Assembly: GCF_009601685.2 (NCBI RefSeq)
Contig: NZ_CP045701.2
Span: 5,022,001-5,086,000, forward strand
DNA: 64,000 nucleotides
Reading direction: 5' to 3'
Source: Pseudomonas brassicacearum
GTDB taxonomy: Bacteria; Pseudomonadota; Gammaproteobacteria; Pseudomonadales; Pseudomonadaceae
Part shown: positions 1 to 64,000 of the stretch, in pieces
How the letters are laid out: each line of letters opens with the position of its first letter
How positions within the stretch are numbered: position 1 is the stretch's first letter
The notes under the pieces: generated by a model
Told to the model about the DNA's origin: nothing
Database searches by the model: none
Seen by the model: the letters and a program-made list of their open reading frames with translations, nothing else
Program-made: the position numbers and the translations under genes

Positions 1-2568
1 CACCGCACCCTGGCCGCTGATGCCTTGGGTGGTGCCAGACTGAAGGTTGTTCAGCGCCTGGCTGCCGGTGTCGATGAACAGCTTGCCCTTGGCCTGGATC
101 AGGCCTGCCGCATTGCGCAGTTCACCGCTGCGCAGGTCGAGGGTCGCACCGGCATTCAACGTGCCTTGGCTGTTGTCCATCAGCAGGCCGTGGCTGTTCA
201 GGTCCAGGGCCTGGCCACTGATCACCCCGCCCTGGTTATTCAAGCCCTGGGCCGACAGATCGATATCGCCCAGCGCTTCAAGGCGCCCGCCGCTGTTGTT
301 CAATGCATCGGCCGAGACACTGACCAGCAAGCCGGACTTCACCGAACCCAGCACGCCATCGGTGTTGTTCAACTGCCCGGCGATGATCTCCATGCGCTGG
401 GTGGCGGCGAGCGTGCCGCCGATATTGTTCAAGCGATCGAACGTCGCGTACAGCTCACCGCCAGCACTCACGGTGCCTTGGGTGTTATCCAGCGCCTCGC
501 CGCTGACCTTTGTCGTCCCGCTGGCGGCCAGCGTCCCGCCGTCGTTATTGACCTCTTTGTCGGCCGTGACGGTCAACGCACCGTTATCGGTGGCGAGGAC
601 TTTGCCGTCCTGGTTGTTAAACGTCCCGACCTTCAGGACCACCGCCCCTGGACTGCTGACTTGTCCGGCCTGATTGTCGAAGCGTTCACGGGCGGTGACC
701 TGCAAGGGCTGCGCGCCGGTCTGGAGAATGCGTCCGCGCTGGTTGGACAGGGTCGTGGTGTCGAGCGTGATCTGTTGGCCTTGGGTCAGGCCATCATCGA
801 CCACCACCTCGCGGGCCTTGACGCTCAATGTGCCATTGCTCGCCAGGGTACCTTTGCTGCCAGCCAACTGGCTGGCCTGGATGTCCAAGGTACCTTTGCC
901 GGCGTGCTCGACCTTGCCCTTGCTGTTGTCGAGGCGATCGGCGCCAAGCTTCAGGTTGTTGCCGTTGGAGGCAATACGGCCACCGCTGTTGTCGAGCGTG
1001 GCAGTGGCTTTGATCGACGCGTCGGCGGTGCCGGTCTGCACCAGCTCACCGCCGACATTGGCAACATCCCGCGCGCCCAATTGCAGGTTGCCAGCGGTGA
1101 CCTTGGCCCCATTGGTGCGCAGGGTATTGGTCGCTTTGGCAGTCAGCACCTGGGTCGCATCGACTTGACTGCCACTGAGGTTGGCATCGCCGCCGCTGGC
1201 CGTCAGGGTGACGTTTTGACCCAGGGTCTGGCTGCTGCTCAGGTCCAGGTCAGCGGCCTCGACGCTGACATCGCCGCCGGCAAGGTTCTGGCCTTGCGCC
1301 TTGACCGTGGTGGCCCGAAACGCGAGGTTGCCGCTGCTGCCCAACTTGCCGTCCGCCCCGACGCCCGCCGCCAGGCTCGAGGCCGTGGTGCTGCGAATGT
1401 TCTTGGCGGTCAGTGTCGTGTGGTTCTGGCTGGCAACGGTGCCGCTGTTGTCGATGTCACCGGTACTGTCGAGGCCCAGGTCGCCCTTGGCGTAGAGTGT
1501 GCCGCTGTTTTCAACACTGGCGGCATTGATTCGGGTCGCTGTAGCGCTGCTGATCGCACCCTGGTTTTGCAATTTGCCGTCGGCGCTGATCACGACCTCG
1601 CCAGCCATGGCGCCGATCTGCCCGGCGTTGCGCACACCCACGCCGGATTCGGTGCCCACCAGCATGATCTTCCCGGCATACATGCCGCCGAGCTTGGCAA
1701 CGTCGATGGCAACGGTGGGTTTGTCTCCCTCGGTGCCTGGCAGCGGCGTGGCCTGGGTGTTGTCGGCATTGACCTGATTACGTCCGGCGGTGACCTTCAA
1801 GTCGTTGGCCCACACCCCGGCGTTGACCTGCACCGAGCGGGCAATCAGGTCCGTGTAGTCGGTCTCGCGGGCATCCAGGCCTTTGCCTTCGATATTGATG
1901 GTGCCGCCCTGCACGGTGTAGCCGGTGATGCGACCGTTCTCCAACTGCGCCCGGCCGGTGCTGAGGGTGGCCCGGTCGGCGTTGATGAAGCCGCAACCGT
2001 TGCAGGTGATGCCGGCCGGGTTGGCGATCACCACTTCGGCGCGCTGGCCGGCGACTTCGACGTAACCGCGCAGTTGACTGGGATTGCTGGCGTTGACTTC
2101 GTTGAGGATGACCCGCGCGCTGCCATTGCCCAACATCGGGTTGCCTTCGATCCAACCGCCCAGTTTCGTCTGGCTATTGCCCGTGCCGTTGTTGAGGATC
2201 ACCCCCCGGCTATCGACGTCGAACTGGTTGTAAGTGTTGCGCGAGACACCGCCGGCGCTGGGGGCCTGGATATTGACCTGCGGCGTGCCGTTGGCGCTTT
2301 GTATCACCATGGGTTGCTGGCCGGCCGGAGCGCCAGGATCGGCGACGATGGTTCCAGCCCAGGCCGGCGCCACGCTCAAGGACACCAGGCCAATCGCGGT
2401 CATCAAGGCAAAGCGCAACGCCCCGAGTGTCGCCGTGCAAGCCGCTGCGCTCGTCGTCGGCCCGGAGCGGGTCCCCGGCGCCTTGACTTGGCTGGTGACG
2501 TTCTCGGCCACGACCATCAGCAGTCCGCGGGCCTTGTTGAAAACGATTCGGTACAGATGCTTGTTCAT
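1..2568 (-). CDS. Two-partner secretion exoprotein (FHA/CdiA-like TpsA), N-terminal part, 3' end outside window
   Basis: This minus-strand frame is open for 856 codons from ATG 2568 to the window edge. Residues 1-25 (MNKHLYRIVFNKARG...) match the extended signal peptide region of large autosecreted proteins, and a second hydrophobic stretch ends APAWA near residue 74. The TPS secretion domain follows: VSRNTYNQFDVDSRGVILNN, then GYVEVAGQRAEVVIANPAG and CNGCGFIN, the signature recognised by TpsB POTRA domains. The remainder is a beta-helix-like series of filamentous hemagglutinin repeats rich in N, L, G and Q. It starts 45 bp after the acyltransferase gene and is its likely substrate. The C-terminus, which would show whether this is an adhesin, hemolysin or contact-dependent inhibition toxin, is not in the window. 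Confidence 0.9.
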   Translation of the reverse strand, partial: MNKHLYRIVFNKARGLLMVVAENVTSQVKAPGTRSGPTTSAAACTATLGALRFALMTAIGLVSLSVAPAWAGTIVADPGAPAGQQPMVIQSANGTPQVNIQAPSAGGVSRNTYNQFDVDSRGVILNNGTGNSQTKLGGWIEGNPMLGNGSARVILNEVNASNPSQLRGYVEVAGQRAEVVIANPAGITCNGCGFINADRATLSTGRAQLENGRITGYTVQGGTINIEGKGLDARETDYTDLIARSVQVNAGVWANDLKVTAGRNQVNADNTQATPLPGTEGDKPTVAIDVAKLGGMYAGKIMLVGTESGVGVRNAGQIGAMAGEVVISADGKLQNQGAISSATATRINAASVENSGTLYAKGDLGLDSTGDIDNSGTVASQNHTTLTAKNIRSTTASSLAAGVGADGKLGSSGNLAFRATTVKAQGQNLAGGDVSVEAADLDLSSSQTLGQNVTLTASGGDANLSGSQVDATQVLTAKATNTLRTNGAKVTAGNLQLGARDVANVGGELVQTGTADASIKATATLDNSGGRIASNGNNLKLGADRLDNSKGKVEHAGKGTLDIQASQLAGSKGTLASNGTLSVKAREVVVDDGLTQGQQITLDTTTLSNQRGRILQTGAQPLQVTARERFDNQAGQVSSPGAVVLKVGTFNNQDGKVLATDNGALTVTADKEVNNDGGTLAASGTTKVSGEALDNTQGTVSAGGELYATFDRLNNIGGTLAATQRMEIIAGQLNNTDGVLGSVKSGLLVSVSADALNNSGGRLEALGDIDLSAQGLNNQGGVISGQALDLNSHGLLMDNSQGTLNAGATLDLRSGELRNAAGLIQAKGKLFIDTGSQALNNLQSGTTQGISGQGAV

Positions 2569-2613
2569 AGCAATTCCATTTGCGGAGCCAGCCCGCACGA
2601 CCAGTGGTTGGAG

Positions 2614-3132
2614 TTACGCTTCGATTGCCAGTGGGTGGGCGGCGAACCAGGCCTGGGCCTGTTCGGGAATGACCCCGATCCCTTGGAATGTCTTGACCCG
2701 CAGGCCGCGCTCATCGCCTCGGTGATAGAGCGCACGGGCGCAGCGATCGATGAAAAGGTGACGTTGCAACAAGCGGCTCAATGCCGCCGTGTGACCAAAG
2801 GGAGCGACCCAGTCGTTGAGCCAGAGGCGCTCGCCGCTGTTCCAGTCGTCTTGGGTCAGCGCCAGCGGCGACTGGCGCAGGTAACGTTGCTCTGCCGCCT
2901 CGTCGAGGTTGAGCCAGGACAGGTAGAACACCGGCTTGCCGTGCTCGGAGCCGAGCACGAATTGGCGATGCTTGAGGGCCGGCAGCAGCAGCGTCGGCAA
3001 GGTGTGCAACGGCGCATCGCGATGGGCCTTGGAATGCATCCACAACCAAGTGGCAGAGCCGAGCACCGCGGCTTCGCTCCAGGGTTCATCGATCAGGCCG
3101 GGGGCGATAATGTCTAGCGTCTCGAACTGCAT
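2614..3132 (-). CDS. HlyC-type toxin-activating lysine acyltransferase
   Basis: The 172-residue protein matches the RTX toxin acyltransferase family (HlyC), which moves a fatty acyl chain from acyl-ACP to internal lysines of a secreted protoxin in the cytoplasm. Family blocks are visible: LGSATWLWMHSKAHRDAP (catalytic His at residue 37), FYLSWLNLDEAAEQRYL, and DDWNSGERLWLNDWVAPFG (catalytic Asp at residue 107). The His-Asp spacing of 70 is close to that in HlyC (H23/D92). It begins 9 bp after the transporter stop and ends 45 bp before the exoprotein start, so the three genes probably form one operon. The inferred substrate is the adjacent exoprotein, since no RTX gene is visible. Confidence 0.88.
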   Translation of the reverse strand: MQFETLDIIAPGLIDEPWSEAAVLGSATWLWMHSKAHRDAPLHTLPTLLLPALKHRQFVLGSEHGKPVFYLSWLNLDEAAEQRYLRQSPLALTQDDWNSGERLWLNDWVAPFGHTAALSRLLQRHLFIDRCARALYHRGDERGLRVKTFQGIGVIPEQAQAWFAAHPLAIEA

Positions 3133-3141
3133 GGGATCACC

Positions 3142-4923
3142 TCAGAATGACCAGATGACGGTGAAGGCGCTGGTCACGTTGGCCGTCTCGAAACCATCGG
3201 GTTTCTTCAACGGCGTGCCCACCGACCAGTCATAGGACAGGCCCTTGTAACCACCGCGAATGCCCACCACGGCCCCTGCCAGGCGCTGGCCGATCAGGAA
3301 CTCACTGGATTGACCGCTGACTTCGCCATAGTCGATACCGGTGTAGAGCTCCTGGCCGGTCTGCCCCAAGGACAGGCCGACCTCGTTGCGCAGGGTCCAG
3401 CCACGGTCGGCGGAAAGAATGTTTTCACCATCGAAGCCCCGCACGCTGTAGCGCCCGCCAATCGAGAAACGATCCTGGGGTACCAGCGGCGTACGGTTCC
3501 ATTGCGCGCGCCAGCCGCCGATGTAGCGCAGTCGCTGATCACCGACCTGGAACGGCACCTGCAATTGGGCATCGGCGGTGATGATCTGCGAGCGAGACGT
3601 GCCGGCATCAAAATCTTCCTCGGGTGCCCTGAGCGAATCATGGGCACCGGTGCCGCGACGATAGGCGACGCCCAGGTCAAGAATCGAAGCGCCAATGAAC
3701 TCCCGATGATCCAACCCCAACTGCCAACCGGCCATGCGGCGTTTCTGGTTGCCGACTTCGGTGTCGTCGATGAAGTTCTCCGACGAACGCGTCCAGAGGC
3801 TGCCCCAAGCGGTGGTCTTGCGAACGGCGTCGCGGTACAGCAGGCGTGACAGGCGCACCTCGTTGTTACGACTCTCGCCCCGGTACTGATAGGTCTGGTT
3901 GGCGCCAGCGACAGACTGTTCGTAGTTGTATTCGCTGCTGGTGAACCCCAACTGCCAGTAACCGAACGGCAGCGAATAATGCAGCGTGCTGCCATCGGAA
4001 CCGCGGTGCCCGGACTCGCCGCCGCCCAAGTCATGGTTGACGCTGGCATAGAACAAATCGTTGAGCGACAGCAGGTTGTCCAAGGACAGCGACACGTTGC
4101 CCTGGTATTTGCCTGTGCTCTTGCTGCCCGAATTGTCCACCGACAGACTCACCCGGGCGGGGAACCGTTGGCTCCAGGCAATCACCACGTCGCTCTCACC
4201 GGGTCTGGCGTCGGCGGCACGGGCTGGCGCGATCTTGATGTCGGCCTCGGCGGTCGGAACGCGCTTGAAGTTCTCCAGCGCCTGTTCGATGTCGCGCAAG
4301 TTGAGCAGATCGCCAGGATTGGCCGGCATCGCGTTCCAGGCATTGGCGCGGGAGCTGGTGCCCTCCTCGAAACGAATCTCGCGGATGCGCCCCGGCACCA
4401 GGGTCAAGACCAGCACACCGCTGTTCAGGTCCTGGGCTTCGGCGAGCACGCGAGTGGTGACGTAGCCGGCCTCGATGATCGCGTTCTGCATACGCTTCAT
4501 CGTCAGGTTGATCCCACCGCCACCAAGGCAACGGCCAATGGCGGGGTCCTCCTTGGGGTTGGCGGCGCGCAGCGCCCACTGAAATTTCTCCGACGCCTCG
4601 CCAATCAGACGGATGTCATTGATGGCAAAGCAGGGACTTTCCTTGGCCGGCAAGCGATCGGCGCCTTCATCCACGGGTGCTGCCTGCAGGCGCACGTCGG
4701 GCCGGGACTCCAACTGATCGCGCAAAACCCGTTCGCGCTCTTGCTGGCGCAGCAGTTCTTCTTCAGGCCCAGCCGCCTGCGCAGCGCTCCACGCCCCCGT
4801 CATCCACGCAGCCATCAACAGCAGCGCGAGACGCTTGGCGTTCTGTGCAGATGAACGGGTTCGGTCAACACAACGGCGAGCGTTGCTCGGGTTACGCGTT
4901 CGGCAGGGTGCGGCTGGGTGCAT
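3142..4923 (-). CDS. Two-partner secretion outer-membrane transporter (TpsB; ShlB/FhaC/CdiB family)
   Basis: At 593 residues it has the usual length for the family. A signal sequence lies near residues 30-50 (LALLLMAAWMTGAWSAAQAAG). Next come a Glu/Arg-rich linker helix, a POTRA_2 domain at about 95-170 (CFAINDIRLIG...GYVTTRVLAEAQDLNSGVLVLTLVPGRI), a second POTRA-like stretch, and a 16-strand barrel with the conserved loop motif SVRGFDGENILSADRGW. It ends in IWSF, a terminal aromatic typical of BAM-assembled barrels. It exports the downstream exoprotein through recognition of its TPS domain. An AAGGA Shine-Dalgarno 6 bp before ATG 4923 supports the start. The 5' region up to the tRNA (4924-5261) should carry the operon promoter. 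Confidence 0.92.
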   Translation of the reverse strand: MHPAAPCRTRNPSNARRCVDRTRSSAQNAKRLALLLMAAWMTGAWSAAQAAGPEEELLRQQERERVLRDQLESRPDVRLQAAPVDEGADRLPAKESPCFAINDIRLIGEASEKFQWALRAANPKEDPAIGRCLGGGGINLTMKRMQNAIIEAGYVTTRVLAEAQDLNSGVLVLTLVPGRIREIRFEEGTSSRANAWNAMPANPGDLLNLRDIEQALENFKRVPTAEADIKIAPARAADARPGESDVVIAWSQRFPARVSLSVDNSGSKSTGKYQGNVSLSLDNLLSLNDLFYASVNHDLGGGESGHRGSDGSTLHYSLPFGYWQLGFTSSEYNYEQSVAGANQTYQYRGESRNNEVRLSRLLYRDAVRKTTAWGSLWTRSSENFIDDTEVGNQKRRMAGWQLGLDHREFIGASILDLGVAYRRGTGAHDSLRAPEEDFDAGTSRSQIITADAQLQVPFQVGDQRLRYIGGWRAQWNRTPLVPQDRFSIGGRYSVRGFDGENILSADRGWTLRNEVGLSLGQTGQELYTGIDYGEVSGQSSEFLIGQRLAGAVVGIRGGYKGLSYDWSVGTPLKKPDGFETANVTSAFTVIWSF

Positions 4924-5261
4924 GTCACATCCTTGTGGCCTGAATCAAAGACACAATGGGCCAGGCCAGCCGAACATGGCACTGGCGCTGACACAGATAA
5001 AAAGAGGTATGGATTCCGTCGGAAATGAAGGAAAAGTCCTACGGCGTACCGAGACGGTCAGATGGCAGAGAGGGGAGAAAGTTTCGCATTACCGAAATAT
5101 CCTCGATACAAATAGGTAGAAATGGGCAGTCGGTCACAGCATTGAGGGGAGAAATGGCCGTGCAAGGCCTGAACAGCGCGCTCAGGCCGGAGTTGATCGT
5201 TCGGAGATGGGGATGGGAGCAGGAAAAGTCAGCGGAAATTTCGCTAACTCATTGTTTATAA
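4924..5261. other. Intergenic region between the TPS operon and tRNA-Arg(CCT)
   Basis: This 338-bp stretch is the 5' region of the minus-strand transporter operon. Short plus-strand frames here lack family features. No clear palindrome or strong promoter hexamers were found. Confidence 0.5.
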
Positions 5262-5338
5262 TGGTGTCCCAGGGCAGGTTCGAACTGCCAACCTTCCCCT
5301 TAGGAGGGGGATGCTCTATCCAATTGAGCTACTGAGAC
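5262..5338 (-). tRNA. tRNA-Arg (anticodon CCT)
   Basis: The minus strand folds into a full cloverleaf: acceptor GTCTCAG/CTGGGAC, D stem GCTC/GAGC, anticodon stem TCCCC/GGGGA with loop CTCCTAA (anticodon CCT, reading AGG), T arm GGCAG-TTCGAAC-CTGCC, discriminator A and encoded CCA. Its 3' end faces the two-partner secretion locus. That is the side at which tRNA-targeting islands normally insert. Confidence 0.96.
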
Positions 5339-5863
5339 ACGAGTCGACCACGAGAGACGCGGTGCGCAGGACGGCGTGCATGTTAACGACCTGCCCTGCG
5401 TTTGTCATGTCGCCCATGGCTTTTTAAGTGTAGGCAAATAGTACGCCCTGTAGACGGCAGGTCCTGGACGCCGAGTTTTGGCCGCCATTCATCCGCCCTG
5501 GCTCGCTGAGCCTAGTAAATCGGCCATTTGCCACTATCCTGTACAAGACAGGGACGGCAGGCGTTTTTTGTCCATTTCCGTTATCCGCCAGACGGTATGG
5601 CACATAGACACAATCCGACGGTCACAGATGCGAACCTGTTGTTTTTTTACCAACCAGTCCGCATTTTTTGATGAAGGGTACTGGCAGAACGCCTTTACCC
5701 GGATCAGAATTTGTCACAGAATTGGCGCCAATGATCTGGCAATTTTGAGGCATGATGCGGGCCTCTTAACAATTCAGGTTGAACATTTGGCAATGGAGCT
5801 TGTCCTATCGACATCCTGCGGCCAATCCCGAGAACCGCTCCCCTGAACTAACCGGTTAAATAT
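5339..5863. other. Long AT-rich leader upstream of amrZ
   Basis: No convincing gene lies in these 525 bp; a 122-codon frame at 5478-5846 has no recognisable domain. The stretch should hold the amrZ promoter(s). One possible AmrZ site (minus strand TGGCAAATGGCC, 5521-5533) is listed separately. Confidence 0.5.
5521..5533 (-). promoter_or_regulatory. Candidate AmrZ-binding site upstream of amrZ
   Basis: The minus strand reads TGGCAAATGGCCG, resembling the TGGCA-N-GCC-type sites reported for AmrZ and situated 331 bp before the amrZ start. AmrZ represses its own gene in P. aeruginosa. The match is by eye and a functional role is inferred. Confidence 0.35.
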
Positions 5864-6190
5864 ATGCGCCCATTGAAACAGGCAATTTATTCCAGCCGCA
5901 CGGCTGACAAGTTCGTCGTACGTCTGCCAGACGGAATGCGGGAACGCATTGCCGAAGTGGCTCGCAATCATCACCGCAGCATGAACTCTGAAATCATCGC
6001 GCGCCTTGAGCAAAGCCTTATTCAGGAAGGCGCGTTGGGTGAAGAGTTGAGCATGCGCTTGGACAGCCCGGAGCTGTCATTGCATGAGCGCGAGCTGCTT
6101 CAACGCTTCCGACAACTCTCCCACCGCCAGCAGAACGCCCTCGTTTCGCTGATTGCCCATGACGCAGAAATGGCCGCAGACGCGACCTGA
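5864..6190 (+). CDS. amrZ: AmrZ, ribbon-helix-helix transcriptional regulator of alginate and motility
   Basis: The 108-residue protein matches AmrZ/AlgZ almost end to end: MRPLKQA...[49 protein letters not shown]. This is an Arc/MetJ ribbon-helix-helix domain. The strand residues that contact DNA in P. aeruginosa AmrZ (K18, V20, R22) correspond to K16, V18 and R20 here. The C-terminal tail ([35 protein letters not shown]) is the tetramerisation region. It controls exopolysaccharide, flagellar and cyclic-di-GMP genes and represses itself. It is monocistronic, with a long leader and a strong terminator. Confidence 0.96.
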
Positions 6191-6206
6191 TCACCCCCAA
6201 ATACTC

Positions 6207-6233
6207 AAGCCAGCCTTGCGCTGGCTTTTTTTT
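6207..6233 (+). terminator. Rho-independent terminator of amrZ
   Basis: A perfect 7-bp stem AAGCCAG/CTGGCTT with a 7-nt loop is followed by a run of T, 17 bp after the amrZ stop. Confidence 0.88.
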
Positions 6234-6236
6234 GCC

Positions 6237-6248
6237 TGGCATTTGGCC
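6237..6248 (+). promoter_or_regulatory. Second candidate AmrZ-like site
   Basis: TGGCATTTGGCC lies just after the amrZ terminator and about 110 bp before the AraC-type gene. It differs from the minus-strand site at 5521-5533 (TGGCAAATGGCC) at only two central positions. Binding is inferred from similarity only. Confidence 0.3.
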
Positions 6249-6356
6249 CAAGCCTGCTTTTCAAGCACTCATCAGAGCCATCGAACCAATACCACTGCTG
6301 ATCCATGGCAGTGATGCTAAATTGATCCGCTAAAAAGTATGGGCACGGAGGCCTGC

Positions 6357-7169
6357 ATGACAGGTCACGCATTCAAGATTCAAAGGATCGCAGGGCTGGG
6401 CGTGGAAATCGTCGAGGCCGATTCAGATCGAACGTTTGTCCGGCATATGCACGAGCATTTTGGCATTGGCTTGCTTGTGCGCGGGGCGCAACGCTCGGCC
6501 AGCGGCCGAGGCCTGGTAGAAGCGACGGCTGGCGACCTTATATCGGTCAATCCGGCCGAAGTGCATGACGGCGCTCCCATCGGAAACGGAACGCGTCGCT
6601 GGCAGATGCTGTATTTCGACCCGCCGCTGATTGCGCTGGCATTCAAGGACACGGCGAACGATGGGGGCATCTGTGCCCAGGAATTCGCCTATCCGGTGCT
6701 GCAAAGCCCGCGTGCGGCAGAATTGTTCCGCACTTTATACCAAACCATCGCTCAAGCCGAGGAGCTTGGCGATCAGCTGAAGATCGAAGAAACGCTCGCG
6801 CTTTTGCTCGAACATTTGCTGGATCGCTCCATGCCGATATCGCCTTTACCGGAGGCCGGGGCAAACCGCGCGAAAAACCTGATCGACGACGATCCGCAGT
6901 CGTCCATGTCGCTTGCCCTGCTCGCCAGGGAGGCCGATTTAAGCCGCTTTCAACTGGTACGTGCCTTCACCCGCCTGACCGGTTTGACACCCCACGCCTA
7001 CCTGCTGCAACGACGTATCCACCGAGCACGACAGCTGATCGCTGCAGGCATGCCGCTGGCTGATGCGTCCCTGGCCAGCGGTTTCGCCGATCAGAGCCAT
7101 ATGACCCGATGCTTCGTGCGCAGCTTTGGATTCTCACCCGGCATGTACGCCCGGCAAAGGCACCCGTAG
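6357..7169 (+). CDS. AraC family transcriptional regulator with AraC-type sensor domain
   Basis: The protein is 270 residues when started at ATG 6357, which has GGAGG five bases upstream; an ATG 18 bp earlier has no such signal. Residues about 10-160 form a cupin-like sensor domain (HEHFGIGLLVRGAQR, NPAEVHDGAP). The last 100 residues hold two helix-turn-helix motifs (LALLAREADLSRFQLVRAFTRLTGLTPHAYLLQRRIHRARQLI and ASLASGFADQSHMTRCFVRSFGFSPGMY). The LysE-type exporter gene starts 79 bp downstream in the same direction, so the regulator probably controls it. Proteins of this group often sense amino acids or toxic metabolites. The ligand is unknown. Confidence 0.88.
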   Translation: MTGHAFKIQRIAGLGVEIVEADSDRTFVRHMHEHFGIGLLVRGAQRSASGRGLVEATAGDLISVNPAEVHDGAPIGNGTRRWQMLYFDPPLIALAFKDTANDGGICAQEFAYPVLQSPRAAELFRTLYQTIAQAEELGDQLKIEETLALLLEHLLDRSMPISPLPEAGANRAKNLIDDDPQSSMSLALLAREADLSRFQLVRAFTRLTGLTPHAYLLQRRIHRARQLIAAGMPLADASLASGFADQSHMTRCFVRSFGFSPGMYARQRHP

Positions 7170-7248
7170 CGACCTGCAATTTCGTTCAAGATGCGCCTCC
7201 TTATCGCAGGCAGGCTGGAGACTTCATAACTCCTAAGGCCAGCATTGC

Positions 7249-7857
7249 ATGAACCTCGAATTTTTTGTCACTTCCCTGGTCGTGGCGGCTTCGCCTGGTA
7301 CTGGCGTGATCTATACGGTGGCAGCCGGCCTGGCCCGGGGCTGGCGCGCAAGCGTAGTCGCGGCATTGAGTTGCACCCTGGGGATCGTGCCGCACATGCT
7401 GGCAGCCATCACAGGCCTCGCTGCCCTGCTGCACGCCAGCCCATTGGCCTTCGAGACCATCAGGTACCTGGGCGTCGCTTACCTGCTGTGGATGGCATGG
7501 AGCACGCTCCAGAGCCATGGGGCATTGCATATTGATCCGCACAAGACCCCGCGTTCGAACGGCGCGGTGATTTTTTCGGGCATCTTGCTCAACCTGCTGA
7601 ATCCAAAGCTGTCGATTTTTTTCCTGGCCTTTCTACCGCAATTTTTCGCGCCAGGAGAAACGAATGCCATGTGGCGCATGCTGCAACTGAGCTTCATCTT
7701 CATGGCGATCACCTTTGTCGTCTTCGTCACCTATGGCGTGTTCTGCGCATCGATGCGCCGTCATGTTCTGGAGCGTCCATCCGTGTTGCAGTGGTTGCGC
7801 CGCCTGTTCTCGGCAGCCTTTGTGTTACTGGCTGTACGACTGGCGTTGATGCAGTGA
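7249..7857 (+). CDS. LysE/RhtB family amino-acid exporter
   Basis: The 202-residue inner-membrane protein has about six hydrophobic helices and the family signature near the N-terminus (VVAASPGTGVIYTVAAGLARGWRASVVAALSCTLGIVPH). A second conserved block is GILLNLLNPKLSIFFLAFLPQF. Members export amino acids or homoserine-lactone-like compounds using the proton gradient. It lies directly downstream of an AraC-type regulator, a common arrangement for ligand-induced efflux. Its substrate cannot be read from the sequence. Confidence 0.88.
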   Translation: MNLEFFVTSLVVAASPGTGVIYTVAAGLARGWRASVVAALSCTLGIVPHMLAAITGLAALLHASPLAFETIRYLGVAYLLWMAWSTLQSHGALHIDPHKTPRSNGAVIFSGILLNLLNPKLSIFFLAFLPQFFAPGETNAMWRMLQLSFIFMAITFVVFVTYGVFCASMRRHVLERPSVLQWLRRLFSAAFVLLAVRLALMQ

Positions 7858-7967
7858 TGTACGGGGGATTTTGCGTGATGAACTCGTGGTTAACAGGGCG
7901 CCAAGATCAACGTCCACCGCGAGGCGGCCTTGTAGCCGACCTGGTTCTTGGTGAGACCGCGTTTCCC

Positions 7968-7996
7968 TGTGGGAGCGGGCTTGCTCGCGAAAGCGG
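7968..7996 (+). repeat. REP element (single)
   Basis: TGTGGGAGCGGGCTTGCTCG is the core of the Pseudomonas REP family that recurs throughout this window. It is extragenic, downstream of the LysE gene. Confidence 0.8.
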
Positions 7997-8075
7997 TGGT
8001 GCAGTTGCATAGAGGCTGGACCTGCCTGCAGCTCTTGTCTTGAGTTCTTGACATCCCACAAACCAAAAGAAGCGC

Positions 8076-8117
8076 AAAAAAAACGGCGCTTCCCATTTCT
8101 GGAAGCGCCGTTTTTTT
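8076..8117. terminator. Bidirectional terminator between LysE exporter and mgtE
   Basis: A 12-bp perfect stem (AACGGCGCTTCC/GGAAGCGCCGTT) with a 7-nt loop is flanked by A-run and T-run, so it can serve both converging genes. Confidence 0.9.
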
Positions 8118-8165
8118 CTAAGTGGACAGTATTACGCCAAACAGGCGGTTTTCTTGATGAGCGAC

Positions 8166-9608
8166 TCAGAGCAAGAAAATCGTCGCCAACCCCAGGAAGA
8201 TGAAGAACCCGCCGCTGTCAGTCACGGCAGTGATCATCACACTGGCGCCCATGGCAGGGTCACGCCCCATGCGGGAAAGGGTCATGGGAATCAAGACCCC
8301 CATCAATGCCGCCAACAGCAGGTTGAGCGTCATCGCGGCCGTCATGACCACCCCCAGCGACCAACTGCCATAAAGCAGGTAAGCCACCACGCCAATCACC
8401 CCTCCCCAAACCACGCCGTTGATCAAGGACACAGCCAGTTCCTTGCGCATCAATCGCGAGGTATTACCGGTACTGACTTGGTCCAGCGCCATGGCGCGGA
8501 CGATCATGGTGATGGTCTGGTTGCCAGAGTTACCACCGATACCGGCAACGATAGGCATCAGCGCCGCGAGCGCCACCAGTTTCTCGATGGAGCCTTCGAA
8601 CAGGCCGATGACCCGGGAGGCAACAAACGCAGTGATCAGATTGATCGCCAACCAGGCCCAGCGGTTACGCAGGGACTTCCAGACCGAGGCGAAGATATCT
8701 TCCTCTTCGCGCAGACCGGCCATGTTGAGGACTTCGCTTTCGCTTTCCTCACGAATCAAGTCGACCATTTCATCAATGGTCAGACGGCCGATCAGCTTGC
8801 CGTTCTTGTCGACCACCGGCGCCGAAATCAAGTCATAACGTTCGAACGCCTGGGCCGCATCATAGGCGTCTTCGTCCGGGTGAAAGCTCACCGGATCGCT
8901 GGCCATCACCTCAGCCACCTGCTTTTCCGGATCGTTGACGAGCAAACGCTTGATGGGCAGAACGCCCTTGAGCACGCCGTCGTAGTCGACCACGAAAAGC
9001 TTGTCGGTATGCCCCGGCAGTTCCTTGAGGCGACGCAGGTAGCGCAAGACCACTTCAAGGCTGACGTCCTCGCGGATCGTCACCATCTCGAAGTCCATCA
9101 GCGCACCGACCTGCTCCTCGTCGTAGGACAACGCCGAGCGCACACGCTCACGTTGCTGGCCGTCGAGGGCTTCCATCAGTTCGTGGACAACGTCCCGCGG
9201 CAGTTCGGGCGCAAGGTCGGCGAGTTCGTCGGCGTCCATTTCCTTGGCCGCCGCCAGCAACTCGTGATCATCCATGTCGGCGATCAGGGTTTCCCGAACC
9301 GAGTCCGACACTTCGAGCAGGATGTCACCGTCGCGATCAGCCTTGACCAACTGCCAGACCGTCAGACGTTCTTCCAGTGGCAAGGCTTCAAGAATGTAGG
9401 CGACGTCGGCGGAGTGCAGGTCATCGAGCTTGCGCTGCAGCTCGACGAGGTTCTGCCGGTGGACCAGGTTCTCGACCCGGTCATGATGGGGACCTTCCTG
9501 GCGATGCGTCAGGTCTTCGACGACCCGCTGGCGCTGCAGCAGCTCAATAACTTGAGCGAGGCGATCCTGAAGGCTTTCCTGCGTTTTTTTTACTTCTACT
9601 TGGGTCAT
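8166..9608 (-). CDS. mgtE: Magnesium transporter MgtE
   Basis: The 480-residue protein has the MgtE order. An N-terminal helical domain (about 30-130; LHSADVAYILEALPLEERLTVWQL) is followed by a CBS pair (about 140-265; FVVDYDGVLKGVLPIKRLL, SAPVVDKNGKLIGRLTIDEMVDLI). A five-helix channel domain (about 310-475; LMPIVAGIGGNSGNQT, LLAALMGVLIPMTL) ends the protein. The GNSGNQ motif lines the Mg2+ pore, and the cytosolic domains gate it by sensing Mg2+. The start MTQVEVKK at 9608 has a GGAG element seven bases upstream; an ATG ten codons earlier does not. It is the only gene of its transcription unit here. Confidence 0.95.
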   Translation of the reverse strand: MTQVEVKKTQESLQDRLAQVIELLQRQRVVEDLTHRQEGPHHDRVENLVHRQNLVELQRKLDDLHSADVAYILEALPLEERLTVWQLVKADRDGDILLEVSDSVRETLIADMDDHELLAAAKEMDADELADLAPELPRDVVHELMEALDGQQRERVRSALSYDEEQVGALMDFEMVTIREDVSLEVVLRYLRRLKELPGHTDKLFVVDYDGVLKGVLPIKRLLVNDPEKQVAEVMASDPVSFHPDEDAYDAAQAFERYDLISAPVVDKNGKLIGRLTIDEMVDLIREESESEVLNMAGLREEEDIFASVWKSLRNRWAWLAINLITAFVASRVIGLFEGSIEKLVALAALMPIVAGIGGNSGNQTITMIVRAMALDQVSTGNTSRLMRKELAVSLINGVVWGGVIGVVAYLLYGSWSLGVVMTAAMTLNLLLAALMGVLIPMTLSRMGRDPAMGASVMITAVTDSGGFFIFLGLATIFLL

Positions 9609-9930
9609 AGGCGAACTCCACTCCCAGCAGTGGAGCACGCCGGAAGGATCAATCAGTCAATTCATGATTGGCAAAACTAAATATTGAGTAACTACTGGGT
9701 AAGTCCATGGAGATATTCCAAAGCCCCGGCGGGGCTGACGGGCGCAATCATACACCGCTTGACGCTTTAAAACGCTAAAAAATCATGGCAAGAACAAGCG
9801 CTTGCGAGACAAACCTGAACACAGGCTGAACCTGTTCCTTTACGACGACTTATCCAGAAAAGAAAACACACGCCGCGGCAAAAATGCAGCGACTACCCTT
9901 CTCTTCTGCACCGTCAAGGAGGACGACCGG
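9609..9930. other. Divergent intergenic region between mgtE and a small secreted protein gene
   Basis: This holds the mgtE 5' region and the promoter of the following plus-strand gene. A small GC hairpin (AGCCCC-GGC-GGGGCT, about 9722-9737) is present. No coding signal stands out. Confidence 0.45.
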
Positions 9931-10434
9931 ATGCATCCAAACCACTGCCTTTTCCTGCTCGCCTGCTTGCCCTGCCTGCCTTTGTGGGCTGCCGGGCAGA
10001 CCGTGCATCGCTGCGAAAACATCGCAGGGCACGTGACATTCACCACCCTGAGCTGCGGCCCGGGAGAAGCCCTGTCCCTACAACAGATCCATCCATACCG
10101 GCCAGGTTCGACCGAACCGAGGAGCGAGGCGATGCTGCCCGAAGCGGAGCGCGGGCAAACATCCGGCAACAAAATCACGCGCAAGGAACCGACCGTGGTC
10201 GGCCAGTTCCAGGACCACTGCGGGAACCTCATCGACGCCAGGCAACGCCGCGACGCCATCCTGGACCGACGCATCATCGCCGGCATGAGCCAACAGGACG
10301 TAGAGAGCGCCCTGGGCAAGCCAGACTCGATCAAAATTCGGAATTCGAGCACACGGTATACCTACAAGGCGAAGAAAGGTCGCAGCGCAGAGGTCGTGTT
10401 CGATGAGAGGGGGTGCGTGAAAGGCAAATCGTAG
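9931..10434 (+). CDS. Secreted DUF4124-like protein with SmpA/BamE-like C-terminal motif
   Basis: The 167-residue protein starts at ATG 9931, preceded by AAGGAGG. A signal peptide covers residues 1-22 (MHPNHCLFLLACLPCLPLWAAG). A short DUF4124-like segment follows (VHRCENIAGHVTFTTLSCGPG), in which paired cysteines probably form a disulfide. The C-terminal part (IIAGMSQQDVESALGKPDSIKI...YTYKAKKGRSAEVVFDERGCV) resembles the SmpA/OmlA/BamE fold that recurs in envelope proteins. Its function is unknown. It is followed immediately by a terminator. Confidence 0.75.
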   Translation: MHPNHCLFLLACLPCLPLWAAGQTVHRCENIAGHVTFTTLSCGPGEALSLQQIHPYRPGSTEPRSEAMLPEAERGQTSGNKITRKEPTVVGQFQDHCGNLIDARQRRDAILDRRIIAGMSQQDVESALGKPDSIKIRNSSTRYTYKAKKGRSAEVVFDERGCVKGKS

Positions 10435-10439
10435 ACAGC

Positions 10440-10468
10440 AAAAAGCCCGCGTTAAACGCGGGCTTTTT
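10440..10468. terminator. Rho-independent terminator
   Basis: A stem of AAAAAGCCCGCG/CGCGGGCTTTTT with a 5-nt loop sits directly after the secreted-protein gene. It is flanked by A and T runs, so it could also stop minus-strand transcription reading out of the tRNA genes. Confidence 0.88.
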
Positions 10469-10474
10469 GGTGTT

Positions 10475-10551
10475 TGGTGCACTCGACAGGATTCGAACCT
10501 GTGACCGCTCGGTTCGTAGCCGAGTACTCTATCCAGCTGAGCTACGAGTGC
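10475..10551 (-). tRNA. tRNA-Arg (anticodon ACG), copy 1
   Basis: The minus strand gives a full cloverleaf: acceptor GCACTCG/CGAGTGC, anticodon stem CTCGG/CCGAG with loop CTACGAA (ACG, modified to ICG to read CGU/CGC/CGA), T loop TTCGAAT, encoded CCA. It is identical to the copy 73 bp away. Confidence 0.97.
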
Positions 10552-10623
10552 AGGTTGTGGTTTTATACCAGATCACAACTGGTTGAAGCCAAGTTATTTG
10601 CATCACTGCAAACAACTCTTAAA

Positions 10624-10700
10624 TGGTGCACTCGACAGGATTCGAACCTGTGACCGCTCGGTTCGTAGCCGAGTACTCTATCCAGCTGAGCTACGAGTGC
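10624..10700 (-). tRNA. tRNA-Arg (anticodon ACG), copy 2
   Basis: The 77 bases are identical to the copy at 10475-10551 and separated from it by a 72-bp spacer. It lies downstream of tRNA-Ser on the same strand, consistent with a multi-tRNA transcript. Confidence 0.97.
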
Positions 10701-10807
10701 ATTTGTTGCCGCGCATTATAGGTCGTCAATTCCTTTTGTAAAGCGCTTTTTTCAGTAATTTCAATCACTTACCGAACAAGCCAGGTTTTGACGCACTAAA
10801 CGAATAA

Positions 10808-10898
10808 TGGCGGAGAACGGGGGATTCGAACCCCCGACACCCTTTTGAGGTGTACTCCCTTAGCAGGGGAGCGCCTTCGGCCACTCGGCCAGCTCTCC
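10808..10898 (-). tRNA. tRNA-Ser (anticodon GCT)
   Basis: This is a 91-base class II tRNA on the minus strand: acceptor GGAGAGC/GTTCTCC, anticodon loop CTGCTAA (GCT, reading AGC/AGU), a long variable arm, T arm GGGGG-TTCGAAT-CCCCC, discriminator G and encoded CCA. It lies about 60 bp downstream of rsmA. Confidence 0.97.
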
Positions 10899-10960
10899 GC
10901 AACACGGGGCGTATATTAACCACCTTCATCCCCGTTTGCAAACATAAAAATCGATAAAAA

Positions 10961-11149
10961 TTAATGGCTTGGTTCGTCGTCCTTCTCTTTCTTGATACGC
11001 AGGTAAATTTCCTCGCGGTGTACAGCAACCTCTTTCGGGGCGTTGACGCCGATACGCACTTGGTTTCCTTTGACGCCAAGCACGGTCACGGTGATTTCGC
11101 CATCGCCAATAATCAGGCTTTCTGCACACCGACGGGTCAGAATCAGCAT
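10961..11149 (-). CDS. rsmA: Carbon storage regulator RsmA/CsrA
   Basis: The 62-residue protein is full length and nearly identical to RsmA of fluorescent pseudomonads ([20 protein letters not shown]...[21 protein letters not shown]). It is a dimeric beta-sheet RNA-binding protein that blocks translation at GGA motifs. L4 and R44 of the RNA-binding surface are present. It is titrated by small RNAs under GacS/GacA control and governs secondary metabolism and biofilm switching. The start MLILTRR at 11149 follows a GAGGAGAAAGG leader that itself holds GGA, so autoregulation is plausible. It sits in the conserved alaS-lysC-rsmA-tRNA order. Confidence 0.98.
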
Positions 11150-11289
11150 ACCTTTCTCCTCACGCAATTCACTTAAGGGACAACAGTCTGCAAAAAAAAG
11201 GCATTGGACCTACAACCGGAACGGTCGAAGCCTACAGGCCTAGTATTGACCAGCGCGGGCAAAAGAACAGTTTTGGGACGCGCCATTCA

Positions 11290-11321
11290 GAAAACAAAGG
11301 GCGCAGTCTAACCGCGCCCTC
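11290..11321 (-). terminator. Terminator after lysC
   Basis: On the minus strand GGGCGC-GGTTAGACT-GCGCCC is followed by TTTGTTTTC, starting about 10 bp after the lysC stop. Confidence 0.75.
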
Positions 11322-11332
11322 CGAACAACGCT

Positions 11333-12574
11333 TTACTCGCCCGGCTGGGCAGGAGCGTCGAGTTCGAAAGCCGTGTGCAGGGCGCGCACGGCCAGTTCCA
11401 GGTATTTCTCTTCGATCACCACGGAAACCTTGATTTCCGAGGTCGAGATCATCTGGATGTTGATGCTTTCCTTGGCCAGGGATTCGAACATGCGACTGGC
11501 AACGCCCGCGTGGGAGCGCATGCCGACACCGACGATCGAGACCTTGGCGATCTTGGTATCACCCACCACTTCCCGGGCACCAATCTCGTCTGCGGTTTTT
11601 TTCAGTATCGCTTCGGCAGACTGGTAGTCGTTGCGGTGCACGGTGAAGGTGAAATCAGTGGTGTTATCGTGCGACACGTTCTGCACGATCATGTCGACTT
11701 CGATGTTCGCGGCACTGATCGGGCCGAGAATCTTGAACGCCACGCCGGGGGTGTCTGGCACGCCACGGATGGTCAGCTTGGCTTCATCGCGGTTGAAAGC
11801 GATGCCGGAAATGATCGGCTGTTCCATGGATTCCTCTTCATCAATAGTAATGAGGGTGCCCGGACCCTCTTTGAAGCTGTGCAGGACGCGCAGCGGAACG
11901 TTGTACTTGCCGGCGAATTCGACCGCCCGGATCTGCAACACCTTCGAACCGAGACTGGCCATTTCCAGCATCTCTTCAAAGGTGATCTTGTCCAGGCGCT
12001 GGGCCACTGACACTACCCGTGGGTCAGTGGTGTAGACACCGTCCACATCGGTGTAGATCTGGCACTCGTCGGCTTTGAGGGCCGCTGCCAGGGCTACACC
12101 CGTGGTGTCGGACCCCCCACGACCGAGGGTGGTGATGTTGCCGTGCTCATCCACGCCTTGGAAACCGGCGACGACCACGACACGGCCAGCCTTCAGGTCG
12201 CCACGAATCTTCTGGTCGTCGATCTGCAGGATACGCGCTTTGTTGTGCGCGCTGTCCGTCAGGATACGCACCTGGTTGCCGGTATAGGACACCGCCGGCA
12301 CGCCACGCTTGATCAGCGCCATGGCCAGCAAGGCGATGGTCACCTGCTCGCCGGTGGAAACGATCACGTCCAGTTCCCGAGGAACCGGTTGCTGGTCGCC
12401 GCTGATTTGCTTGGCCAGATCGATCAGACGGTTGGTCTCGCCGCTCATTGCCGACAGCACAACCACCAGGTCATCGCCCGCCTCGCGGAATTTCTTAACC
12501 TTGTCGGCGACTTGTTCGATTCTCTCGACAGTGCCGACCGAGGTGCCTCCAAATTTCTGTACGATCAAAGCCAT
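11333..12574 (-). CDS. lysC: Aspartate kinase LysC
   Basis: The 413-residue enzyme phosphorylates aspartate, the first step to lysine, threonine, methionine and diaminopimelate. The kinase domain begins MALIVQKFGGTSVG (catalytic KFGGTS). It contains the nucleotide-binding region GFQGVDEHGNITTLGRGGSDTTGVALAAALKADECQIYTDVDGVYTTDPRVV. Two ACT domains follow (about 265-410; ITIRG-like LTIRGVPDTPGVAFKILG and KVSIVGVGMRSHAGVASRMFESLAKESINIQMISTSEIKVSVVI) and bind inhibitory amino acids. Start 12574 is chosen because MALIVQKF is the family N-terminus; the frame extends 15 codons further upstream. Confidence 0.97.
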   Translation of the reverse strand: MALIVQKFGGTSVGTVERIEQVADKVKKFREAGDDLVVVLSAMSGETNRLIDLAKQISGDQQPVPRELDVIVSTGEQVTIALLAMALIKRGVPAVSYTGNQVRILTDSAHNKARILQIDDQKIRGDLKAGRVVVVAGFQGVDEHGNITTLGRGGSDTTGVALAAALKADECQIYTDVDGVYTTDPRVVSVAQRLDKITFEEMLEMASLGSKVLQIRAVEFAGKYNVPLRVLHSFKEGPGTLITIDEEESMEQPIISGIAFNRDEAKLTIRGVPDTPGVAFKILGPISAANIEVDMIVQNVSHDNTTDFTFTVHRNDYQSAEAILKKTADEIGAREVVGDTKIAKVSIVGVGMRSHAGVASRMFESLAKESINIQMISTSEIKVSVVIEEKYLELAVRALHTAFELDAPAQPGE

Positions 12575-12663
12575 TTCAAAGCCGCCTCTGCCCATGAAGG
12601 GCGCCCAATAATCACTCAACAGCGGTCGGGCCCGTGACTAGACCACGAGCCCGCGGCGCTGCC

Positions 12664-15285
12664 TTAAATACCCTGCTCTACAAATGCAACGGTCTGGGCC
12701 AGTGCCGCGTCCAGTGCGCCGACGTCGGTACCACCGCCTTGCGCCATGTCCGGACGACCACCGCCCTTGCCGCCCACTGCCGCAGCGGCTTGCTTCATCA
12801 AATCACCGGCTTTGAGTTGGCCAGTCAGGTCCTTGGTCACGCCTGCGACGAGAACGACCTTTTCCTCATGGACACTGCCGAGCAGGATCACTGCGCGGCC
12901 GAGTTTGTTTTTCAGTTGATCGACCAGCGCCAGCAGCGCCTTGCCATCCTGGCCATCCAGACGCACGGCCAGCACTTTCACGCCCTTGACGTCCACGGCC
13001 TGGGCCGACAGATCGTCGCCCGCGGCGCTGGCGGCCTTGGCCTGCAACTGCTCGAGTTGCTTTTCCAGCAGGCGGTTGCGCTCCAGCACAGCCGACAGCT
13101 TGTCGATCAGGTTGTCGCGGCTGCCCTTGATCAGGGTTGCCGCTTCCTTGAGTTGTTCTTCGGCCGCGTTGAGGTACGCCAGGGCCGCCGCGCCGGTGAC
13201 CGCTTCGATCCGGCGCACGCCGGATGCCACGCCACCTTCACTGATGATTTTCATCAGGCCGATGTCGCCGGTCCGATTGGCGTGGATACCACCGCACAGC
13301 TCAACGGAGAAGTCGCCCATGCTCAGCACGCGCACGCTGTCGCCGTATTTCTCGCCGAACAACGCCATCGCGCCCTTGCGCTTGGCAGTCTCGATGTCGG
13401 TTTCTTCGGTTTCCACCGGGGAGTTCTTGCGAATCTCGGCGTTGACGATCTCTTCCAGCGCCTTGAGTTGCTCAGGCTTGATGGCTTCGAAATGGCTGAA
13501 GTCGAAGCGCAGGCGCTGACTGTCCACCAACGAACCCTTCTGCTGGACATGCTCGCCCAGCACTTGGCGCAACGCCGCGTGCAGCAAGTGCGTGGCGGAG
13601 TGGTTCAGCGACGTTGCATGCCGAACGTCGGCGTCGACATGGGCCGCCACCGGGGCTGCGATCATCAGGCTGCCCGAAGCCAGCACGCCGTGGTGCAGGA
13701 AAGCGCCGCCGGTCTTGGTGGTGTCACGCACGTCGAAACGCGAGCTGCCCGCCTGCAGGTAACCGCTGTCGCCGATCTGGCCGCCGGATTCGGCGTAGAA
13801 CGGGGTCTTGTCCAGCACGATCACGCCTTCCTGGCCTTCGCTCAGGATGTCGACCGATTGCCCGTCCTTATAGATGGCAACGATCTTGGCCGAGCCGGTG
13901 GTGCCTGCATAACCGGTGAACTCGGTGGCCACGTCAACCTTGACCAGGCTGTTGTAGTCCATGCCGAAGGAACTGGCGGAACGCGCACGCACCCGCTGGG
14001 CGTCCATCTCGCGCTCGAAACCTTCCTCGTCGAGGGTCAGGTTGCGTTCGCGGGCGATATCGCCGGTCAGGTCCATCGGGAAGCCGTAGGTATCGTACAG
14101 CTTGAACACCACATCGCCCGGCACCACGTTGCCCTTGAGCTCGGCCAGGTCCTGCTCGAGGATCTTCAGGCCTTGCTCCAGGGTCTTGGCGAATTGCTCT
14201 TCTTCAGCCTTGAGCACGCGCTCGATATGCGCCTGCTGGGACTTGAGCTCCGGGAAGGCATCGCCCATCTCGGCCGCCAATGCCGCGACGATCTGATAGA
14301 AGAAGCTGCCCTTGGCGCCCAGTTTGTTGCCGTGACGGCAGGCGCGACGGATGATCCGGCGCAGCACATAACCGCGGCCTTCGTTGGACGGCAACACGCC
14401 GTCGGCAATCAGGAAACCGCAGGAACGGATGTGGTCGGCCACCACTTTGAGCGAAGCCTGGTTGTCGTTGGTGCAACCGATGGCCTGGGCCGACGCGCTC
14501 AGCAGGCTCTGGAACAGGTCGATTTCATAGTTGGAGTGAACGTGCTGCAGCACCGCACTGATCCGCTCCAGGCCCATGCCGGTGTCGACCGATGGCGCTG
14601 GCAGCGGATGCAACACGCCATCGGCGGTGCGGTTGAACTGCATGAACACGTTGTTCCAGATTTCGATATAGCGGTCGCCGTCTTCTTCCGGCGAGCCGGG
14701 TGGGCCGCCCCAGATGTCGGCGCCGTGATCGTAGAAAATCTCGGTGCACGGGCCACATGGGCCGGTGTCGCCCATGGTCCAGAAGTTATCGGAGGCGTAA
14801 GGCGCGCCTTTGTTGTCGCCAATGCGCACCATGCGTTCAGCCGGGACACCGACTTCTTTGGTCCAGATGTCATAGGCTTCGTCGTCGGTGGCATAGACCG
14901 TTACCCAGAGCTTCTCCTTGGGCAGGTTCAGCCACTTGTCGGAGGTCAGGAAGGTCCAGGCGAAGGTGATGGCGTCGCGCTTGAAATAGTCACCGAAGCT
15001 GAAGTTACCCAGCATTTCGAAGAAGGTGTGGTGACGAGCGGTATAACCGACGTTCTCCAGGTCGTTGTGCTTGCCGCCAGCACGCACGCACTTCTGGCTG
15101 CTCACCGCACGGGTGTAGGCACGTTTTTCCTGGCCCAGGAAGCAGTCTTTGAACTGGTTCATCCCCGCGTTGGTGAACAGCAGGGTCGGGTCGTTGCCCG
15201 GAATCAAAGAGCTGGAGGCTACTCGGGTGTGGCCTTGCTCTTCGAAGAAGCGAAGGAAGGCTTCACGGATTTCTGCGCTTTTCAT
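12664..15285 (-). CDS. alaS: Alanyl-tRNA synthetase
   Basis: The 873-residue protein is full length. Class II catalytic core motifs lie in the first 240 residues ([50 protein letters not shown]). A tRNA-recognition helical domain follows. The editing domain has the zinc motif [16 protein letters not shown] plus [13 protein letters not shown], and clears Ser and Gly from tRNA-Ala. The C-terminal part holds a leucine-rich coiled coil ([18 protein letters not shown]) and the C-Ala domain ending in a Gly-rich RPDMAQGGG motif. [10 protein letters not shown] at 15285 is the family start, with GGAAG upstream. It lies 89 bp upstream of lysC. Confidence 0.98.
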
Positions 15286-15431
15286 TAGGTTCTTCCACGG
15301 AGGCTGCGGCCAAAGGCCTGTGCAAAACGTCAACAGACGAAGCAACGGCAAAGGGCCGCATTATATCGGCCCTTCGCGTGGGGTACAGCGTGTTTATGCG
15401 ATAGAAACTGTCAATTGACCCGGTTGACGGG

Positions 15432-16436
15432 TCACTGGCGGGAAAATTCGACGAAAGCGCTGATCACCTGTTCGATTTGCGCCGCGCTCACGTCCATGTG
15501 CGTCACCATTCGCAGGCGCGGCGCCGCGCTGAGCTTGACGCCCCGTTCATCGGCAAATGCCTTGATTGCCTCGGCCCGCTCGCCCATTTGCACGTAGACC
15601 ATGTTGGTCTGCACCGGCTCAACCTCGTAACCCGCCGCACGCAAACCCTCGGCGAGCCGCTGGGCATTGGCGTGGTCATCGGCCAGGCGCTGGACCTGAT
15701 GTTCCAGGGCGTACAGCCCCGCCGCCGCGAGAATTCCCGCCTGGCGCATGCCGCCGCCGACCATCTTGCGCAGCCGGCGGGCCTTGCCGATCAATTCGGC
15801 GCTACCACACAAGACCGAGCCCACCGGCGCGCCGAGGCCCTTGGACAGGCACACCGACACCGAATCGAAGTACTGCGTGATCTCCCGGGCATCGACATTC
15901 AGCTTGACCGCGGCGTTATACAGCCGCGCCCCGTCCAGGTGCAGGGCCAGGCCATGTTCCTGGGTGAAGCGCCGGGCCCGAGCCAGGTATTCCAGCGGCA
16001 GCACCTTGCCCTGCATGGTGTTTTCCAGGGCCAGCAGACGGGTGCGGGCAAAGTGGAAGTCATCGGGCTTGATCGCTGCGGCGACGTGCGCCAGGTCCAG
16101 GGAGCCGTCCGCCTGCACCTCAAGGGGCTGCGGCTGGATAGAACCGAGCACGGCCGCACCGCCGCCTTCGTATTTGTAGGTGTGGGCCTGCTGGCCGACG
16201 ATGTATTCGTCACCACGTTCGCAGTGGGCCATCAACCCCAACAGGTTGCTCATGGTGCCCGTGGGCACGAACAGTGCTGCGGCAAACCCCAGGCGCATGG
16301 CCAGTTCGGCTTCGAGGCGATTGACGGTCGGGTCTTCCCCATACACGTCATCGCCGGTAGGCGCGCTGACCATGGCATCCAGCATGCCGGCGGTGGGTTG
16401 GGTGACCGTGTCGCTGCGAAGATCGATAACACTCAT
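15432..16436 (-). CDS. ltaE: Low-specificity L-threonine aldolase
   Basis: The 334-residue fold-type I PLP enzyme cleaves L-threonine and allo-threonine to glycine and acetaldehyde. The N-terminus is the family block [22 protein letters not shown], then [15 protein letters not shown] and the substrate-site [13 protein letters not shown]. The PLP lysine is in [16 protein letters not shown] (about residue 202). A GAGG element nine bases before ATG 16436 supports this start over one 21 codons upstream. The gene is separated from alaS by 146 bp on the same strand and is probably transcribed on its own. Confidence 0.92.
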
Positions 16437-16555
16437 GAATCTGGCCTCGGGTTCAGGTGGAGGGGGAATTCCCTTTCGAAGGGCAATTACTGCGGTCATG
16501 GCGAGGAATAATCAAGCTTGATCGACGGAAAGGGCAACACCCCCCTTGTGTGCTT

Positions 16556-16577
16556 TGCTCCCACGGCTCGCTCCCAC
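16556..16577 (+). repeat. REP-like fragment
   Basis: GCTCCCACGGCTCGCTCCCA with partial second arm matches the REP core seen elsewhere, between ltaE and the FMN riboswitch. Confidence 0.6.
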
Positions 16578-16628
16578 AAGGGGTTATGTGTTAAAAATTG
16601 TCCGCCGTCACAAAGCGTGGCGGCAAAA

Positions 16629-16791
16629 CGTTCTCAGGGCGGGGTGTAATTCCCCACCGGCGGTAATTGCACGCAATGTGCATAGCCCGCGAGCGCTTGA
16701 TGGTGCACCGCTTTTTGGGGTGTAGCGACAAGGTCAGCAGACCCGGTGTGATTCCGGGGCCGACGGTCATAGTCCGGATGAAGAGAGAACG
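16629..16791 (+). ncRNA. FMN riboswitch (RFN element)
   Basis: The closing stem CGTTCTC (16629-16635) pairs with GAGAACG (16785-16791). Conserved FMN aptamer blocks are visible in order: CAGGGCGGGGTG, ATTCCCCACCGGCGG, AGCCCGCGAGCG, GGTCAGCAGACCCGGTG, ATTCCGGGGCCGACGG, AGTCCGGATG and AGAGAAC. It lies 103 bp before the lumazine synthase gene. When FMN binds, transcription or translation of that gene should drop. The expression platform is not obvious; a small GAATC/GATTC hairpin lies downstream near 16841-16858. Confidence 0.96.
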
Positions 16792-16894
16792 GGATTGGCA
16801 CCCAAGGGCCGTCTGCGACTGTCTGCGCGCGGCGTACCCTCGAATCCCCTTCGATTCATGACGCCCTGTTTTTCACACAAACAGGAACCAGAAC

Positions 16895-17404
16895 ATGCAA
16901 CCCACTGCAATCGACAGCAAAAGCAAAAGTCATCCAGGCGAGCGCGTCGCGTTCATCCAGGCCTGCTGGCACAAGGAAATCGTCGACCAGAGCCGTAAAG
17001 GCTTCGTCGCCGAAATGATCATCCAGGGTTATCAGGAAAGTGACATCGACTTCTTCGAAGTTGGTGGCGCCTTCGAGATCCCGCTGCATGCCAAGCTGCT
17101 GGCCAAGTCAGGCCGCTACGCCGGCATCGTCGCCGCCGGCCTGGTGGTGGACGGTGGCATCTACCGCCACGAGTTCGTCGCCCAATCGGTGATCAGCGGC
17201 CTGATGCAGGTTCAGTTGGAAACCGAAGTGCCGGTGTTCTCGGTCGTGCTCACGCCGCATCATTTCCATGCAGGGGAAGAACATCAGAAGTTCTTCTTCG
17301 AGCATTTTGTGCACAAGGGCCAGGAAGCGGCGAAGACCTGCGCCGATACGTTGCACAAGACCCGGGCGTTGCGCCGCAGTGAGCAGCGGGCGGTAGCGGT
17401 CTAA
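16895..17404 (+). CDS. ribH: 6,7-dimethyl-8-ribityllumazine synthase, RibH2 type
   Basis: The 169-residue enzyme condenses 5-amino-6-ribitylaminouracil with 3,4-dihydroxybutanone phosphate, the penultimate step to riboflavin. Family motifs are VAFIQACWHKEIVDQSRKGF, the GGAFEIPLHAKLLAKSGRYAGIVAAGLVVDGGIYRHEFVAQSVISGLM block, and SVVLTPHHFH. The longer C-terminus and the W in place of the usual F/N near the substrate site resemble the second, RibH2-type synthases of Brucella and Mesorhizobium rather than the 158-residue housekeeping form. The gene stands alone behind an FMN riboswitch, suggesting a flavin-starvation-induced second synthase. AGGA lies eight bases before ATG 16895. Confidence 0.9.
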   Translation: MQPTAIDSKSKSHPGERVAFIQACWHKEIVDQSRKGFVAEMIIQGYQESDIDFFEVGGAFEIPLHAKLLAKSGRYAGIVAAGLVVDGGIYRHEFVAQSVISGLMQVQLETEVPVFSVVLTPHHFHAGEEHQKFFFEHFVHKGQEAAKTCADTLHKTRALRRSEQRAVAV

Positions 17405-17421
17405 AAGCCGCTTGAAAAACC

Positions 17422-17445
17422 TGTGGGAGCAAGCTCGCTCCCACA
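17422..17445. repeat. Palindromic REP element
   Basis: TGTGGGAGC-AAGCTC-GCTCCCACA forms a near-perfect palindrome between the converging ribH and aruE genes. It could also act as a terminator-like hairpin. Confidence 0.75.
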
Positions 17446-17462
17446 ATGGTTTTGTGAGGACG

Positions 17463-18470
17463 TTAGATCAGGTTTTCGTCGGTCGCCGGCACGATCAGGA
17501 TCCCGGCCCGCAAGCCATTCTTGACCTTGGGGTTCGGAAAGATGATCCGGGCACCGTCTTCTTCGATCACCCAGCGGGTCTGGGCGATGTCTTCGGCCAG
17601 CACGTAGCCTTTCCCCAATTCCGAGAAGTTCTCGACGTCCGCCGGCAGGTTCAGGCGGAAGCTGTCGCTGTGCTTGATGATTTCCCGGGCGACGCTGAAC
17701 AGCTGCAGGCCATCGAGCCCTTCATCCAGCTCCGGCTCGTTGCCCTCGATGATCTGTTGCAGGCGGGTTTCCAGCAGGCTGACGTTGACGCCGTCGTTCT
17801 GCCCGAATGGCCGGGCCTTGCCCAGTTCCAGGGTGAAGGACTCGGCACCGAGTTGGTCGTAGGTATAGGCGCTGAAGACAATCGACGGTTTGTTCTGCAG
17901 CAACACCGCCTCCATGCCCGCGGCGCGCAGGCGCGCCAGCTCACGACGTGAATGCGCGCGGCCTTCCTTCCACGGGTACAGGGCAAATTGCTCGATCTTC
18001 GAGCCGCGAATCGCGGTGTGCAGGTCGTAATGCAAGCGGCTGCGTTCTGGCCGGCTGAAGAAACTGGCGGCCAAGCGCTCCAGCTCGCAGGCCCGTAGCG
18101 CTTCAGAACCGCCGCTCAGCTCGTGGCGGCCATTGAACAGGCGGTTGACGTCCTGTTCGACGAAACGCTCACCGCGCCGGATGGCCTCGGGGTTGCCGAA
18201 CAGGAACAGAATGCGTGCCCGCGGTTTCAAATGACCACGGGCAATGTCATGCAACAAGCGGTCGAGCAACTCGATCGGCGCGGTTTCGTTGCCGTGGATA
18301 CCGGCCGACAGCAGCAGGTCAAGGCCATTATCCCGGGCTTCGGGCGGCTTGACCTCCAGCGCGCCCTCGCTCAACCAGCGCATCCGTACGCCTTCGACAG
18401 TCAGTTGAGTCTTCTCCGCCGGTTCACGGCCAGCGAGGGTCAGTTCAAGCAGTTTGCCGAGGGCGAGCAT
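17463..18470 (-). CDS. aruE: Succinylglutamate desuccinylase (AST pathway step 5)
   Basis: The 335-residue zinc hydrolase splits N-succinylglutamate into glutamate and succinate. It is the last step of the arginine succinyltransferase route. The carboxypeptidase-like zinc ligands are H59 and E62 ([11 protein letters not shown]) and H151 (YDLHTAIRG), with the catalytic Glu at 215 ([11 protein letters not shown]). The ATG at 18470 lies 12 bp after the stop of the small His-rich gene, so it is the distal gene of the aruCFGDB operon. The length is typical of the family. Confidence 0.95.
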
Positions 18471-18482
18471 AGCGCGGTTTCC

Positions 18483-18770
18483 TTAATGGTCGTGGCCGCA
18501 ATCCGGGCCATGGACATGGTCATCGTCGCCGACGTCCGCCGGTTCCATTTCCAGTTGCAGGCTGACCAGGTTGGTCGCCAATGGACGCAACAACAGGTTG
18601 GCGTATTCCTCGTCCCCTTCCTCGACATCGACACCGATCAGCAACTGACCGCGGCCATCCTGCTGGATCCACAACTCCTTGCCTTGCCACATCACCGCGA
18701 CGCGGGTGCAGGAGGTTTCCAGTTGGGTGCCGTCGGTGTCTTCAAGGATCAGCTGCAGGGTATCGCTCAT
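18483..18770 (-). CDS. Conserved small protein of the aru operon with His/Asp-rich tail
   Basis: The 95-residue protein sits between aruB and aruE, where Pseudomonas aru operons carry a conserved gene of unknown role. The body is a short beta-rich domain (LQLILEDTDGTQLETSCTRVAVMWQGKELWIQQDGRGQLLIGVDVEE). The C-terminus DDDHVHGPDCGHDH has four His, one Cys and five Asp and looks able to bind a metal. A link to the zinc enzyme AruE, whose gene starts 12 bp later, is only a speculation from position. No enzymatic motif is seen. Confidence 0.8.
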   Translation of the reverse strand: MSDTLQLILEDTDGTQLETSCTRVAVMWQGKELWIQQDGRGQLLIGVDVEEGDEEYANLLLRPLATNLVSLQLEMEPADVGDDDHVHGPDCGHDH

Positions 18771-18839
18771 GTCTTTACATTCTCGTCTGGGGATAAGGCA
18801 ACGCGCCCTGCTTTGACTGTAGTCAGGTCGCGCGCGCTT

Positions 18840-20186
18840 TCAATTGATCTGGAAAGGATAAACCGAGCCAAGTTTAAGGATTTGTGTCAGTTCATCCAGT
18901 GCCGCACGGCATTCGAGCAGCAACTGCGGGTCTGCCAGATCGTTTTCGGTCATGCGGTCGCGGTAGTGCCGCTCAACCCATTGGGTCAGCGAATCGTACA
19001 GCGACGCGGTCATGATAACCCCTGGGTTGACGGCCGCCAGTTCGGTTTCATTAAGTGCCACGCGCAACCTCAGGCAAGCCGGGCCACCACCGTTCTGCAT
19101 GCTCTGCTTGAGGTCGAAGACCTTCACTTCGCGGATCACCCCGCCAACGCCCGTCAGGCCTTGCAGGTATTGCCAGACACGTTCGTTGCTACGGCATTCT
19201 TCCGGCACGATCAACAGCATCGAACCGTCGGGACGCGACAGCAACTGGCTATTGAACAGGTAGGAACGCACCGCATCATCGACGGTGACCGCCGAACGCG
19301 GTACGCACACCGATTGAAATTTCCCACCGACCTTGGCGAGTTTGCTGCTCAACTCGGCCAGCATCTTGTCGGTCTCGAGAAATGCATCCTCGTGATAGAA
19401 CAGCACTTCGCCATTGCCCACCGCGATCACGTCGTTGTGGAACACACCCTGATCGATCACCGATGGGTTCTGTTGGGCGTACACCACGCCCTCCTCCCTC
19501 AGCCCATGCAGGCGGGCAACGGCCTGGGAAGCTTCCAGGGTCTGGCGCGCCGGGTATTTCTGCGGTGCGGGGTAGCGGGTGTCAAAAGCACTGCGACCAA
19601 AAACGAAGAACTCGACACCGGCCTCGCCGTAGGCGCGGCAGAAACGGGTGTGGTTGGCCGCGCCTTCGTCACCGAACTGCGCCACCGCAGGCAGGGCGGC
19701 GTGGTGGGCGAAGTGTTGCGGATTGGCGAACATCGCTCCCAGCACGCGACTGGTGGTCGGATGTTCGATGCTGCGGTGGTATTTGCAATTCAGGTTGGCG
19801 GCGGTGAAATGCACGCGGCCATCGGCTGTGTCGGCGCTCGGGCTGACCGTGGCGGCGTTGGCCACCCACATGCTGGAGGCCGAGCAACTGGCAACCAGCA
19901 GCGGCATCGCTTCCTTCGCGGCCTGCTGGATGACCTGGGCATCGCTGCCGGCAAAGCCCAGCCGGCGCAGGGCCGCCACGTCCGGGCGTTCCTGTGGCGC
20001 CAGCACACCTTGCTGGAAACCCATGTCCATCAGCGCTTTCATTTTCGCCAGGCCCTGCAACGCCGCTTCCTTGGGGTTGGAGGACTGTTGGCTGTTGCTC
20101 TGGGACGCGACGTTGCCGTACGAGAGCCCGCCGTAGTTATGGGTCGGCCCCACTAGACCGTCAAAGTTGACTTCATAGGATTTCAT
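18840..20186 (-). CDS. aruB: N-succinylarginine dihydrolase (AST pathway step 2)
   Basis: The 448-residue enzyme belongs to the guanidino-group modifying superfamily and converts N2-succinylarginine to succinylornithine, releasing ammonia and CO2. The N-terminus [25 protein letters not shown] is diagnostic. The catalytic Cys lies in [15 protein letters not shown] near residue 365, and a His lies in the [12 protein letters not shown] block. GGAG eight bases before ATG 20186 fixes the start; the frame runs 51 codons further upstream, but through REP sequence. It is separated from aruD by 174 bp that contain REP elements, an unusual interruption for an operon. Confidence 0.96.
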
Positions 20187-20245
20187 CAGCGAGGCTCCAC
20201 GAGAATCTGTTTTTTTATAGGCATCAATAACAACCGAGTCGCGGC

Positions 20246-20356
20246 TATCGCGGGCAAGCCTTGCTCCCACAGGCCCGATGCAGGACTTGTGAAAGCAAGC
20301 CTTGCTCCCATAGGCCAGGTACAAAACCTGTGGGAGCAAGGCTTGCCCGCGATGGC
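20246..20356. repeat. Cluster of REP elements inside the aru operon
   Basis: Three copies of the REP core lie here: two in reverse orientation (...GCAAGCCTTGCTCCCA) and one forward (TGTGGGAGCAAGGCTTGCCC). They lie between aruD and aruB. Outer arms ATCGCGGGCAAGCC and GGCTTGCCCGCGAT are inverted and can pair. Confidence 0.8.
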
Positions 20357-20360
20357 GGTC

Positions 20361-22852
<2,492 letters not shown>

Positions 22853-22906
22853 GCTATCTCCTCAAACGGGTCGCTCACGCCACCCGCGAAACTCAGCGGT
22901 AAGGCG

Positions 22907-23926
22907 TTAAACGGCTACCAGGCGCACGCTGGCACCTTCGCCAACGCCCAGGGCTTCGGCCGCTTCCATGTCCAGGGTCACCGGTTTGCCCGGCGCGTAG
23001 TCGAGCTCGAGCAGCACGGCGCGGTAATCCTGCAATTGGGCATTGGCCACCAGGTATTGGCGCCCGGCACCCTTGACCGGTTCGCCGATCTTGACCGGCA
23101 CCACACGGCTCTGGGCAATCGAGCGAATGCCCGAGACACGAGCATGCAGGGTCGGGCCGCCGTCGAAGATGTCGATGTAGTGATCGGTCTCGAAACCCTC
23201 GCGCATCAAGATGTCGAAGGTGATCTGCGCCCGCGGATGGACCTGGCCCATGGCTTCCTGGGCAGCGTCCGGCAGCAGCGGCACGTAGATCGGGTAATGG
23301 GGCATCAGCTCGGCGAGAAAAGTACGGCTTTTCAGCCCGCACAAGCGCTCGGCGGCGGCGTAGTTGAGGTCGAAGAAGTTGCGACCGATAGCGTCCCAGA
23401 ACGGCGAGTCGCCATGCTCATCGCTGTAGCCGACGATCTCGGTCACCACCGAATCGGCAAACCGCTCCGGATGACTGGCGACGAACAGCAGGCGCCCGCG
23501 GGAATTGAGTTCCGACCACGGCGAGCCCACCAATTCCGGCACCACGTAGAAGCTGGTCAGCAGGCTGTTACCGGTCAGGTCGTGGCACTGGGAGAGCACG
23601 TGGATCTTGTTGTGGATCTTCAGCTCACGGGAGGCGTGAACGAAGGTCTCGTTGCGAAAGCTGTAGAACGGTTCGGAATAACCGGCCGAAGCGACGATGG
23701 CCGAACAGCCCACCAACTTGCCGGTCGCGGTGTCTTCAAGGACGAAGAAATAACTCTCTTCACCGTTGAAGCTGACTTCGGCGGCGAACGAGGCTTCGCT
23801 TGCGGCGATCTTGTCGCTCAGGCGTTCCACGTCATCCGGCAAGGAAGTGACACCGATCGGACTGTCCGCAGCCAGACGCTGTACCTCGCCCAGATCAGCC
23901 ATTTGCGCAGGGCGCATCACCAGCAT
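22907..23926 (-). CDS. aruF: Arginine N-succinyltransferase, alpha subunit
   Basis: The 339-residue paralogue of AruG begins MLVMRPAQMADLGEVQRLAADSPIGVTSLPDDVERL. Shared blocks are SYFFVLEDTATGKLVGCSAI, ELKIHNKIHVLSQCHDLTGNSLLTSFYV and SPFWDAIGRNFFDLNYAAAERL, showing an ancient duplication. AAGGAG lies eight bases before ATG 23926; a GTG 17 codons upstream is less likely. The gap to aruC is 260 bp and holds several REP elements, so the aru genes may be split by RNA processing or an internal promoter. Confidence 0.95.
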   Translation of the reverse strand: MLVMRPAQMADLGEVQRLAADSPIGVTSLPDDVERLSDKIAASEASFAAEVSFNGEESYFFVLEDTATGKLVGCSAIVASAGYSEPFYSFRNETFVHASRELKIHNKIHVLSQCHDLTGNSLLTSFYVVPELVGSPWSELNSRGRLLFVASHPERFADSVVTEIVGYSDEHGDSPFWDAIGRNFFDLNYAAAERLCGLKSRTFLAELMPHYPIYVPLLPDAAQEAMGQVHPRAQITFDILMREGFETDHYIDIFDGGPTLHARVSGIRSIAQSRVVPVKIGEPVKGAGRQYLVANAQLQDYRAVLLELDYAPGKPVTLDMEAAEALGVGEGASVRLVAV

Positions 23927-24017
23927 GGTGTCACTCCTTAACTTGAAATAAATGGGTCGACCACTGGGTCGATACACAGAGAAAAAATACCGGGACCAAC
24001 TTCCCTACAGACTCAAA

Positions 24018-24164
24018 TGTGGGAGCGGGTTTGTGGGAGCAAAGCTTGTGGGAGCAAGGCTTGCCCGCGATGCAGGCGACGCGGTCCTTGGTGAACTGAG
24101 GCACCCGCATCGCGAGCAAGCCTTGCTCCCACAAACCCGCTCCTACACAAGCCCGGCTCCCACA
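24018..24164. repeat. Complex REP cluster between aruF and aruC
   Basis: Three forward REP cores (24018 onward: TGTGGGAGCGGG, TGTGGGAGCAAAGC, TGTGGGAGCAAGGCTTGCCC) face three reverse cores (GCAAGCCTTGCTCCCACA, CCGCTCCTACA, CCCGGCTCCCACA). The reading suggests nested insertions of one REPIN family. The inverted arms could form a long hairpin in the aru transcript. Confidence 0.8.
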
Positions 24165-24186
24165 CTGGAGCCGGTCAAGGCTCAAA

Positions 24187-25506
<1,320 letters not shown>

Positions 25507-25536
25507 TTATAGCGCCAACCCACGTTTTTCGCGGGT

Positions 25537-25552
25537 TTACGGCAATGCGACA
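25537..25552 (-). promoter_or_regulatory. ArgR half-site, distal
   Basis: The minus strand reads TGTCGC-ATTGCCGT-AA, again an exact TGTCGC-N8-AA match. It is 51 bp upstream of the proximal site and in the same orientation. Confidence 0.65.
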
Positions 25553-25655
25553 AATAGCGTCGCAAAGGCGCAGTTTAAACGTTGTCGGTGTATTTGAGGT
25601 GCCTGCATCCACATTTCCCTCGCCATGCAAAACAGTTGTGCCGAGGGGTTTTATC

Positions 25656-25680
25656 TGTGGGAGCAAAGCTTGCTCCCACA
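25656..25680. repeat. Palindromic REP element
   Basis: TGTGGGAGC-AAAGCTT-GCTCCCACA is a near-perfect palindrome just past the argR stop codon. Confidence 0.75.
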
Positions 25681-25697
25681 GAAGCGTGTTGTGCCAC

Positions 25698-26678
25698 TTA
25701 GCCGCGCTCGGACGGTACCGAGGACAATTCGAACGGGCTGCTGCTGCGTCGCTGGTTGCGGTCTTCGCGCGGCGTGGCGCCGAAGAAGTTGCGGTAGGCG
25801 CTGGAGAAGTGCGGCCCCGAGGAGAAGCCGCAGGACAGGCCGATCTGGATGATGGATTTGCTGGTCTGCATCAGCATCTGCCGGGCCTTGTTCAGGCGCA
25901 GCTCCAGGTAATACTGGCTGGGCACGCGATTGAGGTACTGCTTGAAGATCCGCTCCAGCTGTCGACGGGATACACAGACATGCTGGGCGATCTCGTCGGT
26001 GGTCAGCGGCTCTTCGATGTTGGCTTCCATCAGCAGCACCGCCTGGGTGAGCTTTGGATGGCTGGAGCCGAGACGGTTCTGCAACGGAATGCGCTGACGC
26101 TCGCCGCCCTCGCGAATGCGCTCGACCACCAATTCTTCCGACACCGCACCGGCCAGCTCCGCGCCGTGATCGCGAGCCAGCACCGCCAGCAACAGGTCGA
26201 GCACCGACATGCCACCGCAAGCGCTCAGGCGATCGCGGTCCCAGTCAAACAGATGGCTGGTGGCGATGACCTTGGGGAAGCGCTCGGAGAAATCGTCCTG
26301 CCAGCGCCAATGCACGGCAGCACGGTAACCGTCGAGCAAACCCAGTTGGGCCAAGGGATAGACACCGGCAGACAAACCGCCGATCACACAACCGGCACGC
26401 ACCAGTTGCTTGAGGGCGCTGCTAAGGGGCGAGGCCAGCGCAGCCGGCGGCTCATCGGCCAGCAAAAACAGCTTCTGGAAGCCTTCGAGCTTGCCCGCCC
26501 AAGGCTCGCCCGGCAGTTGCCAGGCGCCGTCGGCCGGCGGTTCGGCCTGCAAGAACGACAGCTCGTAGACCACATCCGGATGCACCCGTTGAGCAACACG
26601 CAAGGCCTCCTCGGCCAGCGCCAGCGTCAAGGCTTTAGTGCTGGGCCAAATCAGGAAACCTATTCGATGGGCAGTCAT
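25698..26678 (-). CDS. argR: ArgR, AraC-family arginine-responsive regulator
   Basis: The 326-residue protein is the AraC/XylS-type ArgR of pseudomonads, unrelated to the enteric ArgR. Residues 1-190 form a DJ-1/PfpI-like ligand domain (GGLSAGVYPLAQLGLLDGYRAAVHWRW). The C-terminal 110 residues hold both helix-turn-helix motifs (TTDEIAQHVCVSRRQLERIFKQYLNRVPSQYYLELRLNKARQML and IIQIGLSCGFSSGPHFSSAYRNFFGATPRED). With arginine it activates the aru and aot operons and represses biosynthetic genes. It lies downstream of aotP on the same strand, so it is probably the last gene of the aot operon. Confidence 0.94.
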   Translation of the reverse strand: MTAHRIGFLIWPSTKALTLALAEEALRVAQRVHPDVVYELSFLQAEPPADGAWQLPGEPWAGKLEGFQKLFLLADEPPAALASPLSSALKQLVRAGCVIGGLSAGVYPLAQLGLLDGYRAAVHWRWQDDFSERFPKVIATSHLFDWDRDRLSACGGMSVLDLLLAVLARDHGAELAGAVSEELVVERIREGGERQRIPLQNRLGSSHPKLTQAVLLMEANIEEPLTTDEIAQHVCVSRRQLERIFKQYLNRVPSQYYLELRLNKARQMLMQTSKSIIQIGLSCGFSSGPHFSSAYRNFFGATPREDRNQRRSSSPFELSSVPSERG

Positions 26679-26791
26679 GGCGGGCGATCCGAAGCGAAAA
26701 CAGTGTTAAAGCCAAAAGCGGCTGCAACCAAATTAGACCATCTGGCGCGCGGCGCGCAGCATGACCCAAATCAGGTGCGTAACGGGAGCGA

Positions 26792-27556
26792 TTACTTGAG
26801 GCTGCCCGACAGAAATTGTTGCAGGCGCTCGGATTGCGGATTGACCAGCACTTCGCGCGGGTTGCCGCTTTCTTCGACGATGCCTTTGTGCAAAAACACC
26901 AGTTGGTTCGACACTTCACGGGCAAAGCCCATTTCGTGGGTCACCACCACCATGGTCCGGCCTTCCAGGGCCAGGGCCTGCATCACCTTGAGCACGTCGC
27001 CTACCAGCTCCGGGTCGAGGGCCGAGGTCGGTTCGTCGAACAGCATCACCTCTGGCTCCATCGCCAGCGCACGGGCAATCGCCACACGCTGCTGCTCGCC
27101 GCCGGACATATGGCCCGGATAGGCGTCCTTGCGATGGGCCACGCCGACCTTGTTCAAGTAGTGCTCGGCTTTCTCCCGCGCTTCAGCCTTGGCCACGCCC
27201 AGCACATGCACCGGCGCTTCCATGATGTTTTCCAGCGCAGTCATGTGGGACCACAGGTTGAAATGCTGGAACACCATCGACAGCCGCGAACGCATGCGCT
27301 GCAGTTGCTTGGGGTCTGCGGCCTTCAACGCGCCATCCTTGCCGGCAACCAGTTTCAGCTCTTCGTTGTTGAGCAGGATCTTGCCAGCGTGAGGTTGCTC
27401 GAGCAGGTTGATGCAACGCAGGAAAGTACTCTTGCCGGAGCCACTGGAGCCAATGATGCTGATCACATCGCCGGCGGCGGCCTTCAGGGACACGCCCTTG
27501 AGCACTTCGTGACTGCCATAGCGTTTATGCAGGTCTTGGACTTCAAGCTTGTACAT
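26792..27556 (-). CDS. aotP: Arginine/ornithine ABC transporter ATP-binding protein
   Basis: The 254-residue ATPase of the HisP/GlnQ group energises uptake of arginine and ornithine. Walker A is GSSGSGKST, the signature is HMSGGEQQRVAIARAL, Walker B is VMLFDEPTSALDPE, and the H-loop is VVTHEMGFAREV. The insertion GKDGALKAADPKQLQRMRSRLSMVFQHFNLW is typical of basic amino-acid transporters. ATG 27556 gives MYKLEVQDLHKRYG, the family start; a GTG five codons upstream is possible. It follows aotM by 56 bp with no room for the aotO gene found here in P. aeruginosa. Confidence 0.94.
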   Translation of the reverse strand: MYKLEVQDLHKRYGSHEVLKGVSLKAAAGDVISIIGSSGSGKSTFLRCINLLEQPHAGKILLNNEELKLVAGKDGALKAADPKQLQRMRSRLSMVFQHFNLWSHMTALENIMEAPVHVLGVAKAEAREKAEHYLNKVGVAHRKDAYPGHMSGGEQQRVAIARALAMEPEVMLFDEPTSALDPELVGDVLKVMQALALEGRTMVVVTHEMGFAREVSNQLVFLHKGIVEESGNPREVLVNPQSERLQQFLSGSLK

Positions 27557-27612
27557 GCGGTCGGTTCTCACAAAACGTCAGTCGTTGAGCAGTCGATCGG
27601 ATCGATGCGTTA

Positions 27613-28311
27613 TCAGTGCTTGCGCGGGGCCAGGTAACCCAGCCAGCGGCGCTCGGCCAGTTTGAACAGGCGCACCAGGATGAAGGTCAGGCACAGGTAG
27701 AAAACGCCGGCCGTGATGTAGGCCTCGAACGGCAAGTAGTACTGCGCGTTCACCGTGCGCGCGGCACCGGTGATGTCGATCAGGGTCACGATGGAGGCCA
27801 GGCTGGTGGTCTGCAACATCATGATCACTTCGTTGCTGTATTGCGGCAGCGCCCGACGCAAGGCCGATGGCAGCAGGATCCGGCGATACAGTTTGTAGCG
27901 CGACATGCCCATGGCCTTGGCCGCTTCGATCTCACCGTTGGGCGTGGCCCGCAAGCTGCCAGCGATGATTTCGGCGGTGTAGGCACTGGTGTTGATGGCG
28001 AACGCCAGGCACGCACAGAAGGTCGCGCTGGACAGCCACGGCCAGAGGAAGCTTTCGCGCACGCTGACGAACTGCGCCAGCCCGTAATAGATCAGGAACA
28101 GCTGCACCAGCATCGGCGTGCCGCGGATCACGTAGGTGTAGAGCCAGGCCGTCATGTTGACGACCGGCTGCTTGGACACCCGCATCAGCCCCAGGGGCAA
28201 CGCCGCCAACAGGCCGAAGAACAGCGACAGGGCCAACAGCTTCAGGGTGGTCAGCAAGCCACTGAAATACAGCGGCAAGGCTTCATAGATGACGTTGTAG
28301 TCGAAGATCAT
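27613..28311 (-). CDS. aotM: Arginine/ornithine ABC transporter permease AotM
   Basis: The 232-residue inner-membrane subunit of the HisM type has five predicted helices. The permease EAA-like loop ANGEIEAAKAMGMSRYKLYRRILLPSALRRALPQYSNEVIMML contacts the ATPase. It overlaps aotQ by 4 bp (ATGA), the usual arrangement for the paired permeases of this family. Confidence 0.94.
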   Translation of the reverse strand: MIFDYNVIYEALPLYFSGLLTTLKLLALSLFFGLLAALPLGLMRVSKQPVVNMTAWLYTYVIRGTPMLVQLFLIYYGLAQFVSVRESFLWPWLSSATFCACLAFAINTSAYTAEIIAGSLRATPNGEIEAAKAMGMSRYKLYRRILLPSALRRALPQYSNEVIMMLQTTSLASIVTLIDITGAARTVNAQYYLPFEAYITAGVFYLCLTFILVRLFKLAERRWLGYLAPRKH

Positions 28312-28997
28312 AGATCAGCCGCCCTTACGCCTACCGAGTAGCGCTTCTCAAGGTGACGCAATGCCAGCAACGAGACACTGGTGATCACCAGGTACATCGC
28401 CGCCACTGCGAGGAAGAAGGTGAAAGGCTCGCGCGTGGCATCCGCCGCCTGCTTGGCCTTGAACATCATGTCTTGCAGGCCCACCACCGAAATCAGCGCG
28501 GTGGCCTTGGTCAGCACCAGCCAGTTGTTGGTGAAGCCCGGGATCGCCAGGCGAATCATCTGCGGCACCAGCACCCGGAAAAACACCTGGAACCCGTTCA
28601 TGCCGTACGCCATGCCCGCCTCGGCCTGCCCCTTGGGGATCGCCATGAAGGCTCCGCGGAAGGTTTCCGACAGGTAGGCACCGAAGATGAAGCCCAGGGT
28701 GCCGATACCGGCCGCCAATGGGTTCAGGTCAATGTAGTCGTCGTAGCCGAGCATCGGCGCCACGCGGTTGAGCAGGTCCTGGCCGCCGTAGAAAATCAAC
28801 AGGATCAGCACCAGATCGGGAATGCCGCGGATGACTGTGGCATACAGGTCGCCCAGCCACGCCAGCCAGCGTACCGGAGAGAGGCGCAACGCAACGCCGA
28901 TCAACCCCAGGACGATGGCCAGGGCCATGGACGACAAGGCGAGCTCAAGCGTCAACCATGCGCCATCGAGGATGACAGCCCCGTAGCCTTTCAACAT
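28308..28997 (-). CDS. aotQ: Arginine/ornithine ABC transporter permease AotQ
   Basis: The 229-residue HisQ-type permease partners AotM. The coupling loop is FMAIPKGQAEAGMAYGMNGFQVFFRVLVPQMIRLAIPGFTNNW, and the N-terminal region TLELALSSMALAIVLGLIGVALRLS is the first transmembrane segment. It starts 90 bp after aotJ, a usual spacing in which a stabilising hairpin may protect the binding-protein mRNA. Confidence 0.94.
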   Translation of the reverse strand: MLKGYGAVILDGAWLTLELALSSMALAIVLGLIGVALRLSPVRWLAWLGDLYATVIRGIPDLVLILLIFYGGQDLLNRVAPMLGYDDYIDLNPLAAGIGTLGFIFGAYLSETFRGAFMAIPKGQAEAGMAYGMNGFQVFFRVLVPQMIRLAIPGFTNNWLVLTKATALISVVGLQDMMFKAKQAADATREPFTFFLAVAAMYLVITSVSLLALRHLEKRYSVGVRAADL

Positions 28998-29087
28998 GAT
29001 TCAGGTCCTCGAAAGTGGGATGAAAAAATGGCGCAAACCGCAGAGATCCTGTTGCTTGCGCCATTTCGCACGAGTGGCGGGACGTCG

Positions 29088-29861
29088 TTACTTGCCGTAG
29101 ATGTCGAAAGCGAAGTATTTGTCCTGGATTTGCTTGTACTTGCCATTCTCGCGGATGGCGGTGATCGCGCCATTGATCTTGTCTTTCAGGGCATCGCCCT
29201 TGCGAACCGCGATACCGATACCGTCGCCGAAGTATTTCTCGTCGGTAAAGGCTGGACCTACAAATGCAAAGCCCTTGCCGGCATCGGTCTTGAGGAAGCC
29301 GTCATCCAACAGCGTAGCGTCTGCCACGGTGCCGTCGAGGCGGCCGGCGGCCACGTCCAGGTAGATCTCGTTCTGCGAACCGTACGGCTTGATCTCGGCG
29401 CCCAGCGGGGTCAGGACTTCACGGGCGAAACGCTCGTGGATCGAACCGCGCTGCACGCCGATGTTCTTGCCCTTGAGCTCGGCCAGGCTGTCGCTGACCT
29501 GGGTACCGGCCTTCATCACCAGACGAGCCGGGGTGTTGTAGTACTTGTTGGTGAAATCAACCGACTTCTTGCGATCTTCAGTGATCGACATGGAGGACAG
29601 GATCGCGTCGATCTTGCGAACCTTGAGCGCCGGGATCAGGCCGTCGAACTCTTGCTCGACCCACACGCACTTGACCTTCATCTCTTCGCACAGCGCATTG
29701 CCGATGTCGTAGTCGAAACCGACGATGCTGCCATCCGGGGCTTTCGAGGCGAACGGAGGGTAGGCCGCTTCGATACCAATCTTCAGGGGCTTCTCATCAG
29801 CGAAAGTCGGCAGGGACAGCACGGACAGTGCCAGGGCGCCAAGCAGCACAAGTTTCTTCAT
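29088..29861 (-). CDS. aotJ: Periplasmic arginine/ornithine-binding protein
   Basis: The 257-residue solute-binding protein has a cleaved signal peptide ([21 protein letters not shown]) and the family 3 signature in [57 protein letters not shown]. It delivers arginine or ornithine to AotQM. It is the first gene of the aotJQMP-argR unit. An ArgR half-site lies 167-182 bp upstream of its ATG. Confidence 0.95.
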
Positions 29862-30027
29862 CTTGGAACTCCATCGGTAAAGGGCAAAAACGGCAGAGTG
29901 AGCAACAGCCCAATATGCGAATGGTGAAACGAACTTTGGTGCTGCGTCCTAGGAAGCTCACGATTATTTCAACGCAAGCCACGACGAGCGAGTGATCGGC
30001 ATTCTAACGACAGGCCCGAAGTCGATA

Positions 30028-30043
30028 TTTCTTCAATGCGACA
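30028..30043 (-). promoter_or_regulatory. ArgR half-site upstream of aotJ
   Basis: The minus strand reads TGTCGC-ATTGAAGA-AA, an exact TGTCGC-N8-AA match. A clear second half-site was not found; a weak TGTCGT lies 31 bp away on the downstream side. Confidence 0.55.
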
Positions 30044-30357
30044 ACAAATTACAGAAGCACCGAGAAAGCGGTTCGAGCGCATTGACAGCCCAGCAAATTC
30101 ATGCAAGAGCAAAAGAAGGGAAACCGATCTATGCTGCAAATAGCGGGCCCATTATTCGCAAACCCTTCTAATCCGGCAAGCACAGCGTGTCGGCTTATTT
30201 CAGGAGACGCCTGGCGCCGCTCTGTAACGGGGCTTGGCGTTTCACATCGCCCCGTTGTGGCGCCTTTGGTTACACATTTCGAAAAACCGGTAACGTTCAG
30301 ACACCTCCTACTTTAAACGCCGATATTTATTCGCAGATTGCTCCAGACTCGCTGAGT

Positions 30358-30444
30358 TGTGGGAGCAAAGCTTGCTCGCGATGCAGGCGCCTCGGTTTCT
30401 GAAGGACCGCATCGCCTGCATCGCGGGCAAGCCTTGCTCCCACA
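30358..30444. repeat. REPIN (inverted REP pair)
   Basis: TGTGGGAGCAAAGCTTGCTC at the left and GCGGGCAAGCCTTGCTCCCA at the right are inverted copies of the REP core about 87 bp apart. Inner arms GATGCAGGC/GCCTGCATC also pair. Confidence 0.82.
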
Positions 30445-30488
30445 AATCTGGAATAAATCCCTCTCCCCAAGGGGCCACGCCGCACCCA

Positions 30489-30526
30489 TAAAAAAGCCCC
30501 GCTCGGCACTGCCGGGCGGGGCTTTC
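30489..30526 (-). terminator. Terminator of acsA
   Basis: On the minus strand AGCCCCGCCCGGC-AGTG-CCGAGCGGGGCT is followed by a T run. It begins about 20 bp after the acsA stop. Confidence 0.88.
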
Positions 30527-30543
30527 GGTTTTACGGGTTACCG

Positions 30544-32499
30544 TCAGGCAACGTTCATGGTCTTGTGCGTCTCGATCAGATGCGCCACCACGCTCGGGTC
30601 GGCCAGGGTGGAGATATCACCCAACCCGTCGTACTCCGCCGTGGCGATCTTGCGCAGGATGCGGCGCATGATCTTGCCGGAACGGGTTTTCGGCAGCCCC
30701 GGCGCCCACTGGATCACGTCTGGCGAAGCAATCGGACCGATTTCCTTGCGCACCCAGTTCTTCAGTTCCAGGCGCAGGGCCTCGCTGGTTTCTTCGCCGG
30801 CATTGAGGGTGACATAAACATAGATGCCCTGCCCCTTGATGTCGTGCGGCACACCGACCACCGCCGCTTCGGCGACTTTCGGGTGGGCGACCATGGCGCT
30901 CTCGATCTCTGCCGTACCCATGCGGTGGCCGGACACGTTGAGCACGTCATCCACCCGACCGGTGATCCAGTAGTAGCCATCCTCGTCGCGACGCGCACCG
31001 TCACCGGTGAAGTACATGCCACTGAAAGTCTTGAAGTAGGTGTCGACAAAACGGTCATGGTCGCCGTACAGCGTACGCGCCTGGCCCGGCCACGAATCGA
31101 GGATCACCAGGTTGCCTTCGGCGGCGCCTTCGATCAGGTTGCCCAGGTTGTCCACCAACGCCGGCACCACACCGAAGAACGGACGCGTGGCCGAACCTGG
31201 CTTCAACGCCGTGGCGCCTGGCAACGGGCTGATCAGCACGCCACCGGTTTCGGTCTGCCACCAGGTGTCGACGATCGGGCAACGTTCCTTGCCAACATTC
31301 TTGTAGTACCAGTCCCAGGCTTCCGGGTTGATCGGCTCGCCCACCGAACCCAACAGGCGCAGGCTGCTGCCGTCAGCACCTTCGACGGCGGCGGTGCCCG
31401 AAGCCATCATCGCGCGGATGGCGGTCGGCGCGGTGTAGAGGATGCTGACCTTGTGCTTGTCGATAACCTTGGCCACCCGAGTAATGTCCGGGTAGTTCGG
31501 CACGCCTTCGAACAGCAGCGTGGTCGCGCCATTGGCCAACGGGCCGTAGACGATATAGCTGTGGCCGGTGACCCAACCTACGTCGGCGGTGCACCAGTAG
31601 ACCTCGCCTGGCTTGTAGTCGAACACCCGCTCATGGGTCAGCGCCGCGTACAACAAGTAGCCGGCCGTGGTGTGCTGCACGCCCTTGGGCTTGCCGGTGG
31701 AACCGGAGGTGTAGAGGATGAACAGCGCTTCCTCGGCGCCCATTTCCTTCGGCGCGCAAACGGTGCCGGCCACTTTCATCAGGTCTTCGTACCAGATGTC
31801 GCGGTGCGGGTTCCACTTGATGTTGCCAGCCGTGCGCTTGCACACGATGACTTTCTGGATGCTGCTGGTTTCCGGGTTGGTCAGCGCGTCATCGACGTTG
31901 GCCTTGAGCGGGATCTTCTTGCCGGCGCGAACGCCTTCGTCGGCGGTGATCACCACTTTGGATTTGCAGTCGATGATCCGGCCGGCCAGCGCTTCCGGCG
32001 AGAAACCGCCGAACACCACCGAGTGAATCGCACCGATCCGGGCACAGGCCAGCATGGCGACCACGGCCTCAGGGATCATCGGCATGTAGATGGTCACCAC
32101 GTCGCCACGGTGCACGTCCTGGCCACGCAGGGCGTTGGCGAACTTGCAGACTTCCTCATGCAGTTCGCGATAGGTGATGTTGCGACTCTCGGCCGGGTCA
32201 TCGCCCTCCCAGATAATCGCAATTTGATCGCCGCGCTCGGCCAGGTGACGGTCGAGGCAGTTGTAGGAAACGTTCAAGGTGCCGTCGGCGAACCACTTGA
32301 TGTCGACATGGTGATCGTCGAAGGACGTCTGCTTCACCGTGGTGAAAGGCTTGATCCAATCGAGGCGCTTGGCCTGCTCGCGCCAGAAACCGTCGGGGTT
32401 GACGACCGATTGCTGGTACATGGCCTTGTAGGTCGCCTCGTCAGTCAGCGTATTGGCCGCAACCTCGGGACGAACGGGATACACAGAAGCCGCACTCAT
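30544..32499 (-). CDS. acsA: Acetyl-coenzyme A synthetase
   Basis: The 651-residue AMP-forming synthetase activates acetate to acetyl-CoA. Motifs in order: the P-loop [14 protein letters not shown] (about 265), [14 protein letters not shown], the adenylate site [48 protein letters not shown], and the C-terminal [15 protein letters not shown], whose lysine is inactivated by acetylation in this family. The length equals that of Pseudomonas AcsA. It is a single-gene unit with its own terminator. Its position beside the arginine cluster is a conserved Pseudomonas arrangement. Confidence 0.97.
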
Positions 32500-32953
32500 C
32501 TTTCTTACCTCGGTGAATAGTTGTTTTTGTATGATCCCGTTGTAGCCCGGGGCGGGCCTATAGAACCATTCGACGATGGTAGTAACAAGTCCCTACAAAA
32601 TGTCGGTACTAACGTGCAAGCCTCTGCCTGCCGGCATTTTCCTGTGTAAGAGCCGAGCCTGCGGGAGCCGAGTCAGTGGGAGCCGAGCTTGCTCGCGATG
32701 ACGGCAGCACATCCAACATAGATGCACAGCCCCCCATCTGCAGCGATTATTACCAGATCAACCAACAGTGTTTATCAAAACCACGGCTTTTTGCGCCCAC
32801 CCTCACCTTCTAAAATCCACCTCGCCAACCGGCAAACACGATTAGCGCAACACAGCCCCCACGAAGGCCGTTAATCAAACTTCCAAAATCAGCTCCACAC
32901 GCAACCCTAAAAAGGTTGCGTGACCCCACTCGACCTCAAGAAAGGTGAATTAG
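32500..32953. other. Divergent intergenic region upstream of acsA and a DUF2790 gene
   Basis: These 454 bp contain the acsA promoter, REP fragments at 32655-32705 and a leader hairpin (CACGCAACC/GGTTGCGTG, 32898-32922) about 30 bp before the DUF2790 start. No gene is evident. Confidence 0.5.
32655..32705 (+). repeat. REP fragments
   Basis: Two degraded REP cores (GCGGGAGCCGAG, GTGGGAGCCGAGCTTGCTCG) lie in tandem upstream of acsA. Confidence 0.65.
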
Positions 32954-33217
32954 ATGAAAGCTTTATGGGTTCTGGTCCTCGGCAGCCTTTGCGCCACCGC
33001 GATGGCAGACGAGGCCCCGACCGATGCTGCACAGCAAAAACCGGCCATTGAGGAGTACACCTACTCCACCCACTTGGACATCGCCAAAGTCATCTCCATG
33101 AGCGAGATCCCGAACGTCTGCGAAGTGGTCCCGGCGAAGATGGAATATGAAGATTCAAAAGGCCAGCGCCACATCCTGCGCTACAGCATCATGGGCAACG
33201 GCTGCTCCAACGGCTGA
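32954..33217 (+). CDS. Small secreted DUF2790 protein
   Basis: The 87-residue protein has a signal peptide (MKALWVLVLGSLCATAMADE) and a C-terminal DUF2790 domain (EEYTYSTHLDIAKVISMSEIPNVCEVVPAKMEYEDSKGQRHILRYSIMGNGCSNG). DUF2790 is a periplasmic domain largely confined to Pseudomonas. Its function is unknown, and two cysteines may form a disulfide. AAGGTG precedes the ATG. The next gene, another tiny secreted protein, starts 32 bp later and is probably co-transcribed. Confidence 0.85.
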   Translation: MKALWVLVLGSLCATAMADEAPTDAAQQKPAIEEYTYSTHLDIAKVISMSEIPNVCEVVPAKMEYEDSKGQRHILRYSIMGNGCSNG

Positions 33218-33249
33218 TTGACTTAATAAAGGAATTTGGAGCAACCACC

Positions 33250-33465
33250 ATGAAAACCAACCTGATCCTGGCCTTGACCCTGTCCGTACTGGCCGCCAAT
33301 ACCTTCGCCGCCGACGGGTTTGATCGCACTGGCTCCGCCGTCGCCGAAGACGGTTACGACCACACCGGCTCCGCTACCGTCGCAGAGGACGGCTACAGCC
33401 GCACCGGCTCTGCTACCGTTGCCGCCGATGGCTACGATCGCACCCGTTCAGCCCGCATCGGCTGA
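33250..33465 (+). CDS. Small secreted protein made of four 12-14-residue repeats
   Basis: The 71-residue product has a signal peptide (MKTNLILALTLSVLAANTFA) followed only by four imperfect repeats: ADGFDRTGSA, VAEDGYDHTGSA, TVAEDGYSRTGSA, TVAADGYDRTRSA. The consensus is (A/E)DGY-D-R-T-G-S-A. GGAG eight bases upstream supports the start. No enzyme or domain is recognised. Such low-complexity, charged and aromatic repeats suit a periplasmic binding or structural peptide. It follows the DUF2790 gene in the same orientation. Confidence 0.8.
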   Translation: MKTNLILALTLSVLAANTFAADGFDRTGSAVAEDGYDHTGSATVAEDGYSRTGSATVAADGYDRTRSARIG

Positions 33466-33955
33466 TCATTACTGACATTTTCCATGGCCCGGTTTCGATC
33501 GGGCCTGGTTGTGTCTGGAACCGCCGAAAACCCTCCACAAACACAACATGTAGTGCAAAACCGCAAAAACCGCTGGTTTTTTGATCAAAAAAAACCGCGA
33601 TCCGCTCCATGCAAAAAAAATCTTCAGCGGCCAAAGCCTTGTAAACCCTCGCTCCCACGCGGATATGCCGCCCGCGCCCCCTTCTGTGAGCTATTTCGTC
33701 GCAGCACGTAGGCAAAAAAGTCCTTATAATGCCGCCTTAAACGGGCCTGCAATATTCCCTTACAGGGGATCACGCCAACCTGGAGCCCACGCAGAGGCCA
33801 ATCGCCTCCTCGCGTTCACAGCCGCTCCGGAATGACCCGTACATTTTTCTGTTTATTGCCTGCGTCAGCTGCTGCAACAAACGATTTTTCCAAGATCCAC
33901 CGCGGCCAGTAGGCCTTCATCGGGCATCTGGCCCTCACGCAGGAGACGACACGTC
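33466..33955. other. nrdB upstream region
   Basis: The 490-bp region opens with a hairpin (GGCCCG-GTTTCGAT-CGGGCC, about 33487-33507) that may end the preceding unit. It has an AT-rich inverted repeat (GGTTTTTTGATCAAAAAAAACC region, about 33575-33596), a TATAAT at 33725-33730 and an NrdR-like box. No gene is supported. Confidence 0.5.
33541..33556. promoter_or_regulatory. Possible NrdR box
   Basis: ACACAACATGTAGTGC resembles the NrdR consensus (acaCwAtATaTwGtgt) with the outer CA/TG elements kept. It is single, whereas NrdR boxes usually come in pairs, and lies about 170 bp before the best -10 hexamer, so support is weak. Confidence 0.28.
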
Positions 33956-35203
33956 ATGCTGAGCTGGGACGAATTCGACAAAGAAGACGGCGAAGTTGCT
34001 GTAAAAGGCGCCAACGCCGGCCACGCTTCTGAAGCCAACATGGACCGCCTCGACAGCGCCGGCGGTGCCGCCGCCCTCGAAGCACGGGCCGTGACGGCCA
34101 GCGACTCGGCCGCGATCATTCGCGCCAAGGCCGCCCTCGACAAACTCGACGTTGCCGAAGGCCTCGCCGAACTCGAAGGCGCCTCCGCCCGTGTCGCCGT
34201 CGATGAAAAGCGCATGATCAACTGCCGCGCCGACCTCAACCAGCTCGTGCCATTCAAATATGACTGGGCCTGGCAGAAGTACCTGGACGGCTGCGCAAAC
34301 CACTGGATGCCGCAAGAAGTCAACATGACCGCCGACATCGCCCTCTGGAAAACCCCGGAAGGCCTGACCGACGACGAGCGCCGCATCGTGATGCGCAACC
34401 TGGGCTTCTTCTCCACCGCCGACTCCCTGGTTGCCAACAACCTGGTCCTGGCCGTGTATCGCCTGATCACCAACCCGGAATGCCGCCAGTACATCCTGCG
34501 CCAGGCGTTCGAAGAGGCGATCCACACCCACGCCTACCAGTACTGCATCGAATCGCTGGCCATGGATGAAGGCGAAATCTTCAACATGTACCACGAGATC
34601 CCATCGGTCGCGAAAAAAGCCGCCTGGGGCCTGAAATACACCCGTTCGATCTCCGATCCGAAGTTCGAAACCGGCACCCCGGACACCGACAAAGAGTTGC
34701 TGCGCAACCTGATCGCTTACTACTGCGTCCTGGAAGGCATCTTCTTCTACTGCGGCTTCACCCAGATCCTTTCCATGGGCCGCCGCAACAAAATGACCGG
34801 CGTCGCCGAGCAGTTCCAGTACATCCTGCGCGACGAATCCATGCACCTGAACTTCGGCATCGACGTGATCAACCAGATCAAAATCGAAAACCCACACCTG
34901 TGGGATGCCGAGATGAAGGAAGAAGCGACCCAGATGATCCTGCAAGGGACCCAACTGGAGATCGAATACGCCCGCGACACCATGCCTCGCGGCGTGCTGG
35001 GCATGAACGCGGCGATGATGGAGGACTACCTCAAGTTCATCGCTAACCGTCGTTTGTCGCAGATTGGGTTGAAGGAAGAGTATCCAGGTACGACTAACCC
35101 GTTCCCTTGGATGAGCGAGATCATGGACTTGAAGAAAGAGAAGAACTTCTTTGAGACGCGCGTGATTGAGTATCAGACCGGTGGGGCTTTGAGCTGGGAT
35201 TGA
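33956..35203 (+). CDS. nrdB: Class Ia ribonucleotide reductase beta subunit
   Basis: The 415-residue R2 subunit holds the diiron centre and tyrosyl radical used by NrdA to reduce ribonucleotides. Iron ligand motifs are visible: FFSTADSL (Asp/Glu helix region), [16 protein letters not shown] (E and H ligands) and [10 protein letters not shown] (E and H). The C-terminus GALSWD fits the tail that docks to NrdA. Residues 1-60 form an N-terminal extension also present in other Pseudomonas NrdB. Its usual partner nrdA is not adjacent: acsA and two small secreted-protein genes lie upstream. Confidence 0.96.
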
Positions 35204-35236
35204 TCCGAAAGAAAAATCCTAGGCTCCACGCATAAC

Positions 35237-35264
35237 TAAAAACCCCGTGAAAACGGGGTTTTTG
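35237..35264 (+). terminator. Terminator of nrdB
   Basis: AAAAACCCCGT-GAAA-ACGGGGTTTTT forms a perfect stem 34 bp after the nrdB stop. Confidence 0.9.
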
Positions 35265-35594
35265 TATTTCTACAGGACCAAAACTGCGTTTAACTCTGGG
35301 ACCGGCACACTACCTTTACCCTACGAAAAACTCAGAATCTTTCCGCATTGACGCCGTATCGTCTCGTTACCTATCTTAGTCGCAGGTGCCTAAGAAACGC
35401 CCAACGTAGTAGCTAATCGCCAAACATAGAACCGCGTACTGTCTAAGGACATTAGTCATTCTGTGCAGGGCAATAGCTTGTTGGGATTTTTCTTGCATCC
35501 TCTACGTCGGGCTCGCGCCGCTAACCTTCGAACGTAGAGGTGGTTATGCCCACAAGAACGCTGCTCTGCTCTCCGTATACCTCGGAGACCCATC
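35265..35594. other. Leader of the BRO-domain gene
   Basis: The 330-bp stretch is lower in GC than the surroundings. It contains a long-range inverted repeat CCTCTACG (35499-35506)/CGTAGAGG (35533-35540), placed 55 bp before the BRO gene, which may be a leader hairpin or operator. No coding frame is evident. Confidence 0.45.
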
Positions 35595-36104
35595 ATGCCT
35601 GATGCTTACATTCCGGCGGTTTTCACCCGTCACAACCTCCATCTGCATACCCTCTTGGTTGAAAACCAAGCTTGGTTCAGTGCCTCAGATTTGGGTCGCT
35701 TTATGAGCAAGCACCTTGATGAGCGCATGACACGCAAGCTTGACCCTGATCAGCGCCGGATGATGCTCGTGCATGTCCACGGTTTGACTGAAGAGCGTCT
35801 GATGCTGAGCGAGTCGGGCGTCTATGCATTGCTGGTTTATCACTACTGCCCTGAGTATCGATTGCTGCGTGAGTGGATCACGCATCAGATAGTGCCAACC
35901 CTGCGGGATGAGCGCCACTCGCATAAGGTGGAGCGGCCGACGTTGAGCGTGTTGGATTGGCCAAAGATGTCGCTCTGCATGTTGCACTGGCAGGATGAGC
36001 CATGGATTCGCTTGCGGGATATGCCGGCGGTGCTGGTGGATGATCCGTTTAGTCAGCATGAATCCTGGTGGCGGAGAGCTTCTCGTATTTTGCGAGGGTT
36101 CTGA
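35595..36104 (+). CDS. BRO-N domain protein (phage antirepressor-like)
   Basis: The 169-residue protein has a BRO/Ant N-terminal DNA-binding domain: TRHNLHLHTLLVENQAWFSASDLGRFM, then VHGLTEERLMLSESGVYALLVYHYCPEYRLLREWITHQIVPTLR. These domains are found in phage antirepressors and prophage remnants. The C-terminal 60 residues match nothing I recognise (LSVLDWPKMSLCMLHWQDEPWIRLRDMPAVLVDD repeats the BRO-like layout weakly). GGAG seven bases upstream supports the ATG. It is isolated, with its own terminator, among other horizontally acquired fragments. Confidence 0.8.
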   Translation: MPDAYIPAVFTRHNLHLHTLLVENQAWFSASDLGRFMSKHLDERMTRKLDPDQRRMMLVHVHGLTEERLMLSESGVYALLVYHYCPEYRLLREWITHQIVPTLRDERHSHKVERPTLSVLDWPKMSLCMLHWQDEPWIRLRDMPAVLVDDPFSQHESWWRRASRILRGF

Positions 36105-36118
36105 GATTCAATCGGAAG

Positions 36119-36148
36119 CCGTCGTCCGTGTTCGGGCGGCGGTTTTTT
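36119..36148 (+). terminator. Terminator of the BRO gene
   Basis: CCGTCGTCCG-TGTT-CGGGCGGCGG pairs with two G-U pairs at RNA level and is followed by six T. Confidence 0.7.
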
Positions 36149-36165
36149 GTTGGGAATATTGAATT

Positions 36166-36210
36166 GGGGCTGCTGCGCAGCCCAGCGGGAGCAAGCTCCC
36201 TCGCCACAGG
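36166..36210 (+). repeat. REP-like element of a second subfamily
   Basis: GGGGCTGCTGCGCAGCCCAG followed by CGGGAGCAAGCTCCCTCGCC. The same layout recurs at 36803-36847 with GGGGATAAATCCCC as the second hairpin, a REP family distinct from the GTGGGAGC type. Confidence 0.7.
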
Positions 36211-36354
36211 TGTCAGGTCATAGGTTGGTGTAGGACTTGGTTGCTGCGTTGTTTTGCGAATCGCGAGCAGGTTCGCGCCGCTTTGGCGGTGTGGAATAGT
36301 GGTTTCGGGAAACAGCTAGTTTCTGTTGGACGAAAAAATATATGGGGATATGTA

Positions 36355-36546
36355 ATGACGAAAAAAATCAGAAGTGAGGCCTTCAAGTCGATCCACAGTT
36401 CGGCCGAAGCACTGCTGAAAATCGGTACTATCGACAAGGCCACCATGCGAGAGTTTGACGAGGCCTGCATGGCTGAGGTGCCTGCTGAAATCTCAGATCA
36501 GGAAGACTCGTCTGCACTCAGAGCCGGCCCTCAAAACCCTCGATGA
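36355..36546 (+). pseudogene. Truncated HigA-type antitoxin (N-terminal fragment)
   Basis: The 63-codon frame starts MTKKIRSEAFKSIHSSAEALLKIGTIDKATMREFDEACM, which is the N-terminus of HigA/YgiT-group antitoxins. These normally continue for another 50-60 residues with an XRE helix-turn-helix. Here the match stops near residue 45 and the frame ends in unrelated sequence. GGGGA lies seven bases before the ATG and the upstream DNA is AT-rich, so the promoter may survive. No HigB toxin gene is beside it. The break coincides with the start of antisense antitoxin-like sequence (36518-36694), so a deletion that joined two modules is likely. Confidence 0.6.
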
Positions 36547-36694
36547 TGTCCTCGGGGGTGCGGTCAAAATCCGCTGGCATCCGAATCTTTCCCTTCAACC
36601 GCCCAGGCTTGCGCGCCTCCAGATAAGGCTTGCCGGTCTTGGTGATCACCACTCTAATGATTTCCCTGCGCCGTTCACCGATGCTCTCTTTCAT
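36518..36694 (-). CDS. Short Phd/YefM-antitoxin-like protein, possibly N-terminally degraded
   Basis: The 58-residue frame reads MKESIGERRREIIRVVITKTGKPYLEARKPGRLKGKIRMPADFDRTPEDIIEGFEGRL. VVITKTGKP and the tail LKGKI...DFD..PEDIIEGFEG match the toxin-binding C-terminus of Phd/VapB-type antitoxins. The N-terminal DNA-binding part is about 10 residues shorter than usual. A nested palindrome typical of toxin-antitoxin autoregulation lies directly upstream. It overlaps the HigA fragment tail-to-tail and has no toxin gene beside it. Confidence 0.42.
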   Translation of the reverse strand: MKESIGERRREIIRVVITKTGKPYLEARKPGRLKGKIRMPADFDRTPEDIIEGFEGRL

Positions 36695-36716
36695 AGAAGT
36701 TTCCCATTTACTGCTT

Positions 36717-36761
36717 CCGGCAATATATTGCCGGTTATCTGAAAGGTTGAGCTATAACCGG
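36717..36761. promoter_or_regulatory. Nested palindromic operator upstream of the Phd-like gene
   Basis: CCGGCAATATATTGCCGG (36717-36734) is an 18-bp perfect palindrome. Its right arm CCGGTTAT (36731-36738) pairs in turn with ATAACCGG (36754-36761). Overlapping palindromes just upstream of the 36694 start are what autoregulated antitoxin operons show. Confidence 0.6.
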
Positions 36762-36802
36762 CATTATGATACCGATTTATCCGAGTTTGGGGCCGTAAAA
36801 CC

Positions 36803-36847
36803 GGGGCTGCTACGCAGCCCAGCGGGGATAAATCCCCTCGCCACAGG
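36803..36847 (+). repeat. REP-like element, second copy of the minor subfamily
   Basis: GGGGCTGCTACGCAGCCCAG is followed by CGGGGATAAATCCCCTCGCC, the same two-hairpin layout as at 36166-36210. Confidence 0.7.
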
Positions 36848-36898
36848 TTGGTGTCAGGGCGCAGGTGGGTGGCAGGCTTGATGGTTGGGTTGGGTTTG

Positions 36899-36926
36899 GG
36901 AATCGCGAGCAGGCTCGCTCCCACAG
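36899..36926 (-). repeat. REP element (single)
   Basis: ATCGCGAGCAGGCTCGCTCC followed by CACAGG is a reverse-oriented REP core. Confidence 0.7.
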
Positions 36927-37011
36927 GGGGGTTGTGGTGTGTTGAAACTTTGGGTGCAGCCCGTCGCGTCCTTCGGTATTAATACACTTCCTCTCATGGA
37001 CCCGAGCCCCG

Positions 37012-38004
37012 ATGAAATTCGACACTGCCCACTGCCTCAGCCTCGATACCAAGCTTTCGATCTATGACGTTCGGGATCTGAATTTCGACGAGACCATGGC
37101 CTTCGATTCGGCCAAGGAGCGCTTTCAGTGCCCCAATGATGCCTGTCGGGCGGCGTTTGATGAGGACAATCGGCTGACGACGTTCAACGCCAAGAACGTC
37201 AATTACATCCGCACGCCACATTTCAAGAATCAGCCAACTACCCGGCATATCGAAGGCTGTCCTTATGTCAGTCCGAAAACGCCGGGGCTGGATGCGGAAA
37301 GTGTTGAGGCGGAAACGGATGACGACCGTGAGGAGCATTTTCCGTCGGAGCTGTTGCTGACTCGGCGTCAGTACATACGTAAGCCGTCCGATCCGTCGAA
37401 GGATGTTGAAGCAGCGACTCGGCCTACGTCCCCCTCCGTATCGTCCCATGGTGATGACGCCCACTCCGCCCATGATTCGACACCCGACAAGACCAGCGTC
37501 TTCGCCCACCCGGTGGAGTGTTTTGTGTCGAACTTCACAGACAAGGACCTGCTCAAGCGCAAGCTGTTGAAGATTGGCGAGCACACCGCGCCCTATGGAT
37601 CGTTCTTCAAGAAGATCGAGTACTTGCAGGACAACAAGGGCTTGATTTACTGGGGCAAGATCAAGGAGATAAAGGATTACACGCAAAGCTTTCGCATCGA
37701 TTTCGAAGCAAAGATCTGGTTCAAGCAACCGGACGAGGCGAAGAAGAAGCCTTACTCAGTCAACGTTTACCTGAGCAAGAAGCTGATCGATAACTACCGC
37801 AAGCGCAAAGCGTTCCTGGAAGAGATCAAGCATGCCGTCGACAGTGACGCGCCGTTGTATTGCTTCTTTTATGGCGTGACGCCGGAGTTGAAACAGGTGC
37901 CGAGCAAGAAGAACCCGGAAGAAACGTTCGGGGTGTTCAGTGCCAATATCGAGAACCTGGATCACTTCATTATTCGGGAAGCGCCGGGGTTGGTAGGTAA
38001 ATAG
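37012..38004 (+). CDS. Unrecognised protein with N-terminal Cys/His cluster
   Basis: I cannot assign this 330-residue protein to a family. Residues 36-85 contain a possible zinc site: CPNDACRAAF (C-x4-C), TPHFKN and HIEGCPY (H-x3-C), resembling the N-terminal CoiA-like or restriction-associated finger that recognises nucleic acids. Residues 90-165 are acidic, Ser/Thr-rich and probably disordered. Residues 165-325 form a compact alpha/beta domain (CFVSNFTDKDLLKRKLLKIGEHTAPYGSFFKKIEYL, LIYWGKIKEIKDY, FRIDFEAKIWFK, SVNVYLSKKLIDNYRKRKAFLEEI). Coding is supported by the even, full-length frame. Neighbouring phage and toxin-antitoxin fragments suggest acquisition. A defence role is conceivable but unproven. 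Confidence 0.75.
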   Translation: MKFDTAHCLSLDTKLSIYDVRDLNFDETMAFDSAKERFQCPNDACRAAFDEDNRLTTFNAKNVNYIRTPHFKNQPTTRHIEGCPYVSPKTPGLDAESVEAETDDDREEHFPSELLLTRRQYIRKPSDPSKDVEAATRPTSPSVSSHGDDAHSAHDSTPDKTSVFAHPVECFVSNFTDKDLLKRKLLKIGEHTAPYGSFFKKIEYLQDNKGLIYWGKIKEIKDYTQSFRIDFEAKIWFKQPDEAKKKPYSVNVYLSKKLIDNYRKRKAFLEEIKHAVDSDAPLYCFFYGVTPELKQVPSKKNPEETFGVFSANIENLDHFIIREAPGLVGK

Positions 38005-38009
38005 CAACC

Positions 38010-38825
38010 CTATCCCAGCGACATTCCGCCCATTACCACCAGCAATAACCCCACATACACCCACGCATGCAATTGATCGGGTATCCGCCCGATCCACGGC
38101 GTTGCCAGACGAATCCCCACTAACGCGCCGAGTGTCAGCACAGCGAAGGCCATCAAGTCGACGTAACCGACAAACCACGGTCCCAAATCAAACTCGGTAA
38201 AACCGGCCATGGCCATGTAAGTCAGCGTCCCGGCCACCGCAACCGGCAAACTTAGTGGATTAGCCATGGACGTCGCGCGCGACATGTTCAGCCCGCAACG
38301 ACGCAATAACGGCACGGTCATGACACTGCCACCCACGCCCAGAAAAGTGGCGATAGCGCCGATGCTGATTCCGCCTACTGAGACCTCTGCCCTGCCCAAT
38401 CGCCGTGGGATTACAGCGTCAGACTGTGTCAGAAAACCGCGTCTGAACAAGCAATCCAGAATGGTCACGCCCAGATAAACGATGAAGGCATAGCGAATGA
38501 CTTCGCTACTCGCCCACATCGCTGCAATGGCGCCGACAATAGCGCCCAGGCCGATGAAGCCGCCCAACGGCCACACGTAGTGGCGAATGAGGTTACCAGC
38601 GCGCTGATGTTTCACCGTGGCGATCAGCGCGTTGACGATCATCACGCAGGTCGAGGTGGCCACGGCAATATGCATCGCCGATTGGCCGATAGGGTCGTCA
38701 GCGCCGTGGCTGGCGGTGAGCATGCGGTATAGCAAGGGCACCACAACGAATCCGCCGCCGAAGCCGAACAACACAGCCGTCACACCACTCAAGCAGCCGA
38801 AGCAGGCAAGCAATACATAGAACAT
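38010..38825 (-). CDS. TauE/SafE family membrane transporter
   Basis: The 271-residue protein has about eight hydrophobic helices in two homologous halves. The repeat signatures are GCLSGVTAVLFGFGGGFVVVPLL near the N-terminus and VGGISIGAIATFLGVGGSVMTVPLLRRCG in the middle. Family members export sulfite or other sulfur-containing organic anions. ATG 38825 precedes the first helix; an earlier in-frame ATG would overlap the divergent AraC gene. The substrate is unknown. The stop lies 5 bp from the converging 37012-38004 gene. Confidence 0.85.
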   Translation of the reverse strand: MFYVLLACFGCLSGVTAVLFGFGGGFVVVPLLYRMLTASHGADDPIGQSAMHIAVATSTCVMIVNALIATVKHQRAGNLIRHYVWPLGGFIGLGAIVGAIAAMWASSEVIRYAFIVYLGVTILDCLFRRGFLTQSDAVIPRRLGRAEVSVGGISIGAIATFLGVGGSVMTVPLLRRCGLNMSRATSMANPLSLPVAVAGTLTYMAMAGFTEFDLGPWFVGYVDLMAFAVLTLGALVGIRLATPWIGRIPDQLHAWVYVGLLLVVMGGMSLG

Positions 38826-38901
38826 CGAGGAGAATCCGTGGAATAGGAGGCGCCCACGATAGGTCAGCGAAGCTTGGCCAGCTGTAGCAAACAGGCCAAT
38901 A

Positions 38902-39714
38902 ATGTTCGCGTTTACGCCAGACACGAGTGGCTCATCGATGCGCAACACTTCGATCGATTTATTGGATGCGACACCCAGGGCCGTCGTTGCCATTGGCACC
39001 GATTACGCTCACGGACAAGTGTTGCCATCGCATCGCCATCGCCGCGCGCAGTTGCTCTATGGCGCCACCGGGGTGATGCAGGTCAGCACGGCGGACGGCA
39101 ATTGGGTGGTGCCGCCGCAACGGGCGGTGTGGATCCCGCCCGGGGTTGCCCATGAGGTGCTGATGCTGGGCGTCAGCACTCGAAGTTTGTATATCGAACC
39201 GGCTGCGGTAACGGCCATGGACGCCCGTTGCCAGGTCATCAGCGTGTCACCCCTGATGCGCCAGTTGCTGATGGAAGCCGTGGAGCTTGCGCTGGACTAC
39301 GACGAGGTTGGACGCGATGGCGCGTTGATCGATCTGCTGCTGCACGAACTGCTGCGCAGCGCCCATCTGCCGTTGCACCTTCCACTGCCCCAAGACCCGG
39401 GCCTGCTCGGCCTGTGCCAGGCATTTCTGAAACGCCCGGACGCCCACGTCTCGCCCGTGCAATGGGCGGCGCAGTTGCATATCAGCTTGCGCTCATTCAA
39501 TCGCCTGTTCAGCCAGCAAACCGGGTTGAGTTTCAGTCGATGGCGACAACAAGCCTGCGTGATGTCGGCATTGTCCCGATTGGCCATCGGCAACTCAGTG
39601 ACCAGAATCGCCCTGGACCTGGGCTACGACAGCCCTGCGGCTTTCTCCACGATGTTTCGTCGCGTACTGGGCCACGCCCCCAGCGCCTGGCTGGATAAGA
39701 CCGCCGGTCATTGA
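38902..39714 (+). CDS. AraC family regulator with cupin domain
   Basis: The 270-residue protein has an N-terminal cupin (VLPSHRHRRAQLLYGATGVMQVSTADGNWVVPPQRAVWIPPGVAHEV) and a C-terminal pair of helix-turn-helix motifs (VQWAAQLHISLRSFNRLFSQQTGLSFSRWRQQACVMSALSRL and ALDLGYDSPAAFSTMFRRVLGHAPSAWL). It diverges from the TauE exporter with 76 bp between starts, so it very probably regulates that gene. ATG 38902 has CAGG six bases upstream; Met13 at 38938 is an alternative. This layout matches regulator-exporter pairs for small aromatic or sulfur compounds. Confidence 0.87.
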   Translation: MFAFTPDTSGSSMRNTSIDLLDATPRAVVAIGTDYAHGQVLPSHRHRRAQLLYGATGVMQVSTADGNWVVPPQRAVWIPPGVAHEVLMLGVSTRSLYIEPAAVTAMDARCQVISVSPLMRQLLMEAVELALDYDEVGRDGALIDLLLHELLRSAHLPLHLPLPQDPGLLGLCQAFLKRPDAHVSPVQWAAQLHISLRSFNRLFSQQTGLSFSRWRQQACVMSALSRLAIGNSVTRIALDLGYDSPAAFSTMFRRVLGHAPSAWLDKTAGH

Positions 39715-39797
39715 TCAAAAAAATGAGATTGATCGGGATTCAAAACAACTGTACAAAAACACAGTGTTTTTTTAATCCCACAGCTTTGGAGCCCCCC

Positions 39798-40115
39798 ATG
39801 GCCTCTCTTGCAATCAAAACCACCCTGGAACGCATCGCTGTCTATCAATTCACCCCTGCTCACAGTGCACAGGCGCGCGCCATGCTGGGCTGGAGCGTCG
39901 AGGAGCTGTCCCGCCAATCCGGCGTCTCGGTCCAGGCCATCCGCCGCTTCGAGGCCGGAGGCGAGTTGCTCGATGTGACTCGCCTGGCCCTGGCGTTTCG
40001 CCTGGAGGCCGAAGGCCTGGTGTTCTTCCCCGGCTTCGCACCGGGGCGCGGCATGAACATCAAGGGCGCGACGCCGGACCCGATGGGGCGCTCCGATTAC
40101 GCGATGATTGAATAA
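39798..40115 (+). CDS. XRE-type helix-turn-helix protein
   Basis: The 105-residue protein has one Cro/CI-type helix-turn-helix: SAQARAMLGWSVEELSRQSGVSVQAIRRFEAGGELLDVTRLALAFRLEAEGLVFFPGFAP. GGAG six bases before ATG 39798 is better than the frame's earlier start at 39711. It stands alone between the AraC gene and a converging metallo-hydrolase gene, whose stop is 17 bp away. Single-domain proteins of this size often regulate a neighbour or are orphan antitoxins. No toxin is beside it. Confidence 0.8.
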   Translation: MASLAIKTTLERIAVYQFTPAHSAQARAMLGWSVEELSRQSGVSVQAIRRFEAGGELLDVTRLALAFRLEAEGLVFFPGFAPGRGMNIKGATPDPMGRSDYAMIE

Positions 40116-40132
40116 CGCCAATCCTGTGAGTG

Positions 40133-41191
40133 CTAGGCGATACCAGCCTGGTCCTGGTACGCCGAGGGTTCCACGTCCAACCACCAGGCGCGGCCACGTT
40201 GCGGCTGCGTCAGGGTGAATGCCTCGCCCATTTGTGGCGTGGCAATGCAAACATTGCGCTCCCAGGCCAGGGCCAGGATGCGATCGAAGGGTTCATACCA
40301 GGCATGCATCGCCAGGTCGAACGTACCGTTGTGGATCGGCAGCAGCCAACGGCCCTTGAGATCGATATGAGCCTGCAGGGTCTGCTCCGGCTGCATGTGG
40401 ACGTGGGGCCAATCGACGTTATAGGCGCCGGTTTCCATCAGGGTCAGGTTAAAGGGGCCATATCGCTCGCCGATGCGTTTGAAACCCTCGAAGTAGCCGG
40501 TGTCGCCGCTGAAGAAAATTCGCGTGGCGCCATCGATCATCACCCACGAGGCCCACAAGGTGCTGTTGCTGTCGAACAGGCCACGCCCGGAAAAATGCTG
40601 GGAAGGCGTGGCAACGAACTCGATACCGTCCACCTCGGTACCTTGCCACCAATCCAGCTGACGCACCTTGCTGGCGTCGACGCCCCATTTGATCAGGGTG
40701 TCGCCCACGCCCAGGGGCGCCAGGAAGTGGCGGGTCTTGGCTGCCAGATTGAGGATGGCCTGATAATCGAGGTGATCGTAATGATCATGGGAAAGGATCA
40801 CCGCTTCGATCGGCGGCAACTCTTCCAGGCTGATGGGCGGTTGATGAAAACGCTTAGGGCCGGCCCATTGAACGGGTGAGGCGCGGTCGGCGAACACCGG
40901 GTCTGTCAGCCAGAATTTGTCCCGCAGCTTGAGCAATACGGTGGAATGACCGAGACGGAATACGCTGTTGTTCGGCGCCGCCAGCAGCGCCGCGCGCGTC
41001 AGCGCTTGAACCTCGATGGCGCCCGCAGGCCGGGTGGTGCGCGGCTTGTGGAAGATCATGTTCCAGATGATGCGCAGGGTGGTGCCAAGACCTTCCCGAG
41101 GCGTGAAGGCATGATTGCGATATTTACCCTGTTCATGCAGGGATGCGTCATGGGCAGATGGATTGTCGGTAGAAAGAGAAGGAATGGTCAT
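40133..41191 (-). CDS. MBL-fold metallo-hydrolase (NAPE-PLD/UlaG-like)
   Basis: The 352-residue hydrolase has the metallo-beta-lactamase metal-binding motif SHDHYDHLD (about residue 145), a further His in PSQHFSGRG, an Asp in FSGDTGYFEGF and a terminal His in LLPIHNGTFDLAM. FRLGHSTVLLKLRDKFWLTDPVF is typical of the subgroup related to N-acylphosphatidylethanolamine phospholipase D. The reaction here is unknown. ATG 41191 has GGAG ten bases upstream. It diverges from a TetR gene across a perfect operator-like palindrome, so TetR control is likely. Confidence 0.87.
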   Translation of the reverse strand: MTIPSLSTDNPSAHDASLHEQGKYRNHAFTPREGLGTTLRIIWNMIFHKPRTTRPAGAIEVQALTRAALLAAPNNSVFRLGHSTVLLKLRDKFWLTDPVFADRASPVQWAGPKRFHQPPISLEELPPIEAVILSHDHYDHLDYQAILNLAAKTRHFLAPLGVGDTLIKWGVDASKVRQLDWWQGTEVDGIEFVATPSQHFSGRGLFDSNSTLWASWVMIDGATRIFFSGDTGYFEGFKRIGERYGPFNLTLMETGAYNVDWPHVHMQPEQTLQAHIDLKGRWLLPIHNGTFDLAMHAWYEPFDRILALAWERNVCIATPQMGEAFTLTQPQRGRAWWLDVEPSAYQDQAGIA

Positions 41192-41284
41192 GGTGCGATA
41201 ACTCCAGGGACGTCGTCGCAATTGCGCTTCGCCGTTGTGGGACGCTGGATGGCCGTTGCATGCACGCTCAGCCGCTTGACTCGA

Positions 41285-41308
41285 AAACTACACCACTCGG
41301 TGTAGTTT
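41285..41308. promoter_or_regulatory. TetR-type operator between divergent genes
   Basis: AAACTACACC-ACTC-GGTGTAGTTT is a perfect 10-bp inverted repeat with a 4-bp spacer. It lies 94 bp from the metallo-hydrolase start and 74 bp from the TetR start, so one TetR dimer site could control both. Confidence 0.7.
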
Positions 41309-41381
41309 CTAGATTGCATGAATCCCGGGAGCAAGTAAACTTCCGAGTGCAAGTTCTCTCCTTTCAACCGACGAATTGCCC

Positions 41382-41990
41382 ATGACCGTACCGCAGCGCC
41401 TTACCGAGCGAAAACGCGAAGCCATCCTCCAGGCGGCGATTGCTGAATTCCGTAGCAGCGGTTTCGAGATCACCAGCATGGACAAGATCGCGGCGACTGC
41501 CGGCGTATCGAAGCGCACGGTGTATAACCATTTCCCGAGCAAGGAAGCGTTGTTTGCCGAAATTCTGAATCGGTTATGGAACAGCATTACTGCAGAACAG
41601 GACCTGCCCTACAGCCCGCAAAAGCCGCTACGGGAACAGCTTCAAACGTTGCTGCAAGCCAAACTGAACATGCTGGCGGACGAGAACTTCCTCGACCTGG
41701 CGCGCATCGCCATCGCCGCAACCATCCACTCTCCCGAGCGAGCCCAGGACATGGTGTCGCGCATGGGCCAGCGTGAAGAAAGCCTGACGACCTGGATTCG
41801 CCAAGCCCAGGCCGATGGCCGCTTGAAACCCGTGGAACCGGCATTTGCCGCCCAGCAAATGCATGGGCTGCTCAAGACGTTCGCCTTCTGGCCGCAGGTT
41901 TCGATGGGGCAACCCAGCCTGACCCAGGATGAGCAGGCCCAGGTGATCGAATCGGCCCTCGACATGTTCCTGAGCCGTTACCAGGCCTGA
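41382..41990 (+). CDS. TetR family transcriptional repressor
   Basis: The 202-residue protein has the N-terminal TetR helix-turn-helix (RKREAILQAAIAEFRSSGFEITSMDKIAATAGVSKRTVYNHFPSKEALFAEIL). A helical ligand and dimer domain of the AcrR C-terminal type follows (LLKTFAFWPQVSMGQPSLTQDEQAQVIESALDMFLSRY). ATG 41382 is preferred over a TTG two codons earlier. It probably represses itself and the divergent metallo-hydrolase through the palindrome at 41285-41308. The ligand is unknown. Confidence 0.88.
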   Translation: MTVPQRLTERKREAILQAAIAEFRSSGFEITSMDKIAATAGVSKRTVYNHFPSKEALFAEILNRLWNSITAEQDLPYSPQKPLREQLQTLLQAKLNMLADENFLDLARIAIAATIHSPERAQDMVSRMGQREESLTTWIRQAQADGRLKPVEPAFAAQQMHGLLKTFAFWPQVSMGQPSLTQDEQAQVIESALDMFLSRYQA

Positions 41991-42013
41991 TCAACAAGTC
42001 CAGGAATGAAGGG

Positions 42014-42538
42014 CTACTGCATTGATGGGTTGTGCACGACCTTCTTGTGCATTTCAGTGGTCAAGTTGTCGATACGCTCGGTCAATACCTTGGTCATTTC
42101 CGTCAGACGGGTGTTCTGCTCCAACAATTCGAGCAACTGCGCGGTATTCTGCGCGGCCTGGGCCTGACGCTCGCTGTTGGCAATGGCCAAGGCCTCACGA
42201 TGCAGGGCATCGGCTTCCGCCTGGGCTTTGTCCCGAGCGGCCTGGCGAGTTTGCGCCAGCAGAATCAACGGCGCGGCATAGGCCGACTGCAGGCTGAACG
42301 CCAGGTTCAGCAAAATGAACGGGTAAGCGTCGAAATGAAAGACGCCCACCAGGTTCAGGCTGATCCATATCAGCACGATCAAGGTTTGCGCGCCGAGGAA
42401 CATCGGCGTTCCGAAAAAACGCGCGAACGCCTCCGCCCTCAGCGCAAAACGGTCATTGCCAAAGGTCGGCGCCAGATGCGCGTGAGGGCGATGAAAACGC
42501 AAATGGTCAACGGGGTTGGGGATGGAAGACTTCGTCAT
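42014..42538 (-). CDS. DUF1003 membrane protein
   Basis: The 174-residue protein matches DUF1003. A cytoplasmic N-terminus is followed by two membrane helices (FFGTPMFLGAQTLIVLIWISLNLVGV and YPFILLNLAFSLQSAYAAPLILLAQTRQ), with the family's F-G-(S/T)P and P-(F/Y)-I-L-L-N-L patterns. A coiled-coil tail (residues about 100-165; ARDKAQAEADALHREALAIANSERQAQ...) ends it. It is often called a cytosolic protein although it is plainly membrane-bound. Its function is unknown. ATG 42538 is used; a TTG six codons upstream is possible. It converges with the TetR gene. Confidence 0.82.
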   Translation of the reverse strand: MTKSSIPNPVDHLRFHRPHAHLAPTFGNDRFALRAEAFARFFGTPMFLGAQTLIVLIWISLNLVGVFHFDAYPFILLNLAFSLQSAYAAPLILLAQTRQAARDKAQAEADALHREALAIANSERQAQAAQNTAQLLELLEQNTRLTEMTKVLTERIDNLTTEMHKKVVHNPSMQ

Positions 42539-42630
42539 CGTGGTGTTCTCTGCCAAGGGCGGGTGCTCAAGGCACTATAACCGTTGGGGACCGTCATCCA
42601 TTGCGTCATGCACACCCTGCCCGTTGAAAA

Positions 42631-43515
42631 TCAGCGCCAGCGCAGATGGCGCCCCAGCTCATCGAACAAGGTCACCACCGAGCGCAAGGCCCGGCAGTCG
42701 GGGCGGGTCAGGAGCCACAGGGCCGTGTCGTACCCCTCCAGCGGTTCGCCAAGGGGCATCAGGCCCTGGTGTTCATCGATCAGAAAGTCCGGCAGCGCCG
42801 CCACACCCAAGCCGGCTCGCACCAGTTCGGTGACAGAGAGCATGCTGTTGCAGCGATAGGCGGGCACCACGCCGGGTAGATGCTGGCGGCACCAGGCCAC
42901 GGTGGGGTGGTCCGGGAGGAAATCGTCCGGCGCGATCCAGGTCATGGCGGCCAGGTCAATCGCATCCGCCGAACGCAGGTACGTGGCACTGGCACATACC
43001 CGGTAAGCCACGTTGCCCAGCTTTCGACCGACCAGGTGTTCCGGCGGTGTACGGGTCAGGCGCAACGCAATGTCGGCATCGCGGCGGCTCAGGTTGGCGA
43101 AGTCGTTCGAGGTGCTCAGCTCAAGAGTCAACGCCGGATAAGCGGGCATGAAGCGCGCCAGCGCAGGCAGCAACAACGCTTGCAGGACCGAGTCGCTGCA
43201 CGTCAGGCGTACCGTCCCGCTGATGACCTCGCCGCCCTGCTCCACCCCCACCCGCGCCGCCTCCAAGGCCTGCTCGGCGCGCTCGGCTTGTTCGGCCAAT
43301 GCCTGGGCAAGACTCGTGGGCAAGTACCCGGAACGGCTTTTTTCGAACAAAGGCTGACCCAGGGCCGCCTCCAGTCGACGTACCGAACGAAACACCGTGG
43401 ACACGTCCACCTGCAGCAGTCGAGCAGCTCGGGCCAGTGAACCGCCACGAACCAGCGCGAGGATCAGGGACAGGTCGGGATAGTCCAGACGATAGTGCGT
43501 CGCTGCATTGATCAC
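42631..43515 (-). CDS. LysR family transcriptional regulator
   Basis: The protein is 294 residues if started at GTG 43515; an upstream frame extension crosses the likely promoter. The N-terminal winged helix reads YPDLSLILALVRGGSLARAARLLQVDVSTVFRSVRRLEAALGQPLFEKSRSGYLPT. The effector domain starts at about residue 90 (GTVRLTCSDSVLQALLLPALARFMPAYPALTLELSTSNDFANLSRRDADIALRLTR). It is divergent from the amidotransferase-monooxygenase pair. The shared 77 bp hold a LysR-type T-N11-A site, so it probably controls that pair. Confidence 0.85.
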   Translation of the reverse strand: MINAATHYRLDYPDLSLILALVRGGSLARAARLLQVDVSTVFRSVRRLEAALGQPLFEKSRSGYLPTSLAQALAEQAERAEQALEAARVGVEQGGEVISGTVRLTCSDSVLQALLLPALARFMPAYPALTLELSTSNDFANLSRRDADIALRLTRTPPEHLVGRKLGNVAYRVCASATYLRSADAIDLAAMTWIAPDDFLPDHPTVAWCRQHLPGVVPAYRCNSMLSVTELVRAGLGVAALPDFLIDEHQGLMPLGEPLEGYDTALWLLTRPDCRALRSVVTLFDELGRHLRWR

Positions 43516-43525
43516 TTGGATAAAC

Positions 43526-43560
43526 GCCAATATTGATTGCGTGAGCGCCAATCTATAGTG
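43526..43560. promoter_or_regulatory. Candidate LysR box in the divergent promoter
   Basis: CGCCAATATTGATTGCGTGA followed by GCGCCAATC contains two CGCCAAT direct repeats. It also has an ATTG-N9-CCAAT inverted arrangement fitting T-N11-A. Confidence 0.45.
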
Positions 43561-43592
43561 GCGACCAGGAATCAACAAGTGGCGAGCCTCTC

Positions 43593-44303
43593 ATGGAAAA
43601 ACAACGTCCTTTAAACATCGCCCTGGTCGGCGACCACGACCCACATATCACCGCTCACCGCGCGATCCCCATCGCAATTGAGCTGGGCGGCGGGCAAACC
43701 GGCCATGCCGTTCACGTCCAATGGCTGGCAACGCCGCTCATCGCCGACAACGCAGTGCTGGAGGATTTCGACGGTATCTGGTGCGTGCCCGGCAGCCCCT
43801 ACCGAAACGAAAACGGCGCCTTGCAGGCGATTCGTTTTGCCCGCGAACAGCGTCGCCCTTTCCTGGGCACCTGCGGTGGTTTTCAACATGCCGTGCTGGA
43901 ATACGCCCGCAACGTGATGGGTTGGGCCGACGCCGCCCATGGCGAAACCGATCCCGAGGCTGAACGGGCGCTGCTGACGCCGCTGAGCTGCGCCTTGGTC
44001 GAAACCATCGACAGCCTTCAGCTCGAGGCGGACTCGTTGATTGCCAAGGCCTATGGTCGCCTGATGGTATTCGAGGGCTACCATTGCCGCTTCGGGGTCA
44101 ACCCGGATTTTGAAAAGGATTTGTTCAATCAGCGCCTGCACGCCGTGGCCCGGGACTCGGCCGGCGGCCTGCGCGCGGTAGAGCTGCCGGACCATCCGTT
44201 CTTTGTCGCCACGCTGTTCCAGCCTGAACGTGCTGCGCTGGAAGGGCGCGTGCCGCCGCTGGTCAGCGCGTTTGTCGAAGCCTGCGCCAGGACAACGTCA
44301 TGA
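43593..44303 (+). CDS. Class I glutamine amidotransferase-like protein (CTP synthase C-domain related)
   Basis: The 236-residue protein resembles the glutaminase domain of CTP synthase without its synthetase half. It starts LNIALVGDHDPHITAHRAIPIAIE and has the nucleophile loop FLGTCGGFQHAVLEYARNVMGW (Cys about residue 94). The C-terminal His-x-Glu region corresponds to HPFFVATLFQPE, where the usual HPEF order is changed. A free-standing amidotransferase of this type usually supplies ammonia to a partner enzyme, and none is adjacent. It overlaps the following monooxygenase-like gene by 4 bp (ATGA), indicating coupled translation. Confidence 0.85.
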   Translation: MEKQRPLNIALVGDHDPHITAHRAIPIAIELGGGQTGHAVHVQWLATPLIADNAVLEDFDGIWCVPGSPYRNENGALQAIRFAREQRRPFLGTCGGFQHAVLEYARNVMGWADAAHGETDPEAERALLTPLSCALVETIDSLQLEADSLIAKAYGRLMVFEGYHCRFGVNPDFEKDLFNQRLHAVARDSAGGLRAVELPDHPFFVATLFQPERAALEGRVPPLVSAFVEACARTTS

Positions 44304-44614
44304 GCGCCCCCTACTACGCCGTGATTTTCACCTCACTGCGCACTGAGGGGGACCAAGGCTACGCCGAAGCCGCCGAACGCATGCTGGCATTGGCTAGAGA
44401 ACAACCGGGGTTTCTCGGCGTCGAATCGGCGCGCGGCGAAGATGGCTTGGGCATCACCGTGTCCTACTGGAACAGCGAAGCGGCGATCCTGGCCTGGAAG
44501 CAGCATCCCGAACACAGCGCGATCCGCGAGCGCGGCCGCTCCACCTGGTATACCCATTGCCATACGCGGGTGTGCAAGGTCGAACGCGATTATGCGTTCC
44601 GACGCCAAACCTGA
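44300..44614 (+). CDS. Antibiotic biosynthesis monooxygenase (ABM) domain protein
   Basis: The 104-residue ferredoxin-like ABM protein begins YYAVIFTSLRTEGDQGYAEAAERMLALAREQPGFLGVESARGEDGLGITVSYWNSEAAILAWKQHPEHS. It carries the W-(K/R)-x-x-x-x-H pattern common to the family. ABM proteins act as dimeric cofactor-free oxygenases or as stress proteins. Coupling with the amidotransferase suggests a shared pathway. The REPIN array begins 67 bp after its stop. Confidence 0.85.
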   Translation: MSAPYYAVIFTSLRTEGDQGYAEAAERMLALAREQPGFLGVESARGEDGLGITVSYWNSEAAILAWKQHPEHSAIRERGRSTWYTHCHTRVCKVERDYAFRRQT

Positions 44615-44680
44615 TGCCAGGATACAAAACCTGATGGGGGAGCTGGGTGTTCGCAGAACCTACCTTCAGCACAAATCCTC
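44615..44680 (+). other. Left boundary of the REPIN array
   Basis: This stretch already contains the tail of one inter-unit spacer (CTTCAGCACAAATC). The array therefore starts mid-unit, immediately after the ABM gene. Confidence 0.6.
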
Positions 44681-46230
44681 TGTGGGAGCTGAGCTTGCTC
44701 GCGATGGCGGTGGGTCAGCTTGCTGCGATGTTGAATGTGCCGCCGCCATCGCGGGCAAGCCTTGCTTCCACACTGAATCTCGGGGTGCTCACAGACCCTG
44801 TCTTCAGCACAAATCCCCCGTGGGAGCGGGCTTGCTCGCGATGGCGGTCGGTCAGCTTGCTGCAATGTTGAATGTGCCGCCGCCATCGCGGGCAAGCCTT
44901 GCTCCCACACTGAATCTCGGGGTGCTCACAGACCTTGCCTTCAGCACAAATCCCCTGTGGGAGCTGAGCTTGCTCGCGATGGCGGTCGGTCAGCTTGCTG
45001 CGATGTTGAATGTGCCGCCGCCATCGCGGGCAAGCCTTGCTCCCACACTGAATCTCGGGGTGCTCACAGACCCTGCCTTCAGCACAAATCCCCTGTGGGA
45101 GCTGAGCTTGCTCGCGATGGCGGTCGGTCAGCTTGCTGCAATGCTGAATGTGTCACCGTCTTCGCGGGCAAGCCCGCTCCCACACTGAATCTCGAGGTGC
45201 TCACAGACCCTGCCTTCAGCACAAATCCCCTGTGGGAGCTGAGCTTGCTCGCGATGGCGGTCGGTCAGCTTACTGCGATGTTGAATGTGCCGCCGCCATC
45301 GCGGGCAAGCCTTGCTCCCACACTGAATCTCGGGGTGCTCACAGACCTTGCCTTCAGCACAAATCCCCTGTGGGAGCTGAGCCTGCTCGCGATGGCGGTC
45401 GGTCAGCTTGCTGCGATGTTGAATGTGCCGCCGCCATCGCGGGCAAGCCTTGCTCCCACACTGAATCTCGAGGTGTTCACAGACCTTGCCTTCAGCACAA
45501 ATCCCCTGTGGGAGCTGAGCTTGCTCCCACACTGAATCTCGAGGTGTTCACAGACCTTGCCTTGCCTTCAGCACAACTCCCCTGTGGGAGCTGAGCTTGC
45601 TCGCGATGGCGGTCGGTCAGCTTGCTGCAATGCTGAATGTGCCACCGCCATCGCGGGCAAGCCTTGCTCCCACACTGAATCTCGAGGTGTTCACAGACCT
45701 TGCCTTGCCTTCAGCACAACTCCCCTGTGGGAGCTGAGCTTGCTCGCGATGGCGGTCGGTCAGCTTGCTGCGATGTTGAATGTGCCGCCGCCATCGCGGG
45801 CAAGCCTTGCTCCCACACTGAATCTCGAGGTGTTCACAGACCTTGCCTTCAGCACAAATCCCCCGTGGGAGCGGGCTTGCTCGCGATGGCGGTCGGTCAG
45901 TTTGCTGCGATGTTGAATGTGCCGCCGCCATCGCGGGCAAGCCTTGCTTCCACACTGAATCTCGGGGTGCTCTCAGACCTTGCCTTCAGCACAACTCCCC
46001 TGTGGGAGCTGAGCTTGCTCGCGATGGCGGTCGGTCAGCTTGCTGCGATGTTGAATGTGCCGCCGCCATCGCGGGCAAGCCTTGCTTCCACACTGAATCT
46101 CGGGGTGCTCACAGACCCTGCCTTCAGCACAAATCCCCTGTGGGAGCTGAGCTTGCCCGCGATGGCGGTCGGTCAGCTTGCTGCAATGTTGAATGTGCCG
46201 CCGCCATCGCGGGCAAGCCTTGCTCCCACA
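44681..46230 (+). repeat. Tandem array of 12 REPIN-like units, period about 138 bp
   Basis: Each unit has an inverted REP pair of about 92 bp. The left arm is TGTGGGAGCTGAGCTTGCTC followed by GCGATGGCGG; the right arm is CCGCCATCGCGGGCAAGC followed by CTTGCTCCCACA. A 46-bp spacer CTGAATCTCGGGGTGCTCAC...CTTCAGCACAAATCCC follows. Units start near 44681, 44819, 44956, 45094, 45231, 45369, 45507, 45583, 45726, 45864, 46001 and 46139. Unit 7 (45507) has lost its hairpin interior, leaving only the arm tips. Unit 8 ends with a duplicated CCTTG in its spacer. The array lies between an ABM gene and a converging small gene and has no credible protein. Confidence 0.93.
45507..45582 (+). repeat. Collapsed REPIN unit within the array
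   Basis: The unit reads TGTGGGAGCTGAGCTTGCTC then CCACACTGAATCTCGAGG. About 62 bp between the two GCTTGCTC/CTTGCTCCC motifs are missing, so the left arm is joined to the right arm tip. This fits deletion between short direct repeats (CTTGCTC) during replication of the hairpin. Confidence 0.85.
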
Positions 46231-46259
46231 GGGGCTCTTGCTCAATTCGAGATTGCGGC

Positions 46260-46586
46260 TCAGCCTTCCACCAACTGCCGCACCGCCACGATTTCCGGCA
46301 GGTCGCTGCGGGCCATGTACACCCGCAAAGGTTCGCAAAGGTTGATCCGGTCGTCGATGTGCTGGTCCAGCAACAACTGGATCCGCTCACGCTTGAGGGC
46401 CATGGTGCCGTCCGCCACGGGAGCCCAGACAAATTCGCAGGTGGGGATGATGCCGTCGTCGGCCACGTCCATGCCGAAGGCGTCTTCGCTGAAACGTACG
46501 ATGTATTGACCGGTCTTGCGGTTCAGGCCGACAAAACCCTTGAGCTGATCGGCGGCCTGGCAGATGAATGTCGAAGTGGTGCGCAT
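46260..46586 (-). CDS. Conserved hypothetical protein
   Basis: The 108-residue protein begins MRTTSTFICQAADQLKGFVGLNRKTGQYIVRFSEDAFGMDVADDGIIPTCEFVWAPVADGTMALKRERIQLLLDQHIDDRINLCEPLRVYMARSDLPEIVAVRQLVEG. I do not recognise a domain. The composition is that of a small soluble mixed alpha/beta protein without a signal peptide. GAGG six bases before ATG 46586 supports this start over ones further upstream. It ends 30 bp from the edge of the REPIN array. Confidence 0.75.
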   Translation of the reverse strand: MRTTSTFICQAADQLKGFVGLNRKTGQYIVRFSEDAFGMDVADDGIIPTCEFVWAPVADGTMALKRERIQLLLDQHIDDRINLCEPLRVYMARSDLPEIVAVRQLVEG

Positions 46587-46831
46587 GGTAAACCTCATGG
46601 ATGCGTCCCTCAGGACGTCTGATCGATGGTTTACACGCAGGGCAAGCGGAAAAGGATTTAAGGTTTCCCTCTGCCGGGGAAACTGATGCGGGCAAGGGTA
46701 CTGCAAAGCGGCCTGGAAATGCGTGGGAAAAATCTTCTTTGCACAAGTTTATGTCGGTATGGCGATAGCGCCGACAGCGTTCAGTTGTTAAAAGATAGGT
46801 TTTTGCATACACCTACGAAAGGATTTCGAGC

Positions 46832-47959
46832 ATGCCTGTCACCTTCACCCGCACCGCCTTGATGCTGAGCCTGTTGCTCGGCTTCGGCCAGACCCAAGCG
46901 TCCGAGCCCCCTAGCCCCAAGGCCCTGGCGGCCCTCCAGGGGATTCCGCACCCCGCCGTGATCGCCCATCGCGGCGCCTCGTTCGACGCGCCGGAATCCA
47001 CCGCTGCCGCCTACAAGCTGGCCCGCGACCTGGGCGCCGACTACCTGGAACTGGACCTGCAACGCAGCAAGGACGGTGTGTTGTTCGTCCTGCATGACGA
47101 CAGCCTGCTGCGCACCACGGACGTCGCGGTCAAGTTCCCCGAGCGCAAGGACAGTACCGCCAACGAATTCACCATGGCGGAGCTCAAAACCCTCGATGCT
47201 GGCAGTTGGTTCAACACCGCTTACCCGGACCGCGCGCGCCCTTCGTTCACAGGCTTGAAAATCCTGACCCTCGACGAAGTGATCAACATTGCCGAAGGCA
47301 ACCCGCTGCATAAACCGGGGCTGTACATCGAAACCAAGGAGCCGAAGCTGTTCCCCGGTATCGAACGCGACCTGAAGGACAAATTGCAGGACCGCGGTTG
47401 GCTGAGCCCCGCCGGGTCCAAACTGGCCAAGCGCGCCACCGGTGTTGGCCAGGGCAAGGGCAAAGTGGTCTTGCAGACCTTTGAAAAGAGCAGTCTCGAA
47501 CTGCTGCACAAAGAGATGCCGAAGGTGCCGAAAATCCTGCTGTTGTGGGTGGGCGAAGGCAACATCGAGCCCAAGTCCAAGGTGCCTTTTGCCGAGTCCG
47601 GCGAAACGGACAAAGCCGCCTATTACGCCAAGCAGGAACCCAAGGACAAGGCTGAATTCGAAAAATGGATTCAGTACGCCAAGGCCCAGGGCGCCATCGG
47701 CACCGGTCCTTCGGCGATGTTGACCCATGGCGGCAGCCAGAGTTATTCGGACCTGGTGCAGCCGTGGATGAACCAGTACACCCATGACCAAGGTCTGCTG
47801 GTGCATGTCTACACTGTGGATGAGCCGGTGGACTTCAAGAAAGTGATGGATGCCGGCGTGGATGGCATTTTCACCAACCGTGCCAGTGAGTTGCTCAAGT
47901 ACTTCAAGCGTCCCGAAACAGGCAGTGTGGCGCAACTATTGGAGGAGAACGGTTACTGA
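46832..47959 (+). CDS. glpQ: Periplasmic glycerophosphodiester phosphodiesterase
   Basis: The 375-residue enzyme hydrolyses glycerophosphodiesters to glycerol-3-phosphate and alcohols in the periplasm. A signal peptide covers residues 1-23 (MPVTFTRTALMLSLLLGFGQTQA). The GDPD TIM-barrel motifs are AVIAHRGASFDAPESTAAAYKLARDLGADYLELDLQRSKDGVLFVLHDDSLLRTTD, with catalytic HR...E.D and HD, and LYIETKEPKLFPG for the calcium site. The C-terminal VHVYTVDEPVDFKKVMDAGVDGIFTN closes the barrel. It is transcribed alone and could serve phosphate or lipid-head-group scavenging. Confidence 0.93.
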   Translation: MPVTFTRTALMLSLLLGFGQTQASEPPSPKALAALQGIPHPAVIAHRGASFDAPESTAAAYKLARDLGADYLELDLQRSKDGVLFVLHDDSLLRTTDVAVKFPERKDSTANEFTMAELKTLDAGSWFNTAYPDRARPSFTGLKILTLDEVINIAEGNPLHKPGLYIETKEPKLFPGIERDLKDKLQDRGWLSPAGSKLAKRATGVGQGKGKVVLQTFEKSSLELLHKEMPKVPKILLLWVGEGNIEPKSKVPFAESGETDKAAYYAKQEPKDKAEFEKWIQYAKAQGAIGTGPSAMLTHGGSQSYSDLVQPWMNQYTHDQGLLVHVYTVDEPVDFKKVMDAGVDGIFTNRASELLKYFKRPETGSVAQLLEENGY

Positions 47960-48081
47960 GGAATCAGGGCCGGAGCGGTGCAGTCGCTGCAAGTTTTCCG
48001 AATTAAGGGTGAATTAAGTTGCCACAGATAATCTGAGCCCACTTAAACGACTCACCCTTAACGACACCCAGGAAAGAACTT

Positions 48082-48387
48082 ATGAAAACGTTGACTGCCT
48101 TGTTTACCGCTGCTGCCCTGACCCTGACTGCCGGCCTGGCCCAGGCGGATGTTCGCGTCGATCAGATTCCTCAATTGGTCAAGGAAGGCAAGATCAAGTC
48201 CCTTGAATCGATGAACGAAGAAGCCCTGAAGTTGCACCCGGGCGCCACCATCACCGACACTGACCTGGATAACCACTTCAACGGTTATGAATATGAAGTC
48301 GAATTGAAAACCGCCGACGGCAAAGAGTTCGATGTTGATTTCGATGCCACGACCGGCAAAGTCTTGAGCAACAAGCAAGACACCTGA
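48082..48387 (+). CDS. Secreted PepSY-domain protein
   Basis: The 101-residue protein has a signal peptide (MKTLTALFTAAALTLTAGLAQA) and one PepSY domain (DQIPQLVKEGKIKSLESMNEEALKLHPGATITDTDLDNHFNGYEYEVELKTADGKEFDVDFDATTGKVLS). PepSY domains are thought to inhibit or chaperone peptidases, or to bind periplasmic ligands, and often lie beside two-component systems. It stands alone, followed by a strong terminator. Confidence 0.88.
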   Translation: MKTLTALFTAAALTLTAGLAQADVRVDQIPQLVKEGKIKSLESMNEEALKLHPGATITDTDLDNHFNGYEYEVELKTADGKEFDVDFDATTGKVLSNKQDT

Positions 48388-48399
48388 TGCATTAATAAA

Positions 48400-48436
48400 A
48401 AGAGCCGCGCAACCTTAGGGTTGCGCGGCTCTTTTG
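48400..48436. terminator. Terminator between PepSY gene and chemoreceptor gene
   Basis: AAGAGCCGCGCAACC-TTAG-GGTTGCGCGGCTCTT is a 15-bp perfect stem with a T-rich tail on both strands. Confidence 0.92.
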
Positions 48437-48465
48437 CGTTTATCCATCACTGTCGCGAACGACCG

Positions 48466-50091
48466 TCAGGCACTCAACCGCGCCGTCACTTCATTCAACT
48501 GCCCCGACAAGCCATGCAGATCCCGACTGGCGGCTTCGGTGCGCTGCACATTGTCCAGGTTAGTGCTGGCAATACAGGTGATTTCAGTCAGGTTGCGGGA
48601 AATGTCTTCGGCCACGGAAGTCTGCTCTTCGGCTGCGGTGGCGATCTGGCGGTTCATGTCGCGAATCGCTTCGACAGCCTGGGTGATGCGTTCGAGCATC
48701 ACACCGGCCTGGGTCACTTGCTCCACACTTTCTTCGCTGCGCGACTGCCCGCTCTCAATGGCTTGAGCGGCGTCCACCGCCCCCGTTTGTACAGTCTGGA
48801 TAATCTGGTTGATCTCGATGATAGACGAGGCCGTGCGTTGTGCCAGGCTGCGTACCTCATCGGCGACCACCGCGAAACCGCGACCCGCCTCCCCGGCCCG
48901 CGCGGCTTCGATGGCAGCATTGAGGGCCAGCAGGTTGGTCTGTTCGGCGATCCCGCGGATCACCTCCAACACCTTGCCGATGCGCCCGCTGTCGGTTTCC
49001 AACTGACGGATGACCGTGGCCGTGTTGGCGATCTCGCCGCGCATCCGGGTGATGGTGTGGATGGTCCCCTGCATGACCTTCTCGCCCTGTTGCGCCGATT
49101 GATCGGCGTCATCGGCTGCCCGCGCCGCGTCGGCGGCATGACGGGCCACTTCCTGGGCCGTGGCGGACATTTCGTTCATCGCCGTCGCCACCTGATCGGT
49201 GCGTTCGAATTGCTCGCTGGTGCCCTGGCTCATCAGGCTGGCGATGGCATTGAGCTCACCGCTGGCACTGTCCAGCTCCGTGGCACTGCGTTGCAGGCGA
49301 GTAAAGGTTTCGGCCAGGAAATCGCGCAATGTGTTGGCCGCTACTGCCAGGTTGCCCAGCTCGTCCTGACGGTTGCTCGTCACACGTTCGGCGAAACGCC
49401 CATGACTGAGTCGGGTCACGTAGTCGATCAGGTTACGGATCGGTTGAACCAGGTTGCGATTGACCAGCCACAGGCTGAACAGTCCGATCAGTACGCCCGA
49501 CACCAGCATGATCACGGTGCCCAGCATAATCGTGCGATCGGCGCTGGCGCTGATCAGCGTCGATTGCTCGGTGCCCAGCTTGCGCAGTTCTACCACCAGC
49601 GTACTCATTTGCTCACTGGCCGCGCGGTCCACGCCCTTGACCGCCGCATCGCCCGCCGCCGCATCGCCACCGGAGGCGACAAATGCGTCACGGCCCTTTT
49701 GGTAGGCAGCGCCCAACTGATGATGCTCATCGCGCAGGGCCTCGATGCGCGTCTTGATTGCCGCCGGCACACCCTCACGCCCGCTCAATTGGCCAAGGAT
49801 GTCTTGGACATCACGCTGACGCTCCTCGAACTGCTTCCAGTATTTATCCAGGTCCGCCGGCTGCTTGCCGCGCAGCAGGACGTTTTTCCATTCCTGCACC
49901 TGCACCTTGAACTGCAGGTTGGCCTCATCGATCAACTGCGAAGCACGCAACGGTCCATCGATCAGGTTGCGATAGCTCTGGACACCATTGGAAAGGAAAT
50001 GAAAGGACGCCAAGGCGATCAGCAACATCGCCAGCAAGCTGCCGCTCAACAGAGCGAGAATCTGGGCTCGAAGGGATTTTTGTAGAATCAT
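48466..50091 (-). CDS. Methyl-accepting chemotaxis protein
   Basis: The 541-residue receptor has TM1 at about 11-33, a periplasmic four-helix ligand domain at about 34-187, TM2 at 188-210 ([24 protein letters not shown]), a HAMP domain and a long cytoplasmic coiled coil. Its tip motif [36 protein letters not shown] binds CheA and CheW. There is no C-terminal CheR-docking pentapeptide. The ligand is unknown; the sensor looks like a 4HB_MCP type. The ATG at 50091 is preferred over a TTG three codons upstream. It is transcribed alone. Confidence 0.93.
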
Positions 50092-50350
50092 GGGGAGCAA
50101 TCTCTAAGCAAGGAGAACAGGAACGACGTCCCGACCTCCATGTCCGCAACACACCGCGTCGCAACCCGAATACGGGGGGGATATGCACATACCATCGGCC
50201 TGTCTGGGGCATTCTTGAGCCTTGGCGACCGCCGGTAGCACCCGCTTGGCGGCGTGAAGGGAACTGTCACAAAACCATCAAGAAAGCTTGCGAAGATGAC
50301 GTTCAAGTGAACCTGTAGCCGCGACAGGCACTTCCCGCCAGCGAGATTTC

Positions 50351-51373
50351 ATGAACCACAGCATCGATCAAAGCCACCGCGATCCGGATCTGTTCGGCCT
50401 GCTTTATGGTTTTCGTTTCAACCCCGGCGAGCGCGGCCAGGAGATCGATTCGGCCCAGGCCTTACGGAGCCTGCAACACCCGCAAGACACGGATGAGTTC
50501 CTCTGGCTGCACCTGAACCTGGCCCACGCGGCGTGCGAGCGCTGGATGAAAAGTCACCTGGCCCTACCCCAGGAGTTTTTCGAAGCCTTGCACGAAGGCT
50601 CGCGCTCGACCCGCATCGAGCATGTCGACTCGGCGTTGCTGGCCGTGGTGAACGATGTCGTGTTCAACCTCAGCAACCTGGTGTCCTCGGATGTCTCCAC
50701 CTTATGGGTTTGCGTGCACAGTCGATTGATTGTCAGCGCGCGCCTGCAACCTTTGCACTCGGTCGACAAGCTGCGCTCGTCGGTGAAGGCCGGCGAGTGC
50801 TTTCGCTCGCCAGTGGAATTACTCGTGCACTTGCTGCGCGACCAAGGCGAAGTGCTGACCCAGATCGTGCGCAAGACCAGCCTGAGCGTCGATCAGGTCG
50901 AAGATCAGTTGCTGTCCTCGCGGCTGTCCACCAACCGCGCCGAGCTGGGCAGCAACCGCCGGGTACTGGTGCGCCTGCAGCGCTTGCTGGCCTTGGAGCC
51001 GGGCTCATTGCTACGCCTGCTCAACCGCCCGCCGCAATGGTTGCAGAAAGAAGATGTCAAGGAACTGCGCAAATCCACCGAGGAATTCGCCCTGATCATC
51101 AACGACCTCACCGCGTTGAGCGAACGGATCAAACTGCTCCAGGAAGAAATCGCCGCCAACCTCAACGAACAAAGCAACCGCACCCTGTTCACCCTGACGG
51201 TGGTCACGGTATTGGCGTTGCCCATCAACATCATTGCCGGTTTCTTTGGCATGAACGTCGGTGGCGTGCCGCTGGCCAGCGATCCCGAGGGCTTCTGGAT
51301 CCTGGTGGCGCTGGTCGCCACCTTCACGTTGATTGCTGGCCGCTGGGCATTTCGCAAGCGAGGCGACTATTGA
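50351..51373 (+). CDS. zntB: Zinc transporter ZntB (CorA family)
   Basis: The 340-residue protein of the CorA/ZntB superfamily has a large cytosolic N-terminal domain (residues 1-275) with a long helix (KEDVKELRKSTEEFALIINDLTALSERIKLLQEEIAANLNEQSNRTLF). Two C-terminal membrane helices are separated by the pore-mouth motif GMNVGGVP at 300-307, the ZntB variant of the GMN signature. It carries zinc across the inner membrane. It lies in a single-gene unit with a 259-bp upstream gap toward the chemoreceptor. Confidence 0.92.
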   Translation: MNHSIDQSHRDPDLFGLLYGFRFNPGERGQEIDSAQALRSLQHPQDTDEFLWLHLNLAHAACERWMKSHLALPQEFFEALHEGSRSTRIEHVDSALLAVVNDVVFNLSNLVSSDVSTLWVCVHSRLIVSARLQPLHSVDKLRSSVKAGECFRSPVELLVHLLRDQGEVLTQIVRKTSLSVDQVEDQLLSSRLSTNRAELGSNRRVLVRLQRLLALEPGSLLRLLNRPPQWLQKEDVKELRKSTEEFALIINDLTALSERIKLLQEEIAANLNEQSNRTLFTLTVVTVLALPINIIAGFFGMNVGGVPLASDPEGFWILVALVATFTLIAGRWAFRKRGDY

Positions 51374-51515
51374 ACATGACCTGTCCAGACAACCCCTTTT
51401 GTCGGCACAGTGGGATTTAAAAGTCTTTTTGTCATTTCTCCTGAGGTATCCTGCCCAGGCTTTTTAAAAGCGCGGATCTACCAGATCTATCCACAGACTT
51501 TGCGAGGAGCGCGAT

Positions 51516-51659
51516 ATGCACGAGATCCCTAATCTCCCCTTCCCAAGCCTGCACGACACTGAGCAGACGACCACGCTACAAGCCGGGGGCCAATCCGACG
51601 CCCAGCAACCCGAGCCCAAAGAAGCTACTGAACGCCGCCAGGCCGACAGCGAAGACTGA
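51516..51659 (+). CDS. Small conserved hydrophilic protein, 47 residues
   Basis: ATG 51516 has GAGGAG 6-12 bases upstream and the frame closes at 51659. The product is MHEIPNLPFPSLHDTEQTTT... ending RRQADSED, hydrophilic and Gln/Glu/Pro-rich, likely disordered. No function is known. A 13-bp perfect stem lies 20 bp after the stop. Confidence 0.6.
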   Translation: MHEIPNLPFPSLHDTEQTTTLQAGGQSDAQQPEPKEATERRQADSED

Positions 51660-51679
51660 TTGACCCGCACCACCAGACC

Positions 51680-51711
51680 GTGTGGAAAGCGCTAAGATGC
51701 GCTTTCCACAC
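51680..51711. terminator. 13-bp perfect stem-loop between two tiny genes
   Basis: GTGTGGAAAGCGC-TAAGAT-GCGCTTTCCACAC is a perfect hairpin. It has no T tail, so it may be a processing or stability element rather than an intrinsic terminator. Confidence 0.6.
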
Positions 51712-51732
51712 TGCCTGAATCCCGAGCCCTCC

Positions 51733-51927
51733 ATGACCGATGACACCCCTCCCTTCAGCGAAGCCCAGGCCAGCGTGCTGATCGGCACTGCCGAAAAAAT
51801 GGTCGAGATCTGGACCCGCCTTCCTGCCGAGAAACAAGCGGCCCTGCTGGCGCGCTTTGGCAGCGAAGAAAACGCCATCGCCGCGCTGGTGACCACACGC
51901 CTGGTCAGCGATCAGAACGACAGCTGA
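51733..51927 (+). CDS. Small conserved protein, 64 residues
   Basis: Started at ATG 51733 the product is [64 protein letters not shown], a short helical acidic protein without signal or membrane segment. An upstream ATG at 51682 would translate the hairpin and is unlikely. It lies 101 bp before an MFS gene. The function is unknown. Confidence 0.62.
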
Positions 51928-52028
51928 GCCACCATTGGGCAAATAGTTTTACTTTTCCCCGCCCTGGGCCCACGGTCGCCGTTATCATAAGCAGCCTATC
52001 TATCCTGCTGCTCCGTGGACCTCTTCCC

Positions 52029-53228
52029 ATGTCAGATTCCCAGCGCCCCCTGGCGGTCACGCTGCAAGTCGTTTCCATCGTCCTGTTCACCTTCATCGGC
52101 TACCTCAATATCGGCATTCCCCTGGCCGTGCTGCCCGGGTTCGTCCACGGCGAACTGGGCTTCGGCGCAGTGATCGCCGGGTTGGTGATCAGCGTGCAAT
52201 ACCTGGCCACCCTGCTCAGTCGTCCTTACGCAGGGCGAATCATCGATAACCTGGGGAGCAAGCGCGCGGTGATGTTCGGCCTCGCCGGCTGCGGCCTGAG
52301 CGGCGTGTTCATGCTGGTGTCTGCCTGGACACCGCACCTGCCAACGTTCAGTCTGATCAGCCTGCTGATCGGTCGCCTGGTGCTCGGCAGCGCGGAAAGC
52401 CTGGTGGGCTCCGGTTCGATTGGCTGGGGCATTGGCCGGGTCGGCGCGGCGAATACCGCCAAGGTGATTTCCTGGAACGGTATCGCCAGTTACGGCGCGC
52501 TGGCGATTGGCGCGCCGCTGGGGGTGTGGCTGGTCAATGCGCTAGGGCTGTGGAGCATGGGCGTGAGCATTATCTTGCTCGGTTTGCTGGGGTTGGCATT
52601 GGCCTGGCGCAAAACCGCCGCGCCCATCGTCACTGGCGAACGCCTGCCATTCATGCACGTGCTGGGGCGCGTGCTGCCACACGGCTGCGGCCTGGCGCTG
52701 GGCTCCATCGGGTTTGGCACCATCGCGACCTTCATCACCCTGTACTACGCCACGCAGCACTGGGATAACGCGGTGCTGTGCCTGAGCCTGTTCGGCGCCA
52801 GCTTCATCGGAGCGCGCCTGCTGTTCGGCAACCTGATCAACCGTCTGGGCGGCTTTCGTGTGGCGATTGCTTGCCTGTCGGTGGAAACCCTGGGGCTGTT
52901 GCTGCTGTGGCTTGCACCGGATGCCCATTGGGCCCTGGCGGGCGCGGCGTTGAGCGGTTTCGGCTTCTCTCTGGTGTTTCCGGCGCTGGGCGTGGAAGCG
53001 GTCAACCTGGTGCCGGCCTCCAGCCGCGGGGCGGCGGTGGGCGCTTATTCGCTGTTCATTGATTTGTCGCTGGGGATCACCGGACCGCTGGCCGGTGCGA
53101 TTGCCGCGGGTTTCGGCTTTGCCTCGATCTTTCTGTTCGCCGCACTGGCGGCCCTGGGCGGGTTGGCATTGAGCGTCTACCTGTACCGACAGGCGCCGAG
53201 GCATCGCCAGGAACGGGAGAAAGGCTAG
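52029..53228 (+). CDS. MFS transporter (YfcJ/YhhS-like)
   Basis: The 399-residue protein has 12 predicted helices and the MFS loop 2-3 motif [18 protein letters not shown]. The N-terminus ([63 protein letters not shown]) is characteristic of the YfcJ/YhhS arabinose-efflux-like group, whose substrates are poorly known. It overlaps the converging arfB gene by 4 bp at the stop codons, so transcription of one gene opposes the other. Confidence 0.9.
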
Positions 53229-53638
53229 AAGTCCACCTTGCCGCGCCCGGCCTTGATCGAGCCACGCTTGGTCTTGGATTCCAGGCGACGCTTTTTCGAA
53301 CCCAGGGTCGGCTTGGTCGGGCGGCGCTTCTTTTCGACCTTGGTGGCGCTGAGGATCAGTTCGGTCAGGCGCTCCAGGGCATCGGCGCGGTTCTGTTCCT
53401 GCGTGCGGTATTGCTGGGCCTTGATGATCAATACACCGTCGCTGGTAATGCGACTGTCGCGCAGGGCCAGCAGCCGCTCCTTGTAGAACTCGGGCAGCGA
53501 CGAGGCCGGAATATCGAAGCGCAAATGCACGGCACTGGAGACCTTGTTGACGTTCTGCCCACCGGCCCCCTGGGCGCGGATGGCCGTCAGCTCGATCTCG
53601 GCGTCCGGGATGTGCACGGTGTTGGAAATCGCCAGCAT
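53225..53638 (-). CDS. arfB: Alternative ribosome-rescue factor ArfB (peptidyl-tRNA hydrolase)
   Basis: The 137-residue protein has the release-factor catalytic motif GGQ in [23 protein letters not shown] and a basic C-terminal tail ([38 protein letters not shown]) that enters the empty mRNA channel of stalled ribosomes. It hydrolyses peptidyl-tRNA on non-stop complexes, backing up tmRNA. The length and tail match E. coli YaeJ. Confidence 0.95.
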
Positions 53639-53720
53639 GGAAAGTGTCCGGTATCAGGACCCACAGGATAACCGAAACCGCTGGGATGAGGCTTGTGAGA
53701 GCCTGACCTATGGAGACGTC

Positions 53721-53745
53721 TGTGGGAGCAAGGCTTGCTCCCACA
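53721..53745. repeat. Palindromic REP element
   Basis: TGTGGGAGCA-AGGCT-TGCTCCCACA lies between arfB and the permease terminator. Confidence 0.75.
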
Positions 53746-53777
53746 GACCGTGTTCACACAGGTTTTGTACCTTCTTG

Positions 53778-53812
53778 AACGACAAACCCGGCACTTGGCC
53801 GGGTTTGTTGTA
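53778..53812. terminator. Terminator after amino-acid permease
   Basis: ACAAACCCGGC-ACTTG-GCCGGGTTTGT is an 11-bp perfect stem just beyond the permease stop. Confidence 0.8.
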
Positions 53813-53824
53813 TTTCAGGCTTGC

Positions 53825-55243
53825 TTACTTGGTGGCAGCCGCCACAGCCAATTCATGCCGGGCACTGCGCTTGTTCTTGATCCAATAGCACACAGCCATG
53901 AACACCACCCACACCGGAATCGCATAGACCGATATCTGGATGCCGGGAATCAACAACATCACGCCCAGGATGAACACCACGAACGCCAGGCAGATGTAGT
54001 TGCCGTACGGGTACCACAGCGCCTTGAACAGCGGCGTCTGGCGGGTCTGGTTCATGTGCTGGCGGAACTTGAAGTGCGAGTAGCTGATCATCGCCCAGTT
54101 GATCACCAGGGTCGCGACCACCAGCGACATCAGCAACTCCAGCGCATGCTGCGGGACCAGGTAGTTCAACAATACCGCCACCAGCGTGACCGCCGCCGAC
54201 GCAAGGATCGAACGCACCGGCACGCCGCGCTTGTCGATCTTGGACAAGGCCTTGGGCGCATCGCCCTGCTCGGCCATGCCCAGCAACATGCGGCTGTTGC
54301 AGTAGGTGCCACTGTTGTACACCGACAGCGCGGCGGTCAGCACCACGAAGTTGAGGATATGCGCCGCGGTGTTGCTGCCCAGCATCGAGAACACCTGCAC
54401 GAACGGGCTGCCGCTGTAGGCATCGCCGGAAGCGTTGAGCGTGGTCAGCAGGCTGTCCCAAGGGGTCAGGGACAACAGCACCACGAGCGCGCCGATGTAG
54501 AAAATCAGGATCCGGTAGATCACCTGGTTGATGGCCTTGGGGATCACGGTTTTCGGTTTGTCAGCCTCGGCGGCGGTGAAACCGAGCATTTCCAGGCCAC
54601 CGAAGGAAAACATGATGATCGCCATGGCCATCACCAGGCCACTCACGCCGTTGGGGAAGAATCCACCGTGGGCCCACAGGTTCGTCACCGAAGCTTGCGG
54701 ACCACCATTGCCGCTGACCAGCAGATAGCTGCCCAGGGCAATCATGCCGACAATCGCCACGACCTTGATGATCGCGAACCAGAACTCGGCCTCGCCGAAG
54801 ACTTTGACGTTGGCCAGGTTGATGGCGTTGATCAGCACGAAAAACGCTGCCGCCGAAACCCAGGTCGGGATGTCCGGCGCCCAGTAGTGGATGTACTTGC
54901 CAACCGCAGTCAGCTCGGACATGCCCACCAGGATGTAGAGAATCCAGCAGTTCCAACCCGACAGGAAGCCGGCGAAACCGCCCCAGTACTTATGGGCAAA
55001 GTGGCTGAACGAACCGGCCACCGGCTCTTCGACGATCATTTCGCCCAACTGGCGCATGATCATGAAGGCGATGAAGCCGCAGATGGCATAGCCCAGGATC
55101 ATCGACGGGCCAGCTGATTTCAGCACCCCCGCCGAGCCAAGGAACAGGCCGGTGCCGATCGCGCCACCGAGGGCGATCAGTTGAATGTGGCGATTTTTCA
55201 GGCCGCGTTTCAGCTCGCCCGAATGCGAGTTTTGTCCACTCAT
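53825..55243 (-). CDS. Amino-acid permease of the APC family (AroP/LysP-type)
   Basis: The 472-residue transporter has 12 hydrophobic helices and the APC signatures LKNRHIQLIALGGAIGTGLFLGSAGVLKSAGP and AFMIMRQLGEMIVEEPVAGSFSHFAHKYWGGFAGFLSGWNCW. The blocks FSFGGLEMLGFTAAEADKPKTVIPKAINQVIYRI and NSGTYCNSRMLLGMAEQGDAPK place it with aromatic or branched amino-acid/proton symporters such as AroP. The exact substrate is not resolvable. ATG 55243 is chosen over one six codons upstream. It ends at a terminator with a REP beyond. Confidence 0.88.
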   Translation of the reverse strand: MSGQNSHSGELKRGLKNRHIQLIALGGAIGTGLFLGSAGVLKSAGPSMILGYAICGFIAFMIMRQLGEMIVEEPVAGSFSHFAHKYWGGFAGFLSGWNCWILYILVGMSELTAVGKYIHYWAPDIPTWVSAAAFFVLINAINLANVKVFGEAEFWFAIIKVVAIVGMIALGSYLLVSGNGGPQASVTNLWAHGGFFPNGVSGLVMAMAIIMFSFGGLEMLGFTAAEADKPKTVIPKAINQVIYRILIFYIGALVVLLSLTPWDSLLTTLNASGDAYSGSPFVQVFSMLGSNTAAHILNFVVLTAALSVYNSGTYCNSRMLLGMAEQGDAPKALSKIDKRGVPVRSILASAAVTLVAVLLNYLVPQHALELLMSLVVATLVINWAMISYSHFKFRQHMNQTRQTPLFKALWYPYGNYICLAFVVFILGVMLLIPGIQISVYAIPVWVVFMAVCYWIKNKRSARHELAVAAATK

Positions 55244-56181
55244 GAAAAGGGTCTCACGCAAGGTTTGATGATGTTCGTTAGACGTTGCCGCTCGAATCGG
55301 ATCTCAAGCAGCGCCGATCAAACCCCAGCGCAGGCACCAGGAATTCAGCGTTTTTACAACGGTCATGCGTCACCTGTTTGTTTTTATCTGTGACGAAATC
55401 GAACCCGACACGCTTGTGGCGTGGCGGAGTGAACAAGGCGGATAACCTTGAAAGTGCGTGGGTACGCGAAGGGTCACAGTAAAACGCGGCGCATTGTACA
55501 CCGCTGCCCCCCTGCTGCCAGACACCACCGGATCAGCGTGCCCTTTGCCGGGATTGCCTGTGTCCGCCCAGACCATGCGCGGCGGCTGCAAAAATATGTC
55601 CAGGCCCTTGCGAGCCCTCGATGGGTGTAGCGCGAAAAACGCCACGACGGGGGGAATGGAACTGAGCTGCGGCGTTCATTGCGCCTCCTTTTTGTTATTC
55701 ACCTGCACGACAGGCATGGGGCGCATCTCACCCTTCTGGTCGATTGGAAACAAGCGGGGCAGAGCCTTGGAAAGCCCGCCTGGGCAGGCTTCGCGGAAGC
55801 TTTTCCTTACATCCCGGAGGAACCGGGTTTGCGGCCATCTCGACGGGCATTTTTCGTCAGCATTTCTTTACAAGCCGTAACGCAGAGTTGCCATGCAGCC
55901 ATCTTTTGCGGATTGACTGCAAATTGACGGTAGGTAGCTACCTATTTAAAAAAACACCCAGGCGGCTGTTTTTGAATGGGTAATGGTGTCGCTGAAAATG
56001 GAACAAAAAGTTCAAACAAAAAAAACAAAATTATTTTTTTGCAATCCAAAAAACCCTCGACTAGGTTTTCATCGACTTGCCAAGGCATCGTGCCGACAAG
56101 TTCTGCGGTGCCGTCGCCGGCCTGTTTGCATTCGCCGAATCGAGCCGCAACTTTCCGTAAAAGTCATCTAGGAGATTCACT
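55244..56181. other. Long intergenic region between permease and peptide gene
   Basis: These 938 bp have no convincing gene; frames at 55458-55880 and 55679-55927 lack domains and good start signals. The left part should hold the permease promoter. The right part is very AT-rich (about 55940-56060) and has a palindrome-centred promoter candidate, 55924-55952. Confidence 0.5.
55924..55952 (+). promoter_or_regulatory. Promoter candidate with embedded palindrome
   Basis: TTGACG (55924-55929) and TAAAAA (55947-55952) are 17 bp apart. The spacer is almost entirely the 14-bp perfect palindrome TAGGTAGCTACCTA (55931-55944), which suits a repressor. The start of the peptide gene is 230 bp downstream. 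Confidence 0.4.
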
Positions 56182-56319
56182 ATGCAAGCACTGGACAAAG
56201 ACTTGGAAACCGAACTGCAACTGGACGAATGGTTTGAAGCCCCAACCCATGAAGCCGCCGTTGAAATGATGCAGGCCGACGCCGTCGTTCCATTCGGCAC
56301 GGCGATGTGGCCTCTGTAG
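56182..56319 (+). CDS. 45-residue acidic peptide, RiPP-precursor-like
   Basis: AGGAG with good spacing precedes ATG 56182 (CTAGGAGATTCACTATG). The first 34 residues are acidic and helical (MQALDKDLETELQLDEWFEA ... EAAVEMMQADA), like a leader. The last 11 residues, VVPFGTAMWPL, are hydrophobic and aromatic with two prolines, like a core. It has no signal peptide or Cys. A GGCGGAG/CTCCGCC hairpin (56329-56359) follows, then an M29-like gene 92 bp after the stop. I know no named family for it. It could be a modified-peptide precursor, or a small scaffold or inhibitor of the adjacent protein. Confidence 0.6.
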   Translation: MQALDKDLETELQLDEWFEAPTHEAAVEMMQADAVVPFGTAMWPL

Positions 56320-56328
56320 GCACTGCCC

Positions 56329-56359
56329 GGCGGAGGCGATCCGGCCGGTCGACTCCGCC
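56329..56359 (+). terminator. Hairpin between peptide and M29-like gene (possible attenuator)
   Basis: GGCGGAG (56329-56335) pairs with CTCCGCC (56353-56359) over a 17-nt loop that contains its own GGCCGG. There is no T run, so partial termination or mRNA processing between the two genes is more likely than full termination. Confidence 0.4.
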
Positions 56360-56411
56360 ACTCATGCCGGTTGTCAGGGACGTTTAATGAACTTGTCAGG
56401 GAAGAATAAGC

Positions 56412-57377
56412 ATGGACACACAACGAGCCATCTCACATTTCCTTTACTACCTCGAACACCATCCCGCCCTGGCCGGCATCCAGCCCGCCAAGGTGTTGCT
56501 CGGCCATACCGCTGACTACGAAGCGCTGACCGGCGCCATTGCCGAACAGGCGGGCAGCGGCTCGCCCTTCCGGTTCAGCGCCATGCGCCTGGACCTTGAA
56601 CCCACGGAACGCCTGTCCAAGGCCATTGCCGACAGCGATCTGTATATTTTCTTCTACGACTCTTCCACCCTGCCCAACCCGCGCCCCGACGGCCCGGACT
56701 TTGTCCGCGCACTGCAAGGCGTGATGGCTGACAACTGGAAGAAATCGCTGCTGTTCAAGGACTACGGCGACTACTTCTACGACACCTTCAGCGTGATTCC
56801 CCAGCGTATCGCCGGGCTCAACAGTCACCTGATCCGGCGCATGTCCCAGGCGACGACCCTGAGTTACCAGGATGACCATGGTTCATATTTCGACACCGCC
56901 CTGGGCAGCGTGAAGAAATGGACCGACATCAACGGCCTCGGCAACTACGACCTGGCCCCCGGTGAAATCGCCACCCACAGCGACACCATCAATGGCCGGG
57001 TGAATTTCGTCGGCACCTTCCTGAGCACCATCCCGTTCGCGCGCAAATACGGCGTGCTGCAATCGCCGCTGGAACTGTGGATCGAAGACTCTACCATCCA
57101 GAAAATCGCCACCGACGTGCCGGGCCTGGAACACGATTTCAACAAATACCTGGACGCCAACCCGTCCAACCGCCGCATCGAGGAACTGGGGATTGGCACC
57201 AACGAAGGGGTCAAGAGCCTGTACGCCCGCAATGCCGGTTTCGAGGAGCGCCATTGCGGCCTGCACCTGGGGCTCGGCGGCGGGGCCAAGGGCAGCCATC
57301 ACCTGGATCTGATTTTCGAGAAAGGGGTGTTGGCGCTGGATAATGAGCCGATGTTCGATGGGCGGTTTGTGCTTTAG
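56412..57377 (+). CDS. M29 aminopeptidase-like protein
   Basis: The 321-residue protein resembles the thermophilic M29 metallo-aminopeptidases at its C-terminus: ELGIGTNEG (E258), FEERHCGLHLGLGGG (E278/E279, H285) and GSHHLDLIF (H297, D299). These fit the two-metal ligand set. The segment between H285 and H297 is shorter than in M29 and lacks the catalytic Tyr, so activity may differ. The N-terminal 200 residues (YYLEHHPALAGIQPAKVLLGHTADYEALTGAIAEQ...VPQRIAGLNSHLIRRMSQATTLSYQDDHGSYFDTAL) fit the family's other domain. It follows the 45-residue peptide gene in the same direction and may process or modify that peptide. Confidence 0.7.
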   Translation: MDTQRAISHFLYYLEHHPALAGIQPAKVLLGHTADYEALTGAIAEQAGSGSPFRFSAMRLDLEPTERLSKAIADSDLYIFFYDSSTLPNPRPDGPDFVRALQGVMADNWKKSLLFKDYGDYFYDTFSVIPQRIAGLNSHLIRRMSQATTLSYQDDHGSYFDTALGSVKKWTDINGLGNYDLAPGEIATHSDTINGRVNFVGTFLSTIPFARKYGVLQSPLELWIEDSTIQKIATDVPGLEHDFNKYLDANPSNRRIEELGIGTNEGVKSLYARNAGFEERHCGLHLGLGGGAKGSHHLDLIFEKGVLALDNEPMFDGRFVL

Positions 57378-57409
57378 GGGCAACCTGAGGGGAGGTGGTG
57401 AGCCTGCTG

Positions 57410-57513
57410 GCCTCTTCGCGAGCAAGCCCGCTCCCACACTGGATCGCCAGTGATCACAAATGCTATGCCCACTGAAGGTCGAATGTGGGAGCGGGCTTGC
57501 TCGCGAAGGCGGA
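57410..57513. repeat. REPIN (inverted REP pair)
   Basis: CCTCTTCGCGAGCAAGCCCG with GCTCCCACA on the left and TGTGGGAGCGGGCTTGCTCG with CGAAGGCGG on the right are inverted REP copies about 100 bp apart. Confidence 0.82.
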
Positions 57514-57544
57514 CTCACCTGCGCCCCATCACTAAAGCCAGCTC

Positions 57545-57578
57545 AAAAAAAAACGCCAACCCGAAGGTTGGCGTTTTT
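57545..57578. terminator. Bidirectional terminator before rluB stop
   Basis: AAACGCCAACC-CGAA-GGTTGGCGTTT is an 11-bp perfect stem between A and T runs. Confidence 0.9.
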
Positions 57579-57594
57579 CATGGGCGGCTGCCGA

Positions 57595-58830
57595 TCACTC
57601 CGGCTTGCGACGCCCAAACCCCGGACGCTGACCCGAACCTGCCGGTGCACCACGGCGTTTACCCGATGGCGCATCGCGATCGGCCAGGACGATACCCGGG
57701 CGCTTTTTCGGCGCAGGCTTGGCCGGACGCTTGGTGTCGACCGGACGATCGGCGACTGGCGTACCGCGGCCAGCCGGAGCACCGCGCCCTTCACCCCGTT
57801 CAGTCCGACCGTTGGCCGGACGCGGCGAGCGTGGACCACGCTCGCCGTCCTGACGCGGGGCAGGCTTGCGGGCCGGGCGTTCGCCTTCGATCTGCGGCTC
57901 GCGCGAAGGGCGCGGACCAATCGGCGCGCCTTCGGCAGCCGGACGCAGCGTACGCACGCGCTCGGTCTTGCCCATCGGGCGCGAGGATTTACGCTGCATC
58001 CGCTCCAGCTTGTCCTTGCTCTTGGCGGTCATCTGCGGCATTGCCACCGGCTTGAGGCCCACTTCGGCCGCCAGGATGTCGACTTCGTACTGGCTCATTT
58101 CGCGCCAGCGGCCCATCGGCAGGTCGGAATTGAGAAACACCGGGCCGAAACGCACACGCTTGAGGCGGCTGACCACCAGCCCCTGGGATTCCCACAGGCG
58201 ACGTACTTCCCGGTTACGGCCTTCCATCACCACGCAGTGGTACCAGTGGTTGAAGCCTTCGCCACCCGGTGCCTGCTTGATGTCGGTGAAACGCGCCGGG
58301 CCGTCTTCCAGCACAACGCCGGCCTTGAGACGCTCGATCATCTCGTCGTCGACTTCGCCACGCACACGCACGGCGTATTCGCGGTCCATTTCGTAGGACG
58401 GGTGCATCAAGCGGTTGGCCAGTTCACCGTCGGTGGTGAACATCAGCAAACCGGTGGTGTTGATGTCCAGGCGACCGATGTTGATCCAGCGGCCTTCTTT
58501 GGGGCGCGGCATCTTGTCGAACACGGTCGGACGGCCTTCCGGGTCGTCACGGGTGCAGATCTCGCCGTCGGGCTTGTTGTACATGATCACGCGGCGCACG
58601 GTTTCGGCGGCCTCTTCGCGCTTGATCACCTTGCCATCGATGGTGATGGCATCGTGCATGTCGACACGCAGGCCCAAGGTGGCATCTTTGCCGTTGACCT
58701 TGATTCGGCCCTGGGTGATCCAGGCTTCTACATCGCGGCGCGAACCGACGCCGATACGGGCGAGGACTTTTTGCAGCTTCTCGCCTGCTGGGCCGATTTC
58801 CTGGCTGTCGTTCTGGTCTTGGTCTTTCAT
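57595..58830 (-). CDS. rluB: 23S rRNA pseudouridine synthase RluB
   Basis: The 411-residue enzyme makes pseudouridine 2605 in helix 93 of 23S rRNA. An S4-like RNA-binding domain (EKLQKVLARIGVGSRRDVEAWITQGRIKVNG) is followed by the RsuA-family catalytic core: YNKPDGEICTRDDPEGRPTVFDKMP, then the Asp nucleophile in INIGRLDINTTGLLMFTTDGELANRLMHPSYEMDREYAVRVRG. The last about 150 residues are Arg/Pro/Lys-rich low-complexity sequence (RPSREPQIEGERPARKPAPRQDGERGPRSPRPANGRTERGEGRGA). The start at 58830 has a perfect GGGAGG eight bases upstream. Confidence 0.95.
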   Translation of the reverse strand: MKDQDQNDSQEIGPAGEKLQKVLARIGVGSRRDVEAWITQGRIKVNGKDATLGLRVDMHDAITIDGKVIKREEAAETVRRVIMYNKPDGEICTRDDPEGRPTVFDKMPRPKEGRWINIGRLDINTTGLLMFTTDGELANRLMHPSYEMDREYAVRVRGEVDDEMIERLKAGVVLEDGPARFTDIKQAPGGEGFNHWYHCVVMEGRNREVRRLWESQGLVVSRLKRVRFGPVFLNSDLPMGRWREMSQYEVDILAAEVGLKPVAMPQMTAKSKDKLERMQRKSSRPMGKTERVRTLRPAAEGAPIGPRPSREPQIEGERPARKPAPRQDGERGPRSPRPANGRTERGEGRGAPAGRGTPVADRPVDTKRPAKPAPKKRPGIVLADRDAPSGKRRGAPAGSGQRPGFGRRKPE

Positions 58831-59032
58831 TCTGGGCACCTCCCGGTGTGGTCGAGCCAGGCTTGGCCTGACGCTTTGAAAACGGGTCTTCGACGAAGGG
58901 ATCGCCAAAGGGTCGCGAATCATACGCTCGTTGAGGCGATTGCGCATCAGAGACTAGCTGATCAACCAGCGCCCGACACTTTTTCCGCCGACCGGTGGCG
59001 CCCATCTACTTAATGTGAGCGCGGTGTATCAA

Positions 59033-59986
59033 TCAATCGTCGAACTGGCGCCGTTCGTTCTCGATCGCTTCGGCCAAGGCCCGGGCTTCGGCTTCTTCGT
59101 CGCTCAGTTCGGGTTCCGGCGGCTGGAGGGCGGCGACAGCGGCCAGCAGTTTTTCCCGGGCTTGGGCAACACCAAGGATGTCCTCTTCCGGCTCAGGCTC
59201 AGGCTCAGGCTCGGGTTCCGACTCGCTGTCGGGCTCCGGCAACTCATCCGTCTCGCTGTCAGGCTCCGGCCCCTCACGCAGCAGGTCGTCGAAATCGGTC
59301 TTCAAGCCCTCCTCCATGGTGTCCAGCTCCAGCAACAAAGAGTGGAAGCTGGTCTCTTCCTTCGGCTCCTCCGGCTCGGCACTGGCGTCGGCCAGCTCCT
59401 GCAGGCCCTGGGGCACCGGGGCGTCGTCGAACTCCAGCATCGGTTCGGGTTCCAGCTCCCGCAGTTCGGCCAGCGGCGGCAGGTCGTCCAGGTTCTTGAG
59501 GTTGAAGTGATCGAGAAAGGCCTTGGTGGTGGCGAACATCGCCGGTTTGCCCGGCACATCGCGATAGCCGACGACGCGGATCCACTCACGCTCCAACAGC
59601 GTCTTGACGATATGACTGTTGACCGCCACGCCCCGCACATCCTCGATCTCGCCGCGGGTGATCGGTTGGCGATAGGCAATCAACGCCATGGTTTCGAGCA
59701 TGGCGCGGGAGTAGCGCTGCGGCCGCTCCTCCCACAGGCGCCCGACCCATGGCGCGAACTTCTCGCGGATCTGCAGGCGATAACCGGACGCCACTTCCTT
59801 GAGCTCGAAAGCCCGCCCCTCGCAGGATTTGCCCAAGAGTGTCAGGGCTTTCTTGAACACGGCCGGCTCAGGCCGCTCGCCTTCTTCGAAGAGTTCGAAC
59901 AGGCGCTCCATCGATTGCGGCTTTCCCGAGGCCAACAGGAAAGCTTCAAGCAAGGGGGCCAGCTCGCGGGGTTCAGTCAGATTCAT
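59033..59986 (-). CDS. scpB: Chromosome segregation/condensation protein ScpB
   Basis: The 317-residue protein is a kleisin-associated winged-helix protein of the Smc-ScpAB condensin. Two winged-helix domains occupy about residues 8-170 (LAPLLEAFLLASGKPQSMERLFELFEEG..., YSRAMLETMALIAYRQPITRGEIEDVRGVAVNSHIVKTLLEREWIRVVGYRDVPGKPAMFATTKAFLDHFNLKNLDDLPPL). The C-terminal 145 residues are strongly acidic with an (EP)n run, longer than in many bacteria and typical of Pseudomonas. The gene lies 11 bp downstream of scpA. Confidence 0.94.
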   Translation of the reverse strand: MNLTEPRELAPLLEAFLLASGKPQSMERLFELFEEGERPEPAVFKKALTLLGKSCEGRAFELKEVASGYRLQIREKFAPWVGRLWEERPQRYSRAMLETMALIAYRQPITRGEIEDVRGVAVNSHIVKTLLEREWIRVVGYRDVPGKPAMFATTKAFLDHFNLKNLDDLPPLAELRELEPEPMLEFDDAPVPQGLQELADASAEPEEPKEETSFHSLLLELDTMEEGLKTDFDDLLREGPEPDSETDELPEPDSESEPEPEPEPEPEEDILGVAQAREKLLAAVAALQPPEPELSDEEAEARALAEAIENERRQFDD

Positions 59987-59997
59987 TGATTTGCTCG

Positions 59998-60828
59998 TTA
60001 TTCGGCTCGTGCCCGCACGTGGATCGCTGCGAACGGCTCATTCTGCACCAGCTCGACCAAGGATTCCTTAACCAATTCCAGGACCGCCATAAACGTCACG
60101 ACGACCCCCAAGCGCCCTTCCTCGGCGGTGAACAGCTCGACGAACGGCACGAAACCGCCGCCCTTGAGCCGCTCCAGCACATCGCTCATGCGCTCGCGGG
60201 TGGACAGCGCTTCGCGGCTGACCTGGTGACTTTCAAACATATCGCCCCGGCGCAGAACCTCGGCCATGGACATCAGCAACTCTTCCAGGCTCACATCCGG
60301 CAGCAACTTGCGCGCCCGCGCCTCGGGGGCATCGAGCTTGGGCACCACCACGTCGCGCCCGACCCGGTTCAAGCCATCGAGGCCTTCGGCTGCGACCTTG
60401 AAGCGCTCGTACTCCTGCAAGCGGCGGATCAGCTCGGCCCGCGGGTCGTCTTCTTCCGCTTCGACCTCAGCCGAGCGCGGCAGCAGCATCCGCGATTTGA
60501 TCTCGGCCAGCATGGCCGCCATCACCAGGTACTCGGCCGCCAGCTCCAGGCGCACCGACTGCATCAACTCGACATAGCCCATGTACTGGCGAGTGATTTC
60601 CGCCACGGGGATGTCGAGGATGTTGATGTTCTGTTTGCGGATCAGGTACAGCAGCAGGTCAAGCGGGCCCTCGAAGGCTTCGAGGAACACTTCCAGCGCA
60701 TCTGGCGGAATGTACAGGTCCAGGGGCATTTCCATGACCGCCTGGCCATAGACCATGGCGAACGGCAGCTCCTGCTGCGCGCCGGCCTGGCTGTCTGCGC
60801 TGTCCACGGCGGTTTCCGCGGCGGACAT
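59998..60828 (-). CDS. scpA: Segregation and condensation protein A (kleisin ScpA)
   Basis: The 276-residue kleisin bridges Smc and ScpB. Its N-terminal block FEGPLDLLLYLIRKQNINILDIPVAEITRQYMGYVELMQSVRLELAAEYLVMAAMLAEIKSRMLLPR is the family signature, and a C-terminal winged helix follows. The first 45 residues are an N-terminal extension. An upstream stop and this ATG overlap the yciO stop (TGAATG-type), so yciO, scpA and scpB are read in one transcript. Confidence 0.94.
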   Translation of the reverse strand: MSAAETAVDSADSQAGAQQELPFAMVYGQAVMEMPLDLYIPPDALEVFLEAFEGPLDLLLYLIRKQNINILDIPVAEITRQYMGYVELMQSVRLELAAEYLVMAAMLAEIKSRMLLPRSAEVEAEEDDPRAELIRRLQEYERFKVAAEGLDGLNRVGRDVVVPKLDAPEARARKLLPDVSLEELLMSMAEVLRRGDMFESHQVSREALSTRERMSDVLERLKGGGFVPFVELFTAEEGRLGVVVTFMAVLELVKESLVELVQNEPFAAIHVRARAE

Positions 60829-61458
60829 TCAGGCCTCGACCATGAACGGCGTCGGATCGCCACAACCAACACGCACCACCTGGGGCTCGCCATCGGCCAG
60901 GTTGATCACCGTAGACGCCGACATGCCGCCAAAACCGCCGTCGATGATCAGGTCCACCTGATGCTCGAGGATCTGGCGCATCTCATAGGGATCGGTCAGC
61001 GGCTCGGTCTCGCCGGGCATGATCAGCGTCACGCTCATCAGCGGCTCACCCAGTTCTGCCAGCAGCGCCAGGGCAATGGGATGGCTTGGCACCCGCAGGC
61101 CGATGGTGCGTTTTTTCGGGTGCAGCAACAGCCGTGGGACTTCCCGCGTGGCATTGAGAATGAAGGTGTACGGCCCCGGCAAATGCGCCTTGAGCAGGCG
61201 GAAGGTGCCGGTGTCGATCTTGGCGAACAGGCCCAACTGCGACAGGTCGCTGCAGATGAGCGCGAAGTTGTGCTTGTCGTCCAGTTGACGCAGGCGTCTT
61301 ACCCGCTCCACGGCATTCTTGTCGCCGATCTGGCAACCAATGGCGTAGGACGAGTCGGTGGGATAGACCACCACGCCACCGCCACGAATGATTTCCACGG
61401 CCTGTTTGATCAGGCGCGCTTGCGGGTTTTCCGGATGAATCTGGAAAAATTGACTCAC
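60829..61458 (-). CDS. yciO: YciO/Sua5/YrdC family protein
   Basis: The 209-residue protein has the YrdC-like fold that binds nucleotides and threonylcarbamoyl-AMP: VVVYPTDSSYAIGCQIGDKNAVERVRRLRQLDDKHNFALICSDLSQL and LPGPYTFILNATREVPRLLLHPKKRTIGLRVPSHPIALALLAELGEPLMSVTL. YciO is a paralogue of the tRNA t6A enzyme TsaC; its specific role is unsettled. Translation starts at GTG 61458 (VSQFFQIHPENPQARL) with AGGT eight bases upstream. A longer frame exists but fuses antisense sequence. It ends one base before scpA starts. Confidence 0.93.
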   Translation of the reverse strand: MSQFFQIHPENPQARLIKQAVEIIRGGGVVVYPTDSSYAIGCQIGDKNAVERVRRLRQLDDKHNFALICSDLSQLGLFAKIDTGTFRLLKAHLPGPYTFILNATREVPRLLLHPKKRTIGLRVPSHPIALALLAELGEPLMSVTLIMPGETEPLTDPYEMRQILEHQVDLIIDGGFGGMSASTVINLADGEPQVVRVGCGDPTPFMVEA

Positions 61459-61471
61459 GTGTTCTACCTGT

Positions 61472-62335
61472 TCAGACGGCGGCGGTAACGGGATCATGTT
61501 TGAATCTACACCATAGTGGTGGCAGATCTTCCGGCAACGGGCGGTATTCGCCGATCTCGGACCAGCCCCCAGGGCCATGGAAATCACTGCCGGCGGTGAC
61601 CAGCAGACCGAACTCACGGGCCAGGATCGCCAGGCTGCCGACCTGCTCGGCCGGCTGATGGCCATTGACCACCTCGATGGCGTGGCCCCCTGCTTGAATA
61701 TAGTCGGCGACCAGGCGGCGGCGCTTGCTGCGGGTGAAGTCATAGTGCCACGGATGCGCCAGGCTGACCCAGGCACCAGCGGCCCGCAAGGTTTCGACAG
61801 TTTCTTCCAGCGTCGGCCAATGCTGCTTGACGTCCCCCAGCTTGCCGGCCCCCAGCCATTTGCGAAACGCTTCGGCGCGGTCCTTGACGAACCCTTCGCG
61901 CACCATCCAGTCGGCAAAGTGTGGCCGGGCCGGTGCGTTGCCGCTGTCGCCCAGCGCCTGCTGGAGCTGCCGGGCGCCGTCCAGTGCACCGGGCATGCCC
62001 TTGAGGGCCAGCTTGCGGCTGATCTCCTCGGAGCGTAGCCAGCGACCATCGCGCAGGTCGGCGATGGCCCGGACCAGCGCCGGGGCATTCACATCAAAAC
62101 CGTAGCCCAGTACGTGGATGGTTGCCCCACCCCAGGTACAGGACAACTCGACCCCGTTGACCAGCTGCATGCCCAGCGCCGTGGCGGCACTGCGGGCCTC
62201 GTCGAGGCCTTCAAGGGTGTCGTGATCGGTCAGGGCCAGGACTCGCACGCCGTGCTCGAACGCCCGCGCCACCAGAACCGCAGGCGCCAGGGCGCCATCG
62301 GAGGCCGTGCTATGGCAGTGCAAATCAACATTCAC
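61472..62335 (-). CDS. rnm: PHP-domain phosphatase/exoribonuclease (RNase AM, TrpH/YciV)
   Basis: The 287-residue metal-dependent enzyme belongs to the PHP family. Metal-binding motifs are [13 protein letters not shown] (His7, His9), [42 protein letters not shown] and a terminal SDFHGPG. In E. coli the homologue is a 5'-3' exoribonuclease that also hydrolyses 3',5'-bisphosphonucleosides. The stop is 13 bp from the yciO start, so it opens the rnm-yciO-scpA-scpB run. It diverges from yciB. Confidence 0.9.
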
Positions 62336-62422
62336 GAGAGTTTGTTACCTCAAATCAGCTGGCCCTATCGCGGCCAAGGATGTTTGTTATTATGCCGCCA
62401 CATCCTGCTTCTGGCTGCCACT

Positions 62423-63019
62423 GTGAAACAATTCATCGACTTCATCCCGCTCCTGCTGTTTTTCATCGTCTACAAACTTGATCCCCGGGCCGTCGACATC
62501 GCCGGTCATTCCTTGACTGTAGGCGGTATTTACAGCGCCACGGCAGTGCTGATCATCAGTTCCCTGGTGGTCTACGGCGCGCTGTTCGTGTCCCAGCGCA
62601 AGCTCGAGAAGAGCCAGTGGCTGACCCTGATCGCCTGCCTCGTGTTCGGCAGCCTGACCCTGGCGTTCCACAGCGAAACCTTCCTCAAATGGAAGGCCCC
62701 GGTGGTCAACTGGCTGTTCGCCCTGGCCTTCATCGGCAGCCACTTCGTCGGTGACCGCCTGCTGATCAAGCGCATCATGGGCCATGCCGTGAGCCTGCCG
62801 GACCTGATCTGGACTCGCCTGAACATCGCCTGGATCGCTTTTTTCCTGTTCTGCGGCGCTGCCAACCTGTTCGTTGCGTTCACGTTCCAGGCCTACTGGG
62901 TCGACTTCAAGGTCTTCGGTAGCCTGGGCATGACGCTGTTGTTCCTGATTGGCCAGGGTATCTACCTGTCCCGTCATCTGCATGATGCCGACCCCACCAC
63001 GCCAAAAACCGAGGACTGA
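62423..63019 (+). CDS. yciB: Inner-membrane septation protein YciB (IspZ)
   Basis: The 198-residue protein starts at GTG 62423 ([31 protein letters not shown]). Five hydrophobic helices follow, with the conserved blocks [50 protein letters not shown] and [45 protein letters not shown]. It maintains the cell envelope and contacts elongation and division proteins. It lies one base from the yciI start and diverges from the PHP gene. Confidence 0.95.
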
Positions 63020-63020
63020 C

Positions 63021-63320
63021 ATGCTCTACGCAATCATTGCTACCGACGTCGCCAACTCCCTGGAAACACGCCAGGCCGCTCGTCCCGCGCACCTGGAGCG
63101 CCTGCAAAAACTCCAGGCCGAAGGCCGCGTAGTGCTGGCCGGCCCGCATCCGGCGGTGGACAGCAATGATCCGGGCGCCGCGGGTTTCAGTGGCAGCCTG
63201 ATGGTGGTCGAATTCGACTCCCTGGCCGCTGCACAAGCCTGGGCCGAGGCCGACCCGTTCGTTAAGGCCGGCGTCTATGCCAGCGTCGTGGTCAAGCCAT
63301 TCAAGCAAGTCATGCCGTAA
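63021..63320 (+). CDS. yciI: YciI family protein
   Basis: The 99-residue ferredoxin-like protein reads [50 protein letters not shown]...[39 protein letters not shown]. It keeps the family His-Asp pair (R-x-x-HLERL and ADPF). YciI relatives act as cis-dehydrochlorinase-like or unknown enzymes. GAGG lies six bases before ATG 63021. It is co-transcribed with yciB. Confidence 0.93.
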
Positions 63321-63427
63321 ATCCCCCGGGCGCGATGAGCCTTCGCGGCTCATTGCGTTCAGTTGCTCATTATTCTCGTTTGCCTGCCGATAACCTGTCT
63401 AATCTCGATTGGAATTCAGGAGTTGCA

Positions 63428-63838
63428 ATGCGCAAAGGTCCGTTGTGCCTGTTATTGGTCACGTTGGCGATCGGGGCACCCGCCCATGGCGAGGAGAGCA
63501 CCGAGGGCAATCATTCGACGCCTTTGTCCCTGAGTGCCGGCGGCCAGATCGCCGAACTGCAGCAACGCTTGAAAGACAGCGAACGCCAGCGCGAAGAACT
63601 GAGCAAGCAATTGCAAAGCGCCGGCAACGAACGCGAGAGCGCCTTGCTGGCCCGGTTGCGCCAGGAAAACCAGCGCCTGAAGCTGCAACTCAAGGAAGCC
63701 CAGGCAAGCCCCCTGCCGCGCCTGTTGACCGATCAACAGCAATGGTTTGTCATCGGTGCCGGGGTAGCGCTATTGGCCCTGCTCTGCGGTATCTTTGCCA
63801 GCGGTGGACGTAGACAACGTCGGCAATGGCTAAATTGA
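63428..63838 (+). CDS. Exported coiled-coil protein with C-terminal membrane anchor
   Basis: The 136-residue product begins with a signal peptide (MRKGPLCLLLVTLAIGAPAHG), continues as a coiled coil (IAELQQRLKDSERQREELSKQLQSAGNERESALLARLRQENQRLKLQLKEAQ) and ends in a membrane segment plus basic tail (WFVIGAGVALLALLCGIFASGGRRQRRQWLN). Similar genes sit directly before cpxR-type regulators in Pseudomonas and are often misnamed as initiation factor 2-like. AGGAG six bases before ATG 63428 fixes the start. An envelope sensor or adapter is plausible given the regulator that follows 7 bp after its stop. Confidence 0.75.
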   Translation: MRKGPLCLLLVTLAIGAPAHGEESTEGNHSTPLSLSAGGQIAELQQRLKDSERQREELSKQLQSAGNERESALLARLRQENQRLKLQLKEAQASPLPRLLTDQQQWFVIGAGVALLALLCGIFASGGRRQRRQWLN

Positions 63839-63845
63839 GTGAGTC

Positions 63846-64000
63846 ATGAGCGAGCTGTTACTGATAGACGATGACCAGGAGCTGTGCGAGCTCCTCGTAA
63901 GCTGGTTAAGCCAGGAAGGTTTTCAGGTCCGTGCCTGTCACGATGGCCAAAGTGCCCGCAGGGCCCTGGCCGAAACCGCGCCGGCGGCCGTGGTACTGGA
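63846..64000 (+). CDS. cpxR: CpxR-like response regulator, N-terminal fragment at window edge
   Basis: The first 51 codons are present: MSELLLIDDDQELCELLVSW...RVLAETAPAAVVL-type receiver sequence with the acidic pocket IDDDQELCELL. This matches the CpxR regulator of pseudomonads, whose gene follows the same small membrane protein and yciB/yciI. The phosphorylated Asp, the output domain and any CpxA kinase gene lie beyond the window. Confidence 0.75.
   Translation, partial: MSELLLIDDDQELCELLVSWLSQEGFQVRACHDGQSARRALAETAPAAVVL

Follow-up and report, generated by a model that had tools for sequence, protein, structure and literature searches.

A pair of adjacent genes in the 64 kb window (the whole stretch of Pseudomonas DNA analysed here) probably forms a minimal cassette of the RiPP type. 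The two genes encode a precursor-like peptide and a dedicated metalloprotein of the PF26231 (CgnB-like) family, with binding between the two and a product being predicted. This reading of a dedicated precursor-like peptide with an M29-derived partner is based on co-occurrence of the genes, selection on the peptide, a hairpin within the operon, and recurrence in other genera. An earlier note on this DNA had proposed a precursor and one enzyme, with no usual modifying enzymes beside them; the same evidence supports that arrangement, while we infer that the peptide is matured at all. In the manner of RiPP systems, a short precursor gene is conserved beside the gene of its partner.

Both genes are on the plus strand between a permease gene (53825-55261, minus strand) and rluB (57595-58947, minus strand), the flanking genes being named by eye. 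The first gene encodes a 45-residue peptide (MQALDKDLETELQLDEWFEAPTHEAAVEMMQADAVVPFGTAMWPL; 56182..56319), and the second encodes a 321-residue protein (56412..57377). The strong ribosome-binding site and the 92 bp gap described in the earlier note are both borne out: AGGAG stands immediately 5' of the peptide ATG, within a ribosome-binding region (56168..56181, plus strand) conserved in an alignment of 91 upstream sequences, and the two genes are 92 bp apart. In the window, the neighbours of the pair include no evident maturation enzyme, protease or exporter. Inspection by eye of open frames out to about 4 kb at most revealed no maturation-like gene beside the pair in the window, Piscirickettsia or Photorhabdus. 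The genome of origin (6.58 Mb, one contig) encodes a single copy of the partner protein, according to a search of this genome. An inverted pair of REP-like elements (GCGAGCAAGCCCGCTCCCACA; 57386-57529) lies between the cassette and rluB. Rfam gave five sub-threshold matches and none at the gathering score; the best overlaps this downstream inverted repeat, which leads to a spurious sub-threshold miRNA match.

The 45-codon frame is a real gene. The earlier note had named as refuting evidence a 45-codon frame that is unconserved beside a conserved neighbour, and this was not found: all 92 of 92 Pseudomonas loci encode the peptide upstream of the protein, 58-93 bp away from it. These loci comprise the best 80 of 242 relatives in public genomes and 12 further stretches from the genus; the peptides of L041 and L080, verified by eye, are included in the count. 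The C-terminal end, AVVPFGTAMWPL, is also conserved, as that note had suggested checking. These last 12 residues are identical in 72 of the 92 loci, and in the other 20 the last residue is changed, V is replaced by I, or P by A. The leader segment GTCATctAGGAGAtt is conserved in the 91-sequence alignment.

The peptide is under strong purifying selection over residues 16-45. The dN/dS ratio is 0.29 for residues 1-15, 0.032 for residues 16-33 and 0.037 for residues 34-45 (89 sequences including the window, about 1,370-1,500 sampled pairs; four loci with a 44-residue peptide were dropped). For pairs with less than 90% protein identity the ratio is 0.088 for the whole peptide vs 0.131 for the protein. 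W17, T40 and W43 are invariant in 33 chosen and aligned family peptides. The core consensus VVPFGTA[ML]W is nearly fixed and shows little variation: P may be replaced by A, H or Q, F by V, G by A, and M by L, or by F in L129. The AlphaFold model of the peptide (pLDDT 69) contains helices at residues 14-19 and 21-33; it is weak and can serve as a hint only. Some automatic database names look misleading in this family: some 40-residue family peptides are called 'Mercuric reductase', and the partner is called 'leucyl aminopeptidase'.

The hairpin reported between the genes in the earlier note was confirmed as a covarying stem 3' of the peptide stop codon (56329..56359, plus strand; a 13 bp arrangement with a loop of 5), although the fold in the window alone is ordinary, the folding energy of the region being close to that of shuffled sequences (z -0.40 over 98 nt). 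Over 82 distinct sequences including the window, the first 55 nt of this region have a median z of -2.9, with one sequence above -0.5. At least 9 pairs form in the 13-5-13 arrangement in 88 of 93 sequences, counting the window. The remaining five form 8 pairs in this frame, and in four of them an 11 bp stem closes a loop of 4. The covariation count omitted the five sequences that fall short of 9 pairs in the fixed frame. Over 47 distinct sequences it gave 575 paired cells (94.1%), vs 454 on average and 474 at most after shuffling; sliding one arm lowers the number to 166-224. Sequences were placed by best pairing, which is a bias toward the stem, but the varied arms with compensating changes are independent of the placement. 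Other hairpins occupy the same place in three Burkholderia loci and in Piscirickettsia (z from -2.1 to -3.2), the Piscirickettsia one being followed by a run of T. We infer that the hairpin is a leaky terminator or 3' stabiliser. The peptide and protein genes are probably co-transcribed, with the hairpin probably keeping the peptide message in excess.

As for the palindromic promoter candidate of the earlier note, the palindrome TAGGTAGCTACCTA (55931..55944) is real, but a perfect copy is present in just 27 of 92 loci. It was therefore rejected as a general operator; it is a possible operator in part of the genus. The block TTGCAA-N17-TAGGTT (56039..56067, plus strand) is better conserved and is a candidate promoter. 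A consensus scan upstream of the peptide returned no sigma-70 site, and this block was not among its results.

Within Pseudomonas, the protein was found in 72 of 199 sampled genomes and the peptide in the same 72, which answers the co-occurrence check proposed in the earlier note. The permease gene adjoins the cassette in 78 of 80 loci and rluB in 75 of 80, the misses being due to contig ends except in L017, which has groEL instead. Among the 12 further genus stretches, the permease gene is present in 12 and rluB in 11. The locus is thus the same in nearly all Pseudomonas loci examined. Both flanking genes are also present in genomes without the cassette, where the site is empty: 397-834 bp separate them in six such genomes vs 1743-2254 bp in six measured carriers. 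For this comparison, 12 genomes lacking the cassette were searched with rluB, the permease being also readable in six, and six of 12 fetched carriers were measured. One Pseudomonas locus (L098:1101-4033) has two extra genes between the cassette and rluB, whose products are a TPR protein of 698 residues and a lipoprotein-like protein of 279 residues. Two carriers (G405 and G476) encode a second, distant relative of the protein elsewhere.

Outside Pseudomonas the pair occurs at other chromosomal sites, in 12 of 12 assessable loci; this count excludes L131, whose contig starts just upstream, and L136, whose contig ends just downstream. The pairs belong to Piscirickettsia (L088), Burkholderia (L090-L092, L125), Photorhabdus (L128-L130), two Xenorhabdus-like loci and two other Enterobacterales (L134, L135). 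In the Xenorhabdus-like loci (L132:7326-7442 and L133:7026-7142) the peptide is located about 250-280 bp downstream of the protein and has the core VVPVGTAMWP; L134 and L135 have the variant core AVIPFAT[AS]LWA. In addition, the longest contig of 13 of 56 peptide clusters has exactly the length of that of a protein cluster, which we take to mean that the pair is linked also in Vibrio, Chromobacterium, Aeromonas and Paraburkholderia. Over 21 pairs, the distances among peptides correlate with those among proteins (Mantel r 0.73, p 0.0002), as expected if both descend together.

Wider samples gave few matches. A draw from the class gave matches in 3 of 369 genomes (the genome of origin, Piscirickettsia and one broken copy), a draw from the phylum in 8 of 398 (five in Pseudomonas, one a distant relative), and a sample of one family in 9 of 392. 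Samples of 33 and 7 genomes from two orders gave no match, and a nucleotide-level search of E. coli with Photorhabdus DNA as query gave none either. The broken copy (L089:8363-8809 and upstream; gammaproteobacterium G027) consists of two pieces of the protein gene, one with stop codons, and no peptide was seen there.

Two small linked genes found at different sites in different genera could also be a toxin-antitoxin or defence pair. We consider this very improbable, given that PADLOC gave no match, that the locus is constant in nearly all Pseudomonas loci, and that the protein matched nothing in 50,697 phage records. A Burkholderia relative was found in 3 of 72,556 plasmid records, all of them replicons of 3.2-3.5 Mb. 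A phage, plasmid or defence origin is unsupported; in viral contigs, 34 stretches fit a pattern and none of them encodes a relative.

The nearest named relatives of the partner protein are from P. kilonensis and P. brassicacearum (99% identity, among the best 80 of 242). The earlier note knew of no named family for the cassette. One does exist: full-length relatives with 74-79% identity carry the precomputed label PF26231, some of them under the name 'Crocagin biosynthetic protein CgnE/B', after the proteins described in PMC10070186. Through these names PF26231 can be equated with the crocagin CgnB/CgnE peptide-binding family. In this set of relatives, the two closest (97% and 88%) carry no PF26231 label, and our local Pfam copy returned this family neither for the window protein nor for five of five labelled relatives. 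This Pfam copy gave no family for the window protein even at E 10, and NCBIfam gave no match. A single-sequence search of the PDB found no significant relative; a profile search reached CgnB (6zsv) only at E 1.5, with the motif aligned. The predicted structure (pLDDT 94) matches the folds of CgnB/CgnE, M29 aminopeptidases and NicX, and the nearest solved fold is a dioxygenase, not CgnB, which counts against the RiPP-type reading.

The ligand list was taken from CgnB (PMC10070186), and ligands were paired by motif and spacing. E185, E258, E279, H285, H297 and D299 are invariant in 35 of 35 aligned sequences, as is E278; the earlier note had named all of these except E185. It had also held that the catalytic Tyr is missing, and this agrees with Ala292 at the H285+7 position, where aminopeptidase T has a tyrosine that we take to be the catalytic one. 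The protein is M29-like, with six metal ligands kept and the catalytic Tyr lost. It differs from the M29 aminopeptidases (AmpT 2ayi, PepS 4icq, AmpS 1zjc) in having no PF02073 match, Ala at the Tyr position and a shorter chain; the PF02073 (peptidase M29) profile matches nothing in the genome of origin. Identity with an M29 aminopeptidase was rejected on the absence of Pfam and NCBIfam matches and of Tyr at the expected position.

An M29-type fold, an intact dinuclear ligand set and a nearly fixed core would also suit a peptidase with sequence specificity, whose product would be a short peptide hormone from the C-terminus (VVPFGTAMWPL, for example) with no other modification. This is improbable in our view: the H+7 Tyr of aminopeptidase T is absent both here and, in the alignment, from CgnB, no exporter is evident beside the pair, and CgnB and CgnE showed no aminopeptidase activity (PMC10070186). 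NicX, a 2,5-dihydroxypyridine dioxygenase (7cn3), holds one Fe(II) via His265, Ser302, His318 and Asp320 and acts on a small molecule (PMC7910607); the match here is at the level of the fold.

The closest biochemical precedent for a RiPP-type cassette is crocagin. CgnB and CgnE bind the precursor CgnA and gave no product when CgnA was their only partner. The oxygenase CgnC builds the core with the help of both, and the authors infer that they recruit CgnA to CgnC (PMC10070186). CgnB keeps a dinuclear Zn site whose role was left unsettled in crocagin biochemistry (PMC10070186); CgnE has lost two metal ligands. Homologues of CgnB/CgnE are known from about 100 genomes, with the metal site intact in all single-copy cases (Adam et al. 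2023, PMC10070186). In contrast to crocagin, which has both CgnB and CgnE (PDB 6zsv, 6zsu), the present locus has one copy. The leader is acidic here and basic there, and the core is built around FGTA[ML]W rather than Ile-Tyr-Trp: the peptide does not end in X-Tyr-Trp but in FGTA[ML]W plus one or two residues. The conserved Trp near the C-terminus is shared with the crocagin core. No CgnC oxygenase, CgnD hydrolase, carbamoyltransferase or methyltransferase is found beside the cassette, unlike in the crocagin cluster.

Candidate precursors predicted with RiPPER have already been reported (PMC10070186) and may include the present peptide; the main text of that paper names neither Pseudomonas, Burkholderia nor Photorhabdus. 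Our literature search gave no paper on the pair among the matches listed, and 'FGTAMWP' and 'PF26231' are absent from the full texts searched. Both the protein family and the notion that it has a peptide partner are thus on record, and the literature listings show no cassette reduced to two genes whose core is nearly fixed.

In the RiPP-type cassette that we propose, the protein would recognise the peptide segment with W17 and TH..AVEMM, predicted with low confidence to be helical, and would hold the C-terminal core (consensus PFGTA[ML]W) at the metal pocket. The core would then be processed by the protein itself or passed to an enzyme encoded elsewhere. We lean modestly toward self-processing, since all aligned sequences keep the same metal ligands and no other candidate enzyme was seen in the window. 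That CgnB has no activity alone is a real argument for the hand-off.

Taken further, the hand-off would make the PF26231 protein a mere carrier like CgnB, delivering the peptide to an oxygenase or another enzyme encoded elsewhere, as inferred for CgnB/CgnE and CgnC (PMC10070186). We consider this somewhat unlikely, as six ligands invariant in 35 of 35 sequences exceed the need of a pure carrier, CgnE having lost two. Genes near some relatives speak for the RiPP-type reading in general, and those next to the L134 pair also for a carrier. In L134 the pair is followed by a gene for a 478-residue TPR protein weakly similar to glycosyltransferase family 9 (E 0.098, below the cut-off), and a 270-residue 2OG-Fe(II) oxygenase-like protein is also encoded there (E 5e-5, 24.6 bits vs a cut-off of 27); L135 has the TPR gene only, its product being 51% identical to that of L134. 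The two L134 genes recall crocagin-like clusters, in which oxygenase and glycosyltransferase genes also occur (PMC10070186). The 64 kb window contains no relative of the oxygenase-like or glycosyltransferase-like gene of L134. In L126, a distant relative of the protein from another class adjoins a gene similar to aKG-HExxH peptide beta-hydroxylases (39.9 bits vs a cut-off of 40). These domain matches, below curated cut-offs, weakly suggest that the wider protein family occurs in RiPP-like contexts.

Acetyltransferase-like (GNAT-like) genes, also consistent with a carrier, were seen by eye near the pair in 7 of 12 non-Pseudomonas loci, mostly on the opposite strand. Those of L132, L133 and L134 are of one kind (41% identity or more). 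Those of L090, L091 and L125 belong to another, more remote one (about 30% over 100 residues), and that of L092 is unrelated. Such genes are common, and these neighbours may be due to chance, although acetylation may play a part.

The peptide might instead be no precursor but a regulatory or structural small protein that serves the metalloprotein as an inhibitor, an activator or a stabilising subunit. Its near-invariance, the short bicistronic layout and the lack of an evident processing gene in the window agree with this, and co-inheritance fits equally well. The family link to a RiPP precursor-binding protein, the weakly matching modifying-enzyme-like genes beside some relatives, and a Trp conserved close to the C-terminus, a feature shared with the crocagin core, point the other way and make such a role quite unlikely in our opinion.

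Beta- and gammaproteobacteria share a nearly unchanged core. Under the RiPP-type reading, the product is therefore probably not a variable antimicrobial but a conserved signal or a cofactor-like molecule. Typical antimicrobial RiPPs differ from this cassette, in which the core hardly varies and neither an export gene nor an immunity gene is evident alongside; these features point to a conserved product. RiPPs of the PQQ and mycofactocin type have a fixed core, as expected for a cofactor vs an antibiotic, and the peptide here shares this property; unlike the present cassette, they depend on a set of linked enzymes, one of which is a radical SAM enzyme. The boldest version, which we regard as unlikely, is that the PF26231 protein alone matures the peptide, either as a NicX-like oxygenase at the core Trp or Thr or as a highly specific peptidase, to give one nearly invariant signal or cofactor in Pseudomonas, Burkholderia, Photorhabdus, Vibrio and others. 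If true, this would be among the smallest ribosomal-peptide pathways. Two genes may suffice, so the system is easy to test, and the cassette could reveal what a PF26231 protein does on its own, a point left open by crocagin biochemistry.

A distant subfamily of the protein, 376-397 residues long, is encoded in two Pseudomonas genomes and one genome of another class (L086:7850-9034, minus strand; L087:7501-8631, plus strand; L126:5969-7162, plus strand), and the peptide was not seen at these three loci, a point against the RiPP-type reading. These proteins carry Cys-rich tails (SCCGTNSKSHVSC, DCCGVMTC and DCCGLLR) and may be CgnB-like proteins with a built-in peptide tail. The L086 gene adjoins aldolase-, dehydrogenase- and cupin-like genes, named by eye.
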